DNA from: Streptomyces sp. NBC_01571 | GTDB lineage: Bacteria; Actinomycetota; Actinomycetes; Streptomycetales; Streptomycetaceae | DNA: 64,000 nt | Assembly (NCBI RefSeq): GCF_026339875.1 | Contig: NZ_JAPEPZ010000001.1 | Location: forward strand, 6,634,001-6,698,000 | Reading direction: 5' to 3' | Notes under the pieces: generated by a model | What the model saw: the letters and a program-made list of their open reading frames with translations, nothing else | Told to the model about the DNA's origin: nothing | The model's database searches: none | Shown: positions 1-64,000 of the stretch, in pieces | Position numbering within the stretch: position 1 is the first letter of the stretch | Layout of the letters: each line of letters begins with the position of its first letter | Position numbers and translations under genes: made by a program

Positions 1-531
1 GAGGCGATCAAGCTGCTCGCGGGCATCGGGGAGCCCCTGGTCGGCCGCCTGATGATCTACGACGCCCTGGAGATGCAGTACCGCCAGGTCAAGGTCCGCA
101 AGGACCCGAACTGCGCGGTCTGCGGTGAGAACCCCACCGTCACCGAACTCATCGACTACGAGGCCTTCTGCGGCGTCGTGTCCGAGGAGGCCCAGGAGGC
201 CGCGGCCGGCTCCACGATCACTCCCAAGCAGCTCAAGGAGTGGATCGACGACGGCGAGAACATCGAGATCATCGACGTCCGCGAGATCAACGAGTACGAG
301 ATCGTCTCGATCCCCGGCGCCAAGCTGATCCCGAAGAACGAGTTCCTCATGGGCACCGCCCTGGAGACCCTTCCGCAGGACAAGAAGATCGTCCTGCACT
401 GCAAGACGGGTGTCCGCAGCGCGGAGGTCCTCGCCGTCCTGAAGTCCGCGGGCTTCTCGGACGCGGTGCACGTCGGCGGCGGCGTGATCGGCTGGGTCAA
501 CCAGATCGAACCGGACAAGCCGGTCTACTGA
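1..531 (+). CDS. moeZ: MoeZ-type adenylyltransferase/sulfurtransferase, C-terminal part (gene starts before the window)
   Basis: The last 176 codons of a gene that enters the window in frame 1. MoeZ/MoeB proteins adenylate the C-terminal Gly-Gly of MoaD/ThiS-like sulfur carriers and, with the C-terminal rhodanese domain, transfer sulfur to them for molybdopterin and other sulfur metabolism in the cytosol. The visible part starts in the adenylyltransferase tail, with a CAVCGENPT zinc-type motif. It then has a complete rhodanese domain with the persulfide-forming cysteine in HCKTGVRS (Cys codon at 400-402). The protein ends EPDKPVY. The stop codon lies inside the 13-bp attachment repeat, so the integrated element downstream leaves the reading frame intact. 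A moaE gene lies in the same window at 42842. Family assignment is secure; the symbol follows actinobacterial usage. Confidence 0.9.
   Translation, partial: EAIKLLAGIGEPLVGRLMIYDALEMQYRQVKVRKDPNCAVCGENPTVTELIDYEAFCGVVSEEAQEAAAGSTITPKQLKEWIDDGENIEIIDVREINEYEIVSIPGAKLIPKNEFLMGTALETLPQDKKIVLHCKTGVRSAEVLAVLKSAGFSDAVHVGGGVIGWVNQIEPDKPVY
519..531 (+). repeat. attL core: 13-bp direct repeat at the moeZ stop codon
   Basis: The sequence gccggtctactga recurs exactly at 10220-10232. It encodes the last residues PVY and the TGA of moeZ, so integration by the element's tyrosine recombinase preserves the gene. The flanking bases differ between the two copies (aa versus tt before, aa versus gc after), which sets 13 bp as the identical core. 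Confidence 0.82.
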
Positions 532-542
532 AACACCCCCTT

Positions 543-577
543 GGCGGGCTGCGGAGTTGCTCCGTGGCCCGCCTTTT
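543..577 (+). terminator. Intrinsic terminator after moeZ (left junction)
   Basis: A hairpin with an outer stem GGCGGGC (543-549) paired to GCCCGCC (567-573), a two-base mismatch, an inner stem CGGAG/CTCCG and a TTG loop, followed by TTTT. It lies inside the element, so moeZ now ends on element DNA. The presumed native terminator is displaced to 10241-10267. Confidence 0.75.
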
Positions 578-800
578 GCTGTGTTTCAGCGGTCGTTGCC
601 GGTCGTCGTTTGTCGTCGTTGGCCACCCTCGGACGGCCCACAGACGGCCCGGCATCGGGACGCCGAATTGCCTCTAGCGCCAGCGGCCGGAACCGCTGGC
701 GAACCGTAGTCGTGCGTCTTCCAATCGCTCTCTGAAGCAACCAAGTTGCAATCACAGAGAGTGCCTGTCAGTGACTCAACGGAGGTATATCGTCGTTCAT

Positions 801-1082
801 ATGAGTGAGACTGACGCGCAGGCAGCCGCACAGTGGATGCTGGCGCAGATCACGGATAGCCGTAGTCACGAGCTGTTCCAGATGGACGCAGCGGATCACG
901 TAGCGAAGCACTTTGACCCGGGCCTTACATACGTGAACGACAACGGAAACCTAGCGATCAGCAAGGAAGTCCTGTCAGCTTTCCGCAAGATGAGTGAGGG
1001 GACGGTCATCTGGGAGCGGGGGGCAAGGTACTGGCGCCTGCGCAACGACCGCGACCCGGAAGGTAAGCGACAGGCTGATTGA
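801..1082 (+). CDS. Small DUF6953-like protein, first gene of the element
   Basis: A 93-residue protein of unknown function. The N-terminus (ETDAQAAAQWMLAQI) and the C-terminal block (EVLSAFRKMSEGTVIW, then RYWRLR) match my recollection of the actinobacterial DUF6953 family, whose members begin at the equivalent of the chosen ATG. A longer in-frame start, GTG at 771, would add ten residues (MTQRRYIVVH). A GGAGG at 781-785 is rather far from the ATG, so the start is not settled. The gene looks less GC-rich at third positions than the core genes nearby, consistent with acquired DNA. It stands alone next to attL, facing the non-coding tract. I infer no function. Confidence 0.6.
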   Translation: MSETDAQAAAQWMLAQITDSRSHELFQMDAADHVAKHFDPGLTYVNDNGNLAISKEVLSAFRKMSEGTVIWERGARYWRLRNDRDPEGKRQAD

Positions 1083-1122
1083 AGCGCCGGGCGGACATGA
1101 GAGTCCGGTGAGTGCCCGAGCG

Positions 1123-1245
1123 CGCTTGTCGCTTGTCTTGTCGCTTGTCTTGTCGCTTGTCGGCTCGCAGGTCAGAGCATGGTTCGTGGTCTTCCGGGCT
1201 CCGTCCGCGCCCTGTCGCGACAAGCGACAAGACAAGTGACAAGGA
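1123..1245. repeat. Facing arrays of GCTTGTC and GACAAG heptamers
   Basis: GCTTGTC occurs at 1124, 1131, 1143 and 1155 (spacings 7, 12 and 12). Its reverse complement, GACAAG(C/T), occurs at 1219, 1226, 1231 and 1238. The arrays face each other across about 57 bp and could form a long imperfect hairpin or a symmetric protein-binding site. The role is unknown. Confidence 0.7.
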
Positions 1246-1308
1246 GCGGGGGCGACGCAACGCTCGCGTGTGATGGAGGGCAAGAAGGGGCGGCCTACGG
1301 CCGCGGGC

Positions 1309-1334
1309 CTCTTGGCAGCTCGCTGCGCTCGCGC
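1309..1334 (+). repeat. Left arm of a 26-bp perfect inverted repeat
   Basis: Positions 1309-1334 are the exact reverse complement of 2137-2162. Key sequence: ctcttggcagctcgctgcg. The arms are 802 bp apart and flank most of the non-coding tract. No transposase is encoded between them, so they are not simple IS ends. Confidence 0.75.
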
Positions 1335-1645
1335 GGCCACCACCATCGCGACCGAGGCCGTAGGCGCCCCCAGGGGCCCCGATCCCCCCGTGCGGGGGCT
1401 TCGCCTCACCCAAGGCTCGAACGGCTGCCCACGACCCCACACAGGCGCGGCAAGGCGCCAGCTTCCAGACGCCTCCACGCGCGCGTGCGCGTAGGGCCCC
1501 CTACCCGGAAACCGTGGAAACCAGGAAACCCGCAGGCCAGGGGCGGTTGCGCGGGGTCAACTGACTCTGCCGACTCAACCGGCAGCATCAACCACCACGA
1601 ATCGGGCAGCGTCCAACCCTGCACTGGGCTGGCGGGGACATAAGC

Positions 1646-1680
1646 AAGAGGAGCACGTCCCGGCGCAGGGTGCTCCTCTT
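1646..1680. terminator. Strong 11-bp hairpin in non-coding tract
   Basis: AAGAGGAGCAC (1646-1656) pairs with GTGCTCCTCTT (1670-1680) across a 13-nt loop. The T-rich distal end makes a terminator plausible on the plus strand, and a non-coding RNA hairpin is equally possible. Confidence 0.5.
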
Positions 1681-1847
1681 GGAATGCCTCCCAGGGGCCT
1701 TCCAAGGGGCAGACGGCAGCCAAGGGCGAGTGTCGATTGCTCTGCCGCCCGCGTGGCTAACCGAGGCTCTTCAGAGGGAGAGCCACGTCGGCCACCGCCC
1801 CCCTCCTGAAGAGCCGCCCCTCTCTTACTAGAGAGTTGAGGGGAGAT

Positions 1848-2024
1848 AGCGTCCGCAGCGTCCGCCGGGCACATCTCACCCCCTCTGACCTGCGCGGTTC
1901 CTGCGGACGCTAAACAAAATGTCTAGCGTCCGCCAGCGTCCGCAGCGTCCGGACACGCTCCGCTACTAAAAGCCTCTTTCCGCTGGTCAAGGCGGCTCTT
2001 CAAGGTTGGCGGATTGCGGACGCT
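1848..2024. repeat. Cluster A of AGCGTCCGC nonamers
   Basis: AGCGTCCGC occurs at 1848, 1857, 1925 and 1935, with a near copy at 1944 (last base G). The inverse, GCGGACGCT, occurs at 1903 and 2016. The 1848/1857 copies are directly adjacent. The same nonamer clusters upstream of the excisionase gene (7922-8033). The neighbouring segment around 1871-1913 (ctcacccc, ctct, cctgc, then GCGGACGCTAA) also resembles 7974-8018, so a longer unit was probably duplicated. These are candidate iterons or regulator/recombinase sites. Confidence 0.75.
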
Positions 2025-2136
2025 GACCCGAGCGGGGAGAGCCGAAGACACCACCCGGGGCGGGCGAGGTGGCGTCTTCAACACCTACCTACGGCAGAGG
2101 GCGCAACGGCGCCTGCCGTCGCACGGCGGCCGTCGC

Positions 2137-2162
2137 GCGCGAGCGCAGCGAGCTGCCAAGAG
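2137..2162 (-). repeat. Right arm of the 26-bp inverted repeat
   Basis: Exact reverse complement of 1309-1334 (key sequence gcgcgagcgcagcgagctgc). It lies about 80 bp upstream of the GntR-Nudix operator. Confidence 0.75.
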
Positions 2163-2244
2163 TCGCGCGGCCATATGCCGCTCCGCTCTTCGCCTTGAGG
2201 ACTCTTGAAGGTGTCCCCCGCGGGGGAAGACCTCAACTGACTAC

Positions 2245-2260
2245 GCTGGTGTGCACCAGC
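2245..2260. promoter_or_regulatory. Palindromic operator in front of the GntR-Nudix gene
   Basis: GCTGGTGTGCACCAGC is a near-perfect 16-bp palindrome with one central mismatch pair. It shares CTGGTG..CACCAG with the two operators at 4406-4446. It ends 26 nt before the chosen ATG, where a repressor could block the gene's own transcription. Palindromes of this kind suit GntR-family dimers; that this protein is the binder is inference. Confidence 0.7.
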
Positions 2261-2286
2261 CAACGAATGGGGAGCGTGCTGCGGGG

Positions 2287-3090
2287 ATGGCAGAAACCAA
2301 GACGGCTCGGGTAGAGCGCACGATCCGTGAGTGGGTCGGAGGGGGGAAGCTCTCGCCAGGCGACAAGATGCCGTCCGAGCGCACACTGACGGAGGAACTC
2401 GACATCGGCCGCACCGCCCTGCGGCAGGTGCTCGCGCGGCTCGTAGCGGAAGGCGTGCTGGAGGTGCACGGCCGGAGTTCGTACCGAGTGCCGGCGCCCT
2501 CCCCCACTCAGCGACGCGTGGGCGTCACCTCGGGAGAGCTAAAGCCGTGGCAGATCTACGGCGAGCGGCCTCTGTATGACAACCGCTGGGTCCGCCTCGC
2601 CCTGGTCGACGTCGAGCCGCCGGGCGTGAAGCGCTTTGAGCACCACGTGGTGCGGCTACAGCACGTCGCAGTCACGGCCGTGCTGGACGACCAAGACCGC
2701 GTGCTCATGCTGTGGCGATACCGATTTGTGCCGGATCAATGGGGCTGGGAGCTCCCCGGCGGCATCGTGGACGCGGGCGAGGACGCCCGTACATGCGCCG
2801 CGCGGGAAGTCGAGGAAGAGACGGGCTGGCGCCCTGCCAACCTTGACCACGTCGTCACATATCAACCCATGGTCGGCATGGTGGACTCGCCGCACGAGAT
2901 CTTCGTAGCGCACGGTGCAGAGCATGTAGGCGAGCCAACGGATGCGGAGGAAGCGGGCCGCGTGGAGTGGGTACCGCTCACCGACATCCCCGACCTGATG
3001 GAGCGTGGTCAGCTCATGGGGTCCGGCACTCTCATTGCCCTGCTGCATGTGCTCGCGAACAGGAAGAACGCGTCTACAACCTCTGCGTGA
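2287..3090 (+). CDS. GntR-type DNA-binding domain fused to a Nudix hydrolase
   Basis: A 267-residue fusion. Residues 1-65 are a GntR winged helix (TIREWVGGGKLSPGDKMPS, then TLTEELDIGRTALRQVLARL). Residues about 85-265 are a Nudix domain of ADP-ribose-pyrophosphatase style with a complete Nudix box (GGIVDAGE, then REVEEETGW: the G-x5-E-x7-RE-x2-EE-x-G pattern). Nudix enzymes hydrolyse nucleoside diphosphates linked to other moieties; the substrate here cannot be told. In pSAM2, the repressor KorSA (GntR) and the immunity factor Pif (Nudix) are separate proteins, so this may combine both roles. The ATG at 2287 is chosen over GTG at 2251 because 2251 lies inside the operator palindrome and the domain begins just after 2287. 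The 3' end overlaps the convergent XRE gene by 17 bp. Confidence 0.85.
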   Translation: MAETKTARVERTIREWVGGGKLSPGDKMPSERTLTEELDIGRTALRQVLARLVAEGVLEVHGRSSYRVPAPSPTQRRVGVTSGELKPWQIYGERPLYDNRWVRLALVDVEPPGVKRFEHHVVRLQHVAVTAVLDDQDRVLMLWRYRFVPDQWGWELPGGIVDAGEDARTCAAREVEEETGWRPANLDHVVTYQPMVGMVDSPHEIFVAHGAEHVGEPTDAEEAGRVEWVPLTDIPDLMERGQLMGSGTLIALLHVLANRKNASTTSA

Positions 3091-4210
3091 GCTGATCGAT
3101 CCTGCGGCGATGCCGCGCCGATCCGGTGCGGCTCGCCAACAGGCGCGCGGTCCGCAGGTGCTCTTGCGCCTGGTCGTACTCACCACGCGCGAGGTGAGCC
3201 TGAGCAAGGTCACAGCGGAGTCCGGATTCTGCACGGACGAACGTGGAATCGAGCGAGTCAAGCGCCTGGTAGAGGCTGCCCACCGCGTCGCCATCCCCGA
3301 GCATCGCAAGGGCGTTGCCGCGCCAGCGGGCCAAGTGTGAGCCATTCAGGAAGATGCTCAACATGTCCGGATCTCTGGCTTCGTCGCCGGGCGGCAGCAC
3401 CGACGCGGCCATGTCCAGCGCCCTGCGGCAGTCGTCGGCCAGTTCGGGTCCAGCCTTGGCGCACAGCTCGGCTTCGGCTGCGTATAGCCACGCCTGAAGA
3501 CGCGGAGACATGTGGCCGTCTGCCACCCTACGAGCGTCTCGTACGAGCGCCACGGCCAGTTCCGACCGTCCCGCCTCGCTGAGCACATACGCCTGTTCAG
3601 CCATGGCGTGCGCGAGGTACATGGGCTCTCCGGCTTCCTGCGCTGCACGCTTGCCCAACTCATAATTTCGCCAGGCGCGTTCGACAGCTCCCGCATCCAA
3701 GGCCTGCCAGGCCGCGAGCGTCGCGGCGGCAGCCAGCGCCTGAGCAACCGGCCGGCGGGTGTCAGGGAGGACCGCAAACGTGAGCGCATCTTCGAGGCGG
3801 GCCAGATGGCCCGTCATCTGGTCGACGAGAGCGGCGGCCCCCATCTGCCTGTCCATCGTGCGGAACAGCTCGGTCTGATCAGTGAAGGTCTTCACCATGC
3901 TCAGGCCAACGCTCCGAGCCGAATCGATTCGGCTGATCAGTTCGTCGTAGCCACCCGCCAGCGGCGGCCCGGCCACCTGCGCCTCCCCAAGCAACTCCCC
4001 ATCGGTCAGGCCGAGGAGAGGCCGGAGGATCGCGGCAAACCTCGCTGAGATCTTGCGCCTGCCGTTCTCCCATTCGGAGACGTAGACGCGGAGGCTGGCG
4101 GTCGTCGGGACGTCAAGCGCGTGCTGACGGGCGTATCGCTCGATCTCCCGCACGAGACGTTCCTGAGACCAGCCGCGAGCATTTCGAGCGCCCCTCAGCC
4201 GTTCACTCAC
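3074..4210 (-). CDS. XRE-family transcriptional regulator with TPR-like C-terminal region
   Basis: A 378-residue protein. Residues 1-75 form a helix-turn-helix of the Cro/C1 type (SERLRGARNARGWSQERLV, then VYVSEWENGRRKISARF). The remaining 300 residues are alanine-rich helical pairs resembling tetratricopeptide repeats (for example AMAEQAYVLSEAGRSELAV and DLAQAHLARGEYDQAQEHL), as in peptide- or protein-sensing regulators. GTG at 4210 is chosen because AGGGG lies 8 nt upstream; the open frame extends to a TTG at 4231. It is convergent with the GntR-Nudix gene (17-bp overlap) and divergent from the sigma-like operon. Two TTAACA direct repeats, 12 bp apart (4284 and 4296), lie in its upstream region and may be its site. 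It probably controls the element's quiescent state. Confidence 0.82.
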   Translation of the reverse strand: MSERLRGARNARGWSQERLVREIERYARQHALDVPTTASLRVYVSEWENGRRKISARFAAILRPLLGLTDGELLGEAQVAGPPLAGGYDELISRIDSARSVGLSMVKTFTDQTELFRTMDRQMGAAALVDQMTGHLARLEDALTFAVLPDTRRPVAQALAAAATLAAWQALDAGAVERAWRNYELGKRAAQEAGEPMYLAHAMAEQAYVLSEAGRSELAVALVRDARRVADGHMSPRLQAWLYAAEAELCAKAGPELADDCRRALDMAASVLPPGDEARDPDMLSIFLNGSHLARWRGNALAMLGDGDAVGSLYQALDSLDSTFVRAESGLRCDLAQAHLARGEYDQAQEHLRTARLLASRTGSARHRRRIDQLTQRL

Positions 4211-4283
4211 GCATATCACCCCTAGTCGCAAAGCTGTTCGGGCCTCACAACAGGATGCACTAAATCCCGCAGGTCGGAAGGGG

Positions 4284-4301
4284 TTAACAACACTCTTAAC
4301 A
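4284..4301. promoter_or_regulatory. TTAACA direct repeats between divergent element genes
   Basis: TTAACA at 4284-4289 and 4296-4301, 12 bp apart, in a locally AT-richer stretch of the XRE/sigma-like intergenic region. It could be part of a promoter or an operator for the XRE regulator. Not proven. Confidence 0.35.
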
Positions 4302-4405
4302 CCCCAGCCATTAGGGCCTGTTGGCTACCGGCACCCCCCTTCACGGGCGTTCCCTCGGAGCATGCAGCAACCGCGAACCCAACGGAATCTGCGCGCACCC
4401 TCTTG

Positions 4406-4446
4406 CATCTGGTGCGCACCAGATGGAAACTACTGGTGCGCACCAG
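4406..4446. promoter_or_regulatory. Twin palindromic operators upstream of the sigma-like operon
   Basis: Site 1 (4406-4425) is CATCTGGTGCGCACCAGATG, a perfect 20-bp palindrome. Site 2 (4433-4446) is CTGGTGCGCACCAG, a perfect 14-bp palindrome. Their centres are 24 bp apart. Both share the core of the site before the GntR-Nudix gene (2245-2260). One regulator probably controls both transcription units, as KorSA does for korSA and pra in pSAM2; the identity of the binder is inference. Confidence 0.75.
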
Positions 4447-4565
4447 ATTGGAACGCAAAAGCGGGCCATGACGCACATACGTCGCCATGGCCCGACACAG
4501 CAAGGAGCGGCCACCTACCGCCAAGCAGTCAGCCGCTCCCTGACCCTCGAAGGGGCATATCCATC

Positions 4566-5474
4566 ATGCCTGGAACCAAGACGGAAAGTGCAGTTGGCCA
4601 GTCGACGTCTCGGGGCAACGGTCCCGGCGGGCGGAAGCTGGCGCCGGGCGAGATCATCGCTCTCACGCCGAAGCAGTCGGAGCGGTTGGCTGAGCTGTAC
4701 GCCGAGTGGGGCGGGAGCCGTCTGGACCGGTACGCGGCCCGCAAGCTCATGAACCACGGCATGAGCCGCGCTCAAGCCTGGGAACTGGCCGAGGACATCA
4801 CGCAGAACGTGTGGGTGGGCATCGCCAGGGAGACCACCAAGCCGCTCATGGCGGCCGACGAACTGAGCGAGGACGAACGCCGGATCTTCCTGTTCGGCAG
4901 GGTCAAGACCGAGGTTCACCAGTACTTCCGCCTCGGGTCGACATCGGAGTACCCCGTCGACTTCACGGACCCGGTGACCTGCAACCTCGTGTGCCCGGTG
5001 CTGCCCGGTGGCTGCGCGCGCACGGCGTTGCCCGCCTATCTGGATGCCATGGTGTCCAAGCTGCCGGAGCGTGAGCGCGAAGCCCTGTTGCTGCGCTTGG
5101 AGGGCATGCCCATGCGGCGGCTGGCCGAACGCGTCGGTGTCAGCTACCCGACCGCCAATCGGCTCGTGGAAACGGCCCTGCTGCTGATCCAGATCGACAA
5201 CCCCGAGTTGTCGGCGGCCCCCGTGTCGCTGGAGTCGCTCCCCCAGTGGGAGCGCGAGGAACTGGCGCACATGAGCACGGCGCAGCGTGCCGCCCTGCTG
5301 CGGATGGATGAGAGCTCCCGCCGGGCCCTGCTGCTGCACGTGGGCCAGGGACTCAATATCACCGAGGTGGCGCGGCGGTTGAACGTGCCGCGCTATCAGG
5401 TGCTTCCGGTGCTGGGAGCCTGCGCGACCGCACTGCGCTCGCTGACCGCCGACGACATGGAGCAGGCGGCATGA
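4566..5474 (+). CDS. Sigma-70-like regulator with two C-terminal HTH modules
   Basis: A 302-residue protein. Residues about 45-120 resemble sigma region 2 (AWELAEDITQNVWVGIARE, like the AEDLVQETF of ECF factors). Residues about 165-205 resemble region 4 (LPEREREALLLRLEGMPMRR, then AERVGVSYPTANRLV). A second region-4-like repeat follows near the end (ALLLHVGQGLNITEVARRLN). ATG at 4566 is preceded by AGGGG 10 nt upstream; longer frames would run through the operators. It is the first gene of a coupled operon, with its TGA overlapping the next ATG. By position behind the operators it may be the element's activator (the role of pra in pSAM2). Whether it truly replaces a sigma factor is not shown. 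Confidence 0.72.
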   Translation: MPGTKTESAVGQSTSRGNGPGGRKLAPGEIIALTPKQSERLAELYAEWGGSRLDRYAARKLMNHGMSRAQAWELAEDITQNVWVGIARETTKPLMAADELSEDERRIFLFGRVKTEVHQYFRLGSTSEYPVDFTDPVTCNLVCPVLPGGCARTALPAYLDAMVSKLPEREREALLLRLEGMPMRRLAERVGVSYPTANRLVETALLLIQIDNPELSAAPVSLESLPQWEREELAHMSTAQRAALLRMDESSRRALLLHVGQGLNITEVARRLNVPRYQVLPVLGACATALRSLTADDMEQAA

Positions 5475-5611
5475 GCGACGACGTCAACTTCGACGACCGG
5501 ATGTTCATGGAGAGCCAGGCCGTCTACCAGCGAATCCTGGACGGCCAGGTCACCGACGTCGTGGCCGAACTGATGGACGCTCAGCTCCGGGCCTCGGAGG
5601 AATCGGAATGA
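5471..5611 (+). CDS. 46-residue acidic protein coupled to the sigma-like gene
   Basis: A small ORF starting MSDDVNFDDRMFMESQAVYQ and ending RASEESE. It overlaps the previous stop by ATGA (5471-5474) and the next start by ATGA (5608-5611). This double coupling and the absence of any gap make it a genuine gene. It is strongly acidic and probably helical. I do not recognise a family; it could be a partner of the neighbouring sigma-like or HNH protein. Confidence 0.7.
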   Translation: MSDDVNFDDRMFMESQAVYQRILDGQVTDVVAELMDAQLRASEESE

Positions 5612-6156
5612 GCCGCGTCCACCCCATCAACTCCGCCAAACGACGCGTGCGGAAGGAACAGCTTGCACGCCGCCACGGGCAGCGCTGCGCCTACTGCCGC
5701 CGCCCGTTCGCCGACCTGAGCGAAGCCACCCTCGACCACATCGCACCTCAGTCGCTGTGGCGGTCATGGTCGGTCACCTCGCTCATGTTGGCCTGCATCG
5801 ACTGCAACCAGGCCAAGGCCGACCGGCTCCCGTTCTCGATCGCCCTGCTCTTGCTGGCGTGGGCCGACCCGACCGCGCCGATCGCCGCACCGGTCGACTG
5901 GCCCGTGCTGGCCCGACTCGCACACGCCAACCAGTCGGCCTTCGCGGCGGTGTGGTCGCCCGACCCGATCGCCCTACGGTCTACGGCTGACCTGCGTGAC
6001 GAGCCGCGTCACACCCGACGTCACGGCACCCCGCAGGGAGCCCGGTCGGTCTGTCGTGAGGGCTTCCGTCGACCCTCGATCCGACCCGACTACCTCCGCG
6101 CGCCCCGACCGGTTCGGACGTGCGCGGGCCCGACTGGAGAGGCGGTGTTCGCGTGA
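5608..6156 (+). CDS. HNH endonuclease
   Basis: A 182-residue protein. The HNH fold is clear at residues about 25-75: paired cysteines (CAYCRRPF), the catalytic DH in ATLDHIAPQS, and LMLACIDCNQAKADRLP with the second CxxC-type pair and the N-x3-K end of the motif. The C-terminal 60 residues are arginine-rich without recognisable structure. It overlaps the preceding gene by ATGA and the following one by GTGA, so it belongs to the element's operon. HNH enzymes in mobile elements cut DNA in packaging, homing, defence or replication. Lying beside a replication ATPase, a role in replication initiation or anti-phage activity is possible but unproved. Confidence 0.85.
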   Translation: MSRVHPINSAKRRVRKEQLARRHGQRCAYCRRPFADLSEATLDHIAPQSLWRSWSVTSLMLACIDCNQAKADRLPFSIALLLLAWADPTAPIAAPVDWPVLARLAHANQSAFAAVWSPDPIALRSTADLRDEPRHTRRHGTPQGARSVCREGFRRPSIRPDYLRAPRPVRTCAGPTGEAVFA

Positions 6157-7862
6157 CGTCCGTGAACGGTGCGCTGAACGGATCGACCCGGCCCGTGAAC
6201 AGCGGGAACGGCGCCGTGAACGCTGAATCGACCCGGGCCGTGAACGCGCCGAACGGTTCCGTGAACGGCGCGGCCCGTCGCGTGAACACCCGTGAACACC
6301 TGCCGTCCGGCCCGATCGGATCGACCGGCCACCGTACCGAGCGCGGCGACGAGGGAGGAAAGAAGCCGCCCGCCGCCGCCCGGATCGTGGCTATGGCGCG
6401 CGAGCAGTACCGGTTCGTCACCTCCCCGGACGGCCGCCCCTACGCGGTCGCCATCGACGGCCCCAACACCGCGCTGCCGCTGCGGAACAAGGGTGGACTG
6501 CGTCAGCGCCTGGCCAAGCAGTTCGCCTACGACTACCCCGGCGAGGTGGCCTCACAGTCCGCGCTCGCGGACGCCATGACGGTGCTGGAAGGCATCGCGG
6601 AAGACACCGACCCCGTTCCGGTGCACCTGCGGGTGGGACGCGACCCGGCCGGCGGAATCGTCGTCGACCTCGGCAGCACCGACGGCCGCGCGGTCGTCGT
6701 CACCGCAACCGGCTGGAACATCGTCGACCGGGCCCCGGTGCTCTTCCGGCGCTCCGGAGCCATGGCCCCGATGCCCCCGCCCGTGCTGGACGGCGACGGC
6801 CTGGCCAAGCTGCACGCCCTGCTGAACATGGATCAGCCCACCTTTCACCAGCTTGTCGCGTGGCTGGTCGCGGCCTGGATTCCCGACATCCCGCACCCGG
6901 CGCTGGTGTGCAAGGGCGAGCAGGGCACGGGCAAGTCCAAGGCCGCGCAGATGTTCATCAACCTCGTCGACCCCTCACCTGCCTCCAAGCGCAGCCAGCC
7001 ACGCGATGAGAAGGCGTGGTCGCGGCAGGCGTTCGCCTCATGGGCTCTGTGCCTGGACAACGTCAGCACGATCCCGCCGTGGCTCTCGGACACCCTGTGC
7101 AAAGCCGTGACGGGTGACGGGGTCGTCGACCGGGCTTTGTACACCGATGACGACGTGGTGGTGCTCACCTTCAAGCGGGTGCTCGCGCTGACCACGATCG
7201 ACGCGGGAGCTCTCGCGGGCGACCTCGCCGAACGCGTCCTGTTGCTGGACTTGCAGCTCATCGACTCCGGTCGGCGCCGCTCTGAAGAGGAGTTGGACGC
7301 CACCTTCGCGGCCGTACGGCCTGCCGTGCTCGGGGCCCTGTTCGATGTGCTGGCCTGCGTCCTCGCGGTCCTGCCGTCGGTGCGGCTGGAGACCATGCCG
7401 CGCATGGCGGACTTCGCTCGTGTCCTCGCCGCGGTCGACGAGACCCAGGGCTGGAACACCCTTGGCGACTACCTTGCGACCTCGGAGAACGTCGCCACGG
7501 ACGCGTTGGAGGGTGACCCGTTCGCCATGGCCATCGCTCGGCTGGTCGACCAGGCCGGTAGCTGGCAGGGCACTGCCGGACAGCTCTTGGAGGCACTGCC
7601 CGCGCCGTTGGTCCGGCCGCCGAACTGGCCCAAGGACCCCACCCGCGCGAGCGGACGCGTCAAGCGCCTCGCCCCGCTGCTCCGCTCGATCGGGATCACC
7701 GTTGATGATACGCAGCGTAGTCGGGACCGGACCCGGCACAAGCTCCTGACGCTCGCACGCGCGGCCCCCGAGGACGAGACAGCGTCCGCACCCGAACAGG
7801 GCCCTCTGTGGCCGGAGGTGGCCCCGCCGGGGCGCCTTGAACCTCCATCTGACCAGTACTGA
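6153..7862 (+). CDS. Replication-type P-loop ATPase (SF3/D5-like helicase)
   Basis: A 569-residue protein. Residues 1-50 are low-complexity Asn/Val-rich sequence encoded by the cgtgaac repeats. An ATPase core follows: Walker A CKGEQGTGKSKA (about 252-263), a Walker B-like hydrophobic run ending in D (WALCLDNVS, about 294-302) and a sensor-like ALTTIDAG (about 345). This spacing is that of phage and plasmid replicative helicases rather than AAA proteases. No primase-polymerase active site is visible. GTG at 6153 overlaps the HNH stop (GTGA). It probably unwinds or initiates at the element's origin, which may lie in its own 5' end. Unlike pSAM2 there is no RepSA-type rolling-circle initiator. 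Confidence 0.75.
   Translation: MTSVNGALNGSTRPVNSGNGAVNAESTRAVNAPNGSVNGAARRVNTREHLPSGPIGSTGHRTERGDEGGKKPPAAARIVAMAREQYRFVTSPDGRPYAVAIDGPNTALPLRNKGGLRQRLAKQFAYDYPGEVASQSALADAMTVLEGIAEDTDPVPVHLRVGRDPAGGIVVDLGSTDGRAVVVTATGWNIVDRAPVLFRRSGAMAPMPPPVLDGDGLAKLHALLNMDQPTFHQLVAWLVAAWIPDIPHPALVCKGEQGTGKSKAAQMFINLVDPSPASKRSQPRDEKAWSRQAFASWALCLDNVSTIPPWLSDTLCKAVTGDGVVDRALYTDDDVVVLTFKRVLALTTIDAGALAGDLAERVLLLDLQLIDSGRRRSEEELDATFAAVRPAVLGALFDVLACVLAVLPSVRLETMPRMADFARVLAAVDETQGWNTLGDYLATSENVATDALEGDPFAMAIARLVDQAGSWQGTAGQLLEALPAPLVRPPNWPKDPTRASGRVKRLAPLLRSIGITVDDTQRSRDRTRHKLLTLARAAPEDETASAPEQGPLWPEVAPPGRLEPPSDQY
6161..6297 (+). repeat. Seven phased cgtgaac heptamers inside the ATPase gene
   Basis: cgtgaac starts at 6161, 6194, 6215, 6239, 6260, 6281 and 6291, with a near copy gctgaac at 6173. 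Most intervals are 21 bp (others 12, 24 and 10), close to whole helical turns. They encode the recurrent Val-Asn pairs at the N-terminus. This looks like an iteron array, a candidate replication origin within the initiator gene; a purely protein-level repeat is the alternative. Confidence 0.65.
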
Positions 7863-7921
7863 CGTAGCCGGAATGCCAGCCGGGCCGGGCCGCACACCAG
7901 CGGCCCGGACACGTCGAAGCT

Positions 7922-8033
7922 GCGGACGCTACAGCCGTCCAGTCCCCGCAGCGTCCGCACTAGCGTCCGCACTTCTCACCCGCTCTGGCCTGCACAGATT
8001 CGACCGTGCGGACGCTAAGGAGCTGCGGACGCT
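7922..8033. repeat. Cluster B of AGCGTCCGC nonamers upstream of the excisionase gene
   Basis: GCGGACGCT occurs at 7922, 8008 and 8025; AGCGTCCGC at 7950 and 7962. The interval 7974-8018 resembles 1871-1913 in cluster A. The cluster fills most of the 250-bp gap between the ATPase and excisionase genes, where it could serve as iterons, an operator or recombinase accessory sites. Confidence 0.75.
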
Positions 8034-8112
8034 GCGATACACCAACTCTCTAGGACCGCGACCGGCATCACTCCCACGCACCGCACGACGGACACGAGGA
8101 GTCACCACAGCC

Positions 8113-8355
8113 ATGGCCACCACCGAAGAGCCGACCGACCCGCGCGCCCTCCTGCGCGGCGGCCTGCCGGACCGCTACCTCACCCCCGAAGACCTGGTCA
8201 CGATGTTCAGCCTCCCGAGCGTCGAAACCGTCTACCAGTGGCGCCGCAAGCGCATCGGCCCCACCGGGTTCCGCGTCGGCCGCTACCTCCGCTTCAACCC
8301 CGCCGCCGTACGGGCCTGGGAAGCGGAACTGACCGCCCTCGACGACGCGGCCTGA
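8113..8355 (+). CDS. Excisionase-like MerR-type helix-turn-helix protein
   Basis: An 80-residue protein with the HTH_17 pattern of excisionases: YLTPEDLVTMFSLPSVETVY, then QWRRKRIGPTGFRVGRYLRF and a C-terminal VRAWEAEL. GAGGAG 11 nt before the ATG supports the start. In integrative elements such proteins bend the attachment region and steer the integrase to excision. It lies 585 bp upstream of the integrase and just after nonamer cluster B. A hairpin follows the stop, so it may be transcribed separately from the integrase. Confidence 0.85.
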   Translation: MATTEEPTDPRALLRGGLPDRYLTPEDLVTMFSLPSVETVYQWRRKRIGPTGFRVGRYLRFNPAAVRAWEAELTALDDAA

Positions 8356-8360
8356 CCGGT

Positions 8361-8395
8361 CCGGCCCGGCGGGGAGCCACCACCCGCCGGGCCGG
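8361..8395. terminator. Hairpin after the excisionase gene
   Basis: CCGGCCCGGCGGG (8361-8373) pairs with CCCGCCGGGCCGG (8383-8395), a 13-bp stem with a 9-nt loop. There is no T-run, as is common for Streptomyces terminators. Confidence 0.6.
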
Positions 8396-8489
8396 GGAGG
8401 CGGGGAGAACTCCCCAACCACCTCCCCGGCCCGCATCCCCCGCACTGATCAGCGCAGACACCGCTTCGGGGAGGCGGGGAGGCGTCACC
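8394..8489 (+). repeat. First copy of a 96-bp dyad-rich direct repeat before the integrase gene
   Basis: The copy holds GGGGAGAACTCCCC (8402-8415), an outer dyad GGGGAGG/CCTCCCC (8394-8400 and 8421-8427), the box tgatcagcgcaga, and a further ggggaggcggggag. The second copy at 8598-8693 keeps every dyad with matched base changes. Possible role: binding region for integrase, excisionase or another element protein. Confidence 0.7.
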
Positions 8490-8597
8490 TCAACCCCTCG
8501 AACGGCACCCCTGGAAGGCGTCCGCACTCCCTGTCTCTACCTCCCCGCCCGGCCCCGACAGACACCGCGAACGACAGGGAGGCACGGCCCGCCGGCT

Positions 8598-8693
8598 GAG
8601 GGAGGCAGGGAGAACTCCCTCACCGCCTCCCTGACCCTCCTCCCTCCATCTGATCAGCGCAGATGACCTCTCAGGGAGGCAGGGAGGCACACC
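8598..8693 (+). repeat. Second copy of the 96-bp dyad-rich repeat
   Basis: The counterpart dyads are AGGGAGAACTCCCT (8607-8620) and AGGGAGG/CCTCCCT (8599-8605 and 8626-8632). G-C outer pairs of copy 1 are A-T here on both sides, so symmetry is conserved although the sequence has changed. tgatcagcgcaga is identical in both. Confidence 0.7.
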
Positions 8694-8771
8694 CCCAGCA
8701 CCCCCGAGAACCCCCTCCGGAAGCCATCCGACAGCCCCCGTCCCAGCCTCCCTGAGAGCCCGCGCACAGGT

Positions 8772-8805
8772 GCTACCGGTAGCAACCCCACCCGCTACCG
8801 GTAGC
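8772..8805. repeat. Two GCTACCGGTAGC palindromes upstream of the integrase gene
   Basis: The perfect 12-bp palindrome GCTACCGGTAGC occurs at 8772-8783 and 8794-8805, 22 bp apart (about two helical turns). A half site gctaccg follows near 8915, just before the integrase ribosome site. This is a likely operator pair for integrase expression; the binder is unknown. Confidence 0.65.
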
Positions 8806-8940
8806 AACCCCGCTAGCACCCCAAACCCCCGATGATCAGGCCCGTAGCGAGTAGCGGGCCCGGCCCAGCACACCCCAAAACCGGGCCGACGGCGCCCTTA
8901 GGGCCCCGCCCGGCCTGCTACCGAGAAGGGATCAGCCCCT

Positions 8941-10176
8941 ATGGCTGGCCACATCCAAGACCGCTGGTACAAGACCGAAACCAACGCTGACGGCAGGACC
9001 GCCCGCGTCAAGAGTGACCGCCACGGCACCGGCATGCGGTACCGCGCCCGGTACGTCGGCCCCGACGGCTCGGAGAAGTCCAAGAGCTTCCCCGACGGAC
9101 AGAAGCGCGTTGCTGAGAAGTGGCTGTCTGCGATCGAGGCCGACATGACGCGCGGCCAGTACATCGACCCCGCCGCCGGACGCCTCACCGTCCGCCAGCA
9201 CGCCGACCGCTGGCTCAACTCCCTGACCGGGGACCCTGGCACATTCGTTGGGACTGAGCGCCGGATTCGCTTGCACGTCCTGCCGTACCTGGGTAGCCGC
9301 CCGTTGGGATCGCTCCGGCCAGTCCACATTCGCGAGTGGCTGCGGGAGTTGGAGGACGGCGGGGTAGCACCCGCCTACCAGCGGGTCATTTTCGCGAACT
9401 TGAGCACCATGCTCACGGCCGCTGTCGATGACCTGGTGATCCCGAGTAACCCGTGCCGCTCGAACTCAGTGAAGATCCCCAAGTTGGACCCCCGACGGGT
9501 CGTCCCGTGGGAGCGGGAGCGGGTGTTCGCCGTTCGGGCCGCTCTCGTCGAGGAGTATCGCGCCACGGTGGATCTAGCGAGCGGCTGCGGGATGCGGCAG
9601 GGCGAAGTACTGGGACTGGCCGTCGAGGACATCGACTTCACAGAAGACGTGGTGCACGTCATCCGGCAGGTGAAGCTGATCCGGAACCGGCCGGTCTTTG
9701 CTGTCCCCAAGAACGGCAAGCCCCGCGCCGTTCCGCTCCCGGCGTCTGTCGCTCGCCGCCTGAGGGAGCACCTCGCACAGCACCCGCCGGCGAGCGTGAC
9801 GCTGCCATGGCGCGCGGTTGACGGCAGGCCCGTCACGGCGACGCTGCTCTTCCACCGGCGCGAGGTCGAACCGGTGAACCGCAACGACTTCAACCGGTGG
9901 GCGTGGCGCCCGGCCCTAGCGTCCGCAGGCGTGCCCTACGGACGCGAGAACGGGATGCACGCGCTGAGGCACTTCTACGCTTCCGTGCTGTTGGATGCAG
10001 GCGAGAGCATTAAGGCGCTGTCGGAGTACTTGGGGCACCACGACCCCGGATTCACGCTCCGCACGTACACCCACCTCATGCCGAGCAGTAGGGCCCGGAC
10101 GCGGTCGGCGGTTGACCGGGTGTTCGATGACTCACCGGAGGGCGATGACGGCCCCACGACGGCCCAAGTGGCCTGA
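8941..10176 (+). CDS. int: Tyrosine recombinase (integrase)
   Basis: A 411-residue integrase. Residues 1-65 are an arm-binding-type domain (RYRARYVGPDGSEKSKSF), about 75-175 the SAM-like core-binding domain (TVRQHADRWLN, then GTERRIRLHVLPYLG), and about 190-390 the catalytic domain. The catalytic residues can be read: Arg in GCGMRQGEVLGL, the HxxR box in MHALRHFYAS, His in YLGHHDP, and the nucleophile Tyr in RTYTHLM. A GAAGGGA ribosome site precedes the ATG. It would recombine the 13-bp core at the moeZ 3' end. Its stop lies 43 nt before attR. An AGCGTCCGC nonamer occurs within the gene at 9918. Confidence 0.95.
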   Translation: MAGHIQDRWYKTETNADGRTARVKSDRHGTGMRYRARYVGPDGSEKSKSFPDGQKRVAEKWLSAIEADMTRGQYIDPAAGRLTVRQHADRWLNSLTGDPGTFVGTERRIRLHVLPYLGSRPLGSLRPVHIREWLRELEDGGVAPAYQRVIFANLSTMLTAAVDDLVIPSNPCRSNSVKIPKLDPRRVVPWERERVFAVRAALVEEYRATVDLASGCGMRQGEVLGLAVEDIDFTEDVVHVIRQVKLIRNRPVFAVPKNGKPRAVPLPASVARRLREHLAQHPPASVTLPWRAVDGRPVTATLLFHRREVEPVNRNDFNRWAWRPALASAGVPYGRENGMHALRHFYASVLLDAGESIKALSEYLGHHDPGFTLRTYTHLMPSSRARTRSAVDRVFDDSPEGDDGPTTAQVA

Positions 10177-10219
10177 CAGGGCGGTAAAGCGGCAGGTCAT
10201 AGCGCATGTGTCCTGACTT

Positions 10220-10232
10220 GCCGGTCTACTGA
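10220..10232 (+). repeat. attR core: second copy of the 13-bp direct repeat
   Basis: Exact copy of 519-531 (gccggtctactga). The DNA to its right, with a strong hairpin, is the presumed native sequence downstream of moeZ. Confidence 0.82.
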
Positions 10233-10240
10233 GCAACGGG

Positions 10241-10267
10241 CGAGCCGGTCCGCCGAGCACCGGCTCG
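10241..10267. terminator. Presumed native moeZ terminator, displaced by the element
   Basis: CGAGCCGGT (10241-10249) pairs with ACCGGCTCG (10259-10267) across 9 nt. It sits 9 bp after attR, where the moeZ terminator would be in an unoccupied chromosome. Confidence 0.65.
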
Positions 10268-10278
10268 TCCCGTACTTC

Positions 10279-10327
10279 CGACGGCGGGGGTCTCGCACAC
10301 GACAGGTGTGGGGGACCCCCGCCGTCG
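10279..10327 (-). terminator. Terminator of the alpha/beta hydrolase gene
   Basis: CGACGGCGGGGGTC (10279-10292) pairs with GACCCCCGCCGTCG (10314-10327), and the loop holds an inner cacac/gtgtg hairpin. It abuts the stop codon of the minus-strand hydrolase. Confidence 0.75.
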
Positions 10328-11878
10328 TCATGAACAGACCTTGCCGTCCTTCGGTACCGTCCCGTTCAGCAGATAGCCGTTCACCGTGGAGTCGACACAC
10401 TCGCTGCCACTCCCGTACGCGCCATGGCCCTCGCCCTTCCAGGTGAGCTCCACCCCGACGCCCTTGCCCAGTTCGTCGGCCATCCTGCGGGCGCCCTCGT
10501 ACGGCGTCGCCGGGTCCCCGGTGTTGCCCACGACCAGGACGGGCGCGGCTCCCGGGGCGCTGACCTCCGGGGTGTCGTACTGACCGGCGACCGGCCAGTC
10601 GTGACACCAGCCCGCCGTGTCCCAGCCCATGAAATCGCCGAAGACGGGCGAGATCTTCTCGAACTCGGGCAGCAGCTTCCTCGTCTCCTCGGGAGTCGGC
10701 CGCTGCTTGTCGTCCAAGCACGATATGACCCGTTGTGAATGGGTCGTCGTGCCGTAGTGCCCTGCGGAGTCGCGGTCGTTGTACCCGTCGGCGAGCTCCA
10801 GCAGTTCCGTCCCGTCGCCGTCCTCGGCCGCCTCGAGCGCCCTGGTCAGGCGCGGCCAGCCCGCCTTGCTGTACAGCGGCAGCACGATGCCGGTGAGGGC
10901 CAGGGTCTGGGTGAGCTCGCGCCCGCCGGTGGTCCGCAGCGGCTTCGCGTCGATCCGGTCCAGAAGGTCCACGATCTTCCGGGAGCCCTGCGCGGGGTCC
11001 TGGCCGGTGGACTTGAGGTAGTCGTCCAGGGCGCGCTGGAACCCCAGGGTCTGGTTCTTGGCGTGGCCCACCGTGTCGGCGCTCGGGTCGACGACGGCGT
11101 CCAGCACCAGCCGTCCCACGTTCTCGGGGAACAAGTGGGCGTACACACCACCGAGTTCCGTGCCGTAGGAGATGCCGAAGTAGTGCATGCGGCTGTCGCC
11201 GAGGACCTGGCGCATCAGGTCCATGTCGCGGGCGGTGTCGGTCGTCGAGACGTGCGACATCAGCTTTCCGGCGGCCTTCTCGCAGCCCCTGCCGAAGTCC
11301 GTGGCGTCCTTGAAGTAGGCGCTCTCCTCCGCGGCGTCGTCCGGAGTCGCGTCCACCGACTCGGCGGCCTGGATCGCCTTGTCACCGCGGCAGCGCACAC
11401 CCTCGCTCGCGGCGACACCGCGCGGGTCCCAGCTCACCAGGTCGTAGCGCTCGTGGAGCGGGCCGACGAGGCTCTCGTAGCCGGGCATCGTGGAGACGCC
11501 CGAACCGCCGGGGCCGCCGAAGTTGAACAGGAGCGAGCCGAGGCGCTTGCCCTGGCCACCGGTCGCCTTCGAACGGATCAGCGCGAGGCCGATCGTCTCG
11601 CCGCCCGGCTTCGCGTAGTCGAGCGGCACCTTGAGTGTCGCGCACTGCCATCCGCCGCGCTGGGCGGCGGAGCCCGAAGTGCCCTTGCAGCGGCCCCAGT
11701 CGGGCTTCTGCGCGGTGAGCGAGGCCGGCAGGGCCGAAGCGCCGCCGGACGAAGGCGTGGTGGCCGACGGAGGGTCGCTGTTCTTCCCCTCGTCCTTGCC
11801 GTTCCCGGACGAGCCGCCGCAGCCGGCCACCAGCAGAGCGGCCGCCACCACGGCAGTCCACCGCGCGAAACGCGTCAT
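10328..11878 (-). CDS. Secreted lipoprotein alpha/beta hydrolase (tripeptidyl aminopeptidase family)
   Basis: A 516-residue exported enzyme. The N-terminus has a short basic region, a hydrophobic stretch and a lipobox ending LLVAGC (Cys 20), so it should be lipid-anchored outside the membrane. The alpha/beta hydrolase fold shows the oxyanion segment LLFNFGGPGGSGVST, the nucleophile elbow YFGISYGTELGGVYA (Ser), the acid region VLVVGNTGDPATPYE and the catalytic His in WKGEGHGAYGSG. This is the TAP/SCO-tripeptidyl aminopeptidase pattern with a C-terminal TAP-like domain; substrates are probably N-terminal tripeptides. Its downstream-facing paralogue at 11994 is closely similar. GGGGGGAG precedes the ATG. 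Confidence 0.87.
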   Translation of the reverse strand: MTRFARWTAVVAAALLVAGCGGSSGNGKDEGKNSDPPSATTPSSGGASALPASLTAQKPDWGRCKGTSGSAAQRGGWQCATLKVPLDYAKPGGETIGLALIRSKATGGQGKRLGSLLFNFGGPGGSGVSTMPGYESLVGPLHERYDLVSWDPRGVAASEGVRCRGDKAIQAAESVDATPDDAAEESAYFKDATDFGRGCEKAAGKLMSHVSTTDTARDMDLMRQVLGDSRMHYFGISYGTELGGVYAHLFPENVGRLVLDAVVDPSADTVGHAKNQTLGFQRALDDYLKSTGQDPAQGSRKIVDLLDRIDAKPLRTTGGRELTQTLALTGIVLPLYSKAGWPRLTRALEAAEDGDGTELLELADGYNDRDSAGHYGTTTHSQRVISCLDDKQRPTPEETRKLLPEFEKISPVFGDFMGWDTAGWCHDWPVAGQYDTPEVSAPGAAPVLVVGNTGDPATPYEGARRMADELGKGVGVELTWKGEGHGAYGSGSECVDSTVNGYLLNGTVPKDGKVCS

Positions 11879-11993
11879 GAGTCTCCCCCCTCACCCGTGG
11901 TCCGCCGGATGCCGCGGATCACCTGCACGCCATATTAGGCCTCGGCGGCGAGCAGCCCCGTGCCCCTGTGGATAACCGTTTGACCTGGGCTTT

Positions 11994-13547
11994 CTAGGTG
12001 CAGACGGTTCCGGCAGGGGGTACGGCTCCGTCCAGCAGATAGCCGTCCACCGCGTTGTGCACGCACTTGTTCCCGCTGTCGTACGCGCCGTGTCCCTGGC
12101 CCTTGTAGGTCAGCTCGACGCCGACGCCCTTGCCCAGCGCCTCCGCCATCTTCTTCGCGCCCTCGTACGGTGTGGCCGGGTCACCGGTGTTGCCGACCAC
12201 GAGGATCGGCGCCGCGCCGGCGGCGCCGACGTCCGGGTGGTCGGCGGCCCCCGGGACGGCCCAGTCGGTGCAACTGAGCATGCCCCAGGCCAGATAGGCG
12301 CCGAACAGGGGCGACGCGGCCCGGAACTCCGGAAGTTTCGCCTCGACGTCGGCGGCGGTGTAACGCGGCTTCTCGTCCGCGCAGTTGATGGACACGTTCG
12401 CCGCGGTGAGATTGCTGTACTGGCCGTCCTCGCTGCGCCCGTTCATCGAGTCCGACAGCACCATCAGCTCCTTGCCGTCACCGTTGTACGCCTGGTCCAG
12501 TCCCTCCGTCAGGTACTCCCAGAAGTCCTTGGAGTACAGGGCCTGAGCGATGCCGTTGGTCGCTGCGGTCTGGGTCAGCTCACGCGGGAAGATGCCGGGG
12601 ATCGGCTTGCTCTCCAGGTCGGTGAGGAGCTTGGCGATGCGGTCCTTGACGTCGTGCGGGGTGTCGCCGATCGGGCAGGGATCCGCCTTCGAGGTGCAGT
12701 CCTCGGCGAAGTTGTCGAGCGCGAGCTGGAAGCCCCTGGCCTGTCCGAGCGCGCTCTGTTCCGGGTCCTGCGTCGGGTCGACCACCCCGTCGAACACGGC
12801 GCGGCCCACCTTCTTGGGGAACAAGTGGGCGTACACACCGCCGAGTTCGGTGCCGTAGGAGATGCCGAAGTAGTGCAGCTTGTCGTCCCCGAGGACCTGC
12901 CGCATGAGGTCCATGTCGCGGGCCGCGTCGGTGGTGCGCACGTGCGGGATGGTCCGGCCCGAGTTCTTCTCGCAGGCCGCGTTGAACGCCTTGGTGTTGT
13001 CCAGGAGCGCCTTCCGCTGGGTGTCGTCGTCGGGGATGGCGTCCTGCTGGAAGTACGAGTCGAGCTGGCTGTCGTCCTCGCACTCCACCCCGTCGCTGCG
13101 GCCGACCCCGCGCGGATCGAAGCTCACCAGGTCGTAGCGGGTGCGCAGCTTCGCGTAGTCCCCGCCGAAGGCGGGCAGCGTGGTGACGCCCGAGCCGCCG
13201 GGGCCGCCGAAGTTGAAGACGAGGGAGCCGATGCGTTTGTCCGGGTCGCCGCTCGCCCGCGCCCGGATCAGCGCGATGCCGATCGTGTCGCCCTTGGGGG
13301 CGGACCAGTCGAGGGGAGCCTTCATGGTGGCGCACTGCCACTGCGCACCGCCCGGCAGAGGAGAGGGGGCGTCGCCGCCGCCCTCGGACTCGGAAGGGGC
13401 CGGGCAGTCCTGCCAGTTCAGCTGCTGGGCCGTCAGATCCCCGTCCTTGGGTCCTTCGCTGCAGCCCGTCAGCACACAGGACAGCAGGACGGCGGTCACG
13501 GTGAGGGCAGCGGCGCGCGACTGGGACGGGTTCGGCATGTCTCCCAT
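11994..13547 (-). CDS. Second secreted lipoprotein alpha/beta hydrolase (paralogue)
   Basis: A 517-residue paralogue of the neighbouring gene, sharing FNFGGPGGSGVTTLP, the Ser elbow YFGISYGTELGGVYAHLFP, ILVVGNTGDPATPYEGA and the His motif GQGHGAYDSG. A lipobox VLTGC follows the hydrophobic signal segment, so it is a surface lipoprotein. The two genes lie head to tail on the minus strand with about 115 bp between them, which suggests a tandem duplication. Two in-frame ATGs (13547 and 13538) are possible starts; the first is kept. The family cleaves N-terminal tri- or dipeptides, and the exact specificity is unknown. Confidence 0.85.
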   Translation of the reverse strand: MGDMPNPSQSRAAALTVTAVLLSCVLTGCSEGPKDGDLTAQQLNWQDCPAPSESEGGGDAPSPLPGGAQWQCATMKAPLDWSAPKGDTIGIALIRARASGDPDKRIGSLVFNFGGPGGSGVTTLPAFGGDYAKLRTRYDLVSFDPRGVGRSDGVECEDDSQLDSYFQQDAIPDDDTQRKALLDNTKAFNAACEKNSGRTIPHVRTTDAARDMDLMRQVLGDDKLHYFGISYGTELGGVYAHLFPKKVGRAVFDGVVDPTQDPEQSALGQARGFQLALDNFAEDCTSKADPCPIGDTPHDVKDRIAKLLTDLESKPIPGIFPRELTQTAATNGIAQALYSKDFWEYLTEGLDQAYNGDGKELMVLSDSMNGRSEDGQYSNLTAANVSINCADEKPRYTAADVEAKLPEFRAASPLFGAYLAWGMLSCTDWAVPGAADHPDVGAAGAAPILVVGNTGDPATPYEGAKKMAEALGKGVGVELTYKGQGHGAYDSGNKCVHNAVDGYLLDGAVPPAGTVCT

Positions 13548-13704
13548 CCTGCGGTCGCGCCGGGCGGTGCGCTCGGGACGCGGGCCGTGCGGGTGAGGGC
13601 ACGGCGGCCCGTGCCCGCCGATGCGGGTCGGGGCGGGCCGTGCCCGTGCGGCCGGTGGGCGCCGTGCCCATGCTCCCCGGGGTGCGGTGTGCCGTGCCGG
13701 CTCC

Positions 13705-16521
13705 CTACAGGGTGCCCTTGCGCGTGAGGTGGTTGAAGAACAGCCACCCGGGCAGCACCGGCAGCCACAGCGTCAGCAGCCGGTACAGCAGCACCGCGGG
13801 TGCGGCGACCTCCTTGGGGAGGCCGACGGCGATCAGACCGACCGTGAGCGTCGCCTCGACCGCGCCGACACCGCCGGGGGTCGGCGCCGCGGAGCCGAGT
13901 GCGTTGCCGGCGAGGAAGACGACGGCCACGCTGGCGAGGCTGAGGGTGGTGGTCTCCTCATGACCGAAGGCACGGATCGACGCGTCCAGGCACATCACGA
14001 AGCAGGCGGTCAGCAGCAGCATGCCGCCGATGCCGGTGATCAGCTTCTGCGGACGCTGCAGCACGTCCAGCATCCGCGGTACGACCCCGGCGAACAGCGA
14101 CCTGACGCGGGTGACGATGAACTTCCGCAGGAACGGCACCGACGTCACGACAAGGACCAGCACCGCGACCGTCAGCAGCCCGGCGATGACCGTGCGCGAG
14201 GGTGACAGGGACGGCGTCTTCTCCGTGCCGGTCAGATAGCCGAAGGACAGCAGCATCAGGATGTGACAGCCGAGCCCGAACAGCTGCGAAGCGCCGACGC
14301 TCGCCACCGCGAGCCCCGGCCGCACCCCGGCACGCTGCAGGAAGCGCGTGTTGAGCGCCACACCGCCGACCGCCGCGGGCGCCACGATCTTCACGAACGA
14401 GCCGGCGACCTGCGCGGCCACGGTCCGCAGGAACCCCACCCGTTCGGGCACGAAGCCGAGCAGGCTCATCGCCGCCGCGAAGTAGCTCAGCGCCGAGAAC
14501 AGCACGGCGGCCGCGACCCAGCCCCACTCGGCGCTCTCGAAGAGGGTCGCGAACTCGATGTGGGTGAGCTGTGTCAGAAGGAAGTAGCCGCCGATGGCAC
14601 CGGCGATGAAACTGATCAGCGTGCGCGGCTTGATCCGCTCCAGGCGGGCCGGCTCGACCGGTGCCTGCGGTCTGATCCGCAGCACCTGGTGGCGGATCTG
14701 GGTGAGCAGGTCCTCCTCGCGCGCCTCGTCCAGCGCTTCGTCCAGCGCCCGCTTCTCGGCCCGCTGCTCCGCCCGTACGGCCTTCTTGCCGGGCTTCTCC
14801 GCCACGGTCTCGGCGTGCTGGGCCTGCTCCGCGCGCGCGAGCTTGCCCTGCCGTGAGGCCTCCAGGACCGCCTCGCGCTCGCGCTGGGCACGCTCCCGGG
14901 CCAGTTTGCGCAGCGTCGCGCGCGTGGAGCGGGACAGCGCGATGGGCTGCAGCAGTGGCAGACAGTCGGCGACGGCGTCCGGACCCAGCACACCGACCGC
15001 GGACGCCACCGTGCGCTCGGCGCCGACACGCAGCCCCAGGGTGGTCAGCAGCTGTGCGATGTCCATGCGCAGCAGCAGATCACCGGCAGCGATCTCACCG
15101 CCGCGCAGATCGGTGAGGATCACCGTGCCGGAACGATCCACCAGAATCGCGTCACCCGCGAGCCTGCGGTGTGCGATGCGCCGTGACTGCAGCGCCTGCA
15201 CCTGATGCCAGGTGTCGCGCAGCAGGCCGTCGGTGATGAGCTCCCCGGGCAGCGAGTCCAGGGTGCGTCCGCCGGTGTGCTCGTAGACGAGCATCACGGC
15301 GTCCGGCCCGAGCTCCGAGGTCGCGATCAGCTTCGGCGCGTTGGCGCCGGCCGCGATGGCCGCGTACGCGAGGAGCGCCTCCTGCTCCAGGGCCTGCCGC
15401 AGCGACTGGAGGCTGCGCCGGGTGGCGAGCCCGCGCAGGGTCAGGTTGCGCCAGACCCGGTAGAAGAAGCCCTGCGCCTGCTGCTCCCGGTCGACCACCG
15501 TGACGTCCAGCGGCGGTCCGTCCTCCAGGGTGACGAAGTAACGCCGGCCGCGGTCGCCGTTGTCGGACGTGTCCGGGGTCTCCTCGCGGGCCGCGCTGAC
15601 GGGGTGGAAACCGACGTGCCGGAGCCCCGCCATCAGCGTCCGCCCGGTCGGCCGGACGTTCGGCGACCCGACCGCGTACAGCGTCCCGTAGGCGATGGTC
15701 CAGCCGATCAGCACCGTCAGGATGATCGAGAACGGTGTCGTGTAGCCGGTGACCAGCATGGAGAAGGCGTCCAGGAGCAGCACCACCCACAGCACCGCGC
15801 GCCACCGGGGTCTGCGGGACATGCCGACGGCCGTCATGTACGCGATGACCGGCGCCAGGTAGCCGTGCACCGGGTCGGTGAGGGCGTGGATGTCACCCGG
15901 CGAGGGCTGGGTGAGGGCCTCCTGGATGGAGCCCGGCGCTGCCTTCGCGACCCACAGGTCGGTGGCGAGGGTCACTCCGTGTGCGAGGACCGCGGCGAGC
16001 ACGCCGTCCGCGATGCGCAGCCCGTCCCGCTTGATCAGGCGCTCGATCGCGAAGGCGACCGGCACCAGCAGGATCGCGATGCTCGACGCGAGCCCCGCGA
16101 TCTTGATCAGCAGATCGGGCGCCTGGCCGGTGCCCTTGTTGATGTCCTGCTCGAGCCCGGACGTCGTCCCGTGCGCGAACGCCGCGATGGCGAGCAGCAC
16201 GACGATCGCGAGGAAGCCGACCAGCAGCCGCATCAGGTCCGACGGACGGTGCACGCGCGCGGGCAGCAGCGGTTCGTCGCCCTCGACCTCGTCGTTGTGG
16301 GCCTCGTCACCGCAGTCTTCGTCGCCCGTCGCCCGGCGATTCCGCGCGCCGCGCGCCTCATGGGAGGGCTTTTCGTCCGCCTTCGAGGGGGAATCGGTCT
16401 TCGGGTCGGGCTCGCCGGCCGTCTTGCCGGAGCTCTCGGCGGTGGCTCCGGAGGCCTCCGGGCGCGACGAAGCGGCGGAGGTGCTCTCCGCGCCCTCGGG
16501 GTGCACGCCCTGCTGCCTCAT
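13705..16521 (-). CDS. Membrane protein fusing a kinase-like domain to an MprF/LPG-flippase-type domain
   Basis: About 938 residues. The first 90 are charged and disordered. Several transmembrane segments follow (LVGFLAIVVLLAIAAFAHG is the first). A soluble region of about 330-560 resembles a kinase-like fold: MLVYEHTGGRTLDSLP as hinge, HRRLAGDAILVDRSG in place of the catalytic loop and ILTDLRGGEI in place of DFG. A charged Ala/Glu/Lys coiled coil comes next. The C-terminal 320 residues are an eight-helix domain of the UPF0104/lysylphosphatidylglycerol-flippase type, with the glycine-rich ending NALGSAAPTPGGVGAVEATL. ATG at 16521 follows AAGAAGAG; the frame is open to 16545. It is probably a lipid or glycan transporter with a regulatory pseudokinase; the substrate is unknown. 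Confidence 0.8.
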   Translation of the reverse strand: MRQQGVHPEGAESTSAASSRPEASGATAESSGKTAGEPDPKTDSPSKADEKPSHEARGARNRRATGDEDCGDEAHNDEVEGDEPLLPARVHRPSDLMRLLVGFLAIVVLLAIAAFAHGTTSGLEQDINKGTGQAPDLLIKIAGLASSIAILLVPVAFAIERLIKRDGLRIADGVLAAVLAHGVTLATDLWVAKAAPGSIQEALTQPSPGDIHALTDPVHGYLAPVIAYMTAVGMSRRPRWRAVLWVVLLLDAFSMLVTGYTTPFSIILTVLIGWTIAYGTLYAVGSPNVRPTGRTLMAGLRHVGFHPVSAAREETPDTSDNGDRGRRYFVTLEDGPPLDVTVVDREQQAQGFFYRVWRNLTLRGLATRRSLQSLRQALEQEALLAYAAIAAGANAPKLIATSELGPDAVMLVYEHTGGRTLDSLPGELITDGLLRDTWHQVQALQSRRIAHRRLAGDAILVDRSGTVILTDLRGGEIAAGDLLLRMDIAQLLTTLGLRVGAERTVASAVGVLGPDAVADCLPLLQPIALSRSTRATLRKLARERAQREREAVLEASRQGKLARAEQAQHAETVAEKPGKKAVRAEQRAEKRALDEALDEAREEDLLTQIRHQVLRIRPQAPVEPARLERIKPRTLISFIAGAIGGYFLLTQLTHIEFATLFESAEWGWVAAAVLFSALSYFAAAMSLLGFVPERVGFLRTVAAQVAGSFVKIVAPAAVGGVALNTRFLQRAGVRPGLAVASVGASQLFGLGCHILMLLSFGYLTGTEKTPSLSPSRTVIAGLLTVAVLVLVVTSVPFLRKFIVTRVRSLFAGVVPRMLDVLQRPQKLITGIGGMLLLTACFVMCLDASIRAFGHEETTTLSLASVAVVFLAGNALGSAAPTPGGVGAVEATLTVGLIAVGLPKEVAAPAVLLYRLLTLWLPVLPGWLFFNHLTRKGTL

Positions 16522-16707
16522 GGTCTCTTCTTGATCTCGTATCACCAGTCACCGCCCGCACGATGGTGGCATGCCCCACCGACACACGGGGGCATCAGGG
16601 TGCAAATGCGGGGGCGCACAGTCTGCCCGAAGCGCGCCGTCGGGGCGAGGGATACCCACAGTCGCCGTCCCGTCACACTGTCGGTGGGGTGGGGCAGGAT
16701 GGGGCGG

Positions 16708-17073
16708 ATGAGCGAGGAGAGTCTTCCGGCGGACGAGCTGCCGGAGTACGCGGAGCGGGTCCTCGAGGTCGCCGACCTCATTCCCCCCGGGCGCGTCATG
16801 ACGTACGGGGATGTCGCCGAGTGGCTGGAGGAGGGCGGCCCGCGCCAGGTCGGACGCGTGATGGCCCTCTACGGAGGAGCGGTCCCGTGGTGGCGGGTCG
16901 TCCGCGCGGACGGAGTCCTTCTGCCGGGCCACGAACTCGAGGCACTGGACCGCTACCGCGCGGAGGGCACGCCGCTGAAGGAGGCGAGCAGGGCTTCCGA
17001 AGGGCATCTGCCGCGCGTCGACATGAGACGAGCACGATGGGACGGCGACGAACGCGCGCAGGATCACACCTGA
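16708..17073 (+). CDS. Alkyltransferase-like (ATL) MGMT-family DNA-binding protein
   Basis: A 121-residue protein with only the DNA-binding half of O6-alkylguanine-DNA alkyltransferase. The pattern RVLEVADLIPPGRVMTYGDV is typical. The active-site PCHRV of true alkyltransferases is replaced by PWWRVVRADG, so the acceptor cysteine is absent. ATL proteins bind O6-alkylguanine and hand it to nucleotide excision repair. ATG at 16708 and 16699 are both possible. It lies just upstream of the AdnAB genes in the same direction, a DNA-repair neighbourhood. Confidence 0.88.
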   Translation: MSEESLPADELPEYAERVLEVADLIPPGRVMTYGDVAEWLEEGGPRQVGRVMALYGGAVPWWRVVRADGVLLPGHELEALDRYRAEGTPLKEASRASEGHLPRVDMRRARWDGDERAQDHT

Positions 17074-17321
17074 CAGCTTCCGGCATCGGACGGGCGGGCG
17101 GGGCGTCTGTGGCCCGTACGGGGGAAACGAGGCACGTCCGTGACATGCCGTACGTTCGACGAGCGGGGAACGCACCGGGTGTGAGGGAAGAACGGGAAGC
17201 CGTCCTTCCGTGATGTCCACCGGCGTACCGTCGACGGCGCGCGTCCCCCTCACCCCGCGGCCACCACCCTCGGCCCGCGGCGCTCCGCCCACCAGCACAA
17301 CCTCCAGGACCGGCGAACCAC

Positions 17322-20300
17322 GTGAGCTCCTCTTCCTCCACCAGGCGCCTGCCGCACCCCCAGGTGCGGCAGGGGACCCGCGGCGCGTACCGACTGGTGC
17401 GCACCGCGCCGGTCCGGGTGGGCCCCCCTCGTCTGGACGCAGGACAGCGCACAGTGGTTGACCACGGATCGGGCCCGCTCCTCGTGCTGGCAGGCCCCGG
17501 CACCGGCAAGACGACCACCCTCGTCGAGTCCGTGGCGGCCCGGATCGCACACGGCGGCGACCCGGAACGGATCCTGGTCCTCACGTTCAGCCGCAAGGCT
17601 GCCGTGGAACTGCGCGACCGCATGGCGCTGCGCATCGGGGCCGCCCGCGCCCCCCGGGCCACCACCTTCCACTCGTTCTGCTACGCCCTGGTCCGCGCCC
17701 ACCAGGACAGCGACCTGTTCGTGGAACCGCTGCGGCTGCTGTCCGGACCCGAACAGGACGTCGCGGTGCGCGAGCTGCTCGCGGGCCAGCCCGACCTGGA
17801 GCGGCTCGGCCTCGCCCACGTGCGCTGGCCCGACGAACTGCGCGCCTGCCTGACCACACGCGGCTTCGCCGACGAGGTCCGAGCCGTCCTGGCGCGCAGC
17901 CGCGAACTGGGGCTCGGCCCCGACGCCCTGACCGCCTTCGCCCGCCGGATCGGCCGCCCCGACTGGGGCGCCGCCGCGGCCTTCCTCGCCGAGTACCTCG
18001 ACGTTCTCGACCTGCAAGGAGTGCTCGACTACGCGGAACTCGTCCACCGCGCGGTACTGCTCACGGGGCGCCCGGGCGTCGCCGGACGTCTCGCCGCGCA
18101 GTACGACGCCGTCTACGTGGACGAGTACCAGGACACCGATCCCGCCCAGGTGCGGCTCCTGCGCGCCCTGGCCGGCGGCGGCCGCACCCTGGTCGCCTTC
18201 GGCGACCCCGACCAGTCGATCTACGCCTTCAGGGGCGCCGACGTGAACGGCATCCTGGACTTTCCCGACGCCTTCCCGCGCGCGGACGGCCACCCCGCGC
18301 CGGTCGAGGTGCTGCGCACCTCCCGCCGCTCCGGCGCCACCCTGCTCGACGCCACCCGCCTGCTCACCCAGCGCATGCCGCTGACCCGGCTGCCCGCGCC
18401 GAAGGTACGCGCCCACCGCGAACTGACGCCGGTACGGGACGGCGGCACGGTCGAGGTCTACACGTACCCGACGGCGGGCACGGAACTGGACAACATCGCC
18501 GACATCCTGCGCCGCGCCCACCTGGAGGACGGCGTCCCCTGGGGCGAGATGGCCGTCCTGGTGCGCGCCGGCTCCCGCACGATCCCGGTGATCCGCCGCT
18601 CGCTCACCGCGGCCGGCGTACCGCTCGACATCGACGGCGACGACCTGCCCCTGCGGCACGAACCCGCGGTGACGCCGTTGCTGACGGCCCTGCGGGCGGT
18701 CGCCCGCGCCGAGTCCGGGACAGGGACGGGGACGGGCGCGGCACCCACGCCAGGTGCCGACAGCGACGCTTCCGCCAACGCCCCTGACGACGCCTCTGAC
18801 GCCGCACCTGGAGCCGCTCCCGAAAACGATCCCGGAGCTGCCCTTGAAGCTGTTCCGGCAGCCGTGTCTGAAGCCGTTCCGGCAGCCGTGCCTGCTGCCC
18901 CGGACGCACAGCCCGAGGACGCCGGCCTCCAGGAGACGGTGTCCTGGCTCGACACCGAGACCGCCCTCACCCTGCTCGCCTCCCCCCTCGCCGGCATGGA
19001 CGCCGCCGACCTGCGGCGCCTGGGCCGCGCGCTGCGCGAGGAGGAGCGCACCGCCGGCAACCACGTACCACCGCCCTCCGACGAGTTGCTCGCCCTCGCG
19101 CTGGCCGAACCGGAGCGGCTCGTCGCCCACGACCCGGCCTACGCCCGCGGAGCCCAGCGCCTCGGTGCCCTGCTGCGCAAGGCACGGGAGCGCCTGGCGG
19201 GCGGCGGGACGGCCGAGGAGGCGCTGTGGGACCTCTGGGAAGGCACACCCTGGCCGCAGCGCCTGGAGCGCGCCGCCCGGCGCGGCGGCGCGGCCGGACG
19301 CAACGCCGACCGCGACCTCGACGCCGTGTGCGCGCTGTTCGCGACCGCCGCCCGCGCCGAGGAACGCACCGGCGGACGCGGCGCCCTCAACTTCCTGGAG
19401 GAGATCGACGCCCAGGACATCGCCGCCGACACCCTCACCCGCCGGGCCGTACGCCCCGACGCCGTGCGCCTGATGACCGCGCACCGCTCCAAAGGCCTGG
19501 AATGGCGCCTCGTCGTCGTGGCGGGCGTCCAGGAGGGTCTGTGGCCCGACCTGCGCCGCCGCGGCTCCCTGCTGGAGGCGGACCGTATCGGTCGCGACGG
19601 CCTCGCCGAACCCCTCACCCCCGGAGCACTCCTCTCCGAAGAACGCCGCCTGTTCTACGTGGCCGCCACCCGCGCGCGCGAACGCCTCGTCGTCACCGCG
19701 GTGAAGGCACCCGCCGACGACGGGGACCAGCCCTCCCGCTTCCTCACCGAACTCGGCGTCGAACCGAAGGACGTCACCGGCCGGCCCCGCCGCCCGCTGT
19801 CCGTCGCCGCCCTCGTCGCCGAACTGCGCGCCACCACCGTCGACCCCCGCGTCTCGGAACCCCTCCGGCAGGCCGCGGCCCACCGCCTGGCCAGACTCGC
19901 CGCCCTCGCCGACGACGACGGCCGCCCCTTGGTGCCCTCCGCCCACCCCTACCGCTGGTGGGGCATGTACGACCCCACCGAGAGCAAGGTCCCGCTGCGC
20001 GACCGCGACCAGCCCGTCGTGCTCTCCGGGAGCGCCCTCGACCAGCTCGCCAACACCTGCGCCCTCCAATGGTTCCTGGGACGAGAAGTGAAGGCCGACG
20101 CGCCCGCGACCGCGGCCCAGGGCTTCGGCAACGTGGTGCACGTCCTCGCCGACGAAGTCGCCTCCGGACGCACCCCCGCCGACCTCGACGTCCTCATGGA
20201 ACGCCTGGACTCCGTGTGGAACGCGCTCGCCTTCGACGCGCCCTGGAAGTCGACGCAGGAGAAGGAGCACGCGCGCGTGGCGCTCGAACGCTTCCTGAAG

Positions 20301-20825
20301 TGGCACGTCGACACCAACCAGGTCCGCCCCGGCCGGACGCCCGTGGCCAGCGAGCACGACTTCGACGTGACCCTCGAAGCGGGCTCCTACGAAGTACGCA
20401 TCCGCGGCTCCATGGACCGCGTCGAGACGGACACCGAGGGCCGCGCCTACGTGGTCGACTTCAAGACCGGCAAACACGCGCCCACCGCCGCCGAAGTGGC
20501 CCACCACCCACAGCTCGCCGTCTACCAGCTCGCCGTCCGCGAGGGCGCCGTCGACGACGCCTTCGACGGCGTACGCCCCGAGCCGGGCGGCGCCGAACTC
20601 GTCCAGCTCCGCCAGGGCGCCGCCCAGAAGAACGGCGGCGAGACCCTCCCCAAGGTGCAGGCCCAGGAACCACTCACGGGGGAGTGGGTCGGCGACCTGC
20701 TGGCCACCGCCGCGGGCAAGGTCCTCGACGAACGGTTCTCACCGACCACCGGCCAGCACTGCACGCACTGCGCGTTCCGCACATCGTGCAGCGCCCGCGC
20801 GGAGGGACGTCACGTCGTCGAGTGA
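17322..20825 (+). CDS. adnA: AdnA-like helicase-nuclease subunit (UvrD/Rep family)
   Basis: A 1167-residue UvrD-type helicase with a RecB-family nuclease domain. Walker A is VLAGPGTGKTTTLVE (about 53-67), motif II region YVDEYQDTDPAQ, motif III FGDPDQSIYAFRGA, and motifs V-VI LMTAHRSKGLEWRLV and YVAATRARERL. The C-terminal nuclease has RIRGSMDRVE, VVDFKTGK and HPQLAVYQLA; cysteines near 912 and in HCTHCAFRTSC (about 1145-1155) fit an iron-sulfur clamp. AdnAB resects double-strand breaks in actinobacteria. Residues about 465-540 are an Ala/Pro/Asp-rich insert of repeated AVPAAV-like units not expected in the family. The GTG start follows CCAGGAC. The assignment of A rather than B rests on its position as the first of the pair. 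Confidence 0.85.
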   Translation: MSSSSSTRRLPHPQVRQGTRGAYRLVRTAPVRVGPPRLDAGQRTVVDHGSGPLLVLAGPGTGKTTTLVESVAARIAHGGDPERILVLTFSRKAAVELRDRMALRIGAARAPRATTFHSFCYALVRAHQDSDLFVEPLRLLSGPEQDVAVRELLAGQPDLERLGLAHVRWPDELRACLTTRGFADEVRAVLARSRELGLGPDALTAFARRIGRPDWGAAAAFLAEYLDVLDLQGVLDYAELVHRAVLLTGRPGVAGRLAAQYDAVYVDEYQDTDPAQVRLLRALAGGGRTLVAFGDPDQSIYAFRGADVNGILDFPDAFPRADGHPAPVEVLRTSRRSGATLLDATRLLTQRMPLTRLPAPKVRAHRELTPVRDGGTVEVYTYPTAGTELDNIADILRRAHLEDGVPWGEMAVLVRAGSRTIPVIRRSLTAAGVPLDIDGDDLPLRHEPAVTPLLTALRAVARAESGTGTGTGAAPTPGADSDASANAPDDASDAAPGAAPENDPGAALEAVPAAVSEAVPAAVPAAPDAQPEDAGLQETVSWLDTETALTLLASPLAGMDAADLRRLGRALREEERTAGNHVPPPSDELLALALAEPERLVAHDPAYARGAQRLGALLRKARERLAGGGTAEEALWDLWEGTPWPQRLERAARRGGAAGRNADRDLDAVCALFATAARAEERTGGRGALNFLEEIDAQDIAADTLTRRAVRPDAVRLMTAHRSKGLEWRLVVVAGVQEGLWPDLRRRGSLLEADRIGRDGLAEPLTPGALLSEERRLFYVAATRARERLVVTAVKAPADDGDQPSRFLTELGVEPKDVTGRPRRPLSVAALVAELRATTVDPRVSEPLRQAAAHRLARLAALADDDGRPLVPSAHPYRWWGMYDPTESKVPLRDRDQPVVLSGSALDQLANTCALQWFLGREVKADAPATAAQGFGNVVHVLADEVASGRTPADLDVLMERLDSVWNALAFDAPWKSTQEKEHARVALERFLKWHVDTNQVRPGRTPVASEHDFDVTLEAGSYEVRIRGSMDRVETDTEGRAYVVDFKTGKHAPTAAEVAHHPQLAVYQLAVREGAVDDAFDGVRPEPGGAELVQLRQGAAQKNGGETLPKVQAQEPLTGEWVGDLLATAAGKVLDERFSPTTGQHCTHCAFRTSCSARAEGRHVVE

Positions 20826-21004
20826 CCGGCCGGTGGCCGACCGGCGGCACGCGCACCGTCGAGGGCCGGTTGCTCCCGGCGCGCGCGGTGTCATCGGACG
20901 CGACCCGAGTGACGTACGACACCACACGTGCTGACCAGCGGTTCCCACGCCCCGACAGCCGATGTGGCCGCCCGCTGTCAGTGGGCGCGGCTAGCCTCTC
21001 TGAC

Positions 21005-24000
21005 GTGCCAGCCCGTATCACCGATCCCGAGCAGCTCAAGGAGCTCCTCGGCATCCCCTTCACCCCGGAGCAGACGGCCTGCATCACCGCACCGCCCGCC
21101 CCGCAGGTGATCGTGGCCGGAGCCGGCTCCGGGAAGACCACGGTGATGGCCGCACGCGTGGTCTGGCTGGTCGGCACCGGACAGGTCGCCCCCGAACAGG
21201 TCCTCGGTCTGACGTTCACCAACAAGGCCGCGGGCGAACTCGCCGAACGCGTCCGCAAGGCCCTGATCAAGGCCGGGGTCACCGACCCGGACGTGATCGA
21301 CCCCGACAACCCGCCCGGCGAACCGGTCATCTCCACCTACCACGCCTTCGCGGGCCGCCTGCTGACCGACCACGGACTGCGCATCGGCCTCGAACCGACG
21401 TCCCGCCTGCTCGCCGACGCCACCCGCTACCAGCTCGCCGCCCGCGTCCTGCGCGAGTCACCCGGACCGTACCCGGCGCTCACCCGCTCCTTCCCCGACC
21501 TCGTCGGCGACCTCCTCACCCTCGACTCCGAACTCGCCGAACACCTCGTACGCCCCGAGGACCTGCGCGCCCACGACGCCGGACTGCTGCACACCCTGGA
21601 GAGCGCCAGACTCACCAACGCCGACCTCCGCAAGGTCCCCGAGGCAGCCGCGGCCCGCCGCGAACTCGCCGAACTGGTCGTCCGCTACCGAGCGGCCAAA
21701 CGCGAACGCGACCTCCTCGACTTCGGCGACCAGATCGCCCTCTCGGCCACCCTGGCCCGCACCCGCCCCGAGGTCGGTGACATCCTCCGCGACGAGTTCC
21801 GCGTGGTCCTGCTGGACGAGTACCAGGACACCTCGGTGGCGCAGCGCGTGCTGCTCGCCGGACTGTTCGGCGGCGGCACGGGGCACCCCGTGACCGCCGT
21901 CGGCGACCCGTGCCAGGCCATCTACGGCTGGCGCGGCGCCTCCGTCGCCAACCTCGACGACTTCCCCGAACACTTCGCGCACGCCGACGGCCGCCCCGCC
22001 GCCCGCCAGTCACTCAGCGAGAACCGCCGCAGCGGCGGCCGCCTCCTCGACCTCGCCAACGGCCTCGCCGAACCCCTGCGCGCGATGCACGCGGGCGTGG
22101 AGGCCCTCCGGCCCGCCCCCGGAGCCGAGCACGACGGCGTCGTCCACTGCGCGCTGCTGCCCACCCACGCCGAGGAGATCGACTGGCTCGCCGACTCCCT
22201 CGCCCACCTCGTACGCACCGGAAAGGCCCCCGGCGAGATCGCCGTGCTGTGCCGCACGGCGAGCGACTTCGCCGAGATCCAGGGCGCGCTCGTCGCCCGC
22301 GACATCCCCGTCGAGGTTGTCGGCCTCTCCGGGCTGCTGCACCTCCCCGAGGTCGCCGACCTGGTCGCCGTCTGCGAGGTCCTCCAGGACCCCGGCGCCA
22401 ACGCCTCCCTGGTGCGCCTGCTCACCGGACCGCGCTGGCGGATCGGCCCGCGCGACCTGGCCCTCCTGGGACGGCGCGCCCGCCTTCTCGTGTCCCACGC
22501 GCGCGTGGGCGCCGACGACGACGCCGACCGCCGGCTCGCCGCGGCCGTCGAAGGGGTCGACCCGGCCGAGGTGATATCGCTCGCCGACGCCCTGGACACG
22601 TTCCTGGAGATGCCCATCGAGGCCGAGAGGGACGACGACGGACTGCCCTTCTCACCCGACGCCCGGGTGCGCTTCGCACGGCTCGCCGCCGAACTGCGCG
22701 ACCTGCGCCGCTCGCTCGCCGACCCCCTGATGGACGTCCTGCACCGGGTGCTCGCCGTCACCGGACTGGAGGTCGAGCTCTCCGCGTCCCCGCACGCCCT
22801 CGCCGCCCGCCGCCGCGAGACCCTCTCGAACTTCCTCGACGTCGCCGCGTCCTTCGCCGCGGGCGACGGCGAGGCGACCCTGCTCGCGTTCCTCGGCTTC
22901 CTGCGCACCGCCGCGCAGTACGAGAAGGGCCTCGACAACGCGCTGCCCGGCGGTGAGAACACCGTCAAGGTGCTCACCGCCCACAAGTCCAAGGGCCTGG
23001 AGTGGGACGTCGTCGCCGTCCCGGGCCTCGTCACCGGAACCTTCCCCAGTACCCAGGGACGCGAGAAATGGACGGCCCAGGGCAAGGTCCTGCCGCACGA
23101 ACTGCGCGGAGACGCCGACACCCTGCCCGACGTCGAGACCTGGGACACCAAGGGCATCAAGGCCTTCCACGAGGCCATGAAGTGCCACCAGCGCACCGAG
23201 GAGCTCCGCCTCGGCTACGTGACCTTCACCCGCCCCCGCTCGCTCCTGCTCGGCTCCGGCCACTGGTGGGGCCCGTCCCAGAAGCGCCCGCGCGGCCCCT
23301 CCGACTTCCTGCACGCCCTGTACGACCACTGCGCCGCCGGACACGGGGAGATCGAGGCCTGGGCCGACGAACCGGCGGAGGACGAGGAGAACCCGGCCCT
23401 GCACGAGGCGGCGGCGGACCACGCGTGGCCGCTCCCGCTCGACGACACGGCACTCGCCCGCCGCCGCGCGGCCGCCGAGACCGTACTCGCCCACCTGGAG
23501 CGGGTGGCGTCCCACGAGGAGCCCCACCCCGCCGTCCACGGCCCGTCCTCCCACGACGACCCGGAGTGGCCGCCCCCGCCCGACGACGAGACGTCCTACG
23601 GGGACGAGCCGCACCCCGGAGGAGACGACGACCTCCCTGAAGACGACGACCTCTCCGAAGGCGACGACGCCCTCCTCGTGGGCGACGACTCGGACTGGGA
23701 CTCCTGGACCACCCACCGCCCGACGCTCCCGCACCAGGCGCCCGCCCCCGAGGACCGACCCGTCCCCGATGCCCGCCCGGCCCCGGTGCCGGCGCCCCCG
23801 CGGGGCCAGGACGCCCGCCCCCACCCGGAGGACGACCCCGTACGCCTCACACCCGAGGAACTCCGCACCCTCGACTCCTGGGACCGCGACCTCGACGCGC
23901 TCACCGGAGAACTCCTGCGCGCCCGCGCGAGCGTCACCGACGTCCCCCTGCCCGCCTCGCTCACGGCCTCACAGGTACTGCACCTGGCCGCCGACCCCGA

Positions 24001-24595
24001 CGGCTTCGCACAGGAACTCGCGCGCCCCATGCCGCGCCCCCCACGCCCCGCGGCCCGCCGAGGCACCCGCTTCCACGCCTGGGTGGAGTCCCGCTTCGAA
24101 GAACTGCGGCTGCCCATGCTCGAACCGGAGGACCTGCCCGGCAGTGACGCCGAGATCGCCGACGAACGCGACCTGGAGGACCTCAAGGACGCCTTCGAAC
24201 GCACTCCCTACGCACACCGCACGCCCCACCGCGTCGAGACCCCCTTCCAGCTCGCCATCGCCGGACGCGTCGTCCGGGGCCGCATCGACGCCGTCTACAA
24301 GGAGGACGACGGCGACGGCACGACGTACGAGATCGTCGACTGGAAGACCAGCCGCACCCGCACCGCCGACCCCCTCCAGCTCGCCGTCTACCGCCTCGCC
24401 TGGGCCGAGCAGCAGGGCGTGCCCCCGGAGTCCGTCAAGGCCACGTTCGTTTACGTTCGCAGCGGCGAGATCGTCCGCCCCCGCGACCTCCCCGACCGCG
24501 CCGCCCTGGAACGGCTCCTCACGCAGGACACCCGGGACCCGCGGCAAGAAGCGGCCGGAGAACCACCGGACGAACACGCCCCCACGGGCGGCTAG
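21005..24595 (+). CDS. adnB: AdnB-like helicase-nuclease subunit
   Basis: A 1196-residue partner of the preceding gene. Helicase motifs: VIVAGAGSGKTTVMAARVVW (Walker A, about 35-50), VLLDEYQDTSVAQR, VGDPCQAIYGWRGAS, VLTAHKSKGLEWDVV and LGYVTFTRPRSLLL. Nuclease motifs near 1090-1130: GRIDAVYKE, IVDWKTS and LQLAVYRLAWA. A long acidic/proline-rich linker at about 830-960 joins helicase and nuclease. AdnA and AdnB form a heterodimer that unwinds and degrades broken ends before homologous recombination. The genes are 179 bp apart and probably co-transcribed. The GTG start gives PARITDPEQLKELLGIPFT at the N-terminus. Confidence 0.87.
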   Translation: MPARITDPEQLKELLGIPFTPEQTACITAPPAPQVIVAGAGSGKTTVMAARVVWLVGTGQVAPEQVLGLTFTNKAAGELAERVRKALIKAGVTDPDVIDPDNPPGEPVISTYHAFAGRLLTDHGLRIGLEPTSRLLADATRYQLAARVLRESPGPYPALTRSFPDLVGDLLTLDSELAEHLVRPEDLRAHDAGLLHTLESARLTNADLRKVPEAAAARRELAELVVRYRAAKRERDLLDFGDQIALSATLARTRPEVGDILRDEFRVVLLDEYQDTSVAQRVLLAGLFGGGTGHPVTAVGDPCQAIYGWRGASVANLDDFPEHFAHADGRPAARQSLSENRRSGGRLLDLANGLAEPLRAMHAGVEALRPAPGAEHDGVVHCALLPTHAEEIDWLADSLAHLVRTGKAPGEIAVLCRTASDFAEIQGALVARDIPVEVVGLSGLLHLPEVADLVAVCEVLQDPGANASLVRLLTGPRWRIGPRDLALLGRRARLLVSHARVGADDDADRRLAAAVEGVDPAEVISLADALDTFLEMPIEAERDDDGLPFSPDARVRFARLAAELRDLRRSLADPLMDVLHRVLAVTGLEVELSASPHALAARRRETLSNFLDVAASFAAGDGEATLLAFLGFLRTAAQYEKGLDNALPGGENTVKVLTAHKSKGLEWDVVAVPGLVTGTFPSTQGREKWTAQGKVLPHELRGDADTLPDVETWDTKGIKAFHEAMKCHQRTEELRLGYVTFTRPRSLLLGSGHWWGPSQKRPRGPSDFLHALYDHCAAGHGEIEAWADEPAEDEENPALHEAAADHAWPLPLDDTALARRRAAAETVLAHLERVASHEEPHPAVHGPSSHDDPEWPPPPDDETSYGDEPHPGGDDDLPEDDDLSEGDDALLVGDDSDWDSWTTHRPTLPHQAPAPEDRPVPDARPAPVPAPPRGQDARPHPEDDPVRLTPEELRTLDSWDRDLDALTGELLRARASVTDVPLPASLTASQVLHLAADPDGFAQELARPMPRPPRPAARRGTRFHAWVESRFEELRLPMLEPEDLPGSDAEIADERDLEDLKDAFERTPYAHRTPHRVETPFQLAIAGRVVRGRIDAVYKEDDGDGTTYEIVDWKTSRTRTADPLQLAVYRLAWAEQQGVPPESVKATFVYVRSGEIVRPRDLPDRAALERLLTQDTRDPRQEAAGEPPDEHAPTGG

Positions 24596-24605
24596 GCTCG
24601 TGAGC

Positions 24606-26018
24606 ATGAGCAAGCCCGTTGACAACGCCGTCAGCACCGTCCGCGCGTACATCCAGAACCACCGCACGGCCTTCCTCGACGACCTCGCCGAATGGCTGCG
24701 CATCCCCTCCGTGTCGGCCCAGCCCGACCACGCGGCGGACGTGAGGCGCAGCGCCGACTGGCTCGCCGCCAAACTCCAGGAGACCGGCTTCCCCACCACG
24801 GAGGTCTGGACGACCGAGGGCGCCCCCGCCGTCTTCGCCGAATGGCCGTCCGAAGACCCCCAGGCCCCCACGGTCCTCGTCTACGGGCACCACGACGTAC
24901 AGCCCGCCGCCCGCGAGGACGGCTGGGACACCGACCCCTTCGAACCGGTGATCCGCGGAAACCGCCTCCACGCGCGCGGAGCCGCCGACGACAAGGGCCA
25001 AGTGTTCTTCCACACACTCGGCGTCCGCGCCCACCTCGCCGCCACCGGACGCACCGCCCCCGCCGTCCACCTCAAACTCCTCATCGAGGGCGAGGAGGAA
25101 TCCGGCTCCCCGCACTTCCGTGACCTCGTGGAAACCCACGCCGACCGGCTGGCCGCCGACGCGGTGATCGTCTCCGACACCGGCATGTGGTCCGAGGACA
25201 CCCCCACCGTGTGCACCGGCATGCGCGGGCTCGCCGAATGCGAGATCGAGCTGCACGGGCCCGCTCAGGACATCCACTCCGGCTCCTTCGGCGGCGCCGT
25301 GCCCAACCCCGCCACCGCAGCCGCCCGCCTCGTCGCCGCCCTCCACGACGACCACGCGCGCGTGGCCGTCCCGGGCTTCTACGAAGGCATCACCGAACTC
25401 ACCGACCGCGAGCGCGAACTCTTCGCCGAACTGCCCTTCGACGAAGCACGCTGGCTGAGCACCGCCAAGTCGACGGCCACCCACGGAGAGGCCGGCCACA
25501 CCACCCTGGAACGCATCTGGGCCCGCCCCACCGCCGAGGTCAACGGCATCGGCGGCGGCTACCAGGGCCCCGGCAGCAAGACGATCATCCCGTCCTCCGC
25601 CACGGTGAAACTCTCCTTCCGGCTGGTCGCGGGCCAGGACCCCGACCACATCGAGAAGGCCGTACGCACCTGGGCCGCCGAACAGCTCCCCGAAGGCATC
25701 CGGCACGAGATCACCTTCGGCGCCGCCACCCGCCCCTGCCTCACCCCGCTGGACCACCCCGCCCTGCAGTCCGTCGTACGGGCCATGGGCCGCGCCTTCG
25801 AGCAGCCCATCCGCTTCACCCGCGAAGGCGGCTCGGGGCCCGCGGCCGACCTCCAGGAAGTCCTCGACGCCCCCGTGCTCTTCCTGGGCATCTCCGTCCC
25901 CTCCGACGGCTGGCACGCACCCAACGAGAAGGTCGAACTCGACCTCCTCATGAAGGGCGTCGAAACCAGCGCCCACCTGTGGGACGACCTGGCCGAGAAC
26001 TGGCGCGAGGCACACTGA
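24606..26018 (+). CDS. M20-family dipeptidase
   Basis: A 470-residue zinc peptidase. Metal and catalytic residues are visible: VLVYGHHDVQPA (metal His and catalytic Asp), GAADDKGQ (bridging Asp), LIEGEEESGSPH (catalytic Glu followed by metal Glu), VSDTGMW, and a His in the lid-dimerisation region. Length and motifs match cytosolic dipeptidases of the M20 clan that cut di- and tripeptides. ATG at 24606 is 10 nt after the adnB stop, so the genes may be co-transcribed, although no functional link is evident. The sequence after the gene (26019-26147) has repeated agaag/cccc words and no gene. Confidence 0.9.
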   Translation: MSKPVDNAVSTVRAYIQNHRTAFLDDLAEWLRIPSVSAQPDHAADVRRSADWLAAKLQETGFPTTEVWTTEGAPAVFAEWPSEDPQAPTVLVYGHHDVQPAAREDGWDTDPFEPVIRGNRLHARGAADDKGQVFFHTLGVRAHLAATGRTAPAVHLKLLIEGEEESGSPHFRDLVETHADRLAADAVIVSDTGMWSEDTPTVCTGMRGLAECEIELHGPAQDIHSGSFGGAVPNPATAAARLVAALHDDHARVAVPGFYEGITELTDRERELFAELPFDEARWLSTAKSTATHGEAGHTTLERIWARPTAEVNGIGGGYQGPGSKTIIPSSATVKLSFRLVAGQDPDHIEKAVRTWAAEQLPEGIRHEITFGAATRPCLTPLDHPALQSVVRAMGRAFEQPIRFTREGGSGPAADLQEVLDAPVLFLGISVPSDGWHAPNEKVELDLLMKGVETSAHLWDDLAENWREAH

Positions 26019-26147
26019 AGAAGCCCTTTCACATCCGGAAGAAGCCCCATTCACACCCAGAAGAGCGCCCCGCACACCCGTCCCGCCGTACGTCCTGCTG
26101 AACCGCCCGCCGAAATAACCGTTCCACCGGGGGAGTTGGAAGCACCC

Positions 26148-27089
26148 GTGACCACCTGGACCGACCGCACCGCCGACCGTCCCATCTCGCTCACCGCCCC
26201 GAGCGGCATCGACCGGGCCGCCCACCACCGGCTCGACGAGGCCTGGCTCGCGGCGGCCTGGAGCCACCCCACGACCCGCGCCTTCGTGGTCTCCGGCGGG
26301 CAGGTCCTCATCGACGAAACCGCGGACGGCACCACCGAACTCGTCATGACCCCCTCCTTCGAGGCCCCGCTCACCGAAGCGCACCGCTACTTCCTCGGCA
26401 CGGACGACGACGGTGTGAGCTACTTCGCACTGCAGAAGGACGCGCTGCCCGGCCGCATCGACCAGTCCGCACGCCCCGCGGGCCTGCGCGAGGCGGGACT
26501 CCTGCTCTCCCCCCGCGACGCCGGCCTCATGGTGCACGCCGTCGCCCTGGAGAACTGGCAGCGACTGCACCGCTTCTGCTCACGCTGCGGCGAACGCACC
26601 GTGATCGCGGCAGCCGGCCACATCCGCCGCTGCCCCGCCTGCGGCGCCGAGCACTACCCGCGCACCGACCCCGCCGTGATCATGGCGGTCACCGACGACG
26701 AGGACCGCATCCTGCTCGGCCGCCAGGTGCACTGGCCCGAAGGCCGCTTCTCGACACTCGCCGGCTTCGTCGAACCCGGCGAATCCATCGAGCAGTCCGT
26801 GCGCCGCGAGGTCTTCGAAGAGGCGGGCATCACCGTCGGCGAGGTCGAGTACGTCGCCAGCCAGCCCTGGCCGTTCCCCTCCAGCCTCATGCTCGGCTTC
26901 ATGGCCCACGCCACCTCCCGCGAGATCAACGTCGACGGCGAGGAGATCCACGAAGCCCGCTGGTTCTCCCGCGAGGACCTGCGCACCGCCTTCGAGTCCG
27001 GCGAGGTGATGCCCCCCTACGGCATCTCCATCGCGGCCCGCCTGATCGAACTCTGGTACGGAAAGCCCCTGCCCCGCAGAGAGGTGTAG
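26148..27089 (+). CDS. nudC: NAD(+) diphosphatase NudC
   Basis: A 313-residue Nudix enzyme that hydrolyses NAD(H) to NMN(H) and AMP and can remove NAD caps from RNA. A zinc ribbon at about 144-165 (FCSRCGERT, then RRCPACGAEHYPR) precedes the Nudix box (GFVEPGESIEQS, then RREVFEEAG), and the NudC signature SQPWPFPSSLM follows. GTG at 26148 is chosen, with GGGAG 12 nt upstream; an upstream TTG at 26136 is less likely. A strong terminator lies 80 bp downstream. Confidence 0.93.
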   Translation: MTTWTDRTADRPISLTAPSGIDRAAHHRLDEAWLAAAWSHPTTRAFVVSGGQVLIDETADGTTELVMTPSFEAPLTEAHRYFLGTDDDGVSYFALQKDALPGRIDQSARPAGLREAGLLLSPRDAGLMVHAVALENWQRLHRFCSRCGERTVIAAAGHIRRCPACGAEHYPRTDPAVIMAVTDDEDRILLGRQVHWPEGRFSTLAGFVEPGESIEQSVRREVFEEAGITVGEVEYVASQPWPFPSSLMLGFMAHATSREINVDGEEIHEARWFSREDLRTAFESGEVMPPYGISIAARLIELWYGKPLPRREV

Positions 27090-27168
27090 CCACCCACCAC
27101 TCCCACGGGAGAGGCCAGGCGGACCACCCGGCAGCCACCGGAGCCGGTGTGGCGCAAAACACACAAGA

Positions 27169-27202
27169 GGGGCGGTTCTCGAGCTACTTCAAGAACCGCC
27201 CC
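27169..27202 (+). terminator. Terminator downstream of nudC
   Basis: GGGGCGGTTCT (27169-27179) pairs with AGAACCGCCCC (27192-27202), an 11-bp stem with a 12-nt loop. Confidence 0.8.
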
Positions 27203-27292
27203 GCCGCGATGCCCGGAGCGACCGACCGGGGCACGCGGTGTCCTGACCATGAGGCTCTCGGCGGCCGGGAGCCACAGAGCGGAGGCAGTGGC

Positions 27293-28129
27293 GTGCAGGT
27301 GTACATCAGCGCGGACATGGAGGGCGTCACCGGACTGGTCGGTGCCCAGGACGTGCAGGCCGGCGGCCAGGACTACCAGCACGGCCGGGCCATGATGACC
27401 GAGGACGTGAACGCGGCCGTGCGCGGAGCACTCACGGCCGGCGCCACCCGGATTCTGGTGAACGACGCACACAGCTCCATGCGGAACCTGCTCGCGGACC
27501 AGATACACCCCGAGGCGGAGTTGGTCAGAGGCAAACCCAAACGGATGGGGATGCTCGAAGGCCTGGACAGTGACTTCGCCGCGGTGCTGTGCGTCGGCTA
27601 CCACTCACGCGCCGGTGCCCTGGGCGTGCTCAGCCACAGCTACATGGGCCACGAGATCGAGGACATGTGGCTGGACGACCAGCCCATGGGAGAGATCGGA
27701 TTCGCGCACGCCACAGCCGCCGCACTGGGCGTACCCGTGGTGATGCTCTCCGGCGACGACGCCGCCTGCGACGAGATGACAGCCTGGGACACCCAGGTCG
27801 TCACGGCTCCGGTCAAATACGCCAGGGACCGCTTCAGCGCCAGGCTGAGGCCCGCGACCGAGGCGCGCAAGGCGATCGAGGAAGCCGCCGCCGAGGGAGT
27901 GCGTCGTGCCGACCCCCGCCCACGGCCGGCCCGCACGGAAGCCGCGGCCACCCTGGCGGTGCGGTGGCAGTCGGCCACCGTCGCCGGCCAGCTCGAAGGG
28001 ATCCCCGGAGTCGGCCTGCGAGACTCCCGCACCGTCGAGGTGGCCGGGCCGGTTCCCCAGCTCTACCGTCTCTTCGGAGTCTTCATGCGCGTCGCGTCGG
28101 CACTCACCGACCAGCAGCCGTACTGCTGA
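27293..28129 (+). CDS. M55-family metallopeptidase (DppA-like D-aminopeptidase)
   Basis: A 278-residue protein beginning MQVYISADMEGVTGLVGAQD, the zinc-binding DxEG of the M55 family. Further conserved elements are ILVNDAHSSMRNL, GYHSRAGALGVLSHSY and NEIGFAHA-like PMGEIGFAHATAAALGVPVV. DppA enzymes cleave D-Ala-D-Ala and similar D-peptides in the cytosol. GTG at 27293 has GGAGG 7 nt upstream and is preferred over the long upstream extension. The stop codon lies inside the first unit of a tandem repeat (28118-28206). Confidence 0.87.
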   Translation: MQVYISADMEGVTGLVGAQDVQAGGQDYQHGRAMMTEDVNAAVRGALTAGATRILVNDAHSSMRNLLADQIHPEAELVRGKPKRMGMLEGLDSDFAAVLCVGYHSRAGALGVLSHSYMGHEIEDMWLDDQPMGEIGFAHATAAALGVPVVMLSGDDAACDEMTAWDTQVVTAPVKYARDRFSARLRPATEARKAIEEAAAEGVRRADPRPRPARTEAAATLAVRWQSATVAGQLEGIPGVGLRDSRTVEVAGPVPQLYRLFGVFMRVASALTDQQPYC

Positions 28130-28206
28130 ACGGCAGAACGCCGACCCGTACTGCTGAACAGGGCGGAAGAACGCCGACCCGTACTGCTGAACAGCAGAAC
28201 GCCGAC
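28118..28206 (+). repeat. Three tandem copies of the dppA-like gene's end
   Basis: Units begin ccgtactgctgaac at 28118, 28146 and 28179 and end with agaacgccgac, with lengths 28, 33 and 28 bp. The first unit contains the last codons (PYC) and the TGA of the M55 peptidase gene; the others are untranslated. It looks like a recent slippage duplication. Confidence 0.8.
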
Positions 28207-28242
28207 GAGACCCGCGCCCGTGATCACCCGGGTCGGGTCTCG
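28206..28242. terminator. Bidirectional terminator between dppA-like gene and mycoredoxin
   Basis: CGAGACCCG (28206-28214) pairs with CGGGTCTCG (28234-28242) across 19 nt between converging genes. Confidence 0.7.
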
Positions 28243-28257
28243 TAGCCTGCTCCCGGG

Positions 28258-28515
28258 TCAGACGCCGAGCGCGCGCTTCACCTGGGCGAGGCTCGGGTTG
28301 GTCATCACGACCTCGACCCCACCGTTGGAGGGAACCACCTGAACCGTCGGAACGGTCTGGTTCCCGCCGTTCGCCTTCTCCACGAACGCCGCGGACGCCG
28401 GGTCGTGCTCGATGTTGATCTCCTTGTACGTGATGCCCTCGCGGTCCAGCTGGCCCTTCAGCCGCGTGCAGTATCCGCACCACGTGGTGCTGTACATCGT
28501 CACAGTGCCCGGCAT
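28258..28515 (-). CDS. mrx1: Mycoredoxin (glutaredoxin-like)
   Basis: An 85-residue glutaredoxin-fold protein with the CGYC active site in TMYSTTWCGYCTRLKG and the cis-proline QTVPTVQV. In actinobacteria this class reduces mycothiol mixed disulfides, working with mycothiol disulfide reductase in the cytosol. Length and motif fit Mrx1. It is divergent from uvrD2 with about 200 bp between the starts. Confidence 0.88.
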   Translation of the reverse strand: MPGTVTMYSTTWCGYCTRLKGQLDREGITYKEINIEHDPASAAFVEKANGGNQTVPTVQVVPSNGGVEVVMTNPSLAQVKRALGV

Positions 28516-28712
28516 GTCTCTCGCGCTCCTTTACTGCTGGGGGTGCGTCATCGCAGAAGGGGAACGTACGCCGGACACGTACCATTCCCGCACCCGGGTA
28601 CCCCCGCCCCGTACACCGGCACCCCCCGACGCCTGCCGCATTAGTACGACCACAAGACCCTCCCTGTGGACAACCGACTCACCCGCCCCCGGCGACCTGG
28701 CAGCATGGCGGG

Positions 28713-30908
28713 GTGACAGCAGCAACGCACTCCACCCTCTTCCCGCAGGTTCCGGACACGGCCGACGCGGTGCTCGACGGGCTCGACCCCGAGCAGCGCG
28801 CAGTCGCCACCGCCCTGCACGGTCCGGTGTGCGTGCTGGCAGGCGCCGGCACAGGCAAGACACGAGCGATCACCCACCGCATCGCCTACGGAGTACGCGC
28901 CGGAATCCTCCAGCCCTCCAGCGTCCTCGCCGTCACCTTCACCAACCGCGCCGCGGGAGAGATGCGCGGCCGCCTCCGCCAGCTCGGCGCCGGCGGCGTC
29001 CAGGCCCGCACCTTCCACTCCGCGGCCCTGCGCCAACTCCAGTACTTCTGGCCGAAAGCGGTCGGCGGCAGCCTCCCCCGACTCATCGACCGCAAGATCC
29101 AGCTCGTCGCCGACGCCGCCGCCGCCTGCCGCATCCGCCTCGACCGCGGCGAGCTCCGCGACGTCACCGCCGAGATCGAATGGTCCAAGGTCACCCAGAC
29201 CGTCCCCTCCGACTACGCGGCCGCCGCCGCCAAGACCGGCCGCGAATCCCCCCGCGACCCCGCAGAGATCGCCCAGCTGTACGCCACCTACGAAGACGTC
29301 AAACGCGACCGATCACTCATCGACTTCGAGGACGTCCTGCTGCTCACCGTCGGCATCCTCCAGGACCGCCAAGACATCGCCGACCAGGTCCGCTCCCAGT
29401 ACCAGCACTTCGTCGTCGACGAGTACCAGGACGTCAGCCCCCTCCAGCAACGCCTCCTCGAACTGTGGCTCGGCGAACGCGACAGCCTCTGCGTCGTCGG
29501 CGACGCCAGCCAGACGATCTATTCGTTCACCGGTGCAACTCCCGACCATCTTCTCGACTTCCGCACCCGCCACCCCGCGGCCACCGTCGTCAAGCTCGTC
29601 CGCGACTACCGCTCGTCACCGCAGGTCGTCCACCTCGCCAACGGCCTGCTCTCACAGGCCCGCGGCCGCGCCGCCGACCACCGCCTGGAACTGATCTCCC
29701 AGCGCGCCCCCGGCCCCGAGCCCGTCTACGCCGAATACACCGACGAACCCGCCGAGGCGGAAGGCGCCGCCCGCCGCATCCGCGACCTCATCGCCTCCGG
29801 CATCCCCGCAGGCGAGATCGCCGTCCTCTTCCGTACGAACTCCCAGTCCGAGATCCACGAGCAGGCACTCGCCGACGCCGGAGTGCCCTACCAGCTGCGC
29901 GGCGCCGAGCGGTTCTTCGACCGCCCCGAAGTGCGCAAAGCCGGAGCGGCCCTCCGCGCGGCCGCCCGGTTCGGAGCCAACGACTCCCTTCTCGACGACG
30001 TCGTCGACCTGCCCTCCCAGGTCCGCGCCGTACTGTCCGGCGAAGGCTGGACCAGCCAACCCCCCGCCGGCTCCGGCGCGGTCCGAGAGCGCTGGGAATC
30101 ACTGGCCGCACTCGTCCACCTCGCCCAGGACTTCGCCGCCGCCAAGCAGGACGCCACCCTCGGCGACCTGGTCGCCGAACTCGACGAGCGCGCCGGCGCA
30201 CAGCACGCCCCGACCGTCCAGGGCGTCACCCTCGCCTCCCTGCACTCCGCCAAAGGACTGGAGTGGGATGTCGTCTTCCTCGTCGGCGTCGCCGAGGGCA
30301 TGATGCCGATCACCTACGCAAAGACCGACGAGCAGATCGAAGAGGAACGCCGCCTCCTCTACGTCGGCGTCACCCGCGCCAGAGAACACCTCTTCGTCTC
30401 CTGGGCCCTGTCCCGCTCACCCGGCGGCAGAGCCAACCGCAGGCCCAGCCGCTTCCTCGACGGACTGCGCCCCGGCTCCGTCACCACCGCGGGCCGCACA
30501 AACGGAGGCGGTCCGGGAGGCGTCGAGCGAGGCATCGGAAGCAGCGGAGGCACCGTCGTACGACGGACGAGCCGAACTCCGGCCCGCTGCCGCGTCTGCG
30601 GCCGCACGCTGACCGACGCAGGCGAGATGAAACTGATGCGCTGCGAGGACTGCCCCTCAGACATGGACGAGGGCCTCTACGAACGGCTGCGCGAGTGGCG
30701 GGCGGTACAGGCGCAGCGCAGCGGGCAGCCCGCGTTCTGCGTCTTCACCGACAAGACACTCATGGCCATCGCCGAGACCGTTCCCGACGACGACGGAGAG
30801 CTCGCACGGATCCCCGGAGTCGGAGTACGCAAGCTCAACCGCTTCGGAGCCGACGTCCTGGCCATCTGCGCAGGCCAAGAGGCTGGCGAGGACAGGCGCG
30901 ACGACTGA
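28713..30908 (+). CDS. uvrD2: ATP-dependent DNA helicase UvrD2
   Basis: A 731-residue UvrD-family helicase: Walker A VLAGAGTGKTRAI (about 48-60), motif II FVVDEYQDVSP, motif III VVGDASQTIYSFTGA, motif V LASLHSAKGLEWDVV and motif VI YVGVTRAREHL. The C-terminus has a tetracysteine element (CRVCGRTL at about 627, CEDC about 20 later) and an HRDC domain (about 665-731, AFCVFTDKTLMAIAET, then IPGVGVRKLNRFG). This combination is typical of actinobacterial UvrD2, a 3'-5' helicase essential in mycobacteria. The GTG start follows a GGCGGG site. The gene ends 15 bp before the whiB7 promoter. Confidence 0.93.
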   Translation: MTAATHSTLFPQVPDTADAVLDGLDPEQRAVATALHGPVCVLAGAGTGKTRAITHRIAYGVRAGILQPSSVLAVTFTNRAAGEMRGRLRQLGAGGVQARTFHSAALRQLQYFWPKAVGGSLPRLIDRKIQLVADAAAACRIRLDRGELRDVTAEIEWSKVTQTVPSDYAAAAAKTGRESPRDPAEIAQLYATYEDVKRDRSLIDFEDVLLLTVGILQDRQDIADQVRSQYQHFVVDEYQDVSPLQQRLLELWLGERDSLCVVGDASQTIYSFTGATPDHLLDFRTRHPAATVVKLVRDYRSSPQVVHLANGLLSQARGRAADHRLELISQRAPGPEPVYAEYTDEPAEAEGAARRIRDLIASGIPAGEIAVLFRTNSQSEIHEQALADAGVPYQLRGAERFFDRPEVRKAGAALRAAARFGANDSLLDDVVDLPSQVRAVLSGEGWTSQPPAGSGAVRERWESLAALVHLAQDFAAAKQDATLGDLVAELDERAGAQHAPTVQGVTLASLHSAKGLEWDVVFLVGVAEGMMPITYAKTDEQIEEERRLLYVGVTRAREHLFVSWALSRSPGGRANRRPSRFLDGLRPGSVTTAGRTNGGGPGGVERGIGSSGGTVVRRTSRTPARCRVCGRTLTDAGEMKLMRCEDCPSDMDEGLYERLREWRAVQAQRSGQPAFCVFTDKTLMAIAETVPDDDGELARIPGVGVRKLNRFGADVLAICAGQEAGEDRRDD

Positions 30909-30923
30909 TTCAAACTCGTCGAG

Positions 30924-30961
30924 AAAATAGTTTGCGCATGCCCCGGCAATCCCCATAGGTT
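30924..30961 (+). promoter_or_regulatory. whiB7/wblC promoter with AT-rich WhiB7 motif
   Basis: AAAATA (30924-30929) stands just before TTGCGC (-35, 30932-30937). An 18-bp spacer leads to TAGGTT (-10, 30956-30961). An AT-rich patch immediately upstream of the -35 is the signature of WhiB7-activated promoters, bound through the AT-hook, and fits autoregulation. It lies directly after uvrD2. Confidence 0.7.
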
Positions 30962-30964
30962 CTT

Positions 30965-31007
30965 AGCACGGAAGCGGCGGGCTTCTCCGAAGCCCTGGTT
31001 CCGTGCT
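30965..31007 (+). ncRNA. Structured start of the whiB7 leader RNA
   Basis: AGCACGGAA (30965-30973) pairs with TTCCGTGCT (30999-31007), enclosing GGGCTTC (30979-30985) paired with GAAGCCC (30989-30995). This nested hairpin stands at the probable 5' end of the leader, before the upstream ORF. Confidence 0.55.
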
Positions 31008-31073
31008 GTACTTAATAGCCGTCGGACTGGCTCACCCCCAGTCCCCCCAAGACGCCGAGAGGAGGCGATTCCA

Positions 31074-31397
31074 GTGATCAGCATCAACGCCAGCTCCAAC
31101 ACCACCGCCAAAATGACCGATCCCTCGGTCGTCTCCACGTGCCTGCTCGGCGTCTCGAACCTGGGCACCGGTCTGTCCGGCATCTCCGCCGTCCGGCCGG
31201 CGTCCTCCCTGTCCCTCGCGGGTCTTCCCATCCGTGAGCGCAATGAGCGACCGATCCAGGCACTGGAAGCGGCAGTAGTGGCAGAGGCGCGTGCCTATGC
31301 CTTTGCGGCAACCGGTGCCGGATCCCTGAAGCAGACGAAGCAGCACCACACGATGTGGGCCTTCCGTGGGCCTGAACCCTGGAGTGATCCAGCCTGA
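31074..31397 (+). CDS. Upstream ORF in the whiB7/wblC leader (107 codons)
   Basis: GTG start with GAGGAGG 8 nt upstream, a much stronger site than most here. The product begins ISINASSNTTAKMTDPSVVS and ends KQTKQHHTMWAFRGPEPWS-DPA, with no recognisable domain. Regulation of whiB7/wblC by an upstream ORF and an attenuator is established knowledge: ribosome stalling by antibiotics lets transcription read through. The stop codon (31395-31397) lies inside a 7-bp hairpin (GCCTGAT 31392-31398 with ATCAGGC 31404-31410), and the terminator follows 11 nt later, so ribosome position could govern folding. It is probably a cis-acting translation sensor rather than a functional protein. Confidence 0.75.
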   Translation: MISINASSNTTAKMTDPSVVSTCLLGVSNLGTGLSGISAVRPASSLSLAGLPIRERNERPIQALEAAVVAEARAYAFAATGAGSLKQTKQHHTMWAFRGPEPWSDPA

Positions 31398-31420
31398 TCC
31401 TCGATCAGGCCGGTGCCTTC

Positions 31421-31462
31421 AGGGCCGCGGAACCCCACCCGGGATCCGCGGCCCTTCTGTTT
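31421..31462 (+). terminator. Attenuator terminator before whiB7/wblC
   Basis: AGGGCCGCGGA (31421-31431) pairs with TCCGCGGCCCT (31445-31455), followed by the T-rich TCTGTTT. A strong intrinsic terminator in the leader between upstream ORF and coding gene, it is expected to keep the gene off unless translation stalls. Confidence 0.82.
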
Positions 31463-31571
31463 GTCCCCGACCGGGGACGGCGGAGCGAAGGGGCCTCGGG
31501 ACAAGAAAAGAACCCGGTACCAGCCGCCAACCGGCCAACCGGCCGGCACGACCAGACGAGGAAGACCAACC

Positions 31572-31940
31572 GTGCAACTCGAAGCGCACGCCCCGTCCGT
31601 ACCGCCTTCCGAAACGATCCCCCCGCCCGGCCTCACGGAGGACTCCACCTTGATCCCGCTCACTGCGCTCACCGCGCTCGACGACGCCATCGAGAACCTC
31701 GGCGTACCCGTCCCCTGCCGTTCCTACGACCCGGAGGTCTTCTTCGCCGAGTCGCCGGCCGACGTCGAGTACGCCAAGTCCCTCTGCCGCACCTGCCCGC
31801 TGATCGAGGCCTGCCTCGCCGGCGCCAAGGAGCGGCGTGAGCCCTGGGGTGTCTGGGGCGGCGAGCTGTTCGTCCAGGGTGTTGTCGTGGCCCGCAAGCG
31901 GCCCCGTGGCCGTCCGCGCAAGAACCCGGTCACGGCATGA
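31572..31940 (+). CDS. whiB7: WhiB7/WblC redox-sensitive transcription factor
   Basis: A 122-residue WhiB protein. The four iron-sulfur cysteines are in PCRSYDPEVFF, then SLCRTCPLIEACL; the G(V/I)WGG turn is GVWGGELF, and the C-terminal AT-hook RGRPRKNP is diagnostic of WhiB7 (wblC in Streptomyces). It binds the principal sigma factor and activates intrinsic antibiotic-resistance genes. The GTG start has GAGGAAG 7 nt upstream. The leader, upstream ORF and attenuator above control it. The stop overlaps the next gene by ATGA. Confidence 0.93.
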   Translation: MQLEAHAPSVPPSETIPPPGLTEDSTLIPLTALTALDDAIENLGVPVPCRSYDPEVFFAESPADVEYAKSLCRTCPLIEACLAGAKERREPWGVWGGELFVQGVVVARKRPRGRPRKNPVTA

Positions 31941-32260
31941 ACACCGCAGGAACGATCGATCGCCCCCAGACGCACGACCCCAAGAAACAGGCCCCGATGA
32001 AGCCGTCCGCGAGTGAGCCCACCGGCTCCGTCATTCCAGAATTCACCACCACCGACGCGAACGACTCGCGTGAGAACAGGACCCGAGAGATGCAACTCAT
32101 TCCAGAAGCCCTGGCTCGTGCGCATATGCACGAGCGACTGCGAGAGGCTGAGCGGGAGCGCCAGGCCGTGCGCCTGGCCACTGCCCGCCGGATGCAGCGC
32201 CGGGCCGAGCGCGCGTCCATGCGTGCGCGGCGTGCGCTGGCCATGGCGGTCATGCAGTAA
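31937..32260 (+). CDS. Conserved hypothetical protein coupled to whiB7
   Basis: A 107-residue protein overlapping the whiB7 stop by ATGA, so translation is probably coupled and it is induced with whiB7. The first half is polar and disordered; the second half is a highly basic helix rich in Arg, Ala, Glu and Met (RERQAVRLATARRMQRRAER). I recognise no family function. A role in the antibiotic-stress response is suggested only by the overlap. Confidence 0.75.
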   Translation: MNTAGTIDRPQTHDPKKQAPMKPSASEPTGSVIPEFTTTDANDSRENRTREMQLIPEALARAHMHERLREAERERQAVRLATARRMQRRAERASMRARRALAMAVMQ

Positions 32261-32294
32261 GCAGCCGAACGCAGTCGCAGACATCCACAGACAC

Positions 32295-32332
32295 ACCGCG
32301 GGGGCCGGTCCGGACGGACCGGCCCCCGCGGT
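32295..32332. terminator. 18-bp perfect hairpin terminator
   Basis: ACCGCGGGGGCCGGTCCG (32295-32312) pairs perfectly with 32315-32332 across a GA dinucleotide. This very stable cruciform-type element ends the whiB7 transcript. Confidence 0.8.
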
Positions 32333-32377
32333 GCGTTGTGCCGCGCGAACGCCCGCCCACGGCGCTATCGTCGGCGG

Positions 32378-32602
32378 GTGACGAGTCTTCCCGGGGACAG
32401 TGACAGCAGCGACAACACCGAGCGGCCCGACACGGCCCAGGCCCAGCGCATCGCGTGCGCCCGCTGCGGCACCCCGGCGGAGGGCCCCCAGCCGACCTGG
32501 ACCTGCTCCATGGAGAACGGCAGCCGCCACTACCTCTGCGACAACTGCGCCCGGACACATCTGCGGGCGATCGAGGGACGGCTGGATTCGGCTTGGTGGT
32601 AG
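32378..32602 (+). CDS. Small zinc-ribbon-like conserved protein
   Basis: A 74-residue protein with two cysteine pairs, CARCGTPAE and YLCDNCARTH, and the aromatic motif PTWTCSMENGSRHYL, resembling a compact zinc ribbon. It ends RAIEGRLDSAWW. The GTG start at 32378 follows a GGCGGG site and lies after the whiB7-operon terminator. Function unknown; similar small zinc proteins are widespread in Streptomyces. Confidence 0.75.
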   Translation: MTSLPGDSDSSDNTERPDTAQAQRIACARCGTPAEGPQPTWTCSMENGSRHYLCDNCARTHLRAIEGRLDSAWW

Positions 32603-32698
32603 AGCGGGGCTTGCACCGGGTCTTCTTCTGGGGGGGCTCCCCTCCCCCCCGGCCCCCTCCCCCCACCCCCGCCCCAGCCGCCCGAAGGCAGCCCGAAC

Positions 32699-34063
32699 TC
32701 ACGCCCCAGCCGCTGAGTCCTCCTCGTCCGGCAGCTCTTCGGTCGGGACGAACCCCGGCAGCCACTCCTCCAGTTCGTCGCGGAGCCGGACCGTCGCGCC
32801 CAGCTGGCACAGGACGCCGATGGTGCTCAACGTCACACGGTGGATCAACAGATACGACGGTGGCAGGTTGAGGAGCCTGCCCAACTGGTGGGCGGGGGAG
32901 CGGGGATCGGCCACCCGGGCGGCCTGGCTGCGCATCCAGCCGCGGGTGAAGGTGAACTCGTCCACCTGGGCCGGTTCGATGATCGGCAGCAGGTAGTCGA
33001 GGACGGCGTCGGGTTCGAGCTCTATCGACTCCTTGACGAAGCCCTCCTCGCGCAGCAGGTCGTAGACGGCTTCCGCGTCGCCGTCGAGGGTCATGCGGAG
33101 GGAGTCGCCGATCGGTGAGGGCAGACCGCCGGGGAGACGGTCGACCGTGCCGAAGTCCAGGACGCCGAGGCGCCAGCCGCTCTTCTCGTCCGGCAGGAGC
33201 CGGAAGTTGCCCGGGTGGGGGTCGGCGTGCAGCAGTCCGGTGCGCGCGGGGCCGGAGAAGAGGAAGCGGGCCAGCAGTTGCCCCGCGCGGTCCCGCTGCT
33301 CCTGCGTACCGTCGGAGATCACCTCTGACAGCGGTGTTCCGTCGATCCATTCGGTGACCAGGACCTGGTCGCACTGGTGGACCACCGCCGGTACCAGGAC
33401 GTCGGGGTCGCCCGAGAACTCCGCGGCGTGGACTTCCTGGGCTTGTGCCTCCAGCGCGTAGTCGAGCTCCTCGGAGACCCGGTCGCGGAGTTCCGTGATG
33501 AGGGGCTTGATGTCCATGCCGGGGATGAGCGGGCCCAGCAGCCGGGCGAATCGGCTGAGCTGGGTGAGATCGGAGAGCAGGGCCTCGCCCGCTCCCGGGT
33601 ACTGCACCTTGACGGCGACCTCGCGGCCGTCGTGCCACACCGCCCGGTGCACCTGGCCGATCGAGGCGGCCGCGGACGGCTTGTCCTCGAATTCGAGGAA
33701 CAACTCGGACCAGTCCTCGCCGAGTCGCTCCCGGAGGACGGAGTGCACCGTGCGGGTCGGCATCGGCGGTGCCGCTTCCTGGAGCTTGGTGAGTGCCGCG
33801 CGGTACGGGCCCGCGACCTCCTCGGGCAGCGCCGATTCGAAGACGGACAGTGCCTGTCCGAACTTCATCGCGCCGCCTTTCAGCTCACCGAGCACCTTGA
33901 AGAGCTGCTCGGCCGTGCGCTGCTGAAGCTCGCGGCCCACGATCTCCGCCGACTTCCCGCCTATCCGCTTGCCCAGGCCCCAGGTCGCTCGCCCGGCGTA
34001 GCCGAGCGGTAGCGCGGCGAGTTTGGCGGTTCGGGTGACCGCCTTCCGGGGAAGATCAGACAT
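32699..34063 (-). CDS. ABC1/AarF (UbiB-like) atypical kinase
   Basis: A 454-residue protein. ABC1 landmarks: the KxGQ motif in GGAMKFGQALSVFESALPEE, the modified P-loop AAASIGQVHRAVWHDGREVA, VKVQYPGA with the catalytic lysine, the catalytic loop LLHADPHPGNFR and the DFG-like VLDFGTVDRL. UbiB-type proteins regulate isoprenoid-quinone or lipid metabolism as ATPases. ATG at 34063 with GGAGG 4 nt upstream is chosen; the frame extends to 34096. Its start lies inside the end of the ThiF-like gene (8-bp overlap), so the pair is co-translated. Confidence 0.88.
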   Translation of the reverse strand: MSDLPRKAVTRTAKLAALPLGYAGRATWGLGKRIGGKSAEIVGRELQQRTAEQLFKVLGELKGGAMKFGQALSVFESALPEEVAGPYRAALTKLQEAAPPMPTRTVHSVLRERLGEDWSELFLEFEDKPSAAASIGQVHRAVWHDGREVAVKVQYPGAGEALLSDLTQLSRFARLLGPLIPGMDIKPLITELRDRVSEELDYALEAQAQEVHAAEFSGDPDVLVPAVVHQCDQVLVTEWIDGTPLSEVISDGTQEQRDRAGQLLARFLFSGPARTGLLHADPHPGNFRLLPDEKSGWRLGVLDFGTVDRLPGGLPSPIGDSLRMTLDGDAEAVYDLLREEGFVKESIELEPDAVLDYLLPIIEPAQVDEFTFTRGWMRSQAARVADPRSPAHQLGRLLNLPPSYLLIHRVTLSTIGVLCQLGATVRLRDELEEWLPGFVPTEELPDEEDSAAGA

Positions 34064-35237
34064 GCGCCCTCCAAGTCCCAGACAGCCGTGCCGCATGCGG
34101 CTGTAGCCCCGCCATTGTCTCGTGCGGCTTCTCGGCTTCGGCGGCGCGTTCCCCCTTCTTACTTTTCTCCGCGGCGCCGCACGGGCAATCGGGGTGGGGC
34201 CACACCGGTTTCGCGTGCCAGTGGAACCCCGGAGCGGAAGTCTCCCAGCGGGCTCCGGCGCTGGAGGGCGGCCGGCCGTCGAGAAAGGCGAGCGCGTGCG
34301 CGGCGGCGAGGCCGGCGACGCCGGTCGCCACGGTGAGGTCGCACGCCGGTACGTGACGTGAGGAACCGGAGCGCCACTGGGCGATCAGGCGTGGCCAGGT
34401 CGGATCCCGGTCGGCGCGGCTCCGGTCCAGGCAGCCCGCGCAGCCGGTGTCGCCGGGCAGGACCAGCGGGCCGACGACTCCTGTTCCTTCCACGACTCCC
34501 GCGTAGAGATGGGGTGTGCCGGAGGTGATCAGGGGTTGGGCGGCCGTGGGATCGGGGGCGTGGACGGACAGGCCGTCCCGGGGCGTGATGATCACCAGGG
34601 AGAGTCCGAGCTCCTCGCCCTCGGTGGCGGGCCGGGGCGGGCGGTCCGGCGCGGCCCGGCGCACCGCTCGTCGGGCGGCTTCCTCGCGGCGCTCGCCGAC
34701 GGACTCCGCCGTCAGTCCGCCGGGTGCCACGTCCCACGGTTCCACCCGGCCCACGTCGCGGACCTCGATCCGGCCCACGCCCGCGCCGGCCAGGAGGACC
34801 GCGAGGGTGACCCCGACCCGGCCCGCGCCGTGCACCCGTACCCGCAGGGAGCGGCGGGCGGCCAGGTGTCCGAGGGCGTCGCCCGGTGCGGGGGTGACGA
34901 GGGAGAGGGCCGCGAGGTCGGGGCGCAGCCGGTCGAGGACCGCCTTCTTCGCGCGGAGGGTGTCCGCGGCCGGGCCGCCGCCCGTCGCGTCGTCGAGCAG
35001 TCCGGAGTCGGCCAGCCGTTCCACGAGTGCGTCGACGTGGCCGTCGGGCAGGCCCATGCCGCGTCCTTCCTCGCGCAGGAGGGGGAGTCCGCGGGTTCCG
35101 TCGAGCAGGTCGAGGAAGCTGCCGGTCGCCGTGTCCACCGGGCCCAGCACCATCGCGTGCGCGGGTGCCATGCCGAACTGCACGGTGTTGAGGTCCCGCC
35201 AGCCGCGCCGCAGCGCGGGTTTCACCATCGGATGCAT
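34056..35237 (-). CDS. ThiF/E1-like NAD-fold protein
   Basis: A 393-residue protein related to ThiF/MoeB adenylyltransferases. A Rossmann-type segment LRVRVHGAGRVGVTLAVLLA is followed by GVGRIEVRDVGRVEPWDV, in the place of the usual ATP site. A cysteine pair occurs in DTGCAGCLDRSRADRD and another in PDCPCGAAE, as in zinc-binding E1-like proteins. It is cotranscribed with, and overlaps, the ABC1-kinase gene. It has no nearby ubiquitin-like partner, and its substrate is unknown. ATG at 35237 has GGGGGT upstream. Confidence 0.78.
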   Translation of the reverse strand: MHPMVKPALRRGWRDLNTVQFGMAPAHAMVLGPVDTATGSFLDLLDGTRGLPLLREEGRGMGLPDGHVDALVERLADSGLLDDATGGGPAADTLRAKKAVLDRLRPDLAALSLVTPAPGDALGHLAARRSLRVRVHGAGRVGVTLAVLLAGAGVGRIEVRDVGRVEPWDVAPGGLTAESVGERREEAARRAVRRAAPDRPPRPATEGEELGLSLVIITPRDGLSVHAPDPTAAQPLITSGTPHLYAGVVEGTGVVGPLVLPGDTGCAGCLDRSRADRDPTWPRLIAQWRSGSSRHVPACDLTVATGVAGLAAAHALAFLDGRPPSSAGARWETSAPGFHWHAKPVWPHPDCPCGAAEKSKKGERAAEAEKPHETMAGLQPHAARLSGTWRAHV

Positions 35238-35453
35238 GACCGACCCCCGTATTCATGGAGCATCCCCGTGTGCCGGCGGGGCCGTGCCGGGTCCGCCGTT
35301 CGGATGCCAGGATGCCCGGGGGTGGGTGGAGCGTGCGGAAAGTTGTCCACAGGCTGTGGTGTTCGTCGGATAAATCGAGCGCGCAGGTGCGGATCGACAC
35401 CGAACCGTCCTGGGGACGGGACTTCTCCCGCGTGCAGCGGGTAACGTCGGGGC

Positions 35454-36050
35454 GTGCCCGCCGACCCACTGCACCGCGCCGGAAAACCACAGCGCAGCAC
35501 GACGAGCCTGCCGCCAGGCGGCTCGGGGGCGAGCGCGATCGAGGTTCGCAGGAGTGCGCGACGGCGCAGGACGGTCTCCGCGTACCGCGAGGGCGATCGC
35601 ACTGTCGTGCTCATCCCCGCTCGGATGTCCGAGGCGGAGGAACAGCGCTGGGTGACCGTCATGCTCGACAAACTGGCCGCCCAGGAGAGCAAACGGGTGC
35701 TCGGTGACGCCGAGCTGACCGAGCGTGCCGCGCGTCTGTCGGACCAGTACTTCGACGGGCGGGCCCGGCCCACCTCGGTCCGCTGGGTGACCAATCAGAA
35801 CACGCGGTGGGGTTCCTGCACCCCGGCGGAGGGCAGTATCCGTCTTTCGCACCGGTTGCAGGGCATGCCCGAGTACGTCGTCGACTACGTCCTCGTCCAC
35901 GAACTCGCGCACCTTCTGGTGCCGGGGCACGGTCCGCGCTTCTGGCGGCTGCTGGAGGCGTATCCGCGGACGGAGCGGGCGCGCGGCTACCTCGAGGGGG
36001 TGGTCGCGGCCGCCCGGCTGCCCCATCCGCCCGTCGGCCGCGAGGAATAG
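35454..36050 (+). CDS. YgjP/M48-type zinc metallopeptidase
   Basis: A 198-residue protein of the DUF45/YgjP group. The zinc site is VHELAHLLVPGHGPRFW (HExxH plus a third His), preceded by the family motif TRWGSCTPAEGSIRLSHRL. No signal peptide or membrane segment, so it is cytosolic. The GTG start is 216 bp from the divergent ThiF-like gene. The substrate is not known. Confidence 0.88.
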   Translation: MPADPLHRAGKPQRSTTSLPPGGSGASAIEVRRSARRRRTVSAYREGDRTVVLIPARMSEAEEQRWVTVMLDKLAAQESKRVLGDAELTERAARLSDQYFDGRARPTSVRWVTNQNTRWGSCTPAEGSIRLSHRLQGMPEYVVDYVLVHELAHLLVPGHGPRFWRLLEAYPRTERARGYLEGVVAAARLPHPPVGREE

Positions 36051-36185
36051 CGGGCGGGCGGCCGCGGTCCGTCCCGGGCGGGGGGTGATTGTGTACCGGG
36101 TCTGTACCGGCTGCGTTCACTTCCGGGGTTTCCCGTTAGCCTGACGCGACGCAATCGCATTCGGGATGGGGGACGGTCGTTACGC

Positions 36186-37883
36186 ATGGCCAGGGAATTC
36201 CAACGCGGCCACAAGGCCAGAATCAGTGACCTCACCGCGGGCACCGATCTGTACGTGGGTGTGCAGATCACCGGCCCCGGACTGACCTTCGACATCAGTT
36301 GCTTCGGTCTGGACGCCGACGAACGGCTGTCGGACGACCGGTACTTCGTCTTCTTCAACCAGCCGAAGACCCCCGAGGAATCCGTCCAGCTCCTGGGCGC
36401 CCAGTCGGGTGACACGGAGTCCTTCCGCGTCACCCTCGACCGGATCCCGGCGCAGATCCAGAAGCTGTCGTTCACTGCGACGATCGACGGCGCCGGACAG
36501 ATGTCCCAGATCGCACCGGGGTACCTCCGTGTCGTCGCGGGTGGCGAGGAGGTGGCCCGGTACTCGTTCAGCGGAGCGGAGTTCTCCACCGAGCGTGCGG
36601 TGATGCTGGGCGACTTCTACCTGAAGGACGTCTGGCGGTTCGCTGCCGTGGGACAGGGTTTCGACGGCGGCCTCGATGCGCTGCTGGAGAACTTCGGCGG
36701 TGAGGTCGCCGACGAGGAGCCCGCCGCGCAGCAGCCGCAGGGCGGTGCCGCGCCCTCGTTCTCGCCTCCCACCCAGGTGAACGCGGCGCCCGCGTTCGGA
36801 GCGCCGGCCGCTCCGGCTCCGGCCCCCGCGGCGCAGCCCGCTCCGCAGGGGTTCACGCCGCCGCCCGCCCCGTCCGCGCCCTCGGTGCACGCCGCGCCGA
36901 CCATCGTCGCGCCGTTGCACAGCCCGCCGGGCGGCACCGTGCCGCCGCCGGGGCCCGCCCCGTACGCGCAGCCGCCGGGCCCGCCCGGGCCGCCCGGTCC
37001 GCCGCCGGGCTACGGTCAGCAGCCTCCCGGGCAGAGCGCCCCCATGCCGCCCGGCTACGGCCAGCAGGCCCCGTCCGCGCCTCCCGGTTACGGCCAGCAG
37101 GCCCCGCCGGCACCTCCCGGTTACGGGCAGCAGCCGTCGTACGGCCAGGTACCGGGGCAGTACCCCGGACAGCCCGGCGCGCCCTCCCCGTACGGTGTTC
37201 CCCAAGGCGCTCCGCAGGGCGGGGCCGGTGTGCTCGCCGCGCTGGGGGCGTTCAAGGAGACGCCCACCGGGCAGCGGTGGACGCAGCAGAACAAGAAGCT
37301 CATCCGGGTCGACCTCGGTATCGGGGACCAGCCCGTGCTGGCCCGCCAGGGCAGCATGGTGCTCTACCAGGGCAAGGTCGACTTCAGTTACAAGGGCGCC
37401 GGCTTCGCCGGACGGATCGTGGGCAACGCGACCGGGCAGGAGATGCAGCTGATGCGCTGCTCGGGCCGCGGTCAGGTGTTCCTCGCCGAGAACGCCACCC
37501 ATGTGCACCCCATCGAACTCCAGGGCGACGCGATCTGCGTGTCCGCCGAGAACGTCCTCGCCTTCGACGAGACGCTCCAGTACGAGGTGCGCAGGATCGA
37601 GGGCCACGGCATCCCCGGGGGCGCGCTGTTCACCATGCAGTTCCAGGGGACCGGCACGGTCGTGGTGAAGACGCACGGCGCGCCCGTCGTGCTGCCCGTG
37701 ACACCGACGACGTTCGCCGACTGCAACGCCGTCGTGGCGTGGTCGGCGGCCTCCCAGGTGATCGTCTCCAGCCAGGTGCGGATGCGGCGCAACGCCTACC
37801 CGGGCGACACCGGAGAGAGCGTGAACCTCCAGTTCCGCGGCGCGCCAGGCAATTTCATCGTCGTCCAGCCGTACGAGGTCTGA
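36186..37883 (+). CDS. TerD-domain protein fused through a Pro/Gly linker to an AIM24 domain
   Basis: A 565-residue fusion. Residues 1-175 are a TerD tellurium-resistance/stress domain (calcium-binding acidic pattern FDISCFGLDADERLSDDRYF, then FFNQPKTPEESV). Residues about 180-345 are a Pro/Ala/Gly linker with repeated PPGYGQQ units. Residues about 350-565 are an AIM24 beta-sandwich (RVDLGIGDQPVLARQGSMVL, ending FRGAPGNFIVVQPYEV). The gene starts a run of three AIM24 genes separated by 11-16 bp. A membrane-associated stress-sensing assembly is plausible, but tellurite resistance is not demonstrated. Confidence 0.87.
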   Translation: MAREFQRGHKARISDLTAGTDLYVGVQITGPGLTFDISCFGLDADERLSDDRYFVFFNQPKTPEESVQLLGAQSGDTESFRVTLDRIPAQIQKLSFTATIDGAGQMSQIAPGYLRVVAGGEEVARYSFSGAEFSTERAVMLGDFYLKDVWRFAAVGQGFDGGLDALLENFGGEVADEEPAAQQPQGGAAPSFSPPTQVNAAPAFGAPAAPAPAPAAQPAPQGFTPPPAPSAPSVHAAPTIVAPLHSPPGGTVPPPGPAPYAQPPGPPGPPGPPPGYGQQPPGQSAPMPPGYGQQAPSAPPGYGQQAPPAPPGYGQQPSYGQVPGQYPGQPGAPSPYGVPQGAPQGGAGVLAALGAFKETPTGQRWTQQNKKLIRVDLGIGDQPVLARQGSMVLYQGKVDFSYKGAGFAGRIVGNATGQEMQLMRCSGRGQVFLAENATHVHPIELQGDAICVSAENVLAFDETLQYEVRRIEGHGIPGGALFTMQFQGTGTVVVKTHGAPVVLPVTPTTFADCNAVVAWSAASQVIVSSQVRMRRNAYPGDTGESVNLQFRGAPGNFIVVQPYEV

Positions 37884-37894
37884 GGGAGCCCGTC

Positions 37895-38575
37895 ATGAAC
37901 CAGCCACTCACGGGCTACGCCCCGGCACCCGTCACCGCCCGCATGGAGAACCACGGCAATCACATGCTGAAGGTCGCCATGCAGACCGGAAGCGACCTCT
38001 TCGCGCGCGTGGGCTCGATGGTCGCCTACGAGGGCTTCGTCCAGTACGAGCCGAACCCGCCCGCGGTACGGCAGATCGCGCGGGACTGGATGACCGGTGA
38101 GGGAGCACCCCTCATGAGGTGCCACGGTGACGGTCTGCTCTACCTCGCGGACTACGGGGCGAACGTCGTCGTCATCAACCTCAACGGGGACGCGATCTCC
38201 GTGAACGCCACCAACCTGCTCGCCTTCGACGCGCACCTCACCTGGGGCGTCGAGCGCGTCAAGGGGCTCGCCAAGTTCGCCGGACAGGGCCTGTGGAACA
38301 CCAAGATCTCCGGCCAGGGCTGGGTCGCGCTGACCTCCCGGGGCAAGCCGATCGTGGTCGACTGCGGTGGCGGCGAGGACGAGACGTACGTCGATCCGGA
38401 CGCGCTGGTCGCCTGGTCCCCGAACCTCAAAGTGAAGGGCAAGCGCAGCTTCAAGGCACAGTCGCTGATCGGCCGCGGCAGCGGCGAGGCGTACCAGATG
38501 GCGTTCTCCGGGCAGGGCATCGTCGTCGTCCAGCCCAGCGAGGACAGCACCGACCGCCTCCGGATCCGGGGCTGA
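37895..38575 (+). CDS. AIM24-family protein (second of three)
   Basis: A 226-residue AIM24 protein (LFARVGSMVAYEGFVQYEP, then LADYGANVVVINLNGDAISV, ending AFSGQGIVVVQPSED). It begins 11 bp after the TerD-AIM24 gene, with GGGAG upstream. AIM24 proteins have a beta-prism-like fold and unknown biochemical roles. Tandem paralogy with its neighbours suggests a hetero-oligomer. Confidence 0.85.
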   Translation: MNQPLTGYAPAPVTARMENHGNHMLKVAMQTGSDLFARVGSMVAYEGFVQYEPNPPAVRQIARDWMTGEGAPLMRCHGDGLLYLADYGANVVVINLNGDAISVNATNLLAFDAHLTWGVERVKGLAKFAGQGLWNTKISGQGWVALTSRGKPIVVDCGGGEDETYVDPDALVAWSPNLKVKGKRSFKAQSLIGRGSGEAYQMAFSGQGIVVVQPSEDSTDRLRIRG

Positions 38576-38591
38576 GGGGGAGCAGGACATC

Positions 38592-39347
38592 ATGCAGAGC
38601 CCGCTTTTCGGCTACAACGAGCAGCAGACCCAGGAGCGCTACAGCCTGCAGAACTCGCAGATGCTGCGGGTCGTCATGGAGGGCCACGACGACGTCCTGG
38701 CCCGCAAGGGCACGATGGTCGCCTACCAAGGGCTCGTCGAGTTCGACGCCGAGTACCAGAACAACAGCCAGCACCGCGCGCGTGCGTACACCGGTGAGGG
38801 CCTGGACCTTATGCGCTGCCACGGGCAGGGGACGGTCTACCTCGCGAACCTCGCCCAGCACGTGCACGTGGTCGACGTGGACCAGGACGGTCTCACCGTC
38901 GACAGCAGCTATGTGCTGGCCATGGACTCATCGCTGCACCACGAGGTCATCGCCGTGGACAGCCAGTACGGCATCTCGGGATCCGGCAAGTACCAGCTCA
39001 ACATCACCGGACGCGGCAAGGTCGCCCTGATGACCTCGGGCGCGCCGCTGATGATGCAGGTCACGCCCGACAAGTACGTCAACTGCGACGCCGACGCGAT
39101 CGTCGCGTGGTCGACCGGCCTGCGGGTGCAGATGCAGGCGCAGACGCACTCCTCCGGGGTGTGGCGGCGGCGCGGCAACACCGGTGAGGGCTGGGAGCTC
39201 AGCTTCATGGGCCAGGGGTACGCGCTCGTCCAGCCCAGCGAGATGCTGCCGCCGCAGAACGCGGTGATCGGCCAGGGACTGCGCGCCCAGTACGGCATGG
39301 GACAGCAGGGTGTCCGGGCGCAGAACCAGGGCAACGTCTGGAGCTGA
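38592..39347 (+). CDS. AIM24-family protein (third of three)
   Basis: A 251-residue AIM24 protein with the same landmarks (LARKGTMVAYQGLVEFDAE, then MRCHGQGTVYLANLAQHVHV, LSFMGQGYALVQPSE). It starts 16 bp after the preceding gene and ends the operon, followed by a strong bidirectional terminator. Confidence 0.85.
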   Translation: MQSPLFGYNEQQTQERYSLQNSQMLRVVMEGHDDVLARKGTMVAYQGLVEFDAEYQNNSQHRARAYTGEGLDLMRCHGQGTVYLANLAQHVHVVDVDQDGLTVDSSYVLAMDSSLHHEVIAVDSQYGISGSGKYQLNITGRGKVALMTSGAPLMMQVTPDKYVNCDADAIVAWSTGLRVQMQAQTHSSGVWRRRGNTGEGWELSFMGQGYALVQPSEMLPPQNAVIGQGLRAQYGMGQQGVRAQNQGNVWS

Positions 39348-39372
39348 GCGACGGGCAGGGCCACGCGCGACG

Positions 39373-39407
39373 GTAAGGGGCGACCGCCAATGGCGGTCGC
39401 CCCTTAC
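39373..39407. terminator. Bidirectional terminator between AIM24 operon and Nudix gene
   Basis: GTAAGGGGCGACCGCC (39373-39388) pairs with 39392-39407 in a 16-bp perfect stem with an AAT loop. It sits between converging genes. Confidence 0.85.
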
Positions 39408-39434
39408 GCGCGTGTCGGGCGGAGGGCCCCGGTC

Positions 39435-39962
39435 TCAGGCGGAGAGCCTCGCGCGGGTCGCCTCCAGCAGGCGTACGACCGACGCGTCCGCCACCTCCGC
39501 GACCTCGTCGTAGCGGAACCAGCGCAGGTCGAGGGACTCGTCGCTGATCGCCGCCACGGATCCGGCCGGGGCGAGCGCCGCGTACTGGACGTCCAGGTGC
39601 CAGTTGCACGGCGCCGGGATGGGGTGCCGGTCCAGGGTCACGGGGCCGCCCGGCAGCAGCGTCAGGCCCTCGATGCCCGATTCCTCGGCCGCCTCGCGCC
39701 GCGCGGCCGACGCCAGCGTCGGGTCACCCGGCTCGCAGTGACCGCCCATCTGCAGCCACATCCGCAGCTTGCGGTGCAGCGTCAGCAGCACACGGCCGCC
39801 CTCGGGGTCCACGACCAGCGCACTCGCCGTGACATGGCCCGCCGAGCACGACTTCCACATGCCGTCGGGGTGCGCGGACAGGTGGTCCAGATAGCCCTGC
39901 CGCAGCTCTTCCTGGCCCTCGTACCCCTTCAGTACGAGGACCGCGTCGTCGTGGAGGGTCAC
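39435..39962 (-). CDS. Nudix hydrolase
   Basis: A 175-residue Nudix protein with the box GGHCEPGDPTLASA, then RREAAEESG (first half slightly degenerate). It is preceded by ALVVDPEGGRVLLTLHRKLR. The GTG start overlaps the stop of the upstream metalloprotease gene (GTGA), so the two are co-translated. The substrate cannot be predicted from sequence. Confidence 0.87.
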   Translation of the reverse strand: MTLHDDAVLVLKGYEGQEELRQGYLDHLSAHPDGMWKSCSAGHVTASALVVDPEGGRVLLTLHRKLRMWLQMGGHCEPGDPTLASAARREAAEESGIEGLTLLPGGPVTLDRHPIPAPCNWHLDVQYAALAPAGSVAAISDESLDLRWFRYDEVAEVADASVVRLLEATRARLSA

Positions 39963-41428
39963 TCGGCGCCGTCGCCCTTGCCGTCGCCCTGGTCGCCGTC
40001 CGGGTCGCCCCTGTCGGTCTTGCTGTCGTCCTTTTCGGGGTCCTTCGTCAGGTTCGGCCGATCGGTGGAACCGCTCGCCGCCTCGCCGAGCATCTTGTCG
40101 AGCTCGGAGAAGTCCAGCTGCTCGCGGTGCACGAAGCCGTCCGGGTCGTCCAGGTCGGACGCGGTCGGCAGCATGTCCGGGTGGGCCCACAGACCGTCGC
40201 GGCCGTCGACTCCGCGCGCGTCGGTGAGCGAGGCCCACAGGCGCGACGCGTCCCGCAGCCGGCGCGGGCGCAGCTCCAGGCCGATGAGCGTGGCGAAGGT
40301 CTGCTCCGCGGGTCCGCCCGTAGCCCGGCGGCGGCGCAGCGTCTCGCGCAGCGCGTCCGCAGACGTCAGGCGCGGCTTCGCGGCCGCGTGCACGACCGCG
40401 TCCACCCAGCCCTCGACGAGTGCGAGCGCCGTCTCCAGACGGGCCAGCGCGGCTTTCTGCTCGGGCGTGTCCTCCGGCTGGAACATGCCCTGCTGGAGCG
40501 CGTCCTGCAGCTGCTCCGGGTTCTGCGGGTCGAGCTGGCCGACCACGTCCTCCAGCTTGGCCGTGTCGACCTTGATCCCGCGCGCGTAGCCCTCGACGGC
40601 GCCGAAGAGATGCGAGCGCAGCCACGGCACGTGCGCGAAGAGCCGCTGGTGGGCGGCCTCCCGCAGAGCGAGGTAGAGCCGCACCTCGTCCTGGGGGATG
40701 CCGAGGTCCTTGCCGAACGACGCGATGTTCAGCGGCAGCAGCGCGGCCTTGCCGGCCGGGCCGAGCGGCAGGCCGATGTCGGTGGAACCGACGACCTCGC
40801 CCGCGAGCACGCCGACGGCCTGCCCGATCTGCGTGCCGAACATGGCGCCGCCCATGGAGCGCATCATGCCGATGAGCGGGCCCGCCATGGCCTGCATCTC
40901 CTCCGGCAGGACGTCCCCCATGGCCGCGCCGACCCGCTCGGCGACCGGGTCCACGAGCTCCTTCCACACCGGCAGGGTCGCCTCGACCCACTCCGCGCGG
41001 CTCCAGGCCACGGCGGAGCCGGCGCCGGACGGCAGGGAGGTCGCGTCGTCCAGCCACAGATCGGCCAGACGGACGGCCTCCTGGACCGCGGTGCGCTCGG
41101 AGGGGCCGACGCTCGCGTCCTTGGTGCCGTCGGAGGTGCCCTGGGAGACCGTCTGGCGGGCGATCTGCTTGGCCATGTCCCAGTTCACCGGGCCGCCCTC
41201 GTACGAGAGCATCTGGCCCAGCTGCTGGAACGCGGCCCCCAGGTCGTTGGGGTTCATGGAGCCGAACATCGCTGCGAGCGGATTGTCGGCGCCGAGACCG
41301 CCGGCTCCGGGCAGCCCGAAACCGAACGGTCCCTGACCACCACCGCTCTCCTGGTCCTTCTTCTTGCCCTCGTCGCCGTTCTCCGGCTCCTCCGGCGGAA
41401 GGCCGAATCCGAATGGGGTGTCACTCAC
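39959..41428 (-). CDS. Zinc-dependent metalloprotease-like protein (DUF2342 family)
   Basis: A 489-residue protein with an unstructured acidic N-terminus (FGFGLPPEEPENGDEGKKKD) and a helical core with YLALREAAHQRLFAHVPWLR, the EAAHxR variant of the zinc motif seen in this actinobacterial family. The C-terminus is charged and low complexity. GTG at 41428 with GAGG upstream is preferred over the longer frame to 41506. It overlaps the following Nudix gene. Protease activity has not been shown for the family to my knowledge. Confidence 0.78.
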   Translation of the reverse strand: MSDTPFGFGLPPEEPENGDEGKKKDQESGGGQGPFGFGLPGAGGLGADNPLAAMFGSMNPNDLGAAFQQLGQMLSYEGGPVNWDMAKQIARQTVSQGTSDGTKDASVGPSERTAVQEAVRLADLWLDDATSLPSGAGSAVAWSRAEWVEATLPVWKELVDPVAERVGAAMGDVLPEEMQAMAGPLIGMMRSMGGAMFGTQIGQAVGVLAGEVVGSTDIGLPLGPAGKAALLPLNIASFGKDLGIPQDEVRLYLALREAAHQRLFAHVPWLRSHLFGAVEGYARGIKVDTAKLEDVVGQLDPQNPEQLQDALQQGMFQPEDTPEQKAALARLETALALVEGWVDAVVHAAAKPRLTSADALRETLRRRRATGGPAEQTFATLIGLELRPRRLRDASRLWASLTDARGVDGRDGLWAHPDMLPTASDLDDPDGFVHREQLDFSELDKMLGEAASGSTDRPNLTKDPEKDDSKTDRGDPDGDQGDGKGDGAE

Positions 41429-41620
41429 GGGGTTCCTCGGCTGGTTAGGGCCGCCGGTTCGTTCCGACGGCGGCTGCCCGACAACACCACCCAGCGTAGA
41501 CACCACAACCCGATCGGGCCTCGGTGCTTCGCCGACTCTTGGCCTGCGGCAGGATGGATGCCACCTGGTACGGACGCGTCACGCGCGCCCGTTACTGAAG
41601 ACAACCGCTGGAGACGCCCG

Positions 41621-42736
41621 GTGAGTTCCCCAGATCCACAGGTTCGCGCAGCGCGAAACCACTCAACCAGCCCGCTCCCGCGCGGGCCCGTCGTCGCGGT
41701 CACCGGAGCCGCGTCCGGCGTGGGCGCGATGCTCACCGAGCGGCTCGCCGCCAGTGAGGAGATCAAGCAGGTCATCGCCATAGACGAGCGCCGTGGCGAG
41801 TGCGCGGGCGCCCAGTGGTACATCCTCGACGTGCGGGACCCGGCGATCGCGGAGAAGCTGCGCGGCGCGGACGTCGTGGTGCATCTCGCACTCGACCTCG
41901 ACCTGGAGACGGACGCGGCCGCCCGTACGGCCTACAACGTCCGGGGGACGCAGACCGTGCTCACGGCCGCCGCCGCGGCCGGCGTGCACCGGGTCGTGCT
42001 GTGCACCTCCGCGATGGTCTACGGGGCGCTGCCGGACAACGAGCTGCCGCTCTCCGAGGACGCCGAGCTGCGGGCGACCGCCGAGGCCACCGGGGTCGGC
42101 GACCTTCTGGAGATCGAGCGGCTGGCGCGGCGGGCGCCCCGCGCGCACCCCGGGCTCAATGTCACCGTCGTGCGCCCCGCGGTGCTCGTCGGTGGTGGCA
42201 CCGACACCGCGCTGACCAGGTATTTCGAGTCGCCTCGGCTCCTGGTGGTGGCCGGCTCCCGGCCCGCCTGGCAGTTCTGCCACGTCGAGGACCTCTGCAG
42301 TGCCCTGGAGCACGCCGTGCTGGAGAAGGTCGACGGGGAGCTGGCCGTCGGGTGCGACGGGTGGCTGGAGCAGGAAGAGGTCGAGGAACTGAGCGGGATC
42401 CGGCGGATGGAGCTGCCGTCCGCCGTCGCCCTGGGGGCGGCGGCGCGGCTCCACCGGATCGGGCTCACCCCGTCACCGGCCGGGGACCTGGCCTACACGA
42501 TGTACCCCTGGGTGGTGAGCGGGAGCCGGCTGCACGACGCCGGGTGGCGGCCGCGGTGGACCAACGAGGAGGTTCTCGCGGAGCTGCTGGAGGAGGTCGC
42601 CGGACGGCACACGGTGGCCGGGCGGCGGCTGGGCCGCAAGGACGCGACGGCCGCGGGAGCCGCGGGAGCGACGGTGGCGCTGCTCGGTACGGCGGCCATC
42701 GTGCGCCGCGCGCGGAAGGCCCGGCGCAGGATCTGA
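41621..42736 (+). CDS. SDR-family NAD-dependent epimerase/oxidoreductase
   Basis: A 371-residue extended short-chain dehydrogenase. The nucleotide-binding glycine motif is VVAVTGAASGVGAMLTERLA, the acidic residue that selects NAD follows VIAIDERRG, and the catalytic region has VVLCTSAMVYGALPDNELP (Ser and Tyr, with Y-x3 spacing modified). The C-terminus contains a short hydrophobic segment GAAGATVALLGTAAIV with a basic tail RRARKARRRI, so it may be membrane-tethered. GTG at 41621 has GGAG 7 nt upstream. It is divergent from the metalloprotease gene. Substrate unknown. Confidence 0.82.
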   Translation: MSSPDPQVRAARNHSTSPLPRGPVVAVTGAASGVGAMLTERLAASEEIKQVIAIDERRGECAGAQWYILDVRDPAIAEKLRGADVVVHLALDLDLETDAAARTAYNVRGTQTVLTAAAAAGVHRVVLCTSAMVYGALPDNELPLSEDAELRATAEATGVGDLLEIERLARRAPRAHPGLNVTVVRPAVLVGGGTDTALTRYFESPRLLVVAGSRPAWQFCHVEDLCSALEHAVLEKVDGELAVGCDGWLEQEEVEELSGIRRMELPSAVALGAAARLHRIGLTPSPAGDLAYTMYPWVVSGSRLHDAGWRPRWTNEEVLAELLEEVAGRHTVAGRRLGRKDATAAGAAGATVALLGTAAIVRRARKARRRI

Positions 42737-42841
42737 ACCCTGGGGAAGGCCCCACCCTGTAGGACGCTCCAAAGGGCCCCGCGCCGGAGCCGGGGGAAAC
42801 GCGTATTCCTCGGCGTCCTGGGGGTGCGGCACGATGGGGAC

Positions 42842-43303
42842 ATGGCACCTTCCTTTGAACACCCCGGAGAGCGGGCCGCGCAGGATCCCATTCGGCTGGT
42901 GGCGGTCCGGGACGAACCGCTGTCCCTGGACGAGGTCTTCCGGGCCGTCGGTGACGACGCCGCCGGAGGGACCGCGCTGTTCGTGGGGACCGTGCGCGAC
43001 CACGACGGCGGTGCCGACGTCGACGGACTGGGCTATTCGAGCCACCCCGGTGCCGAGGCGGAGATCCGCAGGATCGCCGAGAAGGTGGTCGCCGAGTACC
43101 CGGTACGGGCGCTGGCCGCCGTGCACCGCGTCGGAGACCTGACCGTCGGGGATCTCGCGGTCGTCGTCGCCGTGTCGTGCCCGCACCGCGGCGAGGCCTT
43201 CGAGGCCTGCCGCAGACTGATCGACGACCTCAAGCACGAGGTGCCCATCTGGAAGCACCAGAAGTTCTCCGACGGCACGGAGGAGTGGGTCGGCGCCTGC
43301 TGA
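42842..43303 (+). CDS. moaE: Molybdopterin synthase catalytic subunit MoaE
   Basis: A 153-residue MoaE. The family signatures are GGTALFVGTVRDHDGG, AVHRVGDLTVGDLAVVVAVS, HRGEAFEACRRLIDDLKHEV and the catalytic lysine region PIWKHQKFSDGTEEWVG. It adds dithiolene sulfur to precursor Z using thiocarboxylated MoaD, the carrier charged by MoeZ/MoeB (present at the left edge of the window). No moaD is adjacent. Confidence 0.93.
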   Translation: MAPSFEHPGERAAQDPIRLVAVRDEPLSLDEVFRAVGDDAAGGTALFVGTVRDHDGGADVDGLGYSSHPGAEAEIRRIAEKVVAEYPVRALAAVHRVGDLTVGDLAVVVAVSCPHRGEAFEACRRLIDDLKHEVPIWKHQKFSDGTEEWVGAC

Positions 43304-43487
43304 GGAACACGACCCGGAGCAGGGACGAAGCCCCGGCGGAGCCGCGACGCGCCCACGAAGGGAGCACACCGGTCCTCCGACGGTGCTCGGGTTGCGTAAC
43401 CGACCCCCTGGCGTGAGCGTTAACACTGCGAATGGTTAATCTGCTGATCAGTCAGTTGCGGTCGCTCATTGGGGTTGGGAGGTCGGC

Positions 43488-43694
43488 ATGGCGTCGCTCG
43501 CCTGGTTGCTGATTCCGCTTTTGGCCGCGATCGGTGCCGGACTGTGGGGAAGTTGGGCCAGCCGGAATCGCAAGACGGCCGGAGACGGCGTCGAGCTCGA
43601 GGGCTACGCCCGCTTCCGTGCGGCCATGGAGCGGTCCGACGCCGTCACGGCACGGTCCGACACCCTGGAGAAGTCCCCCTCCGACGCGGTCTGA
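43488..43694 (+). CDS. Small single-span membrane protein
   Basis: A 68-residue protein with an N-terminal transmembrane helix (LAWLLIPLLAAIGAGLWGSW) followed by a basic patch and a soluble acidic tail. GGGAGG 5 nt before the ATG supports it. It lies upstream of the PDZ protease gene in the same direction. Function unknown. Confidence 0.72.
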   Translation: MASLAWLLIPLLAAIGAGLWGSWASRNRKTAGDGVELEGYARFRAAMERSDAVTARSDTLEKSPSDAV

Positions 43695-43779
43695 GGGCAC
43701 GGCGCCCCGTACGCGGCCCAGCGCCCCGTACGGGCGGCCCCGACGGTGCACTGACAGCACCGTCCCGTACTGTCGACAC

Positions 43780-44874
43780 ATGCCACGCCGCACCGCGACG
43801 ATGCTCGCCTCCACGCTGATCCTGATCGCGCTCCTGTGCGCGGGAGTGTTCATCACCGTGCCGTACTCGGAGATGTCACCGGGACCGACGGTGAACACGC
43901 TGGGTGATCACGACGGCGAGCCGGTGCTGCAGATCTCCGGGCGCAAGACGTACGCGACCACCGGGCACCTGAACATGACCACCGTCCGGGTGACCAGCGC
44001 CGATTACCGGATGAACCTCGTAGAGGCCGTCTACGGCTGGCTGGCGCACGACAACAAGGTCGTCCCGCACGACACGCTCTACCCCGACGGCAAGACCGAG
44101 CAGCAGTCGACCCAGGAGAACGCCGAGGAGTTCAGCCAGTCCCAGGAGAGCGCCAAGGTCGCTGCCCTGAAGGAGCTGAACATCCCGGTGAAGTCCTGGG
44201 TGATCGTCTCCACGGTCGTCAAGGGCTCGCCGGCCGAGGGACGCCTGCACGCCGGGGACGTGATCAAGAAGGTCGACGGCACGGCGGTCAAGGCGCCCGA
44301 CGACGTCGCGAAGCTGGTCACCCGCCACAAACCCGGCGAGAAGGTCGTCTTCACGGTCGTGCCCTTCAAGGAGCAGGCCGCCGCGGAGAAGGCGGACAGG
44401 ACGGCGACCGAGACCCAGGACGTCACGATCACCACGGCGAAGTCCGCCGACAAGGGTGCCTCCCGCGCCATCGTCGGCATCTCGGCCGGAACGGACCACA
44501 CCTTCCCGTTCGACATCGGCATCAAGCTCGCCGACGTCGGCGGACCGAGCGCCGGCCTGATGTTCGCGCTCGGCATCGTGGACAAGCTGACCCCGGACAA
44601 CCTCACCGGCGGCAAGTTCGTGGCCGGCACCGGCACCATCGACGACGGCGGCAACGTCGGCCCGATCGGCGGCATCGAGATGAAGACGGTCGGCGCGCGC
44701 GAGAAGGGCGCCCAGTACTTCCTGACGCCCAAGGACAACTGTGCGGCCGCCGCCAAGGACACCCCCGAGGGGCTCACGCTCGTCAAGGTCAACACCATCG
44801 ACGACGCGATGAGCGCCCTCAAGGACATCAGGTCCGGCAAGACGGCCGACCTGCCGAAGTGCACGGCCAAGTAG
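43780..44874 (+). CDS. Membrane-anchored PDZ-Lon-like serine protease (YlbL family)
   Basis: A 364-residue protein with an N-terminal membrane anchor (LASTLILIALLCAGVFITV), a PDZ domain at about 135-215 (VIVSTVVKGSPAEGRLHAGD, then VKKVDG) and a Lon-type protease domain. Its Ser/Lys dyad is in IKLADVGGPSAGLMFALGIV and IGGIEMKTVGAREKGA. It is the homologue of Bacillus YlbL and acts outside the membrane in quality control. ATG at 43780 is chosen because the transmembrane helix follows at once. Confidence 0.9.
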   Translation: MPRRTATMLASTLILIALLCAGVFITVPYSEMSPGPTVNTLGDHDGEPVLQISGRKTYATTGHLNMTTVRVTSADYRMNLVEAVYGWLAHDNKVVPHDTLYPDGKTEQQSTQENAEEFSQSQESAKVAALKELNIPVKSWVIVSTVVKGSPAEGRLHAGDVIKKVDGTAVKAPDDVAKLVTRHKPGEKVVFTVVPFKEQAAAEKADRTATETQDVTITTAKSADKGASRAIVGISAGTDHTFPFDIGIKLADVGGPSAGLMFALGIVDKLTPDNLTGGKFVAGTGTIDDGGNVGPIGGIEMKTVGAREKGAQYFLTPKDNCAAAAKDTPEGLTLVKVNTIDDAMSALKDIRSGKTADLPKCTAK

Positions 44875-44908
44875 TCCGGGCCGGCCGCACCGTCAGGTAG
44901 CGCCGGGG

Positions 44909-45451
44909 CTACTCCGCGAACGTCGCCGACAGCGCCTCCGCGAGCCCCGGCACCAGGCCCGCCCCCGTCAGCACCTCCGTCGGCGCGTCCTTCTCGCGCA
45001 GCCGCAGCGCCGAGTCGCGCGACCCGTCGCGCAGGACGCCGACCGTCATGCGCACCTCCTGACGGTCCGGGTGCTCGGCGACCCACTTCGCGAGCTTCTT
45101 CTCGCTCAGCCCCTCCGGAACGGAGGCCTCCGCGGACGGCGGCAGCATCAGCCGCTCCACGGTCAGCGCGCAGCCGACCACGGCGTCGGGCCAGGCGATG
45201 GTGCCGAGGAACTCGTCCAGCGGCTTGCCGGCAGGGATCTCGTCCTGCTCGACGGGGGTGAGAGCGGTGCTCTCGGGCTCGTCCTGCAGACCGAGCTGGG
45301 CCGCGAGGCCGGGTTCCTGGGTGCGCAGTCGTGCGGTGTCTACGAGGGCGAAGAGGCGAGCGGGCTGGTCCCAGCCGAGGCCGGAGGCGTACTCGTCGAT
45401 CTCGAGTACGGCCCGGGTGAGCGGGCTCGCTGCCATGGGAGTGTTGGACAT
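44909..45451 (-). CDS. PPA1309-family conserved protein
   Basis: A 180-residue acidic protein (AVLEIDEYASGLGWDQPARL, then IAWPDAVVGCALTVERLMLP) matching a conserved actinobacterial family without known activity. ATG at 45451 with AGG 9 nt upstream is preferred over the GTG at 45457. It is convergent with the PDZ protease gene (34 bp) and divergent from the UPF0182 gene. Confidence 0.78.
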   Translation of the reverse strand: MSNTPMAASPLTRAVLEIDEYASGLGWDQPARLFALVDTARLRTQEPGLAAQLGLQDEPESTALTPVEQDEIPAGKPLDEFLGTIAWPDAVVGCALTVERLMLPPSAEASVPEGLSEKKLAKWVAEHPDRQEVRMTVGVLRDGSRDSALRLREKDAPTEVLTGAGLVPGLAEALSATFAE

Positions 45452-45614
45452 GGTCACAATCCTGCCTCGTTAGTACCCGGAAGCGGGAACCGAGTAAAGC
45501 GTGAGTAAGTTGCATAGGTGAGGCTCCACGATCACGGAGCCTGATGGATGGTCCGCGTTCACGGGGGCCTGACGGATCAACAGCGACTTCGAGGTGCGCA
45601 CCTTGGCTTTCCAG

Positions 45615-48584
45615 ATGCCGGACCGCGGCGGAGGCCCGACGGGGCCACGGATGAGAGTGGGCCGCCCCTCCCGGCGTGTCCGGACCCTGCTCATGACACT
45701 GGGCGTGCTGGTCGTCCTGGCCATGGCCTTCGTCATGTTCGCGGGGTTCTGGACGGACTGGCTCTGGTACCGGTCGGTCCACTACTCGTCCGTCTTCACG
45801 ACGACCCTGTGGACCAAGATCGGACTCTTCTTCGTCTTCGGCCTGCTCATGGCGGCCGCGGTGGGGGTGAACATCTGGCTGGCGCACCGGCTGCGGCCAC
45901 CACTGAGCGCCATGTCGATGGAGCAGCAGAGCCTCGACCGCTACCGGATGGGCATCGCGCCGTACAAGCGGTGGCTGCTGTTCGGCATCACCGCCCTGGT
46001 GGGGCTGATCGCAGGCGCGTCCGCGTCCGGCCAGTGGCGCACCTGGCTGATGTGGGTGAACGGAGTCCCCTTCGACCAGAAGGACCCCCAGTTCCACCTC
46101 GACGTCTCCTTCTACGCATTCGACCTGCCCTGGTACCGGTTCCTCCTCGGCTTCGGCTTCGCCGCCGCCGTGCTGTCGCTGATCGCCGCCGCGCTCACGC
46201 ACTACCTCTACGGAGGGCTGCGGATCACCAGCCCGGGAGCGCGCGCCACGGCGGCGGCCACCGGCCACCTCTCGGTGCTCCTCGGTGTCTTCGTCGCGCT
46301 GAAGGCGGTCGCCTACTGGCTCGACCGGTACGGACTCGCCGTGAAGTCCAGCGACTTCAAGGCGACCGGCAACTGGACCGGCCTCAGGTACGTCGACGCC
46401 CACGCGTACCTGCCCGCCAAGACGATCCTCTTCTGCATCGCCGTCATCTGCGCACTGCTGTTCTTCGCCACCCTGTGGCGGCGCACCTGGCAGCTGCCCG
46501 TGATCGGCTTCGGCCTGATGGTGCTCTCCGCGATCCTCATCGGCGGCCTGTACCCGGCGATCGTCCAGAAGTTCCAGGTCCAGCCGAACGAGCAGGCCAA
46601 GGAAGCGCCGTACGTCGAGAAGAACCTGAAGGCGACGCGCGAGGCCTACGGCATCGACGGCACCAAGGTCTCGGAGTACGCGGGGACGAGCGACACCAAG
46701 GACAAGGCCAAGCTGCGCGATGACGCCGACACCACGGCGAGCATCCGGATCATGGACCCGAACATCGTCTCCCCGACGTTCCAGCAGTTGCAGCAGATGA
46801 GGAACTACTACGCGTTCCCGACCAACCTGGACGTCGACCGCTACACCAAGGACGGCAAGGACCAGGACACGGTCATCGGCCTGCGTGAGCTGAACCTCAA
46901 CGGCATCCCGAAGAACAACTGGATCAACGACCACTTCCGCTACACGCACGGCTACGGCGTGGTCGCCGCCAAGGGCACCACGGCGACCGCCGGCGGAAGG
47001 CCGGTCTTCACCGAGTCCGACCTGCCGTCCAAGGGCGACCTCGGAACGTACGAGCAGCGCGTCTACTACGGCGAGAAGACCTCCCAGTACTCCATCGTCG
47101 GCGGTCCCCAGAAGGAGATCGACTACTCCGACGACAGCGGGGAGAAGACGACCAGCTACAAGGGCGGCAGCGGCGTCAGCCTCTCCAGCCCGGTCAACCG
47201 GGCCGCGTACGCGGTGGCGTTCGGTGAGCCGCAGATCCTCTACTCGGGGGCGATCGGCGAGGGTTCCCGGATCCTCTACAACCGCACCCCCAAGGACCGT
47301 GTCGAGGCGGTGGCGCCCTGGCTGACCATCGACGGCGACGCCTACCCGGCCGTGGTCGACGGCAGGATCCAGTGGATCGTCGACGCGTACACCACGACCA
47401 ACGGCTATCCGTACGCCTCCCGCACCACGCTCGGTGACACGACGGCCGACTCGCTCACGGCGACCAACAACCAGCGCGCGGTGGTGGCCCAGCAGAACCA
47501 GGTCAACTACATCCGCAACTCGGTGAAGGCGACCGTCGACGCGTACACCGGTGACGTCAAGCTCTACCAGTGGGACACCAAGGACCCGGTCCTCAAGACC
47601 TGGATGAAGGCGTTCCCGCACACGGTGATGTCGAAGAAGGACATCTCGCCGTCGCTGATGGACCATCTCCGGTACCCGCAGGACCTGTTCAAGGTCCAGC
47701 GCGAACTGCTCACCCGCTACCACGTGAAGGACGCACAGACGTTCCTCAGCGGCAGCGAGGTGTGGCAGGTCCCCGACGACCCGAGCAACAAGTCGGGCAA
47801 CGCGGTGCCGCCGTACTACCTGAGCATGAAGATGCCCGACCAGCAGGCGCAGACGTTCTCGCTGACGACCACGTTCACGCCGAACGGCCGGGACAACCTG
47901 AGCGCCTTCATGTCGGTCAACGCCGAAGCGGGCACCAGCGACTACGGCAAGATCAGAATCCTGAAACTGCCGACGAGCGAACCCGTCGACGGACCCAAAC
48001 AGGTCCAGAGCCAGTTCAACTCCGAACAGACCATCGCCGAGTCCATCAGACTCCTCAGCGGCGGCGCCTCGGAGGTCGAGTACGGCAACCTGCTGACGAT
48101 CCCGCTCGACGGAGGACTGCTCTACGTGGAGCCGGTCTACGTACGGGGCGGTGGACTCAAGTACCCGCTGCTGCGCAAGGTGCTGGTGACCTACGGAGGC
48201 AACACCGCCTTCGAGGACACGCTCGACCAGGCCCTCAACAAGGTGTTCGGGACGGATGTCACGACCACCCCACCGGACGACACGGGCACCACGAAGCCAC
48301 CGACATCGAACAACCCCACGGTCCAGCAGGCGCTCGACGACGCCCAGAAGGCCTTCGCCCAGGGCCAGGAAGCCCTCAAGAAGGGGGACTGGACGGCGTA
48401 CGGCCAGGCGCAGAAGGACCTTCAGGACGCTCTGAAGCGGGCTGAGGACGCCCAGGCCGCGGCTGGCAAGCCCGGTGGCACAGGCGGCAGCAAGAGCGGC
48501 GACAAGGGCAGCGACAAGAACGGCGGCCCGAGCGGCAGCCCGAGCGGTGCTCCCAGCAGCGACGGGAGCTCCGGGAGCAGCTGA
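45615..48584 (+). CDS. UPF0182-family integral membrane protein
   Basis: A 989-residue protein. About seven transmembrane helices occupy the first 320 residues ([20 protein letters not shown] is the first; family motif [17 protein letters not shown]). A large exported region follows (about 340-900), then an acidic Asn/Ser/Gly-rich tail ending [19 protein letters not shown] at 45615 gives the N-terminus [13 protein letters not shown]; a GTG at 45594 is possible. Function unknown; the family is widespread in actinobacteria and cyanobacteria. An initiator tRNA follows 42 bp downstream. Confidence 0.88.
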
Positions 48585-48626
48585 ACGGAGTCCCCTCCGC
48601 GCCGTGGTACGGTTGCAACACAACGG

Positions 48627-48700
48627 CGCGGGGTGGAGCAGCTCGGTAGCTCGCTGGGCTCATAACCCAGAGGTCGCAGGTTCAAATCCTGTCCCCGCTA
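48627..48700 (+). tRNA. Initiator tRNA-fMet (CAT), copy 1
   Basis: A 74-nt cloverleaf: acceptor CGCGGGG with an unpaired first position (C1 against T72), D-arm GGAGCAGCTCGGTAGCTC, anticodon stem with three G-C pairs (CTGGG CTCATAA CCCAG, anticodon 48661-48663), T-arm AGGTTCAAATCCT. The mismatched 1-72 pair and the GGG/CCC anticodon stem identify an initiator tRNA. CCA is not encoded. The hairpin at 48711-48740 terminates it. An identical gene lies at 51577. Confidence 0.96.
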
Positions 48701-48710
48701 CTGAAAGGCG

Positions 48711-48740
48711 AAGGCCCGGATCCTCAAGGATCCGGGCCTT
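48711..48740 (+). terminator. Terminator after tRNA-fMet copy 1
   Basis: AAGGCCCGGATCC (48711-48723) pairs with GGATCCGGGCCTT (48728-48740), loop TCAA. Confidence 0.85.
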
Positions 48741-48994
48741 CGTCATGTGCGGTTCCACGCGCCGCCCCCATGGGAGTCGCCGCGCCCGCACGGGGTGCGC
48801 GGGCGGGACGTGTACCGCCGGTACGCGGGGTGCGCACCGGCGTCGGTCGGCGACACGCGCGAAGGCTGCGCCATCCGTGGGGAGTTGGGGATTTTGTGTT
48901 TCACTTGTCTCTCTGTGGGCATGTCGACAAAACGCTGAAGTGACCTCACTGACTGCGGTATACCGGGTGTGGCCAGGTTGCAGGTGGTGCGACG

Positions 48995-50827
48995 ATGGAC
49001 GTTATGGGGGACAAGGCAACTCTGTTGGAGACAGGGCGTTTTGTGCAGCCTTCGGACCGGGACGAAACGGGTGAGGCCGCCGAGGAGGCACGTCAGCGGC
49101 TCGCCGCCGAATCCGGCGACGTCGAGGCGATGAGCGTCCTCGGAGCGATGCTGCTGCGCCGCGGCGATCTCGACGCGGCCGAGCCCCAGCTGCGTGCCGC
49201 CACCGCCGCGGGTGACCGCGCCGCCGCCAACAACCTGGGTGTCCTCCTGCACCAGCGCGGATACACCGACGATGCCGCGGGATGGTGGCGGATCGCCGCC
49301 GTCGCCGGTTCCGCCGCCGCCGCGCACGCCCTCGGCCGCTACCACCGCGAGCGGGGCGACGAACCCGCCGCCGAGTACTGGCTGCGCCAGTCCGCCGAGC
49401 AGGGCCACGCCCTCGGGGCGTACGCGCTCGCCGACCTGCTGGAGCACCGCGGCGACGTCGGCGCCGAGCAGTGGATGCGGGCGGCCGCCGAGCGCGGGCA
49501 CCGCGAGGCCGCGTACCGGCTGGCGCGCACGCTCGACCGGAAGGCCGTGGACGCGGGCGAAAGGGGCTCCGACAACGGTGTCAGCGGCGTGCTGGGCGTC
49601 ATCGGGGCCGCGGGCGAGGAGGCCGAGCAGTGGTACCGGCAGGCCGCCGCGCGGGGGCACCGGCGGGCCGCGCTGCACCTCGGGGCCATCCTGGAGAAGC
49701 GCGGCGAGCTCAAGGAGGCCGGACGCTGGTACCTGACGTCCGCCAAGGACGGCGAGGCGCGGGCCGCCTGTGCGCTCGGATTCCTGCTGCGGGACGCCGG
49801 TGACACCGACAGCGCCGCCGTGTGGTGGCTGCGGGCCGCACAGGAGGGCGACGGCAACGCCGCGAACGCGCTCGGCGCGCTGCACGCCGAGCGGGGCGAG
49901 ACCCAGACCGCCGAGCGGTGGTACCGGGCCGCGATGGACGCGGGCGACACCAACGGCGCCTACAACCTCGCGCTGCTCTGCGCCGAGCAAGGACGGACCG
50001 CGCAGGCCGAGCAGTGGTACCGGCAGGCCGCGTACGCCGGGCACCGGGAGGCGGCGAACGCCCTGGCCGTCCTGCTGCTCCAGGTCGGCGACGCGGCCGG
50101 CGCCGAACCGTGGTTCTCCAAGGCGGCGGAGGCGGGGAGCGTCGACGCCGCGTTCAATCTCGGGATCCTGCACGCCGGGCGGGGCACCGCAGCCGACGAC
50201 GCCGCGGCGCTGCGGTGGTACGAGCGTGCCGCCGCCGACGGGCACACGGAGGCGGCGCTCCAGGTCGGCATCGCACGGCTGCGGGACGGGGACGAGGGTG
50301 CCGCGGAGCGGCATCTGCGCCGCGCGGCCGGGGGTGGCAGCGCGGAGGCCGCGTACCGGCTGGCCTCGGTGCTCGACGCGCGGCGGCCACCCGCGCCGGC
50401 GCACGAGCTGGGGGAGCCCGCGCACGAGAAGAGCGAATGCGAGGAGTGGTACGAGCGGGCGGCGTCCCAGGGGCACCGGCGGGCGCAGGTGCGGGTGGGG
50501 ATGCTCGCGGCGGCGCGGGGGGACGTGGTCGACGCGGCGCGGTGGTACCGCGAGGCCGCGGAGGCCGGGTCGCGGAACGGGGCGTTCAATCTCGGGCTGC
50601 TGCTCGCCCGGGAGGGGAGTGAGCCGGAGGCCGCGCTGTGGTGGGCCCGGGCGGCGGACGCGGGGCACGGGCGGGCGGCGTTGCGCCTCGCCCTCGTGTG
50701 CGCGCGGCGGGGGGAGCTGGCCGAGGGGCAGCGGTGGGCGGATCGGGCGGTTTCACTGGGGCCGGCGGAGGTGTCCGAGCGGGCGGCCCGGTTGCGGGAC
50801 GCGTTGCGGGAGGAGTTGTCGGCGTAA
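48995..50827 (+). CDS. Sel1-like tetratricopeptide-repeat protein
   Basis: A 610-residue protein made almost entirely of Sel1-like repeats of about 36 residues (typical unit AEQWYRQAAARGHRRAALHL, then GAILEKRGEL). I count at least a dozen. It has no signal peptide, catalytic domain or membrane segment, so it is probably a cytosolic scaffold. ATG at 48995 is used; ATG at 49004 is an alternative. The upstream 250 bp (48741-48994) holds no gene. It is flanked by two identical initiator tRNA genes and followed by a repeat tract. Confidence 0.86.
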   Translation: MDVMGDKATLLETGRFVQPSDRDETGEAAEEARQRLAAESGDVEAMSVLGAMLLRRGDLDAAEPQLRAATAAGDRAAANNLGVLLHQRGYTDDAAGWWRIAAVAGSAAAAHALGRYHRERGDEPAAEYWLRQSAEQGHALGAYALADLLEHRGDVGAEQWMRAAAERGHREAAYRLARTLDRKAVDAGERGSDNGVSGVLGVIGAAGEEAEQWYRQAAARGHRRAALHLGAILEKRGELKEAGRWYLTSAKDGEARAACALGFLLRDAGDTDSAAVWWLRAAQEGDGNAANALGALHAERGETQTAERWYRAAMDAGDTNGAYNLALLCAEQGRTAQAEQWYRQAAYAGHREAANALAVLLLQVGDAAGAEPWFSKAAEAGSVDAAFNLGILHAGRGTAADDAAALRWYERAAADGHTEAALQVGIARLRDGDEGAAERHLRRAAGGGSAEAAYRLASVLDARRPPAPAHELGEPAHEKSECEEWYERAASQGHRRAQVRVGMLAAARGDVVDAARWYREAAEAGSRNGAFNLGLLLAREGSEPEAALWWARAADAGHGRAALRLALVCARRGELAEGQRWADRAVSLGPAEVSERAARLRDALREELSA

Positions 50828-50920
50828 ACCGGCGGCTCCGCCGGTCGGCTCCGCCGGTATACCCGGCCGTGTTCTGGGGATTCGTGGGTAAGTCCCGCCT
50901 GTGCCGGCGGCTCCGCCCGT

Positions 50921-51028
50921 AGAGCCGCCCGTGCCTGGGGGCTCCGCCCGTAGAGCCGCCCGTGCCTGGGGGCTCCGCCCCCAGACCCCCGATCGGCCTG
51001 GACGGCCTCGTCCTCAAGCGCCGGACGG
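50921..51028. repeat. Streptomyces interspersed intergenic repeat
   Basis: gcctgggggctccgcccgta is partly duplicated at about 50934 and 50964, followed by the words cctcgtcctcaagcgccgga and cgggctgg. This combination is a very common intergenic sequence in Streptomyces genomes. It forms imperfect hairpins (ggggctccgcccc). Confidence 0.6.
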
Positions 51029-51200
51029 GCTGGAGATGCGGGCCCGTGCTGGAGATGCCGACCGGCGCTGGAGATGCGGGCCCGTGCTGGAGATGCCGAC
51101 CGGCGCTGGAGATGCCGGCCCGTGCTGGAGATGCCGACCGGCGCTGGAGATGCCGGCCCGCGCTGGAGATGCCGACCAGCGCTGGAAGTGTCGGGCTCCG
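51029..51200. repeat. 19-bp tandem repeat tract
   Basis: GCTGGAGATG begins units at 51029, 51048, 51067, 51086, 51105, 51124, 51143 and 51162, with a degenerate unit at 51181. The exact period is 19 bp, and the variable half alternates between gcgggcccgt-like and ccgaccggc-like. Decayed copies (gctggaaggtg and gtcaggctccg words) continue to about 51480. A 19-bp period breaks any reading frame, so it is not coding. Confidence 0.85.
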
Positions 51201-51576
51201 CTGGGGCTGGAAGGTGCCAGGTTCCGCTGGAGATGCCTGCCGGTGCTGGAAGGTGTCAGGCTCCGGTGGAGAGGCCCAGCCCGTGCTGGTAGGCGTCAGG
51301 CTCCGCCGGAGATTTCCGGCCCGCGCTGGAAGGTGCTGCCAGGTTCCGCCGGCTGCCGGTGGAGAGGCGCCTGCCGGTGCTGGAGGTGCGGCTTCGATGG
51401 AGAGTCGGCCCGTGCCGGAAGACGTCAGGCTCCGCCGGAGAGGCGGCCCGCGCTCGAAGATGTCGGCCGGGCCTTCGCTCGAAGGTGCCGGTTCGTGCTG
51501 GTGGTACCGGTTCCGGGGCCGGTGGAAAAGCGATTTGCGCTGGTCCACCCAGGTGACGTAACGTTCAGTTCAACGA

Positions 51577-51650
51577 CGCGGGGTGGAGCAGCTCGGTAGC
51601 TCGCTGGGCTCATAACCCAGAGGTCGCAGGTTCAAATCCTGTCCCCGCTA
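51577..51650 (+). tRNA. Initiator tRNA-fMet (CAT), copy 2
   Basis: Identical over all 74 nt to the copy at 48627-48700 (anticodon 51611-51613), with the same initiator hallmarks. Its upstream and downstream DNA differs from copy 1, with its own terminator at 51661-51688. It lies 2.95 kb from copy 1. Confidence 0.96.
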
Positions 51651-51660
51651 CTCAAGACTC

Positions 51661-51688
51661 AGGGCCCGGATCTTCTGATCCGGGCCCT
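51661..51688. terminator. Terminator after tRNA-fMet copy 2
   Basis: AGGGCCCGGATC (51661-51672) pairs with GATCCGGGCCCT (51677-51688), loop TTCT. Confidence 0.85.
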
Positions 51689-51773
51689 GAGTGTTTTCCG
51701 GGGGACGCGCGGCAGTGAAAGAGCCCCGGCCGCCCTCTCGGGGGCCGGGGCTGCGGTGCGTGCGGTGCGGAGG

Positions 51774-52193
51774 TCAGTCCGCCGTCGAGCAGTCCGGGCA
51801 CACACCGCGGTACGTCACCTCGACGTCCGAGACCGCGAAGCCGAAGCGCTCGGAGTCCGGGAGGTCCGCCAGCGGATTGCCGCCCGGGTGGACGTCGCGG
51901 ATCGCACCGCACCGGGCACAGACCAGGTGGTGATGCGGACGGTGCGCGTTCGGGTCATAGCGCTTCGCGCGCTTGTCCGTGGCGACTTCCAGCACCTCGC
52001 CGAGCGAGACCAGCTCACCCAGCGTGTTGTAGACGGTCGCCCGGGAGATCTCCGGCAGCTTGGCGACGGCCCGCGCGTGCACCTCGTCGGCCGTCAGGTG
52101 GACGTGATCACCCTCGAGCACCTCGGCCACGACACGTCGCTGTGCGGTCATGCGCCAGCCGCGTCCGCGCAGTCGTTCCAACAGGTCACTCAT
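51774..52193 (-). CDS. catR: Fur-family repressor, CatR-like
   Basis: A 139-residue Fur-family protein. The winged helix is RMTAQRRVVAEVLEGDHVHL, then ISRATVYNTLGELVSLGEV. Metal residues are in HRPHHHLVCARCGAIRDVHP and the final CPDC. It is divergently placed beside a catalase gene, as is the peroxide-responsive CatR of Streptomyces, which represses catA under reducing conditions and releases it on oxidation. A 7-1-7 dyad overlaps the catalase promoter in the shared intergenic region. Confidence 0.83.
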   Translation of the reverse strand: MSDLLERLRGRGWRMTAQRRVVAEVLEGDHVHLTADEVHARAVAKLPEISRATVYNTLGELVSLGEVLEVATDKRAKRYDPNAHRPHHHLVCARCGAIRDVHPGGNPLADLPDSERFGFAVSDVEVTYRGVCPDCSTAD

Positions 52194-52253
52194 GCCGACC
52201 AGCCTAACAGCAGGGGGACCAGATCCCGATCGAGTGTGACTTTGGAAGCCTAT

Positions 52254-52281
52254 TTGACTTAGACATTGTCCATTGTAGGAT
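52254..52281 (+). promoter_or_regulatory. katA promoter with overlapping Fur-type operator
   Basis: TTGACT (52254-52259) and TAGGAT (52276-52281) form a -35/-10 pair with a 16-bp spacer. A 7-1-7 dyad, TTAGACA-T-TGTCCAT (52259-52273), lies between and over the -35 end, so a Fur-family dimer bound there would block RNA polymerase. Confidence 0.65.
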
Positions 52282-52336
52282 CGGCCCGATAGTGGCCGGG
52301 GAACAGGTCCGGGCAGGAATGACGCAGGAGGCGCAC

Positions 52337-53791
52337 GTGACGCAGGGACCGCTTACGACGGAGGCCGGTGCGCCGGTGGCCGACAACCAGAACAGCGAGA
52401 CCGCGGGCGTGGGCGGCCCCGTGCTCGTCCAGGACCAGCTGCTGCTGGAGAAGCTCGCCCACTTCAACCGTGAGCGCATCCCGGAGCGCGTCGTGCACGC
52501 CCGGGGCGCCGCCGCGTACGGCACCTTCACGCTCACCCGCGACGTGTCGCGGTGGACGCGCGCGAAGTTCCTCTCCGAGGTCGGCAAGCCAACCGAGACG
52601 TTTCTGCGGTTCTCGACGGTGGCCGGGAACCTCGGCTCCGCGGACGCGGTCCGTGACCCCCGCGGGTTCGCGCTGAAGTTCTACACCGAAGAGGGCAACT
52701 ACGACCTCGTCGGCAACAACACCCCGGTGTTCTTCATCAAGGACGCCATCAAGTTCCCCGACTTCATCCACACGCAGAAGCGCGACCCGTACAGCGGTTC
52801 GCAGGAGGCCGACAACGTGTGGGACTTCTGGGGGCTGTCCCCCGAGTCCACCCACCAGGTGACCTGGCTCTTCGGCGACCGCGGCATCCCCGCCTCCTAC
52901 CGTCATCTCAACGGGTACGGCTCGCACACGTACCAGTGGAACAACGCGGCCGGCGAGGTCTTCTGGGTCAAGTACCACTTCAAGACCGACCAGGGCATCA
53001 AGAACCTGACCACCGAGGAGGCCGTCCGTCTCTCCGGCGTCGACCCCGACTCCCACCAGCGCGACCTGCGCGAGGCCATCGAACGCGGCGACTTCCCGTC
53101 CTGGACCGTACAGATCCAGGTCATGCCGGCGGACGAGGCGGCGCACTACCGCTTCAACCCGTTCGACCTCACCAAGGTGTGGCCGCACGAGGACTACCCG
53201 CCGATCGAGATCGGCAGGCTGGAGCTCAACCGCAACCCGGAGAACGTCTTCGCCGAGGTGGAGCAGTCGATCTTCTCGCCCGCGCACTTCGTACCGGGCA
53301 TCGGCCCCTCGCCCGACAAGATGCTCCAGGGACGCCTGTTCGCCTACGGCGACGCGCACCGTTACCGCGTCGGCGTCAACGCCGACCACCTGCCGGTGAA
53401 CCGCCCGCGCGCCACCGAGGCGCGTACCAACTCCCGTGACGGCTCCCTGTACGACGGCCGGCACGGGCGCGCCAGGAACTACGAGCCGAACAGCTTCGGC
53501 GGCCCGTTCCAGACGGACCGCCCGCTGTGGCAGCCGACCGCGGACTTCACCGCGGGCACCGGCAACCACGAGGCCCCGGTCCACTCCGGGGACACCGACT
53601 TCGTACAGGCAGGTGACCTCTACCGGCTGATGTCCGAGGACGAGCGGGGGCGTCTGATCGAGAACCTGGCGGGCTTCATCGCCAAGGTCTCCCGTGACGA
53701 GATCGCCGAGCGCGCGATCGCCAACTTCCGTCAGGCGGACGGTGACTTCGGCAAGCGGCTGGAGGCCGCCGTCCAGGCCCTGCGCGGCTGA
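52337..53791 (+). CDS. katA: Monofunctional heme catalase
   Basis: A 484-residue small-subunit catalase that converts hydrogen peroxide to water and oxygen. The catalytic His region is [15 protein letters not shown], the distal Asn region [20 protein letters not shown], and the proximal heme ligand Tyr in [14 protein letters not shown]. The GTG at 52337 is chosen because AGGAGG lies 5 nt upstream; the frame extends to 52292. It is divergent from catR. Confidence 0.93.
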
Positions 53792-53820
53792 TCACCAGCA
53801 CTGGATCGCTTGTCGTCGAC

Positions 53821-53863
53821 GGCGGGCCGGAACTCCTCGGACGACGAGGGGGTCCGGCCCGCC
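53821..53863. terminator. Bidirectional terminator after katA
   Basis: GGCGGGCCGG (53821-53830) pairs with CCGGCCCGCC (53854-53863), and an inner ctcctcg/cgaggg hairpin sits in the loop. It lies between converging genes. Confidence 0.7.
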
Positions 53864-53883
53864 GGTATGGGCGCGGGACCCGC

Positions 53884-54276
53884 TCAGGCCGGTACGCGCT
53901 GCCGGGCCGGTGCCCAGCAGCGGATGATGTCGCGCACCGAGACGATGCCGACGGGGCCGCTGCCGTCGAGCACGATCAGATGGCGGAAGCCGCCGTGCGA
54001 CATCGCCGCCGCGGCCTCCTCCAGGGTCCAGACCGGGGCGGCGAAGACGACCTCGGTGGTGGTGTGGGTGTCGGCGGTCTCGGCGTCGGGGTCCTGACCG
54101 AGGGCGAGCGAGTTGAGGATGTCACGCTCGGTGAGGATGCCGACGCCGCCGGCGTCCTCGTCGAGGACGACGGCGGCGCCGACGCGGCGCGCGGACATCA
54201 GACGGGCCGCCTGGCGGAGGGTGTGTGCCGGGCCGATGGTGAGGACCACCGTGCTCATGGCGTCGCGGACGAGCAT
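53884..54276 (-). CDS. CBS-domain protein
   Basis: A 130-residue protein consisting of a CBS pair: LVRDAMSTVVLTIGPAHTLR, then GVGILTERDILNSLALG; and VVFAAPVWTLEEAAAAMSHG, then GPVGIVSVRDIIRC. CBS pairs bind adenosine nucleotides and act as energy sensors or regulatory subunits. ATG at 54276 has AGGAGG upstream. Binding partner unknown. Confidence 0.87.
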   Translation of the reverse strand: MLVRDAMSTVVLTIGPAHTLRQAARLMSARRVGAAVVLDEDAGGVGILTERDILNSLALGQDPDAETADTHTTTEVVFAAPVWTLEEAAAAMSHGGFRHLIVLDGSGPVGIVSVRDIIRCWAPARQRVPA

Positions 54277-54458
54277 GGAAGGAGCCACCTCCTACGAATC
54301 CGTCGAGCTTGCGAGCGGATTCACAAGTTCACAAGTGGGGGGACTCTCAGAGTCGCAGTTAAAGGGACGGTCAACAAGGGGGCGCGTGCCGTGAGATCGG
54401 GGGCGCCCGGGGGTTACTCAGAAACCCCAGGTCGCCCCGGGGTGCCCAGGAATCCCCT

Positions 54459-55259
54459 TCAGTAGCGCTGGTTCAGGTATCCGAGCATCTCGTCGTGGAG
54501 GATGCCGTTCGAGGCGGCCGCGTTGCCGCTGTGCGGGCCCGGGCGGCCGTCGAGGCCGGTGAAGGAGCCGCCCGCCTCGGTCACCACGATCGCGTTCGCC
54601 GCCATGTCCCAGAGGGAAAGCTCCGGCTCGGCGCAGATGTCCACCGACCCCTCCGCGACCATCATGTACGGCCAGAAGTCGCCGTATCCGCGGGTGCGCC
54701 AGACGGCCTTCGTCAGGTCCAGGAAGCCGTCCAGACGGCCCTGGTCCTCCCAGCCGGACAGCGAGGAGTAGGCGAAGGAGGCGTCGGCCATCCGGGAGAC
54801 CTGGGAGACGCGCAGTCGCGAGGCCGAGGAGAGGCTGCGGCCGGTGAACGCGCCGTGGCCCTTCGCCGCCCACCAGCGGCGGGCGAGCGCGGGCGCGGAG
54901 ACGACGCCGACGACCGGCTGGTAGCCGCCCTCGACGGCTTCCATCAGGGAGATCAGCGTGGCCCAGACGGGGACGCCCCGGACGTAGTTCTTGGTGCCGT
55001 CGATCGGGTCGATCACCCAGCGGCGCGGGCCCGTGCCCTCGATGCCGTATTCCTCGCCGAGGACCGCGTCGCGCGGCCGTGCCCGCTGGAGATGACCGCG
55101 GATGAGCTCCTCGGCGGCCTTGTCCGCCTCGCTCACCGGCGTCATGTCCGGCTTGGTCTCGACCTTCAGGTCGAGCGCCTTGAACCGGTCCATCGTCGCG
55201 GCGTCGGCGGCGTCCGCCAGGACATGGGCCAGGCGCAGGTCATCGCGGTAGTCGGGCAT
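54459..55259 (-). CDS. hisN: Histidinol-phosphatase of the inositol-monophosphatase family
   Basis: A 266-residue IMPase-fold enzyme with the metal-site motifs [31 protein letters not shown] and [18 protein letters not shown]. In Streptomyces an IMPase-like protein of this type supplies the histidinol-phosphate phosphatase of histidine biosynthesis (hisN). Some family members hydrolyse inositol monophosphate, so the assignment depends on genus precedent. ATG at 55259 is clear. About 300 bp to the TetR gene hold no other gene. Confidence 0.8.
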
Positions 55260-55559
55260 GACTGCACCGTATATGGGTCCCTCGGGCCACAGCCAGACGG
55301 CCCGGGGAACAAGCGGGGTCGGACGGGGCGCGCCACGGGGAAGCCGGTGCGGCACGCGTTCTCCGTGTCGCGCCACGGGTGATCGCGGGCGCGCGGTCGT
55401 GCGGGGAGCCGTGACGGACGCCGCCGTACGGCCGGGTGATCGTCGCGGCGCGCGACGCCTCGCGTACGCCCCTCGGCGCCGCCGCGAACCCTTGACAGTG
55501 CCCGTGCACGCGTCAAATCTGAGCTGCAGTGCCGCCCGCTCGCCCCAGGGAGGCGAATG
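55260..55559. other. Intergenic region between hisN and TetR gene
   Basis: About 300 bp of divergent promoter region. I see no gene, no clear terminator and no recognisable riboswitch. ttgacagtg at about 55493 may be the -35 of the TetR gene. Confidence 0.4.
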
Positions 55560-56165
55560 ATGCCTGCAGCGCGGGAATCGCTTCTGGACGCCGCTCACAC
55601 GGCGCTCGCCCGTCGGCCGTGGTCCACGGTGCGGATGGTCGACGTCGCGGCCGTGGCCGGAGTGTCCCGGCAGACGCTCTACAACGAGTTCGGCAGCAAG
55701 GAAGGCCTCGCACGGGCGCTCGTGCGGCGGGAGGCCGACGGTTATCTCGCCGGCGTCGAACGCGCGCTGGCCGCGCACGCGGACGCGCGCGAGCGGCTGG
55801 TAGCGACCGCCGAGTGGACCATGTCGGCGGCACGCGGCAACGCGCTGGTACGGGCCATGCTCACCGGCTGCTGGAGCGAACGGCTGCCCTCGCCGACGCT
55901 CTCGGCGGTGCCGTCCTCGTCCGCGGTGCCCGCGCAACGGCGGGCGGACGGGCCCCTTCCGTCGCCGGCCGACTTCGTCGCCCTCGTGAGAGACCGGGCC
56001 GTCGCGGCGCTCGCCGGTCCCGGCGCGACCCGGGCCGACGCCCTCGAACTGGCCGGATCCTGCGAGCTGGTGACGCGGTTGGCGCTGTCGTGCGTGGCGG
56101 CTCCGCCGGGGGAGGGCGGGGTGACGGACCTGGTGCGGGGCGCGTTGCCCCGGCAGTGGCGGTGA
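55560..56165 (+). CDS. TetR-family transcriptional regulator
   Basis: A 201-residue regulator. The N-terminal HTH is [20 protein letters not shown], then [20 protein letters not shown], and the rest is a helical ligand-binding domain. Of two adjacent ATGs, 55560 has better spacing (6 nt) from AGGGAGG. It faces the SMR exporter gene, which it may regulate, although the genes converge. Ligand unknown. Confidence 0.85.
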
Positions 56166-56184
56166 AGGTCGCGCCGTACGGTTC

Positions 56185-56244
56185 GGCGTCGCCCTTCATG
56201 ATCGGGCCACCGCGCGGTAGGGCGTCGCCCTTCACGGTCGGGCC
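56185..56244 (+). repeat. 24-bp direct repeat after the TetR gene
   Basis: ggcgtcgcccttcatgatcg (56185 onward) recurs with two changes at 56221-56244 (ggcgtcgcccttcacggtcg), both ending ggcc. The copies are 36 bp apart. Confidence 0.6.
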
Positions 56245-56271
56245 CTGCCCCGGTGCCGGTGGGCGGGCGGC

Positions 56272-56595
56272 TCAGTGGGCCGACCCCGAGAGCTGGAGGC
56301 CGACGACGCCGATGATGACGAAGCTGATCGAGACGATCTTCAGGGTCGACACCAGGTCGCCGAGGAAGATCATTCCGTAGATCGCCGTGCCCGCCGCGCC
56401 GATGCCCGTCCACACCGCGTACGCCGGGCCGACGTCGAGTTTCTTGAGGGAGAGGGTCAGCAGGCCGAAGCTGCCCAGTGCGAAGACGCAGAAGGCGACT
56501 GTCGGCCAGAGTCTGGTGAAGCCGTGCGAGAGCTTCAGACAGACGGCGAAACCGGTTTCGAGCACTCCTGCCACAACGACCAGCAGCCACGCCAT
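56272..56595 (-). CDS. Small multidrug-resistance (SMR) family transporter, SugE-like
   Basis: A 107-residue protein with four transmembrane helices and the SMR active-site glutamate in VVAGVLETGFAVCLKLSHGF. SugE/Gdx members of this family export guanidinium; EmrE members export quaternary ammonium drugs. The AYAVWTGIGAAGTAIYGMIF segment agrees with the SugE type, but I cannot separate the two groups with certainty. The sequence just upstream of its ATG contains ggacaagac, discussed as a possible leader element. Confidence 0.85.
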   Translation of the reverse strand: MAWLLVVVAGVLETGFAVCLKLSHGFTRLWPTVAFCVFALGSFGLLTLSLKKLDVGPAYAVWTGIGAAGTAIYGMIFLGDLVSTLKIVSISFVIIGVVGLQLSGSAH

Positions 56596-56775
56596 GTCTT
56601 GTCCTTCCGCGTCCGCACGTCGACTGCTCCGTCTGGCTCGGATCAGGCCAGCGGTCCCCGAGGGCGCTGGGTGCGATTATGCATTTACCGGGCTGCCGCG
56701 GACGCAAACAACGCGGAGGTCACGAAGGGAACCTCGATCGTCCCGTGCGGGGGGACACGCGTGGGCGTACCGGGA

Positions 56776-57786
56776 TCAGTCGCCCTCCGTGCGTTCGCGC
56801 GTCGCCAGCAGCCGGCGCAGCGAGTAGAGCCGGGCCGGGTCCGCGTGACCGTCGGCCACCCACTGGTCCAGGGCGCAGTCCGGTTCGTCGTGGCTGCACG
56901 CGCGCGGACAGCCCTCGGTGCCGGGTTCGAGGTCGGGGAAGGCGTGGATGACCCGGGACGGGTCCACGTGGTGCAGGCCGAAGGAGCGGACACCGGGGGT
57001 GTCGATGACCCAGCCCTCGCTGCCCGGCAGCGGAATCGCGCGCGCCGAGGTCGTGGTGTGCCGGCCGCGCCCCGTCACCGCGTTGACATGGCCGGTGCTG
57101 CGCCGCCGCTCCAGCGAGACCAGCGCGTTGACGAGGGTCGTCTTGCCGACGCCGGAGTGCCCGACGAACGCCGTGATCTTGCCGTCGAGTTGCTTGCGCA
57201 CCCGCTCCACCGCCGTGCCGCTCTCCAGCTCCTCGCGGCTGGTCACCACGTAGGGCACGCCCAACGCCCCGTACATCTCGAGGAGTTCGTCGGGCGGAGC
57301 GAGGTCGGACTTGGTCAGCACCAGCAGCGGCTCCAGGCCGCCGTCGTACGCCGCGACCAGACAGCGGTCGATCAGCCGCGGGCGCGGCTCGGGGTCGGCG
57401 AGGGCCGTGACGATGGCGAGCTGGTCGGCGTTGGCGACCACCACGCGCTCGTACGGATCGTCGTCGTCGGCCGTGCGGCGCAGTACCGAGGTCCGCGGCT
57501 CGATCCGGACGATGCGGGCGAGGGTGTCCTTCGCGCCGGTCAGGTCGCCGACGAGGGCGACGCGGTCGCCGACGATCGCTGCCTTGCGGCCCAGTTCGCG
57601 GGCCTTCATCGCCATGACCGTACGGTCCTCGACGAGGCAGGTCAGGCGCCCCCGGTCGACGGTGAGGACCATGCCCTCCGCGGCGTCCTCGTGCTTGGGG
57701 CGGATGTTCGTACGCGGCCGGTTGCCCTTGCGGTTCGGCCGCTGGCGGATGTCGTCCTCGTCGGTGTTCTTGCCGTAACGGCGCAT
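56776..57786 (-). CDS. rsgA: Ribosome small-subunit GTPase RsgA
   Basis: A 336-residue circularly permuted GTPase: an OB-fold N-terminus (LTCLVEDRTVMAMKARELGR), the G4 motif LVLTKSDLA before G1 (FVGHSGVGKTTLVNAL), G3 (VIDTPGVRSFGLH), and a C-terminal zinc site (EGCPRACSHDEPDCAL). It matures the 30S subunit. A basic N-terminal extension (IRQRPNRKGNRPRTNIRP) is present. It lies 16 bp downstream of aroA on the same strand, so the genes are probably co-transcribed. Confidence 0.93.
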   Translation of the reverse strand: MRRYGKNTDEDDIRQRPNRKGNRPRTNIRPKHEDAAEGMVLTVDRGRLTCLVEDRTVMAMKARELGRKAAIVGDRVALVGDLTGAKDTLARIVRIEPRTSVLRRTADDDDPYERVVVANADQLAIVTALADPEPRPRLIDRCLVAAYDGGLEPLLVLTKSDLAPPDELLEMYGALGVPYVVTSREELESGTAVERVRKQLDGKITAFVGHSGVGKTTLVNALVSLERRRSTGHVNAVTGRGRHTTTSARAIPLPGSEGWVIDTPGVRSFGLHHVDPSRVIHAFPDLEPGTEGCPRACSHDEPDCALDQWVADGHADPARLYSLRRLLATRERTEGD

Positions 57787-57802
57787 GATCCAGGTCCGCC
57801 CG

Positions 57803-59161
57803 TCAGTTCCCGAGCGTTCCGGGGGTCCCGAGCATTCCGGTCCACAGGTCGGGGAAGTCCGGCAGCGTCTTCGCCGTGGTCGCCACGTTCTCGATCTGCA
57901 CGCCCTCCACGGCCAGCCCGATGATCGCGCCGGCGGTGGCCATGCGGTGGTCGTCGTACGTGTGGAAGACGCCGCCGTGCAGCCTGCGCGGGCGGATGTG
58001 CAGCCCGTCGGCGGTCTCGGTGACGTCACCGCCGAGTTCGTTGATCTCCTTGGTGAGCGCGGCCAGCCGGTCCGTCTCGTGCAGCCGCAGGTGGGACACC
58101 CCGCGCAGGGTGGAGGGGGAGTCCGCGAGCGCGGCGACGGCCGCGATGCCCGGGGTCAGCTCGCCGACCTCGCCGAGGTCCACATCGATACCGTGGATCG
58201 CACCCGAACCGGTGAACTCCAGTCCCCTGTCGGTCAGTTCGCAGGATCCACCCATTTCGGTGAAGATCTCCCGCAGTCGGTCACCGGGCTGGGTGGTGCG
58301 AGCAGGCCAGTCGGGTACGACGACCGTGCCGCCCGTCACCAGGGCCGCCGCGAGGAACGGCTGCGCGTTCGACAGATCCGGCTCGATGATCAGGTCCCGG
58401 CCGAGCAGCGCGCCCGGGGTGACCCGCCAGACGTTGGGCTCGCCGCCGGACTCCGGGGTGTCCACCTGGGCGCCGACCGCGCGCAGCATGTCGACCGTCA
58501 TCCGGATGTGCGGCATGGAGGGGAGCGTCGAGCCGATGTGACGGACTTCGACACCCTGGTTGAAACGGGGGCCGGAGAGCAGCAGGGCCGAGACGAACTG
58601 CGACGAGGAGGACGCGTCGATCTCCACCGGGCCGCCGTCCAGGGCGCCCCCGCCGTGCACCGTCAGCGGCAGCGCGCCGCGGCCCTCGTCGTCGATGCGG
58701 GCGCCGAGCAGGCGCAGCGCGTCGATCACTCCGTTCAGCGGGCGCTCGTAGGACCGCGGGTCGCCGTCGAAACGGATGGGGCCGTCGGCGAGCGCGGCCA
58801 CCGGGGGCAGGAAGCGCATCACGGTGCCGGCGTTGCCGACGTCCACCGTGGCCGGGCCCCGCAGGCCCGAGGGGATGACCCGCCAGGCCTCGCCGGAGGC
58901 GTCCGGGCCGGCCGCGACCGTGGAACTGGACGCCACCGTCTCCTCGACACCGACCCCCATCGCGCGCAGCGCGCCCGCCATCAGCAGTGTGTCGCGGGAG
59001 CGCAGCGGGCGGCGCAGCCAGCCCGGCTCGGAGGCGAGTGCGGCGAGGACGAGAGCGCGGTTGGTGACCGACTTCGACCCGGGCACGTGGACCGTCGCGT
59101 CGACGGCTCCGCTCGCGTGCGGGGCGGGCCAGAGGGCGGTGTGGGCGGGGTTCGCGGTCAT
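57803..59161 (-). CDS. aroA: 3-phosphoshikimate 1-carboxyvinyltransferase (EPSP synthase)
   Basis: A 452-residue enzyme joining shikimate 3-phosphate and phosphoenolpyruvate in chorismate biosynthesis. Signatures: [39 protein letters not shown] (PEP-binding NAGT), and the C-terminal [21 protein letters not shown] and [14 protein letters not shown]. The length is typical for the family. The ATG is unambiguous. It is followed by rsgA. Confidence 0.95.
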
Positions 59162-59281
59162 GGGCCCCACTTTAGTGGCTGGGGATGGGCGGAGATCTTG
59201 ATCAAAAGTGGCGGAACCTGAACGAAAACGCTCCGCTGGGTGGGGGGAGGGGAGGGGGAGCGTCGGGTGCGGGTGGGTGGG

Positions 59282-59318
59282 GGCTGGGCGCGCAGTTCCC
59301 CGCGCCCCTTTCGGGGCG
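59282..59318. repeat. Abundant Streptomyces intergenic hairpin repeat
   Basis: ggctgggcgcgcagttcccc, then gcgcccctttcggggc, a sequence dispersed in many Streptomyces intergenic regions and able to form ggggcg-type hairpins. Related words recur at about 59349-59361 (ccttcggggcgtg). The rest of 59162-59420 shows nothing else. Confidence 0.65.
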
Positions 59319-59420
59319 TGGGTGCCTGGGTCGGCTGCGTGCTTCCCGTGTTGCCTTCGGGGCGTGGGTGGGCGCGGGGGGACCGGCGGGCGCCCCCCCG
59401 CGTTCCCTTCGGGGCCGGGG

Positions 59421-60143
59421 TCAGAGTGGGAGGAGCCAGTGGGCGCCGCCGAGGAGGGAGCACAGGGACACCGCGTGGAAGAGGAAGAGCCATACGCCGG
59501 CCGGTACGTGGGTGAGGCGGGAGAGCTGGTCGGCGTCCGAGTCGCGGGCGCCGCCGCGGCGGCGCTTGGCCTGGAGCTCGAAAGCCGGCCGGACACCGCC
59601 GAGCAGCAGGAACCACACCACGGCGTACGCGAACGCCGCCTGCACCTGGGGCCCGGCGAGCCAGGACACCATCACGAACAGACCGCCGGTGAGGACCACG
59701 GTGAGCATGCCGTACGCGTTGCGGATCATCACCAGCATGGCCACCAGCAGAGCCGTGGCCAGCCACAGCAGCAGCGTGATGCGGCCCGCGCCGAGCAGCG
59801 CGGCGCCGCCGAGACCGAGCAGCGGAGGGGCGGTGTAGCCCGCGGCGGCGGTGAGGATCATGCCGAGGCCGGTGGGCTTGCCGCGGCTGACGGTGAGGCC
59901 GCTGGTGTCGGAGTGCAGCCTGATCCCGCTGAGGCTCCGCCCGGTGAGCAGGGCGACCAGCCCGTGGCCGCCCTCGTGCGCGATGGTGATGGTGTTGCGG
60001 GAGACGCGCCAGACGCCGGGCGGGACGATCACGGCGAGGGCCGCCACCAGGGTGGCTATCACCACCCACAGGTCGGGGTCCGGCTGGGTGCCGGAGACCT
60101 GGTCCCAGAGCGAGGCCAGCGAGGTGGATGCGGTGCTGTCCAT
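59421..60143 (-). CDS. M50-family membrane zinc metallopeptidase
   Basis: A 240-residue protein with the zinc motif [16 protein letters not shown] (HExxH) within an otherwise membrane-spanning chain of about six helices ([20 protein letters not shown], then [19 protein letters not shown]). It is the compact M50B type, lacking the PDZ of large site-2 proteases. ATG at 60143 is chosen; the frame extends to 60191. It is divergent from the SRAP gene. Substrate unknown. Confidence 0.85.
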
Positions 60144-60193
60144 TGTCTGCGGTGGCTCCCTCAGGTGTCGCGGAATCTGGCAGTGTGGCACGT

Positions 60194-61008
60194 ATGTGCG
60201 GACGGTATGCAGCGAGTCGTGGGCCCGAGGATCTCGCAGGAGTCTTCGAGGTCGAGAAGTGGGAGCCGGAGGAGGCCCTGGCTCCCGACTACAACGTGGC
60301 CCCGACGAAGGAGGTCTACGCCGTCCTGGACCGCCCTCTGAAGGACGCCGCCAGCCCGAGGCCGGTTCGCCAGCTGCGCAGACTCAAGTGGGGACTCGTC
60401 CCGTCCTGGGCCAAGACACCCGAGGGCGGCGCCCGGATGATCAACGCGCGGGCGGAGACCGTGCACGAGAAGCCCTCGTACCGCCGTGCCTTCGCGACCC
60501 GGCGCTGCATCGTGCCCGCCGACGGCTACTACGAGTGGGTCACCGGGGCCGCCGAACGCGGCCTGGAGGTCGAGGGCAGGAAGAAGCGGCCGCGCAAACA
60601 GCCGTACTTCGTGCTCCCCGCCGACGGCTCGGTCTTCGCGATGGCCGGGCTGTACGAGTTCTGGCGGGACCGGACGCTCCCCGATGAGCACCCGTTGGCC
60701 TGGTGGGCGACCTGCTCCGTCATCACCACCGAGGCCGAGACGGACCCGCTCGCGGAAGGCCCGGCCGAGGGCCCGCGGACCCTGGCCGACATCCACCCCC
60801 GGATGCCCCTGATGCTCACCCAGGACCGCTGGGACGCCTGGCTCGACCCGGCCCGTACCGACGTCGACGAACTGCGCGCGCGCTCGCCCCGCCGCCCACG
60901 GGGCTGATGCGCGCCTACCCCGTCTCCACCGCGGTCAGCAGCGTCCGCAACAACGGCCCGGAGCTGCTGAAGGAGCTGGAGGGGCCCGAAGAGGGCACAC
61001 TGTTCTGA
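60194..61008 (+). pseudogene. SOS-response-associated peptidase (SRAP/YedK) with a frameshift
   Basis: The first 237 codons encode a normal SRAP protein: the catalytic Cys2 in MCGRYAAS, Asn in INARAETVHEKPSYR, Glu in YYEWVTG and His in DIHPRMPLM. The frame ends prematurely at 60907. Continuing in the +2 frame gives the expected C-terminus (PPPTGLMRAYPVSTAVSSVR, ending GPEEGTLF, stop 61006-61008). The shift lies in a run of five GC dinucleotides (60874-60883); one GC fewer would restore the frame. SRAP proteins crosslink to and shield abasic sites in single-stranded DNA. All catalytic residues precede the break. It could be a sequencing error, a real mutation or a slippage switch. Confidence 0.82.
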
Positions 61009-61048
61009 CGTGACGGACTCTGACGTGACGGGCTCTGACATGACGGAC
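61004..61048 (+). repeat. Three 15-bp tandem repeats at the SRAP/hydrolase junction
   Basis: tctgacgtgacggac (61004-61018), tctgacgtgacgggc (61019-61033) and tctgacatgacggac (61034-61048). The first contains the SRAP stop TGA and a GTG start; the third contains ATG at 61040. They give the hydrolase alternative starts. Confidence 0.8.
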
Positions 61049-61678
61049 GATGTGACACAGGTCGTCGAGACGGATGCCGGAACCGCCCGCCTCACCTGGC
61101 ATCGCGCGCAGCGGGCACGGCTCGTGCTCGCCGTGAGCCACGGAGCGGGCGGCGGCACCGAGGCCCGGGACCTGCGGGCGCTGGCGCGGGTGCTGCCCGC
61201 CCACGGGGTGAGCGTCGCGCTCGTCGAGCAGCCCTGGCGGGTGGCCGGGAAGAAACTGGCGCCCGCGCCGAAGACGCTGGACGCGGGATGGCGGGGCCTG
61301 TGGCCCGCGGTCGCGAAGTCCGGGCTCCCCGTGATCGCGGGCGGGCGCAGCGCCGGAGCCCGCGTCGCCTGCCGCACGGCGACGGAACTCGGCGCCGCCG
61401 CCGTCCTCGCGCTCAGCTTCCCGCTGCATCCGCCGGGCCGGCCCGAGAAGTCCCGCGCCGGGGAACTCCTCGGCTCCGGGGTGCCCACCCTCGTCGTCCA
61501 GGGCGGCAATGACCCCTTCGGGAAGCCGGAGGAGTTCCCGGAGGGCTCGTACGAACTGGTCGAGGTGCCGTACGGCGATCATGGCTTCGCGGTACCCCGA
61601 CGGGCGCCGCTCGACCAGGATGAGGCCGTGAGGATAGTCACCGACGGCGTCGTGCGATGGAGCGCGGCACTGCCGTAG
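61010..61678 (+). CDS. Alpha/beta hydrolase-family protein
   Basis: A 222-residue protein with an alpha/beta hydrolase fold: [20 protein letters not shown] (oxyanion loop), the nucleophile elbow [26 protein letters not shown] with the acid, and a His in [14 protein letters not shown]. It resembles the KANL3/dienelactone-hydrolase-like group. The start is uncertain because three repeated GTG/ATG codons lie at 61010, 61025 and 61040; ATG at 61040 is also credible. It abuts the restored SRAP stop. Substrate unknown. Confidence 0.82.
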
Positions 61679-61728
61679 GCGGGCCGTCACCGGCGTGGGG
61701 GTGGAGCGCGTCACTCACGAGAACACTG

Positions 61729-61754
61729 GGAATGTCGCGCGGCGGTCGGCTGTT
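61729..61754 (+). promoter_or_regulatory. SigmaR-type promoter upstream of sigR
   Basis: GGAAT (61729-61733) and GTT (61752-61754) with an 18-bp spacer match the sigmaR consensus GGAAT-N18-GTT. In Streptomyces this is sigRp2, through which sigmaR amplifies its own expression on thiol oxidation. It would transcribe the extended reading frame from 61813. Confidence 0.85.
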
Positions 61755-61812
61755 GTGCCGAGCAGGAAGCACGGACCGTGCTGAACCGTTCGAACGAGAG
61801 GAAGTCCGCCGC

Positions 61813-61974
61813 ATGGGTTCGACCATCTGCCCGAGCCGCAGCAGCGCTGAGCTGGACTGGACGGTGCTGCACGCGTCGAAGGCCGCCCCCGTTCGGGCGG
61901 CGGCGGGTGTGGATGTTCGTCTATCCTCCGATTCGAGTGGGACCGGTTTCGGTTCCACCACATCGCTGGAGGAG
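61813..61974 (+). other. N-terminal extension giving the sigmaR-prime isoform
   Basis: ATG at 61813 follows GAGAGGAAG (spacing 8) and is in frame with sigR, adding 54 codons ([20 protein letters not shown] onward). In Streptomyces an oxidation-induced, short-lived sigmaR isoform with about 55 extra residues is made from the autoregulated transcript; this layout matches it. Confidence 0.75.
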
Positions 61975-62658
61975 GTGGGTCCGGTCACTGGGACCGACGC
62001 AGGGACCGAACACGGCCAGGCGGAGCAGCCCGAGGGCCAGGGCACGGGTGCGGAATCGACCGCCGAGCGCACCGCGCGCTTCGAGCGGGACGCGCTCGAA
62101 TTCCTCGACCAGATGTACTCGGCCGCCCTGCGCATGACGCGGAACCCGGCCGACGCCGAGGACCTGGTGCAGGAGACGTACGCGAAGGCGTACGCGTCCT
62201 TCCACCAGTTCCGTGAAGGCACCAACCTGAAGGCTTGGCTCTACCGCATCCTCACCAACACCTTCATCAACTCGTACCGCAAGAAGCAGCGTGAACCCCA
62301 GCGCAGCGCGGCCGAGGAGATCGAGGACTGGCAGCTCGCGCGTGCCGAGTCGCACATGTCGACCGGTCTGCGGTCGGCCGAGTCGCAGGCGCTCGACCAC
62401 CTGCCCGACTCGGACGTCAAGGAAGCGCTGCAGGCGATTCCCGAGGAATTCCGCATCGCCGTCTATCTCGCGGACGTCGAGGGCTTTGCGTACAAGGAGA
62501 TCGCGGACATCATGGGGACACCCATCGGCACGGTGATGTCCCGGCTGCACCGGGGCCGTCGTCAACTGCGCGGCATGCTCGAGGACTACGCCCGTGACCG
62601 TGGCCTGGTCCCGGCCGGCGCCGGAGAGTCGAACGAAGCGAAAGGCTCGGGCTCATGA
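61975..62658 (+). CDS. sigR: Thiol-oxidative-stress sigma factor SigR
   Basis: A 227-residue ECF sigma factor from GTG 61975 (281 residues from ATG 61813). Region 2: [20 protein letters not shown], then [16 protein letters not shown]. Region 4: [20 protein letters not shown], then [20 protein letters not shown]. It directs transcription of thioredoxin, mycothiol and other thiol-homeostasis genes when RsrA is oxidised. It overlaps rsrA by ATGA, so sigma and anti-sigma are co-translated. The SigR length and extension agree with the S. coelicolor protein. Confidence 0.94.
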
Positions 62659-62957
62659 GCTGCGGAGAGCCGCACGAGACGGATTGCAGTGAGGTACTCG
62701 ATCATCTTTACGAGTTCCTCGACCATGAGATGCCGGACGCGGACTGCACCAAGTTCGAGGTGCACTTCGAGGAGTGCTCTCCGTGTCTCGAGAAGTACGG
62801 CCTGGAGCAGGCCGTGAAGAAGCTGGTCAAGCGGTGCTGCGGGCAGGACGACGTGCCGACCGACCTGCGGGCGAAGGTGATGGGCCGGATCGACCTGATC
62901 CGCTCCGGACAGACGGTGCCGGAGCACGACGTCAGCGCGACACCGCAGGAATCCTGA
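62655..62957 (+). CDS. rsrA: Redox-sensing zinc anti-sigma factor RsrA
   Basis: A 100-residue ZAS-family protein. The redox/zinc motif is intact: Cys11 in [15 protein letters not shown], then His and Cys in [16 protein letters not shown] (H-x3-C-x2-C). It holds sigmaR inactive; oxidation forms a disulfide between Cys11 and a zinc-site cysteine, expelling zinc and releasing sigmaR. Translationally coupled to sigR. The TGA lies in the first unit of a small tandem repeat (atcctgaacctc at 62951, 62967 and 62983). Confidence 0.95.
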
Positions 62958-62994
62958 ACCTCCGGGATCCTGAACCTCGGGGATCCTGAACCTC
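62951..62994 (+). repeat. Three 16-bp-spaced repeats at the rsrA stop codon
   Basis: atcctgaacctc occurs at 62951, 62967 and 62983. The first contains the rsrA TGA (62955-62957). Confidence 0.75.
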
Positions 62995-63070
62995 CAGCGG
63001 CGGTGCCCCTGGGTGTCCAGACCCCGGGTGTCCGACCCGGGGAAATCGTCCGGTTATCACCCGAACGTGC

Positions 63071-63099
63071 GAATCCGCGGGCTTCGAGCCCGCGGATTC
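63071..63099. terminator. Terminator after sigR-rsrA
   Basis: GAATCCGCGGGC (63071-63082) pairs with GCCCGCGGATTC (63088-63099), loop TTCGA. Confidence 0.8.
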
Positions 63100-63170
63100 G
63101 GCCGTTGCCGCCCCCGCCCCCACGCCGCGCCCCTAGGCTCCGGAACCTGAGCGGGGGAGGGGACGCGGAG

Positions 63171-64000
63171 ATGGGGACGATTCCGGCAGGGGCCCGGGTG
63201 TACGTGGCCTGTGTCGTCCTCGCCGCCCTCGCCTGCCTCGCCCCCCTTCCCGCCGTTCCCACCTCCTGGTGGATCGTCGCCCTGCTCGCCGCGCTGTACG
63301 CGGGATGCGAGCGGATCACCCTGCCGCACGGCCCCAGAGGACCCGCCGCCCGTGCCGCCGAGCGACGCGCGCCGCAGGGCCTGGGCGCCTTCCTCCCCGT
63401 GCTGCTCGCCGGCGCCTTTCTGCTGCCGCCGGCCGCCGCCGCGCTCGTCGCGCTGCCGGGCGCGCTGCTCGCCCGGGTGGAGCAGCGCCCGCGCGGACTC
63501 CGCCGGACCTGGCGCGCGGCCCAGCTCGCCGTCGCCGTCTGGGCGGCCTCCCGGGTGCACTGGGCGCTGGACGGCGGGGACGCGGTCGTCGCACCCCGCT
63601 TCCCGTACACGCTCGTCCCCGCCGGGGCCGCGGTGCTCACTTTCTGTCTGGTGCTGACCGTCCTCGACGGCGGGATCCTGGCCCTGGCCGAACGGGTTCC
63701 GGTGCGCGGCGCCTGGCGCGGTCTCTTCTCCCGCTCCCTCGCCTCCGTCGCCGTGCACGGACTCGCCGGACTGATGATGGCGGTCCTGTGGCGCAGCCCG
63801 TACGGGCCGGTCGCCGCGCTGCTCGTGCTGCTGCCGATGTACGTCTCGTGCTGGGTGTTCGCCCAGTACCACCGGGAGCGGGCCGCCCACCAGGCCACCA
63901 TCCGGGCTCTGGTGCAGGCCGTCGACATCAAGGACGAGTACACCCGCGGACACAGCGAGCGGGTCGGACAGGCCTCCATGATGATCGCGCGCGAACTCGG
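63171..64000 (+). CDS. Membrane protein with a C-terminal HD phosphohydrolase domain (runs off the window)
   Basis: The frame is open from ATG 63171 to the window end (276 codons). The ATG follows gcgggggaggggacgcgg. Residues 1-240 form several transmembrane helices (VYVACVVLAALACLAPLPAV, then VLTFCLVLTVLDGGILALAE and MMAVLWRSPYGPVAALLVLL). An HD-GYP-like domain begins at about 245 (IRALVQAVDIKDEYTRGHSE, then RVGQASMMIARELG), where H and R of DxYTxxHSxRV are the start of the metal site. It is probably a membrane-bound phosphodiesterase/phosphatase. The catalytic end lies beyond the window. Confidence 0.85.
   Translation, partial: MGTIPAGARVYVACVVLAALACLAPLPAVPTSWWIVALLAALYAGCERITLPHGPRGPAARAAERRAPQGLGAFLPVLLAGAFLLPPAAAALVALPGALLARVEQRPRGLRRTWRAAQLAVAVWAASRVHWALDGGDAVVAPRFPYTLVPAGAAVLTFCLVLTVLDGGILALAERVPVRGAWRGLFSRSLASVAVHGLAGLMMAVLWRSPYGPVAALLVLLPMYVSCWVFAQYHRERAAHQATIRALVQAVDIKDEYTRGHSERVGQASMMIAREL

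Follow-up and report, generated by a model that had tools for sequence, protein, structure and literature searches.

The gene at 2287–3090 of the window, the whole 64,000-nt stretch of Streptomyces sp. NBC_01571 DNA analysed here, encodes a GntR-Nudix fusion that, judged by comparison with related loci, is probably a KorSA-like repressor carrying a Nudix enzyme in the place of the UTRA domain. The parts of this reading differ in strength: the fusion very likely represses the promoter at 4403–4446, the Nudix part would rather likely be its effector domain, and hydrolysis of its own inducer is conceivable, if somewhat doubtful. The gene belongs to a 9.7-kb element integrated at the 3′ end of a moeZ-like gene (Table 1).

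Table 1. Features of the integrated element, with positions in the window
Feature	Position	Strand	Basis or remark
Attachment repeat copy 1, GCCGGTCTACTGA; 3′ end (last codons and stop) of host moeZ-like (rhodanese) gene	519–531	+	13-bp exact repeat between flanks; empty site in relatives
DUF6953 protein, 93 aa	801–1082	+	PF22266, 90.6 bits
Putative operator O1, CTGGTGTGCACCAG	2246–2259		About 40 bp ahead of fusion start; putative autoregulation
GntR-Nudix fusion, likely repressor, 267 aa	2287–3090	+	ATG 2287, stop 3090; Pfam, homologues, AlphaFold2 model
GntR winged-helix domain, residues 6–68	2302–2490	+	PF00392, 58.4 bits (cut-off 27)
Nudix domain, residues 126–236 by Pfam	2662–2994	+	PF00293, 75.6 bits (cut-off 21.1)
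Nudix box, residues 159–181, catalytic glutamates present	2761–2829	+	Motif GX5EX7REUXEEXGU
XRE-TPR regulator, NsdA family, convergent with fusion (17-bp overlap)	3074–4231	-	NCBIfam NF053720, 147.4 bits
Promoter-like stretch: TTGCAT, putative O2 CTGGTGCGCACCAG (4409–4422), putative O3 CTGGTGCGCACCAG (4433–4446)	4403–4446	+	Motif match and conserved pair in loci
Protein with sigma-70 region 4 match, 302 aa; first gene past O2/O3	4566–5474	+	PF08281, 58.9 bits
HNH endonuclease-like protein, 182 aa	5608–6156	+	PF01844/PF14279
580-aa ORF, possible replication ATPase; real start perhaps further in	6120–7862	+	Walker-A-like motif by eye
Excisionase-like HTH_17 protein; C-terminal part of ORF 7837–8355, start by eye	8113–8355	+	PF12728, 27.9 bits (cut-off 27); phrog_66 excisionase
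Tyrosine integrase, 411 aa	8941–10176	+	PF00589, 72.8 bits; PF14659; phrog_1
Attachment repeat copy 2, GCCGGTCTACTGA; right end of element	10220–10232	+	13-bp repeat

The first-pass annotation had described complete GntR and Nudix domains within one chain of 267 residues, and Pfam bears this out, each domain scoring well over its cut-off; the NUDIX family is present in the chain and UTRA is absent (Pfam, E ≤ 0.001). ATG 2287 is the preferred start because the alternative GTG frame from 2251 would begin within the palindrome at 2246–2259. Structure prediction, which the same annotation had proposed, yielded an AlphaFold2 model with a mean pLDDT of 85.3 and a pTM of 0.60, confident inside the domains and with a loose linker at residues 73–82. 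Comparison of residues 81–263 of the model (the Nudix side) with known structures gave a fold match spanning about residues 85–263, with an ADP-ribose pyrophosphatase-type fold and the catalytic loop glutamate present. The best matches, M. tuberculosis Rv1700, Bdellovibrio NudF and T. thermophilus enzymes, share this fold, the Nudix box and the loop glutamate at about 20–26% identity but lack a DNA-binding domain. Going by the model, the fold leaves the substrate unfixed, ADP-ribose pyrophosphatase features being common to NDP-sugar hydrolases too. NrtR was not among the structure matches listed for residues 81–263, an absence that excludes nothing. By its residues, the Nudix active site appears intact: the strict box is kept in 119 of the 120 best listed homologues, the exception being an E178K change within the box (P0065), and the loop glutamates never vary (50 of 50).

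The idea of a rarity or a chance join was rejected, as a protein search returned 3477 homologues at E ≤ 1e-3; both Pfam domains are present in every one of the best 120 listed, which, where named, come mostly from Streptomyces. A contig scan gave 124 confirmed stretches, and the best 80 (69–93% identity) served as the loci for the counts below; they are close relatives, and the counts ignore kinship. Neighbouring genes were assessed in the 64 loci with at least 10.5 kb downstream, using few seed proteins, so that the counts are lower bounds. Fusions of this kind had been expected in integrated elements, and 62 of these 64 loci adjoin FtsK/TraB (at least 56), replication (at least 49) or integrase (at least 24) genes; a fusion occurring mainly outside mobile elements, the outcome named beforehand as refuting, is thereby ruled out. 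Only L074 and L079 have no such neighbour. Pfam assigned FtsK_SpoIIIE, RepSA, Prim-Pol, DUF2637 and DUF6284, among others, to ten representatives of the neighbour families, two of which remained familyless. All 80 loci have a homologue of the XRE-TPR gene, shortened in some cases, convergent with the fusion. The sigma-like gene that leads the operon in the window's element has a counterpart in only one of the 80 (L001), and therefore one control module seems to be joined to different operons. In wider sampling, 29 of 199 genus genomes contain the fusion (E ≤ 1e-60), counting one broken copy (G073) and one remnant (G172), so any result on it would apply widely; of 293 genomes of the order, 60 have a match at E ≤ 1e-60, and six of these matches cover the Nudix part only, one of the six being the split form described below. 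Taken from sequence comparison, this is a well-defined and common regulator family whose KorSA-like role is strongly supported.

Two members of the family occur in unusual arrangements. A 27.8-kb plasmid record of S. formicae (L089) carries the fusion together with FtsK, SpdD-like, replication initiator and integrase genes, and apparently consists of two head-to-tail copies of one AICE, either a dimer or an assembly artefact. One genome has two fusion copies 21 kb apart (G137:C1:7881855 and 7903349), which are 69% and 61% identical to the query and have the same 37-bp operator pair.

The window's element is placed in the moeZ 3′ end because of its attachment repeats and the empty sites in relatives. 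The moeZ end is present in 21 of 21 genomes searched, and in all 11 relatives fetched moeZ leads within about 200 bp into sequence like the right flank, without the element. At the empty site in L100 the flank match starts exactly at the repeat, which there differs by one base. With integrase, attachment repeats and empty site, the element has these marks of an AICE, yet it is not a classical one. Pfam found no FtsK/TraB in nine ORFs scanned between 801 and 10176, a set without overlapping and small ORFs, and no known replication initiator (RepSA or Prim-Pol) was found in the scanned ORFs; the repressor's target here is therefore unlikely to be classical transfer. Profile searches gave no family over cut-off for the 580-aa ORF at 6120–7862; it has an 83% match in L001 and 35–57% matches in 7 of the 80 loci besides, and matches the ATPase-like ORF family of other loci at about 35%. 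That the element might be a known plasmid was rejected, as the plasmid collection, searched in near mode, matched only pieces amounting to 1–2% of it. An element (801–10176) that has the AICE repressor module and no FtsK/TraB in its scanned ORFs may need another element for transfer.

The palindromes noted in the first-pass annotation proved real: with up to two mismatches allowed, the window holds 6 matches against 1.16 expected. The 12-mer TGGTGCGCACCA, which by comparison has the GT-N4-AC form of a GntR-type palindromic operator, occurs exactly 153 times in the 80 loci, always between the fusion and the downstream operon and never outside the fusion module. In 75 of the 80 loci an exact pair lies over the promoter facing this operon, with a start-to-start spacing of 24 bp (49 loci), 25 bp (23), 22 bp (2) or 21 bp (1); in L015, L031 and L045 one copy is exact and the other has a single mismatch, and L025, whose contig ends, and L074 have none. 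When the window is included (n = 76 sequences), TTG precedes the first copy by 7 bases in 50 sequences, by 8 in 25 and by 6 in one; at −7 it is mostly part of TTGACT, TTGCAT or TTGACA, and 26 of these 50 sequences show a −10 of the A...T form at 17-bp spacing. To judge from the TTG and the weak A...T counts, the promoter covered by the sites would therefore have a fair −35 but a poor −10. In 45 of 80 loci the 130 bp ahead of the fusion's own gene hold a match to TGGTGNNCACCA with no more than one mismatch, compared with 0.43% of base shuffles, and the other 35 have none at this stringency; with up to two mismatches the number rises to 58 loci, with the site at −46 in 43 of them. This own-gene site usually reads TGGTACGCACCA and is perhaps a weaker one.

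The pair also tracks the fusion across genomes. Of the 199 genus genomes, 29 carry the fusion, and 25 of these have a pair whose starts are 22–25 bp apart; none of the 170 fusion-free genomes has one (Fisher p 6e-28, kinship ignored). A control search with the pattern reversed had no hit in the genomes listed. RepSA is present in 178 of the 199, and 150 genomes that contain RepSA but not the fusion have no pair. The pair begins 2020–2123 bp from the start of the fusion in 26 cases. The four fusion genomes without the strict pair comprise the copy that stops inside (G073), the remnant (G172), one with its pair at 21-bp spacing (G002), and G197, with one exact site near one of its two fusion copies, that copy alone being viewed. 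Co-occurrence alone is silent on which protein reads the pair, because the XRE-TPR gene, which has the pair directly ahead of it, is equally constant (80 of 80 loci).

A comparison with fusion-free elements shows what occupies this position elsewhere. In 20 RepSA loci from fusion-free genomes, chosen from listed places with short contigs passed over, a GntR protein was found in 17, a Nudix of the fusion's kind in 2 (within the fetched stretch) and the palindrome in none; Pfam, applied to 7 of the 17 GntR proteins, detected UTRA in 4 and none in 3. Three kindred elements (L217–L219) have a postop_A–FtsK–RepSA order with a GntR protein facing it, and UTRA is over cut-off in all three, barely in two; part of the fusion loci share this gene order, postop_A being present in 21 of the 80. 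An exchange of effector domains, UTRA versus Nudix, at one regulatory position would be the simplest reading. The KorSA half of the "one-protein KorSA-Pif" that had been suggested for the fusion is thus supported by the element context in 62 of 64 loci, by the conserved operator pair and by these GntR-UTRA proteins at the same place.

Several variant forms were also found. In L196 the GntR and Nudix parts are two overlapping genes and the operator pair is kept; a mere sequencing slip is disfavoured as the cause of this split because 36 short GntR-only proteins, counting the one from L196, are similar to its GntR half. In SLP1, the two genes of the imp locus (impA/impC) are coupled, autoregulate together and hold the element in its integrated state; their resemblance to the split form is offered as a lead. 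L195, a single case, has two GntR domains ahead of the Nudix and retains FtsK and RepSA; the palindrome is absent and the corresponding promoter carries CTAGACGTCTAG. A member of another family at 62% identity (L194) has two single-mismatch sites, and in L197 a Nudix gene without GntR, convergent with an XRE-TPR gene, lies among transposase-like ORFs with the site absent. In these few cases (L194–L197) the site appears to follow the GntR part. In P0184, HTH_17 occupies the place of GntR. It is a tentative suggestion that the same Nudix has been reshuffled with other DNA-binding parts, such as two GntR domains (L195), HTH_17 (P0184) or a separate gene (L196). G172 and G279 were rejected as domain swaps, since both look like remnants or shortened copies.

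From these comparisons we infer a mode of action that extends to DNA binding, repression, dimerisation, ligand, catalysis and resetting. In a large family of integrative elements of actinomycetes, the fusion would act as the central repressor and also control itself. Through its GntR domain it is predicted to bind the TGGTGCGCACCA pair over the promoter that drives the operon past the XRE-TPR gene, with one site after the −35 and the other past the likely −10, and in many members also the weaker site ahead of its own gene, and this binding would keep the integrated element silent. The Nudix domain, standing where the KorSA type has UTRA, would probably pair the subunits and bind a nucleoside-diphosphate-linked metabolite, with ADP-ribose or one of its relatives as the likeliest candidate, whereupon the grip on DNA would loosen. 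Because the active site is complete, the metabolite is probably cleaved too, and the switch would reset as its level falls. More speculatively, the fusion may represent a separate GntR subfamily in which an active enzyme serves as the sensor: in a widespread class of Streptomyces integrative elements, a self-resetting repressor would read and destroy an ADP-ribose-like metabolite and tie both excision and conjugation to the NAD+/ADP-ribose state. DNA damage and NAD-consuming defence are examples of conditions under which such a switch would respond, and the convergent XRE-TPR protein would be its fixed partner. The cue by which an AICE leaves dormancy is poorly known; a Nudix effector domain narrows the search for an effector to nucleoside-diphosphate compounds, and the system offers one protein and three mapped DNA sites.

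Two alternatives accept the repressor and differ on the Nudix part; as they share this half with the preferred reading, the likelihoods given here do not add up to certainty. According to one of them, the Nudix would only dimerise and sense a ligand, as in NrtR, with catalysis incidental or absent in the cell. NrtR and AraR do use a Nudix domain as the sensor, and ADP-ribose frees NrtR from DNA (PMC6800001, PMC4666351); they also resemble the fusion in that a Nudix, in the fusion the likely ligand sensor and dimer maker, is joined to a DNA-binding domain. The one altered box, E178K in P0065, has the same K as the MsNrtR motif RQUXEKXDU (PMC6800001). MsNrtR, however, is described as having a degenerate motif and no activity (PMC6800001) and BtAraR as being without catalytic residues (PMC4666351), whereas the strict box in 119 of 120 homologues and the invariant loop glutamates argue for a working enzyme, making a purely sensory Nudix possible but doubtful. 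NrtR moreover has the Nudix N-terminal and the HTH C-terminal, while the fusion shows the reverse order and a GntR-type winged helix; and NrtR and AraR are tied to NAD or sugar genes, the fusion, in the loci scanned, to mobile-element genes. The sites found in the 80 loci lie at element promoters. The other alternative, a one-protein KorSA-Pif in which the GntR part represses and the Nudix part blocks a second copy as a conjugal immunity factor, draws on pSAM2 Pif, a Nudix protein giving such immunity, and on the frequency of Nudix genes in AICEs (PMC3218068). The conserved box would suit it, as would the two-gene form in L196 with the 36 short proteins akin to its GntR half. Pif is the product of its own gene (PMC3218068), whereas the fusion is one chain, and by description alone the two are alike in having a Nudix domain on an AICE. 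Against an immunity role, genomes with two copies show no sign of exclusion (2 observed, 2.2 expected of 199, a weak test), and since only 2 of the 20 fusion-free RepSA loci have a Nudix of this kind in the fetched stretch, where a distant one could be missed, a GntR protein accompanied by such a Nudix is not what usually stands in for the fusion. We consider this role unlikely.

The remaining alternatives concern the repressor itself. Were the pair read by the neighbouring XRE-TPR regulator, the GntR-Nudix protein would do something else; the constant adjacency of that gene and its position just behind the pair fit this view, but the site has the GntR form and recurs ahead of the fusion's own gene in 45 of 80 loci, and L195 and L197 keep an XRE-TPR homologue with another or no GntR while the site is absent (two cases, in which the XRE is divergent too). 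A reading of the pair by XRE-TPR is thus quite improbable. Least credible of all is an ordinary host metabolic regulator caught in the element by chance. It could appeal to the related Nudix gene (44% identity) beside an NsdA-family regulator on the host chromosome, but it is contradicted by the transfer, replication or integrase neighbours of 62 of 64 testable relatives and by the confinement of all 153 exact operator 12-mers in the 80 loci to the interval between fusion and operon.

The preferred reading, a KorSA-like repressor with a Nudix effector, can be compared with known systems. In pSAM2, KorSA binds at two promoters, its own and the pra promoter, and its effector is described as not yet identified (PMC8584621). 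The fusion resembles KorSA and the KorSA-like GntR/HutC repressors of AICEs (e.g., SCO3932) in its GntR winged helix, its AICE location facing transfer genes and, at the family level (own-gene site in 45 of 80 loci), its sites ahead of its own gene and of the controlled operon. It differs in having a Nudix instead of the UTRA effector domain, so it is not filed as HutC though KorSA-like in its working, in the XRE-TPR gene between fusion and operon and in the operator pair TGGTGCGCACCA. In the window's element the first gene past the pair encodes the sigma-region-4 protein. The MocR subfamily likewise joins GntR to an enzyme-fold effector domain (PMC4494728), which there is an aminotransferase fold and here Nudix. 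Phage phiC31 gp26 (L193:37114–37638) has a GntR domain 62% identical to residues 5–70 of the fusion but no Nudix domain; a shared operator was rejected, as the 41.5-kb phage genome has no TGGTGYRCACCA site with at most one mismatch. No description of a GntR-Nudix repressor was found among the open-licence PMC papers listed, nor such a protein in the available portions of PMC13118837 and PMC9503650. Related reports mention one gene with HTH and nudix domains in Streptomyces ICE01, perhaps cI-family related and given as "data not shown" (PMC9513070), list GntR, XRE and NUDIX as AICE parts (PMC11706625), and describe reg/xre, nud and mdp genes (PMC3364876, PMC3218068).

On the host chromosome, at 2.59 Mb, a gene for a Nudix protein 44% identical to that of the fusion directly follows an NsdA-family regulator (405 bits). 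This locus was rejected as a separate korSA/pif pair: it consists of an NsdA-family regulator and a Nudix, with no palindrome of at most one mismatch in 20 kb. The host-type Nudix occurs at E ≤ 1e-50 in 22 of 31 genomes, and the regulator adjoins it in 21 of 25 loci fetched (exceptions L176, L180, L182 and L183). BLASTP shows no similarity between the host and element regulators (best E 0.09), whose one link is the NsdA-family profile. A Nudix thus has an NsdA-family XRE-TPR regulator beside it both on elements, where the regulator is convergent with the fusion (3074–4231), and in host genomes, where it lies upstream of a stand-alone Nudix (L091:13477–15462), and neighbouring nud and xre genes are described on other AICEs (PMC3218068); from sequence, the XRE-TPR/Nudix pairing appears to recur.

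Three repeat structures lie within the element. At 1125–1243, overlapping direct copies of CTTGTCGCTTGT face the same run in inverted form 55 bp further along, an arrangement that could be an origin or a termination site. Left of the fusion, a 49-nt inverted repeat (1287–1335 and 2136–2184) is 90% complementary, its arms 800 bp apart. Between the excisionase-like gene and the integrase, two 117-nt direct copies (8367–8483 and 8572–8688) are 75% identical.
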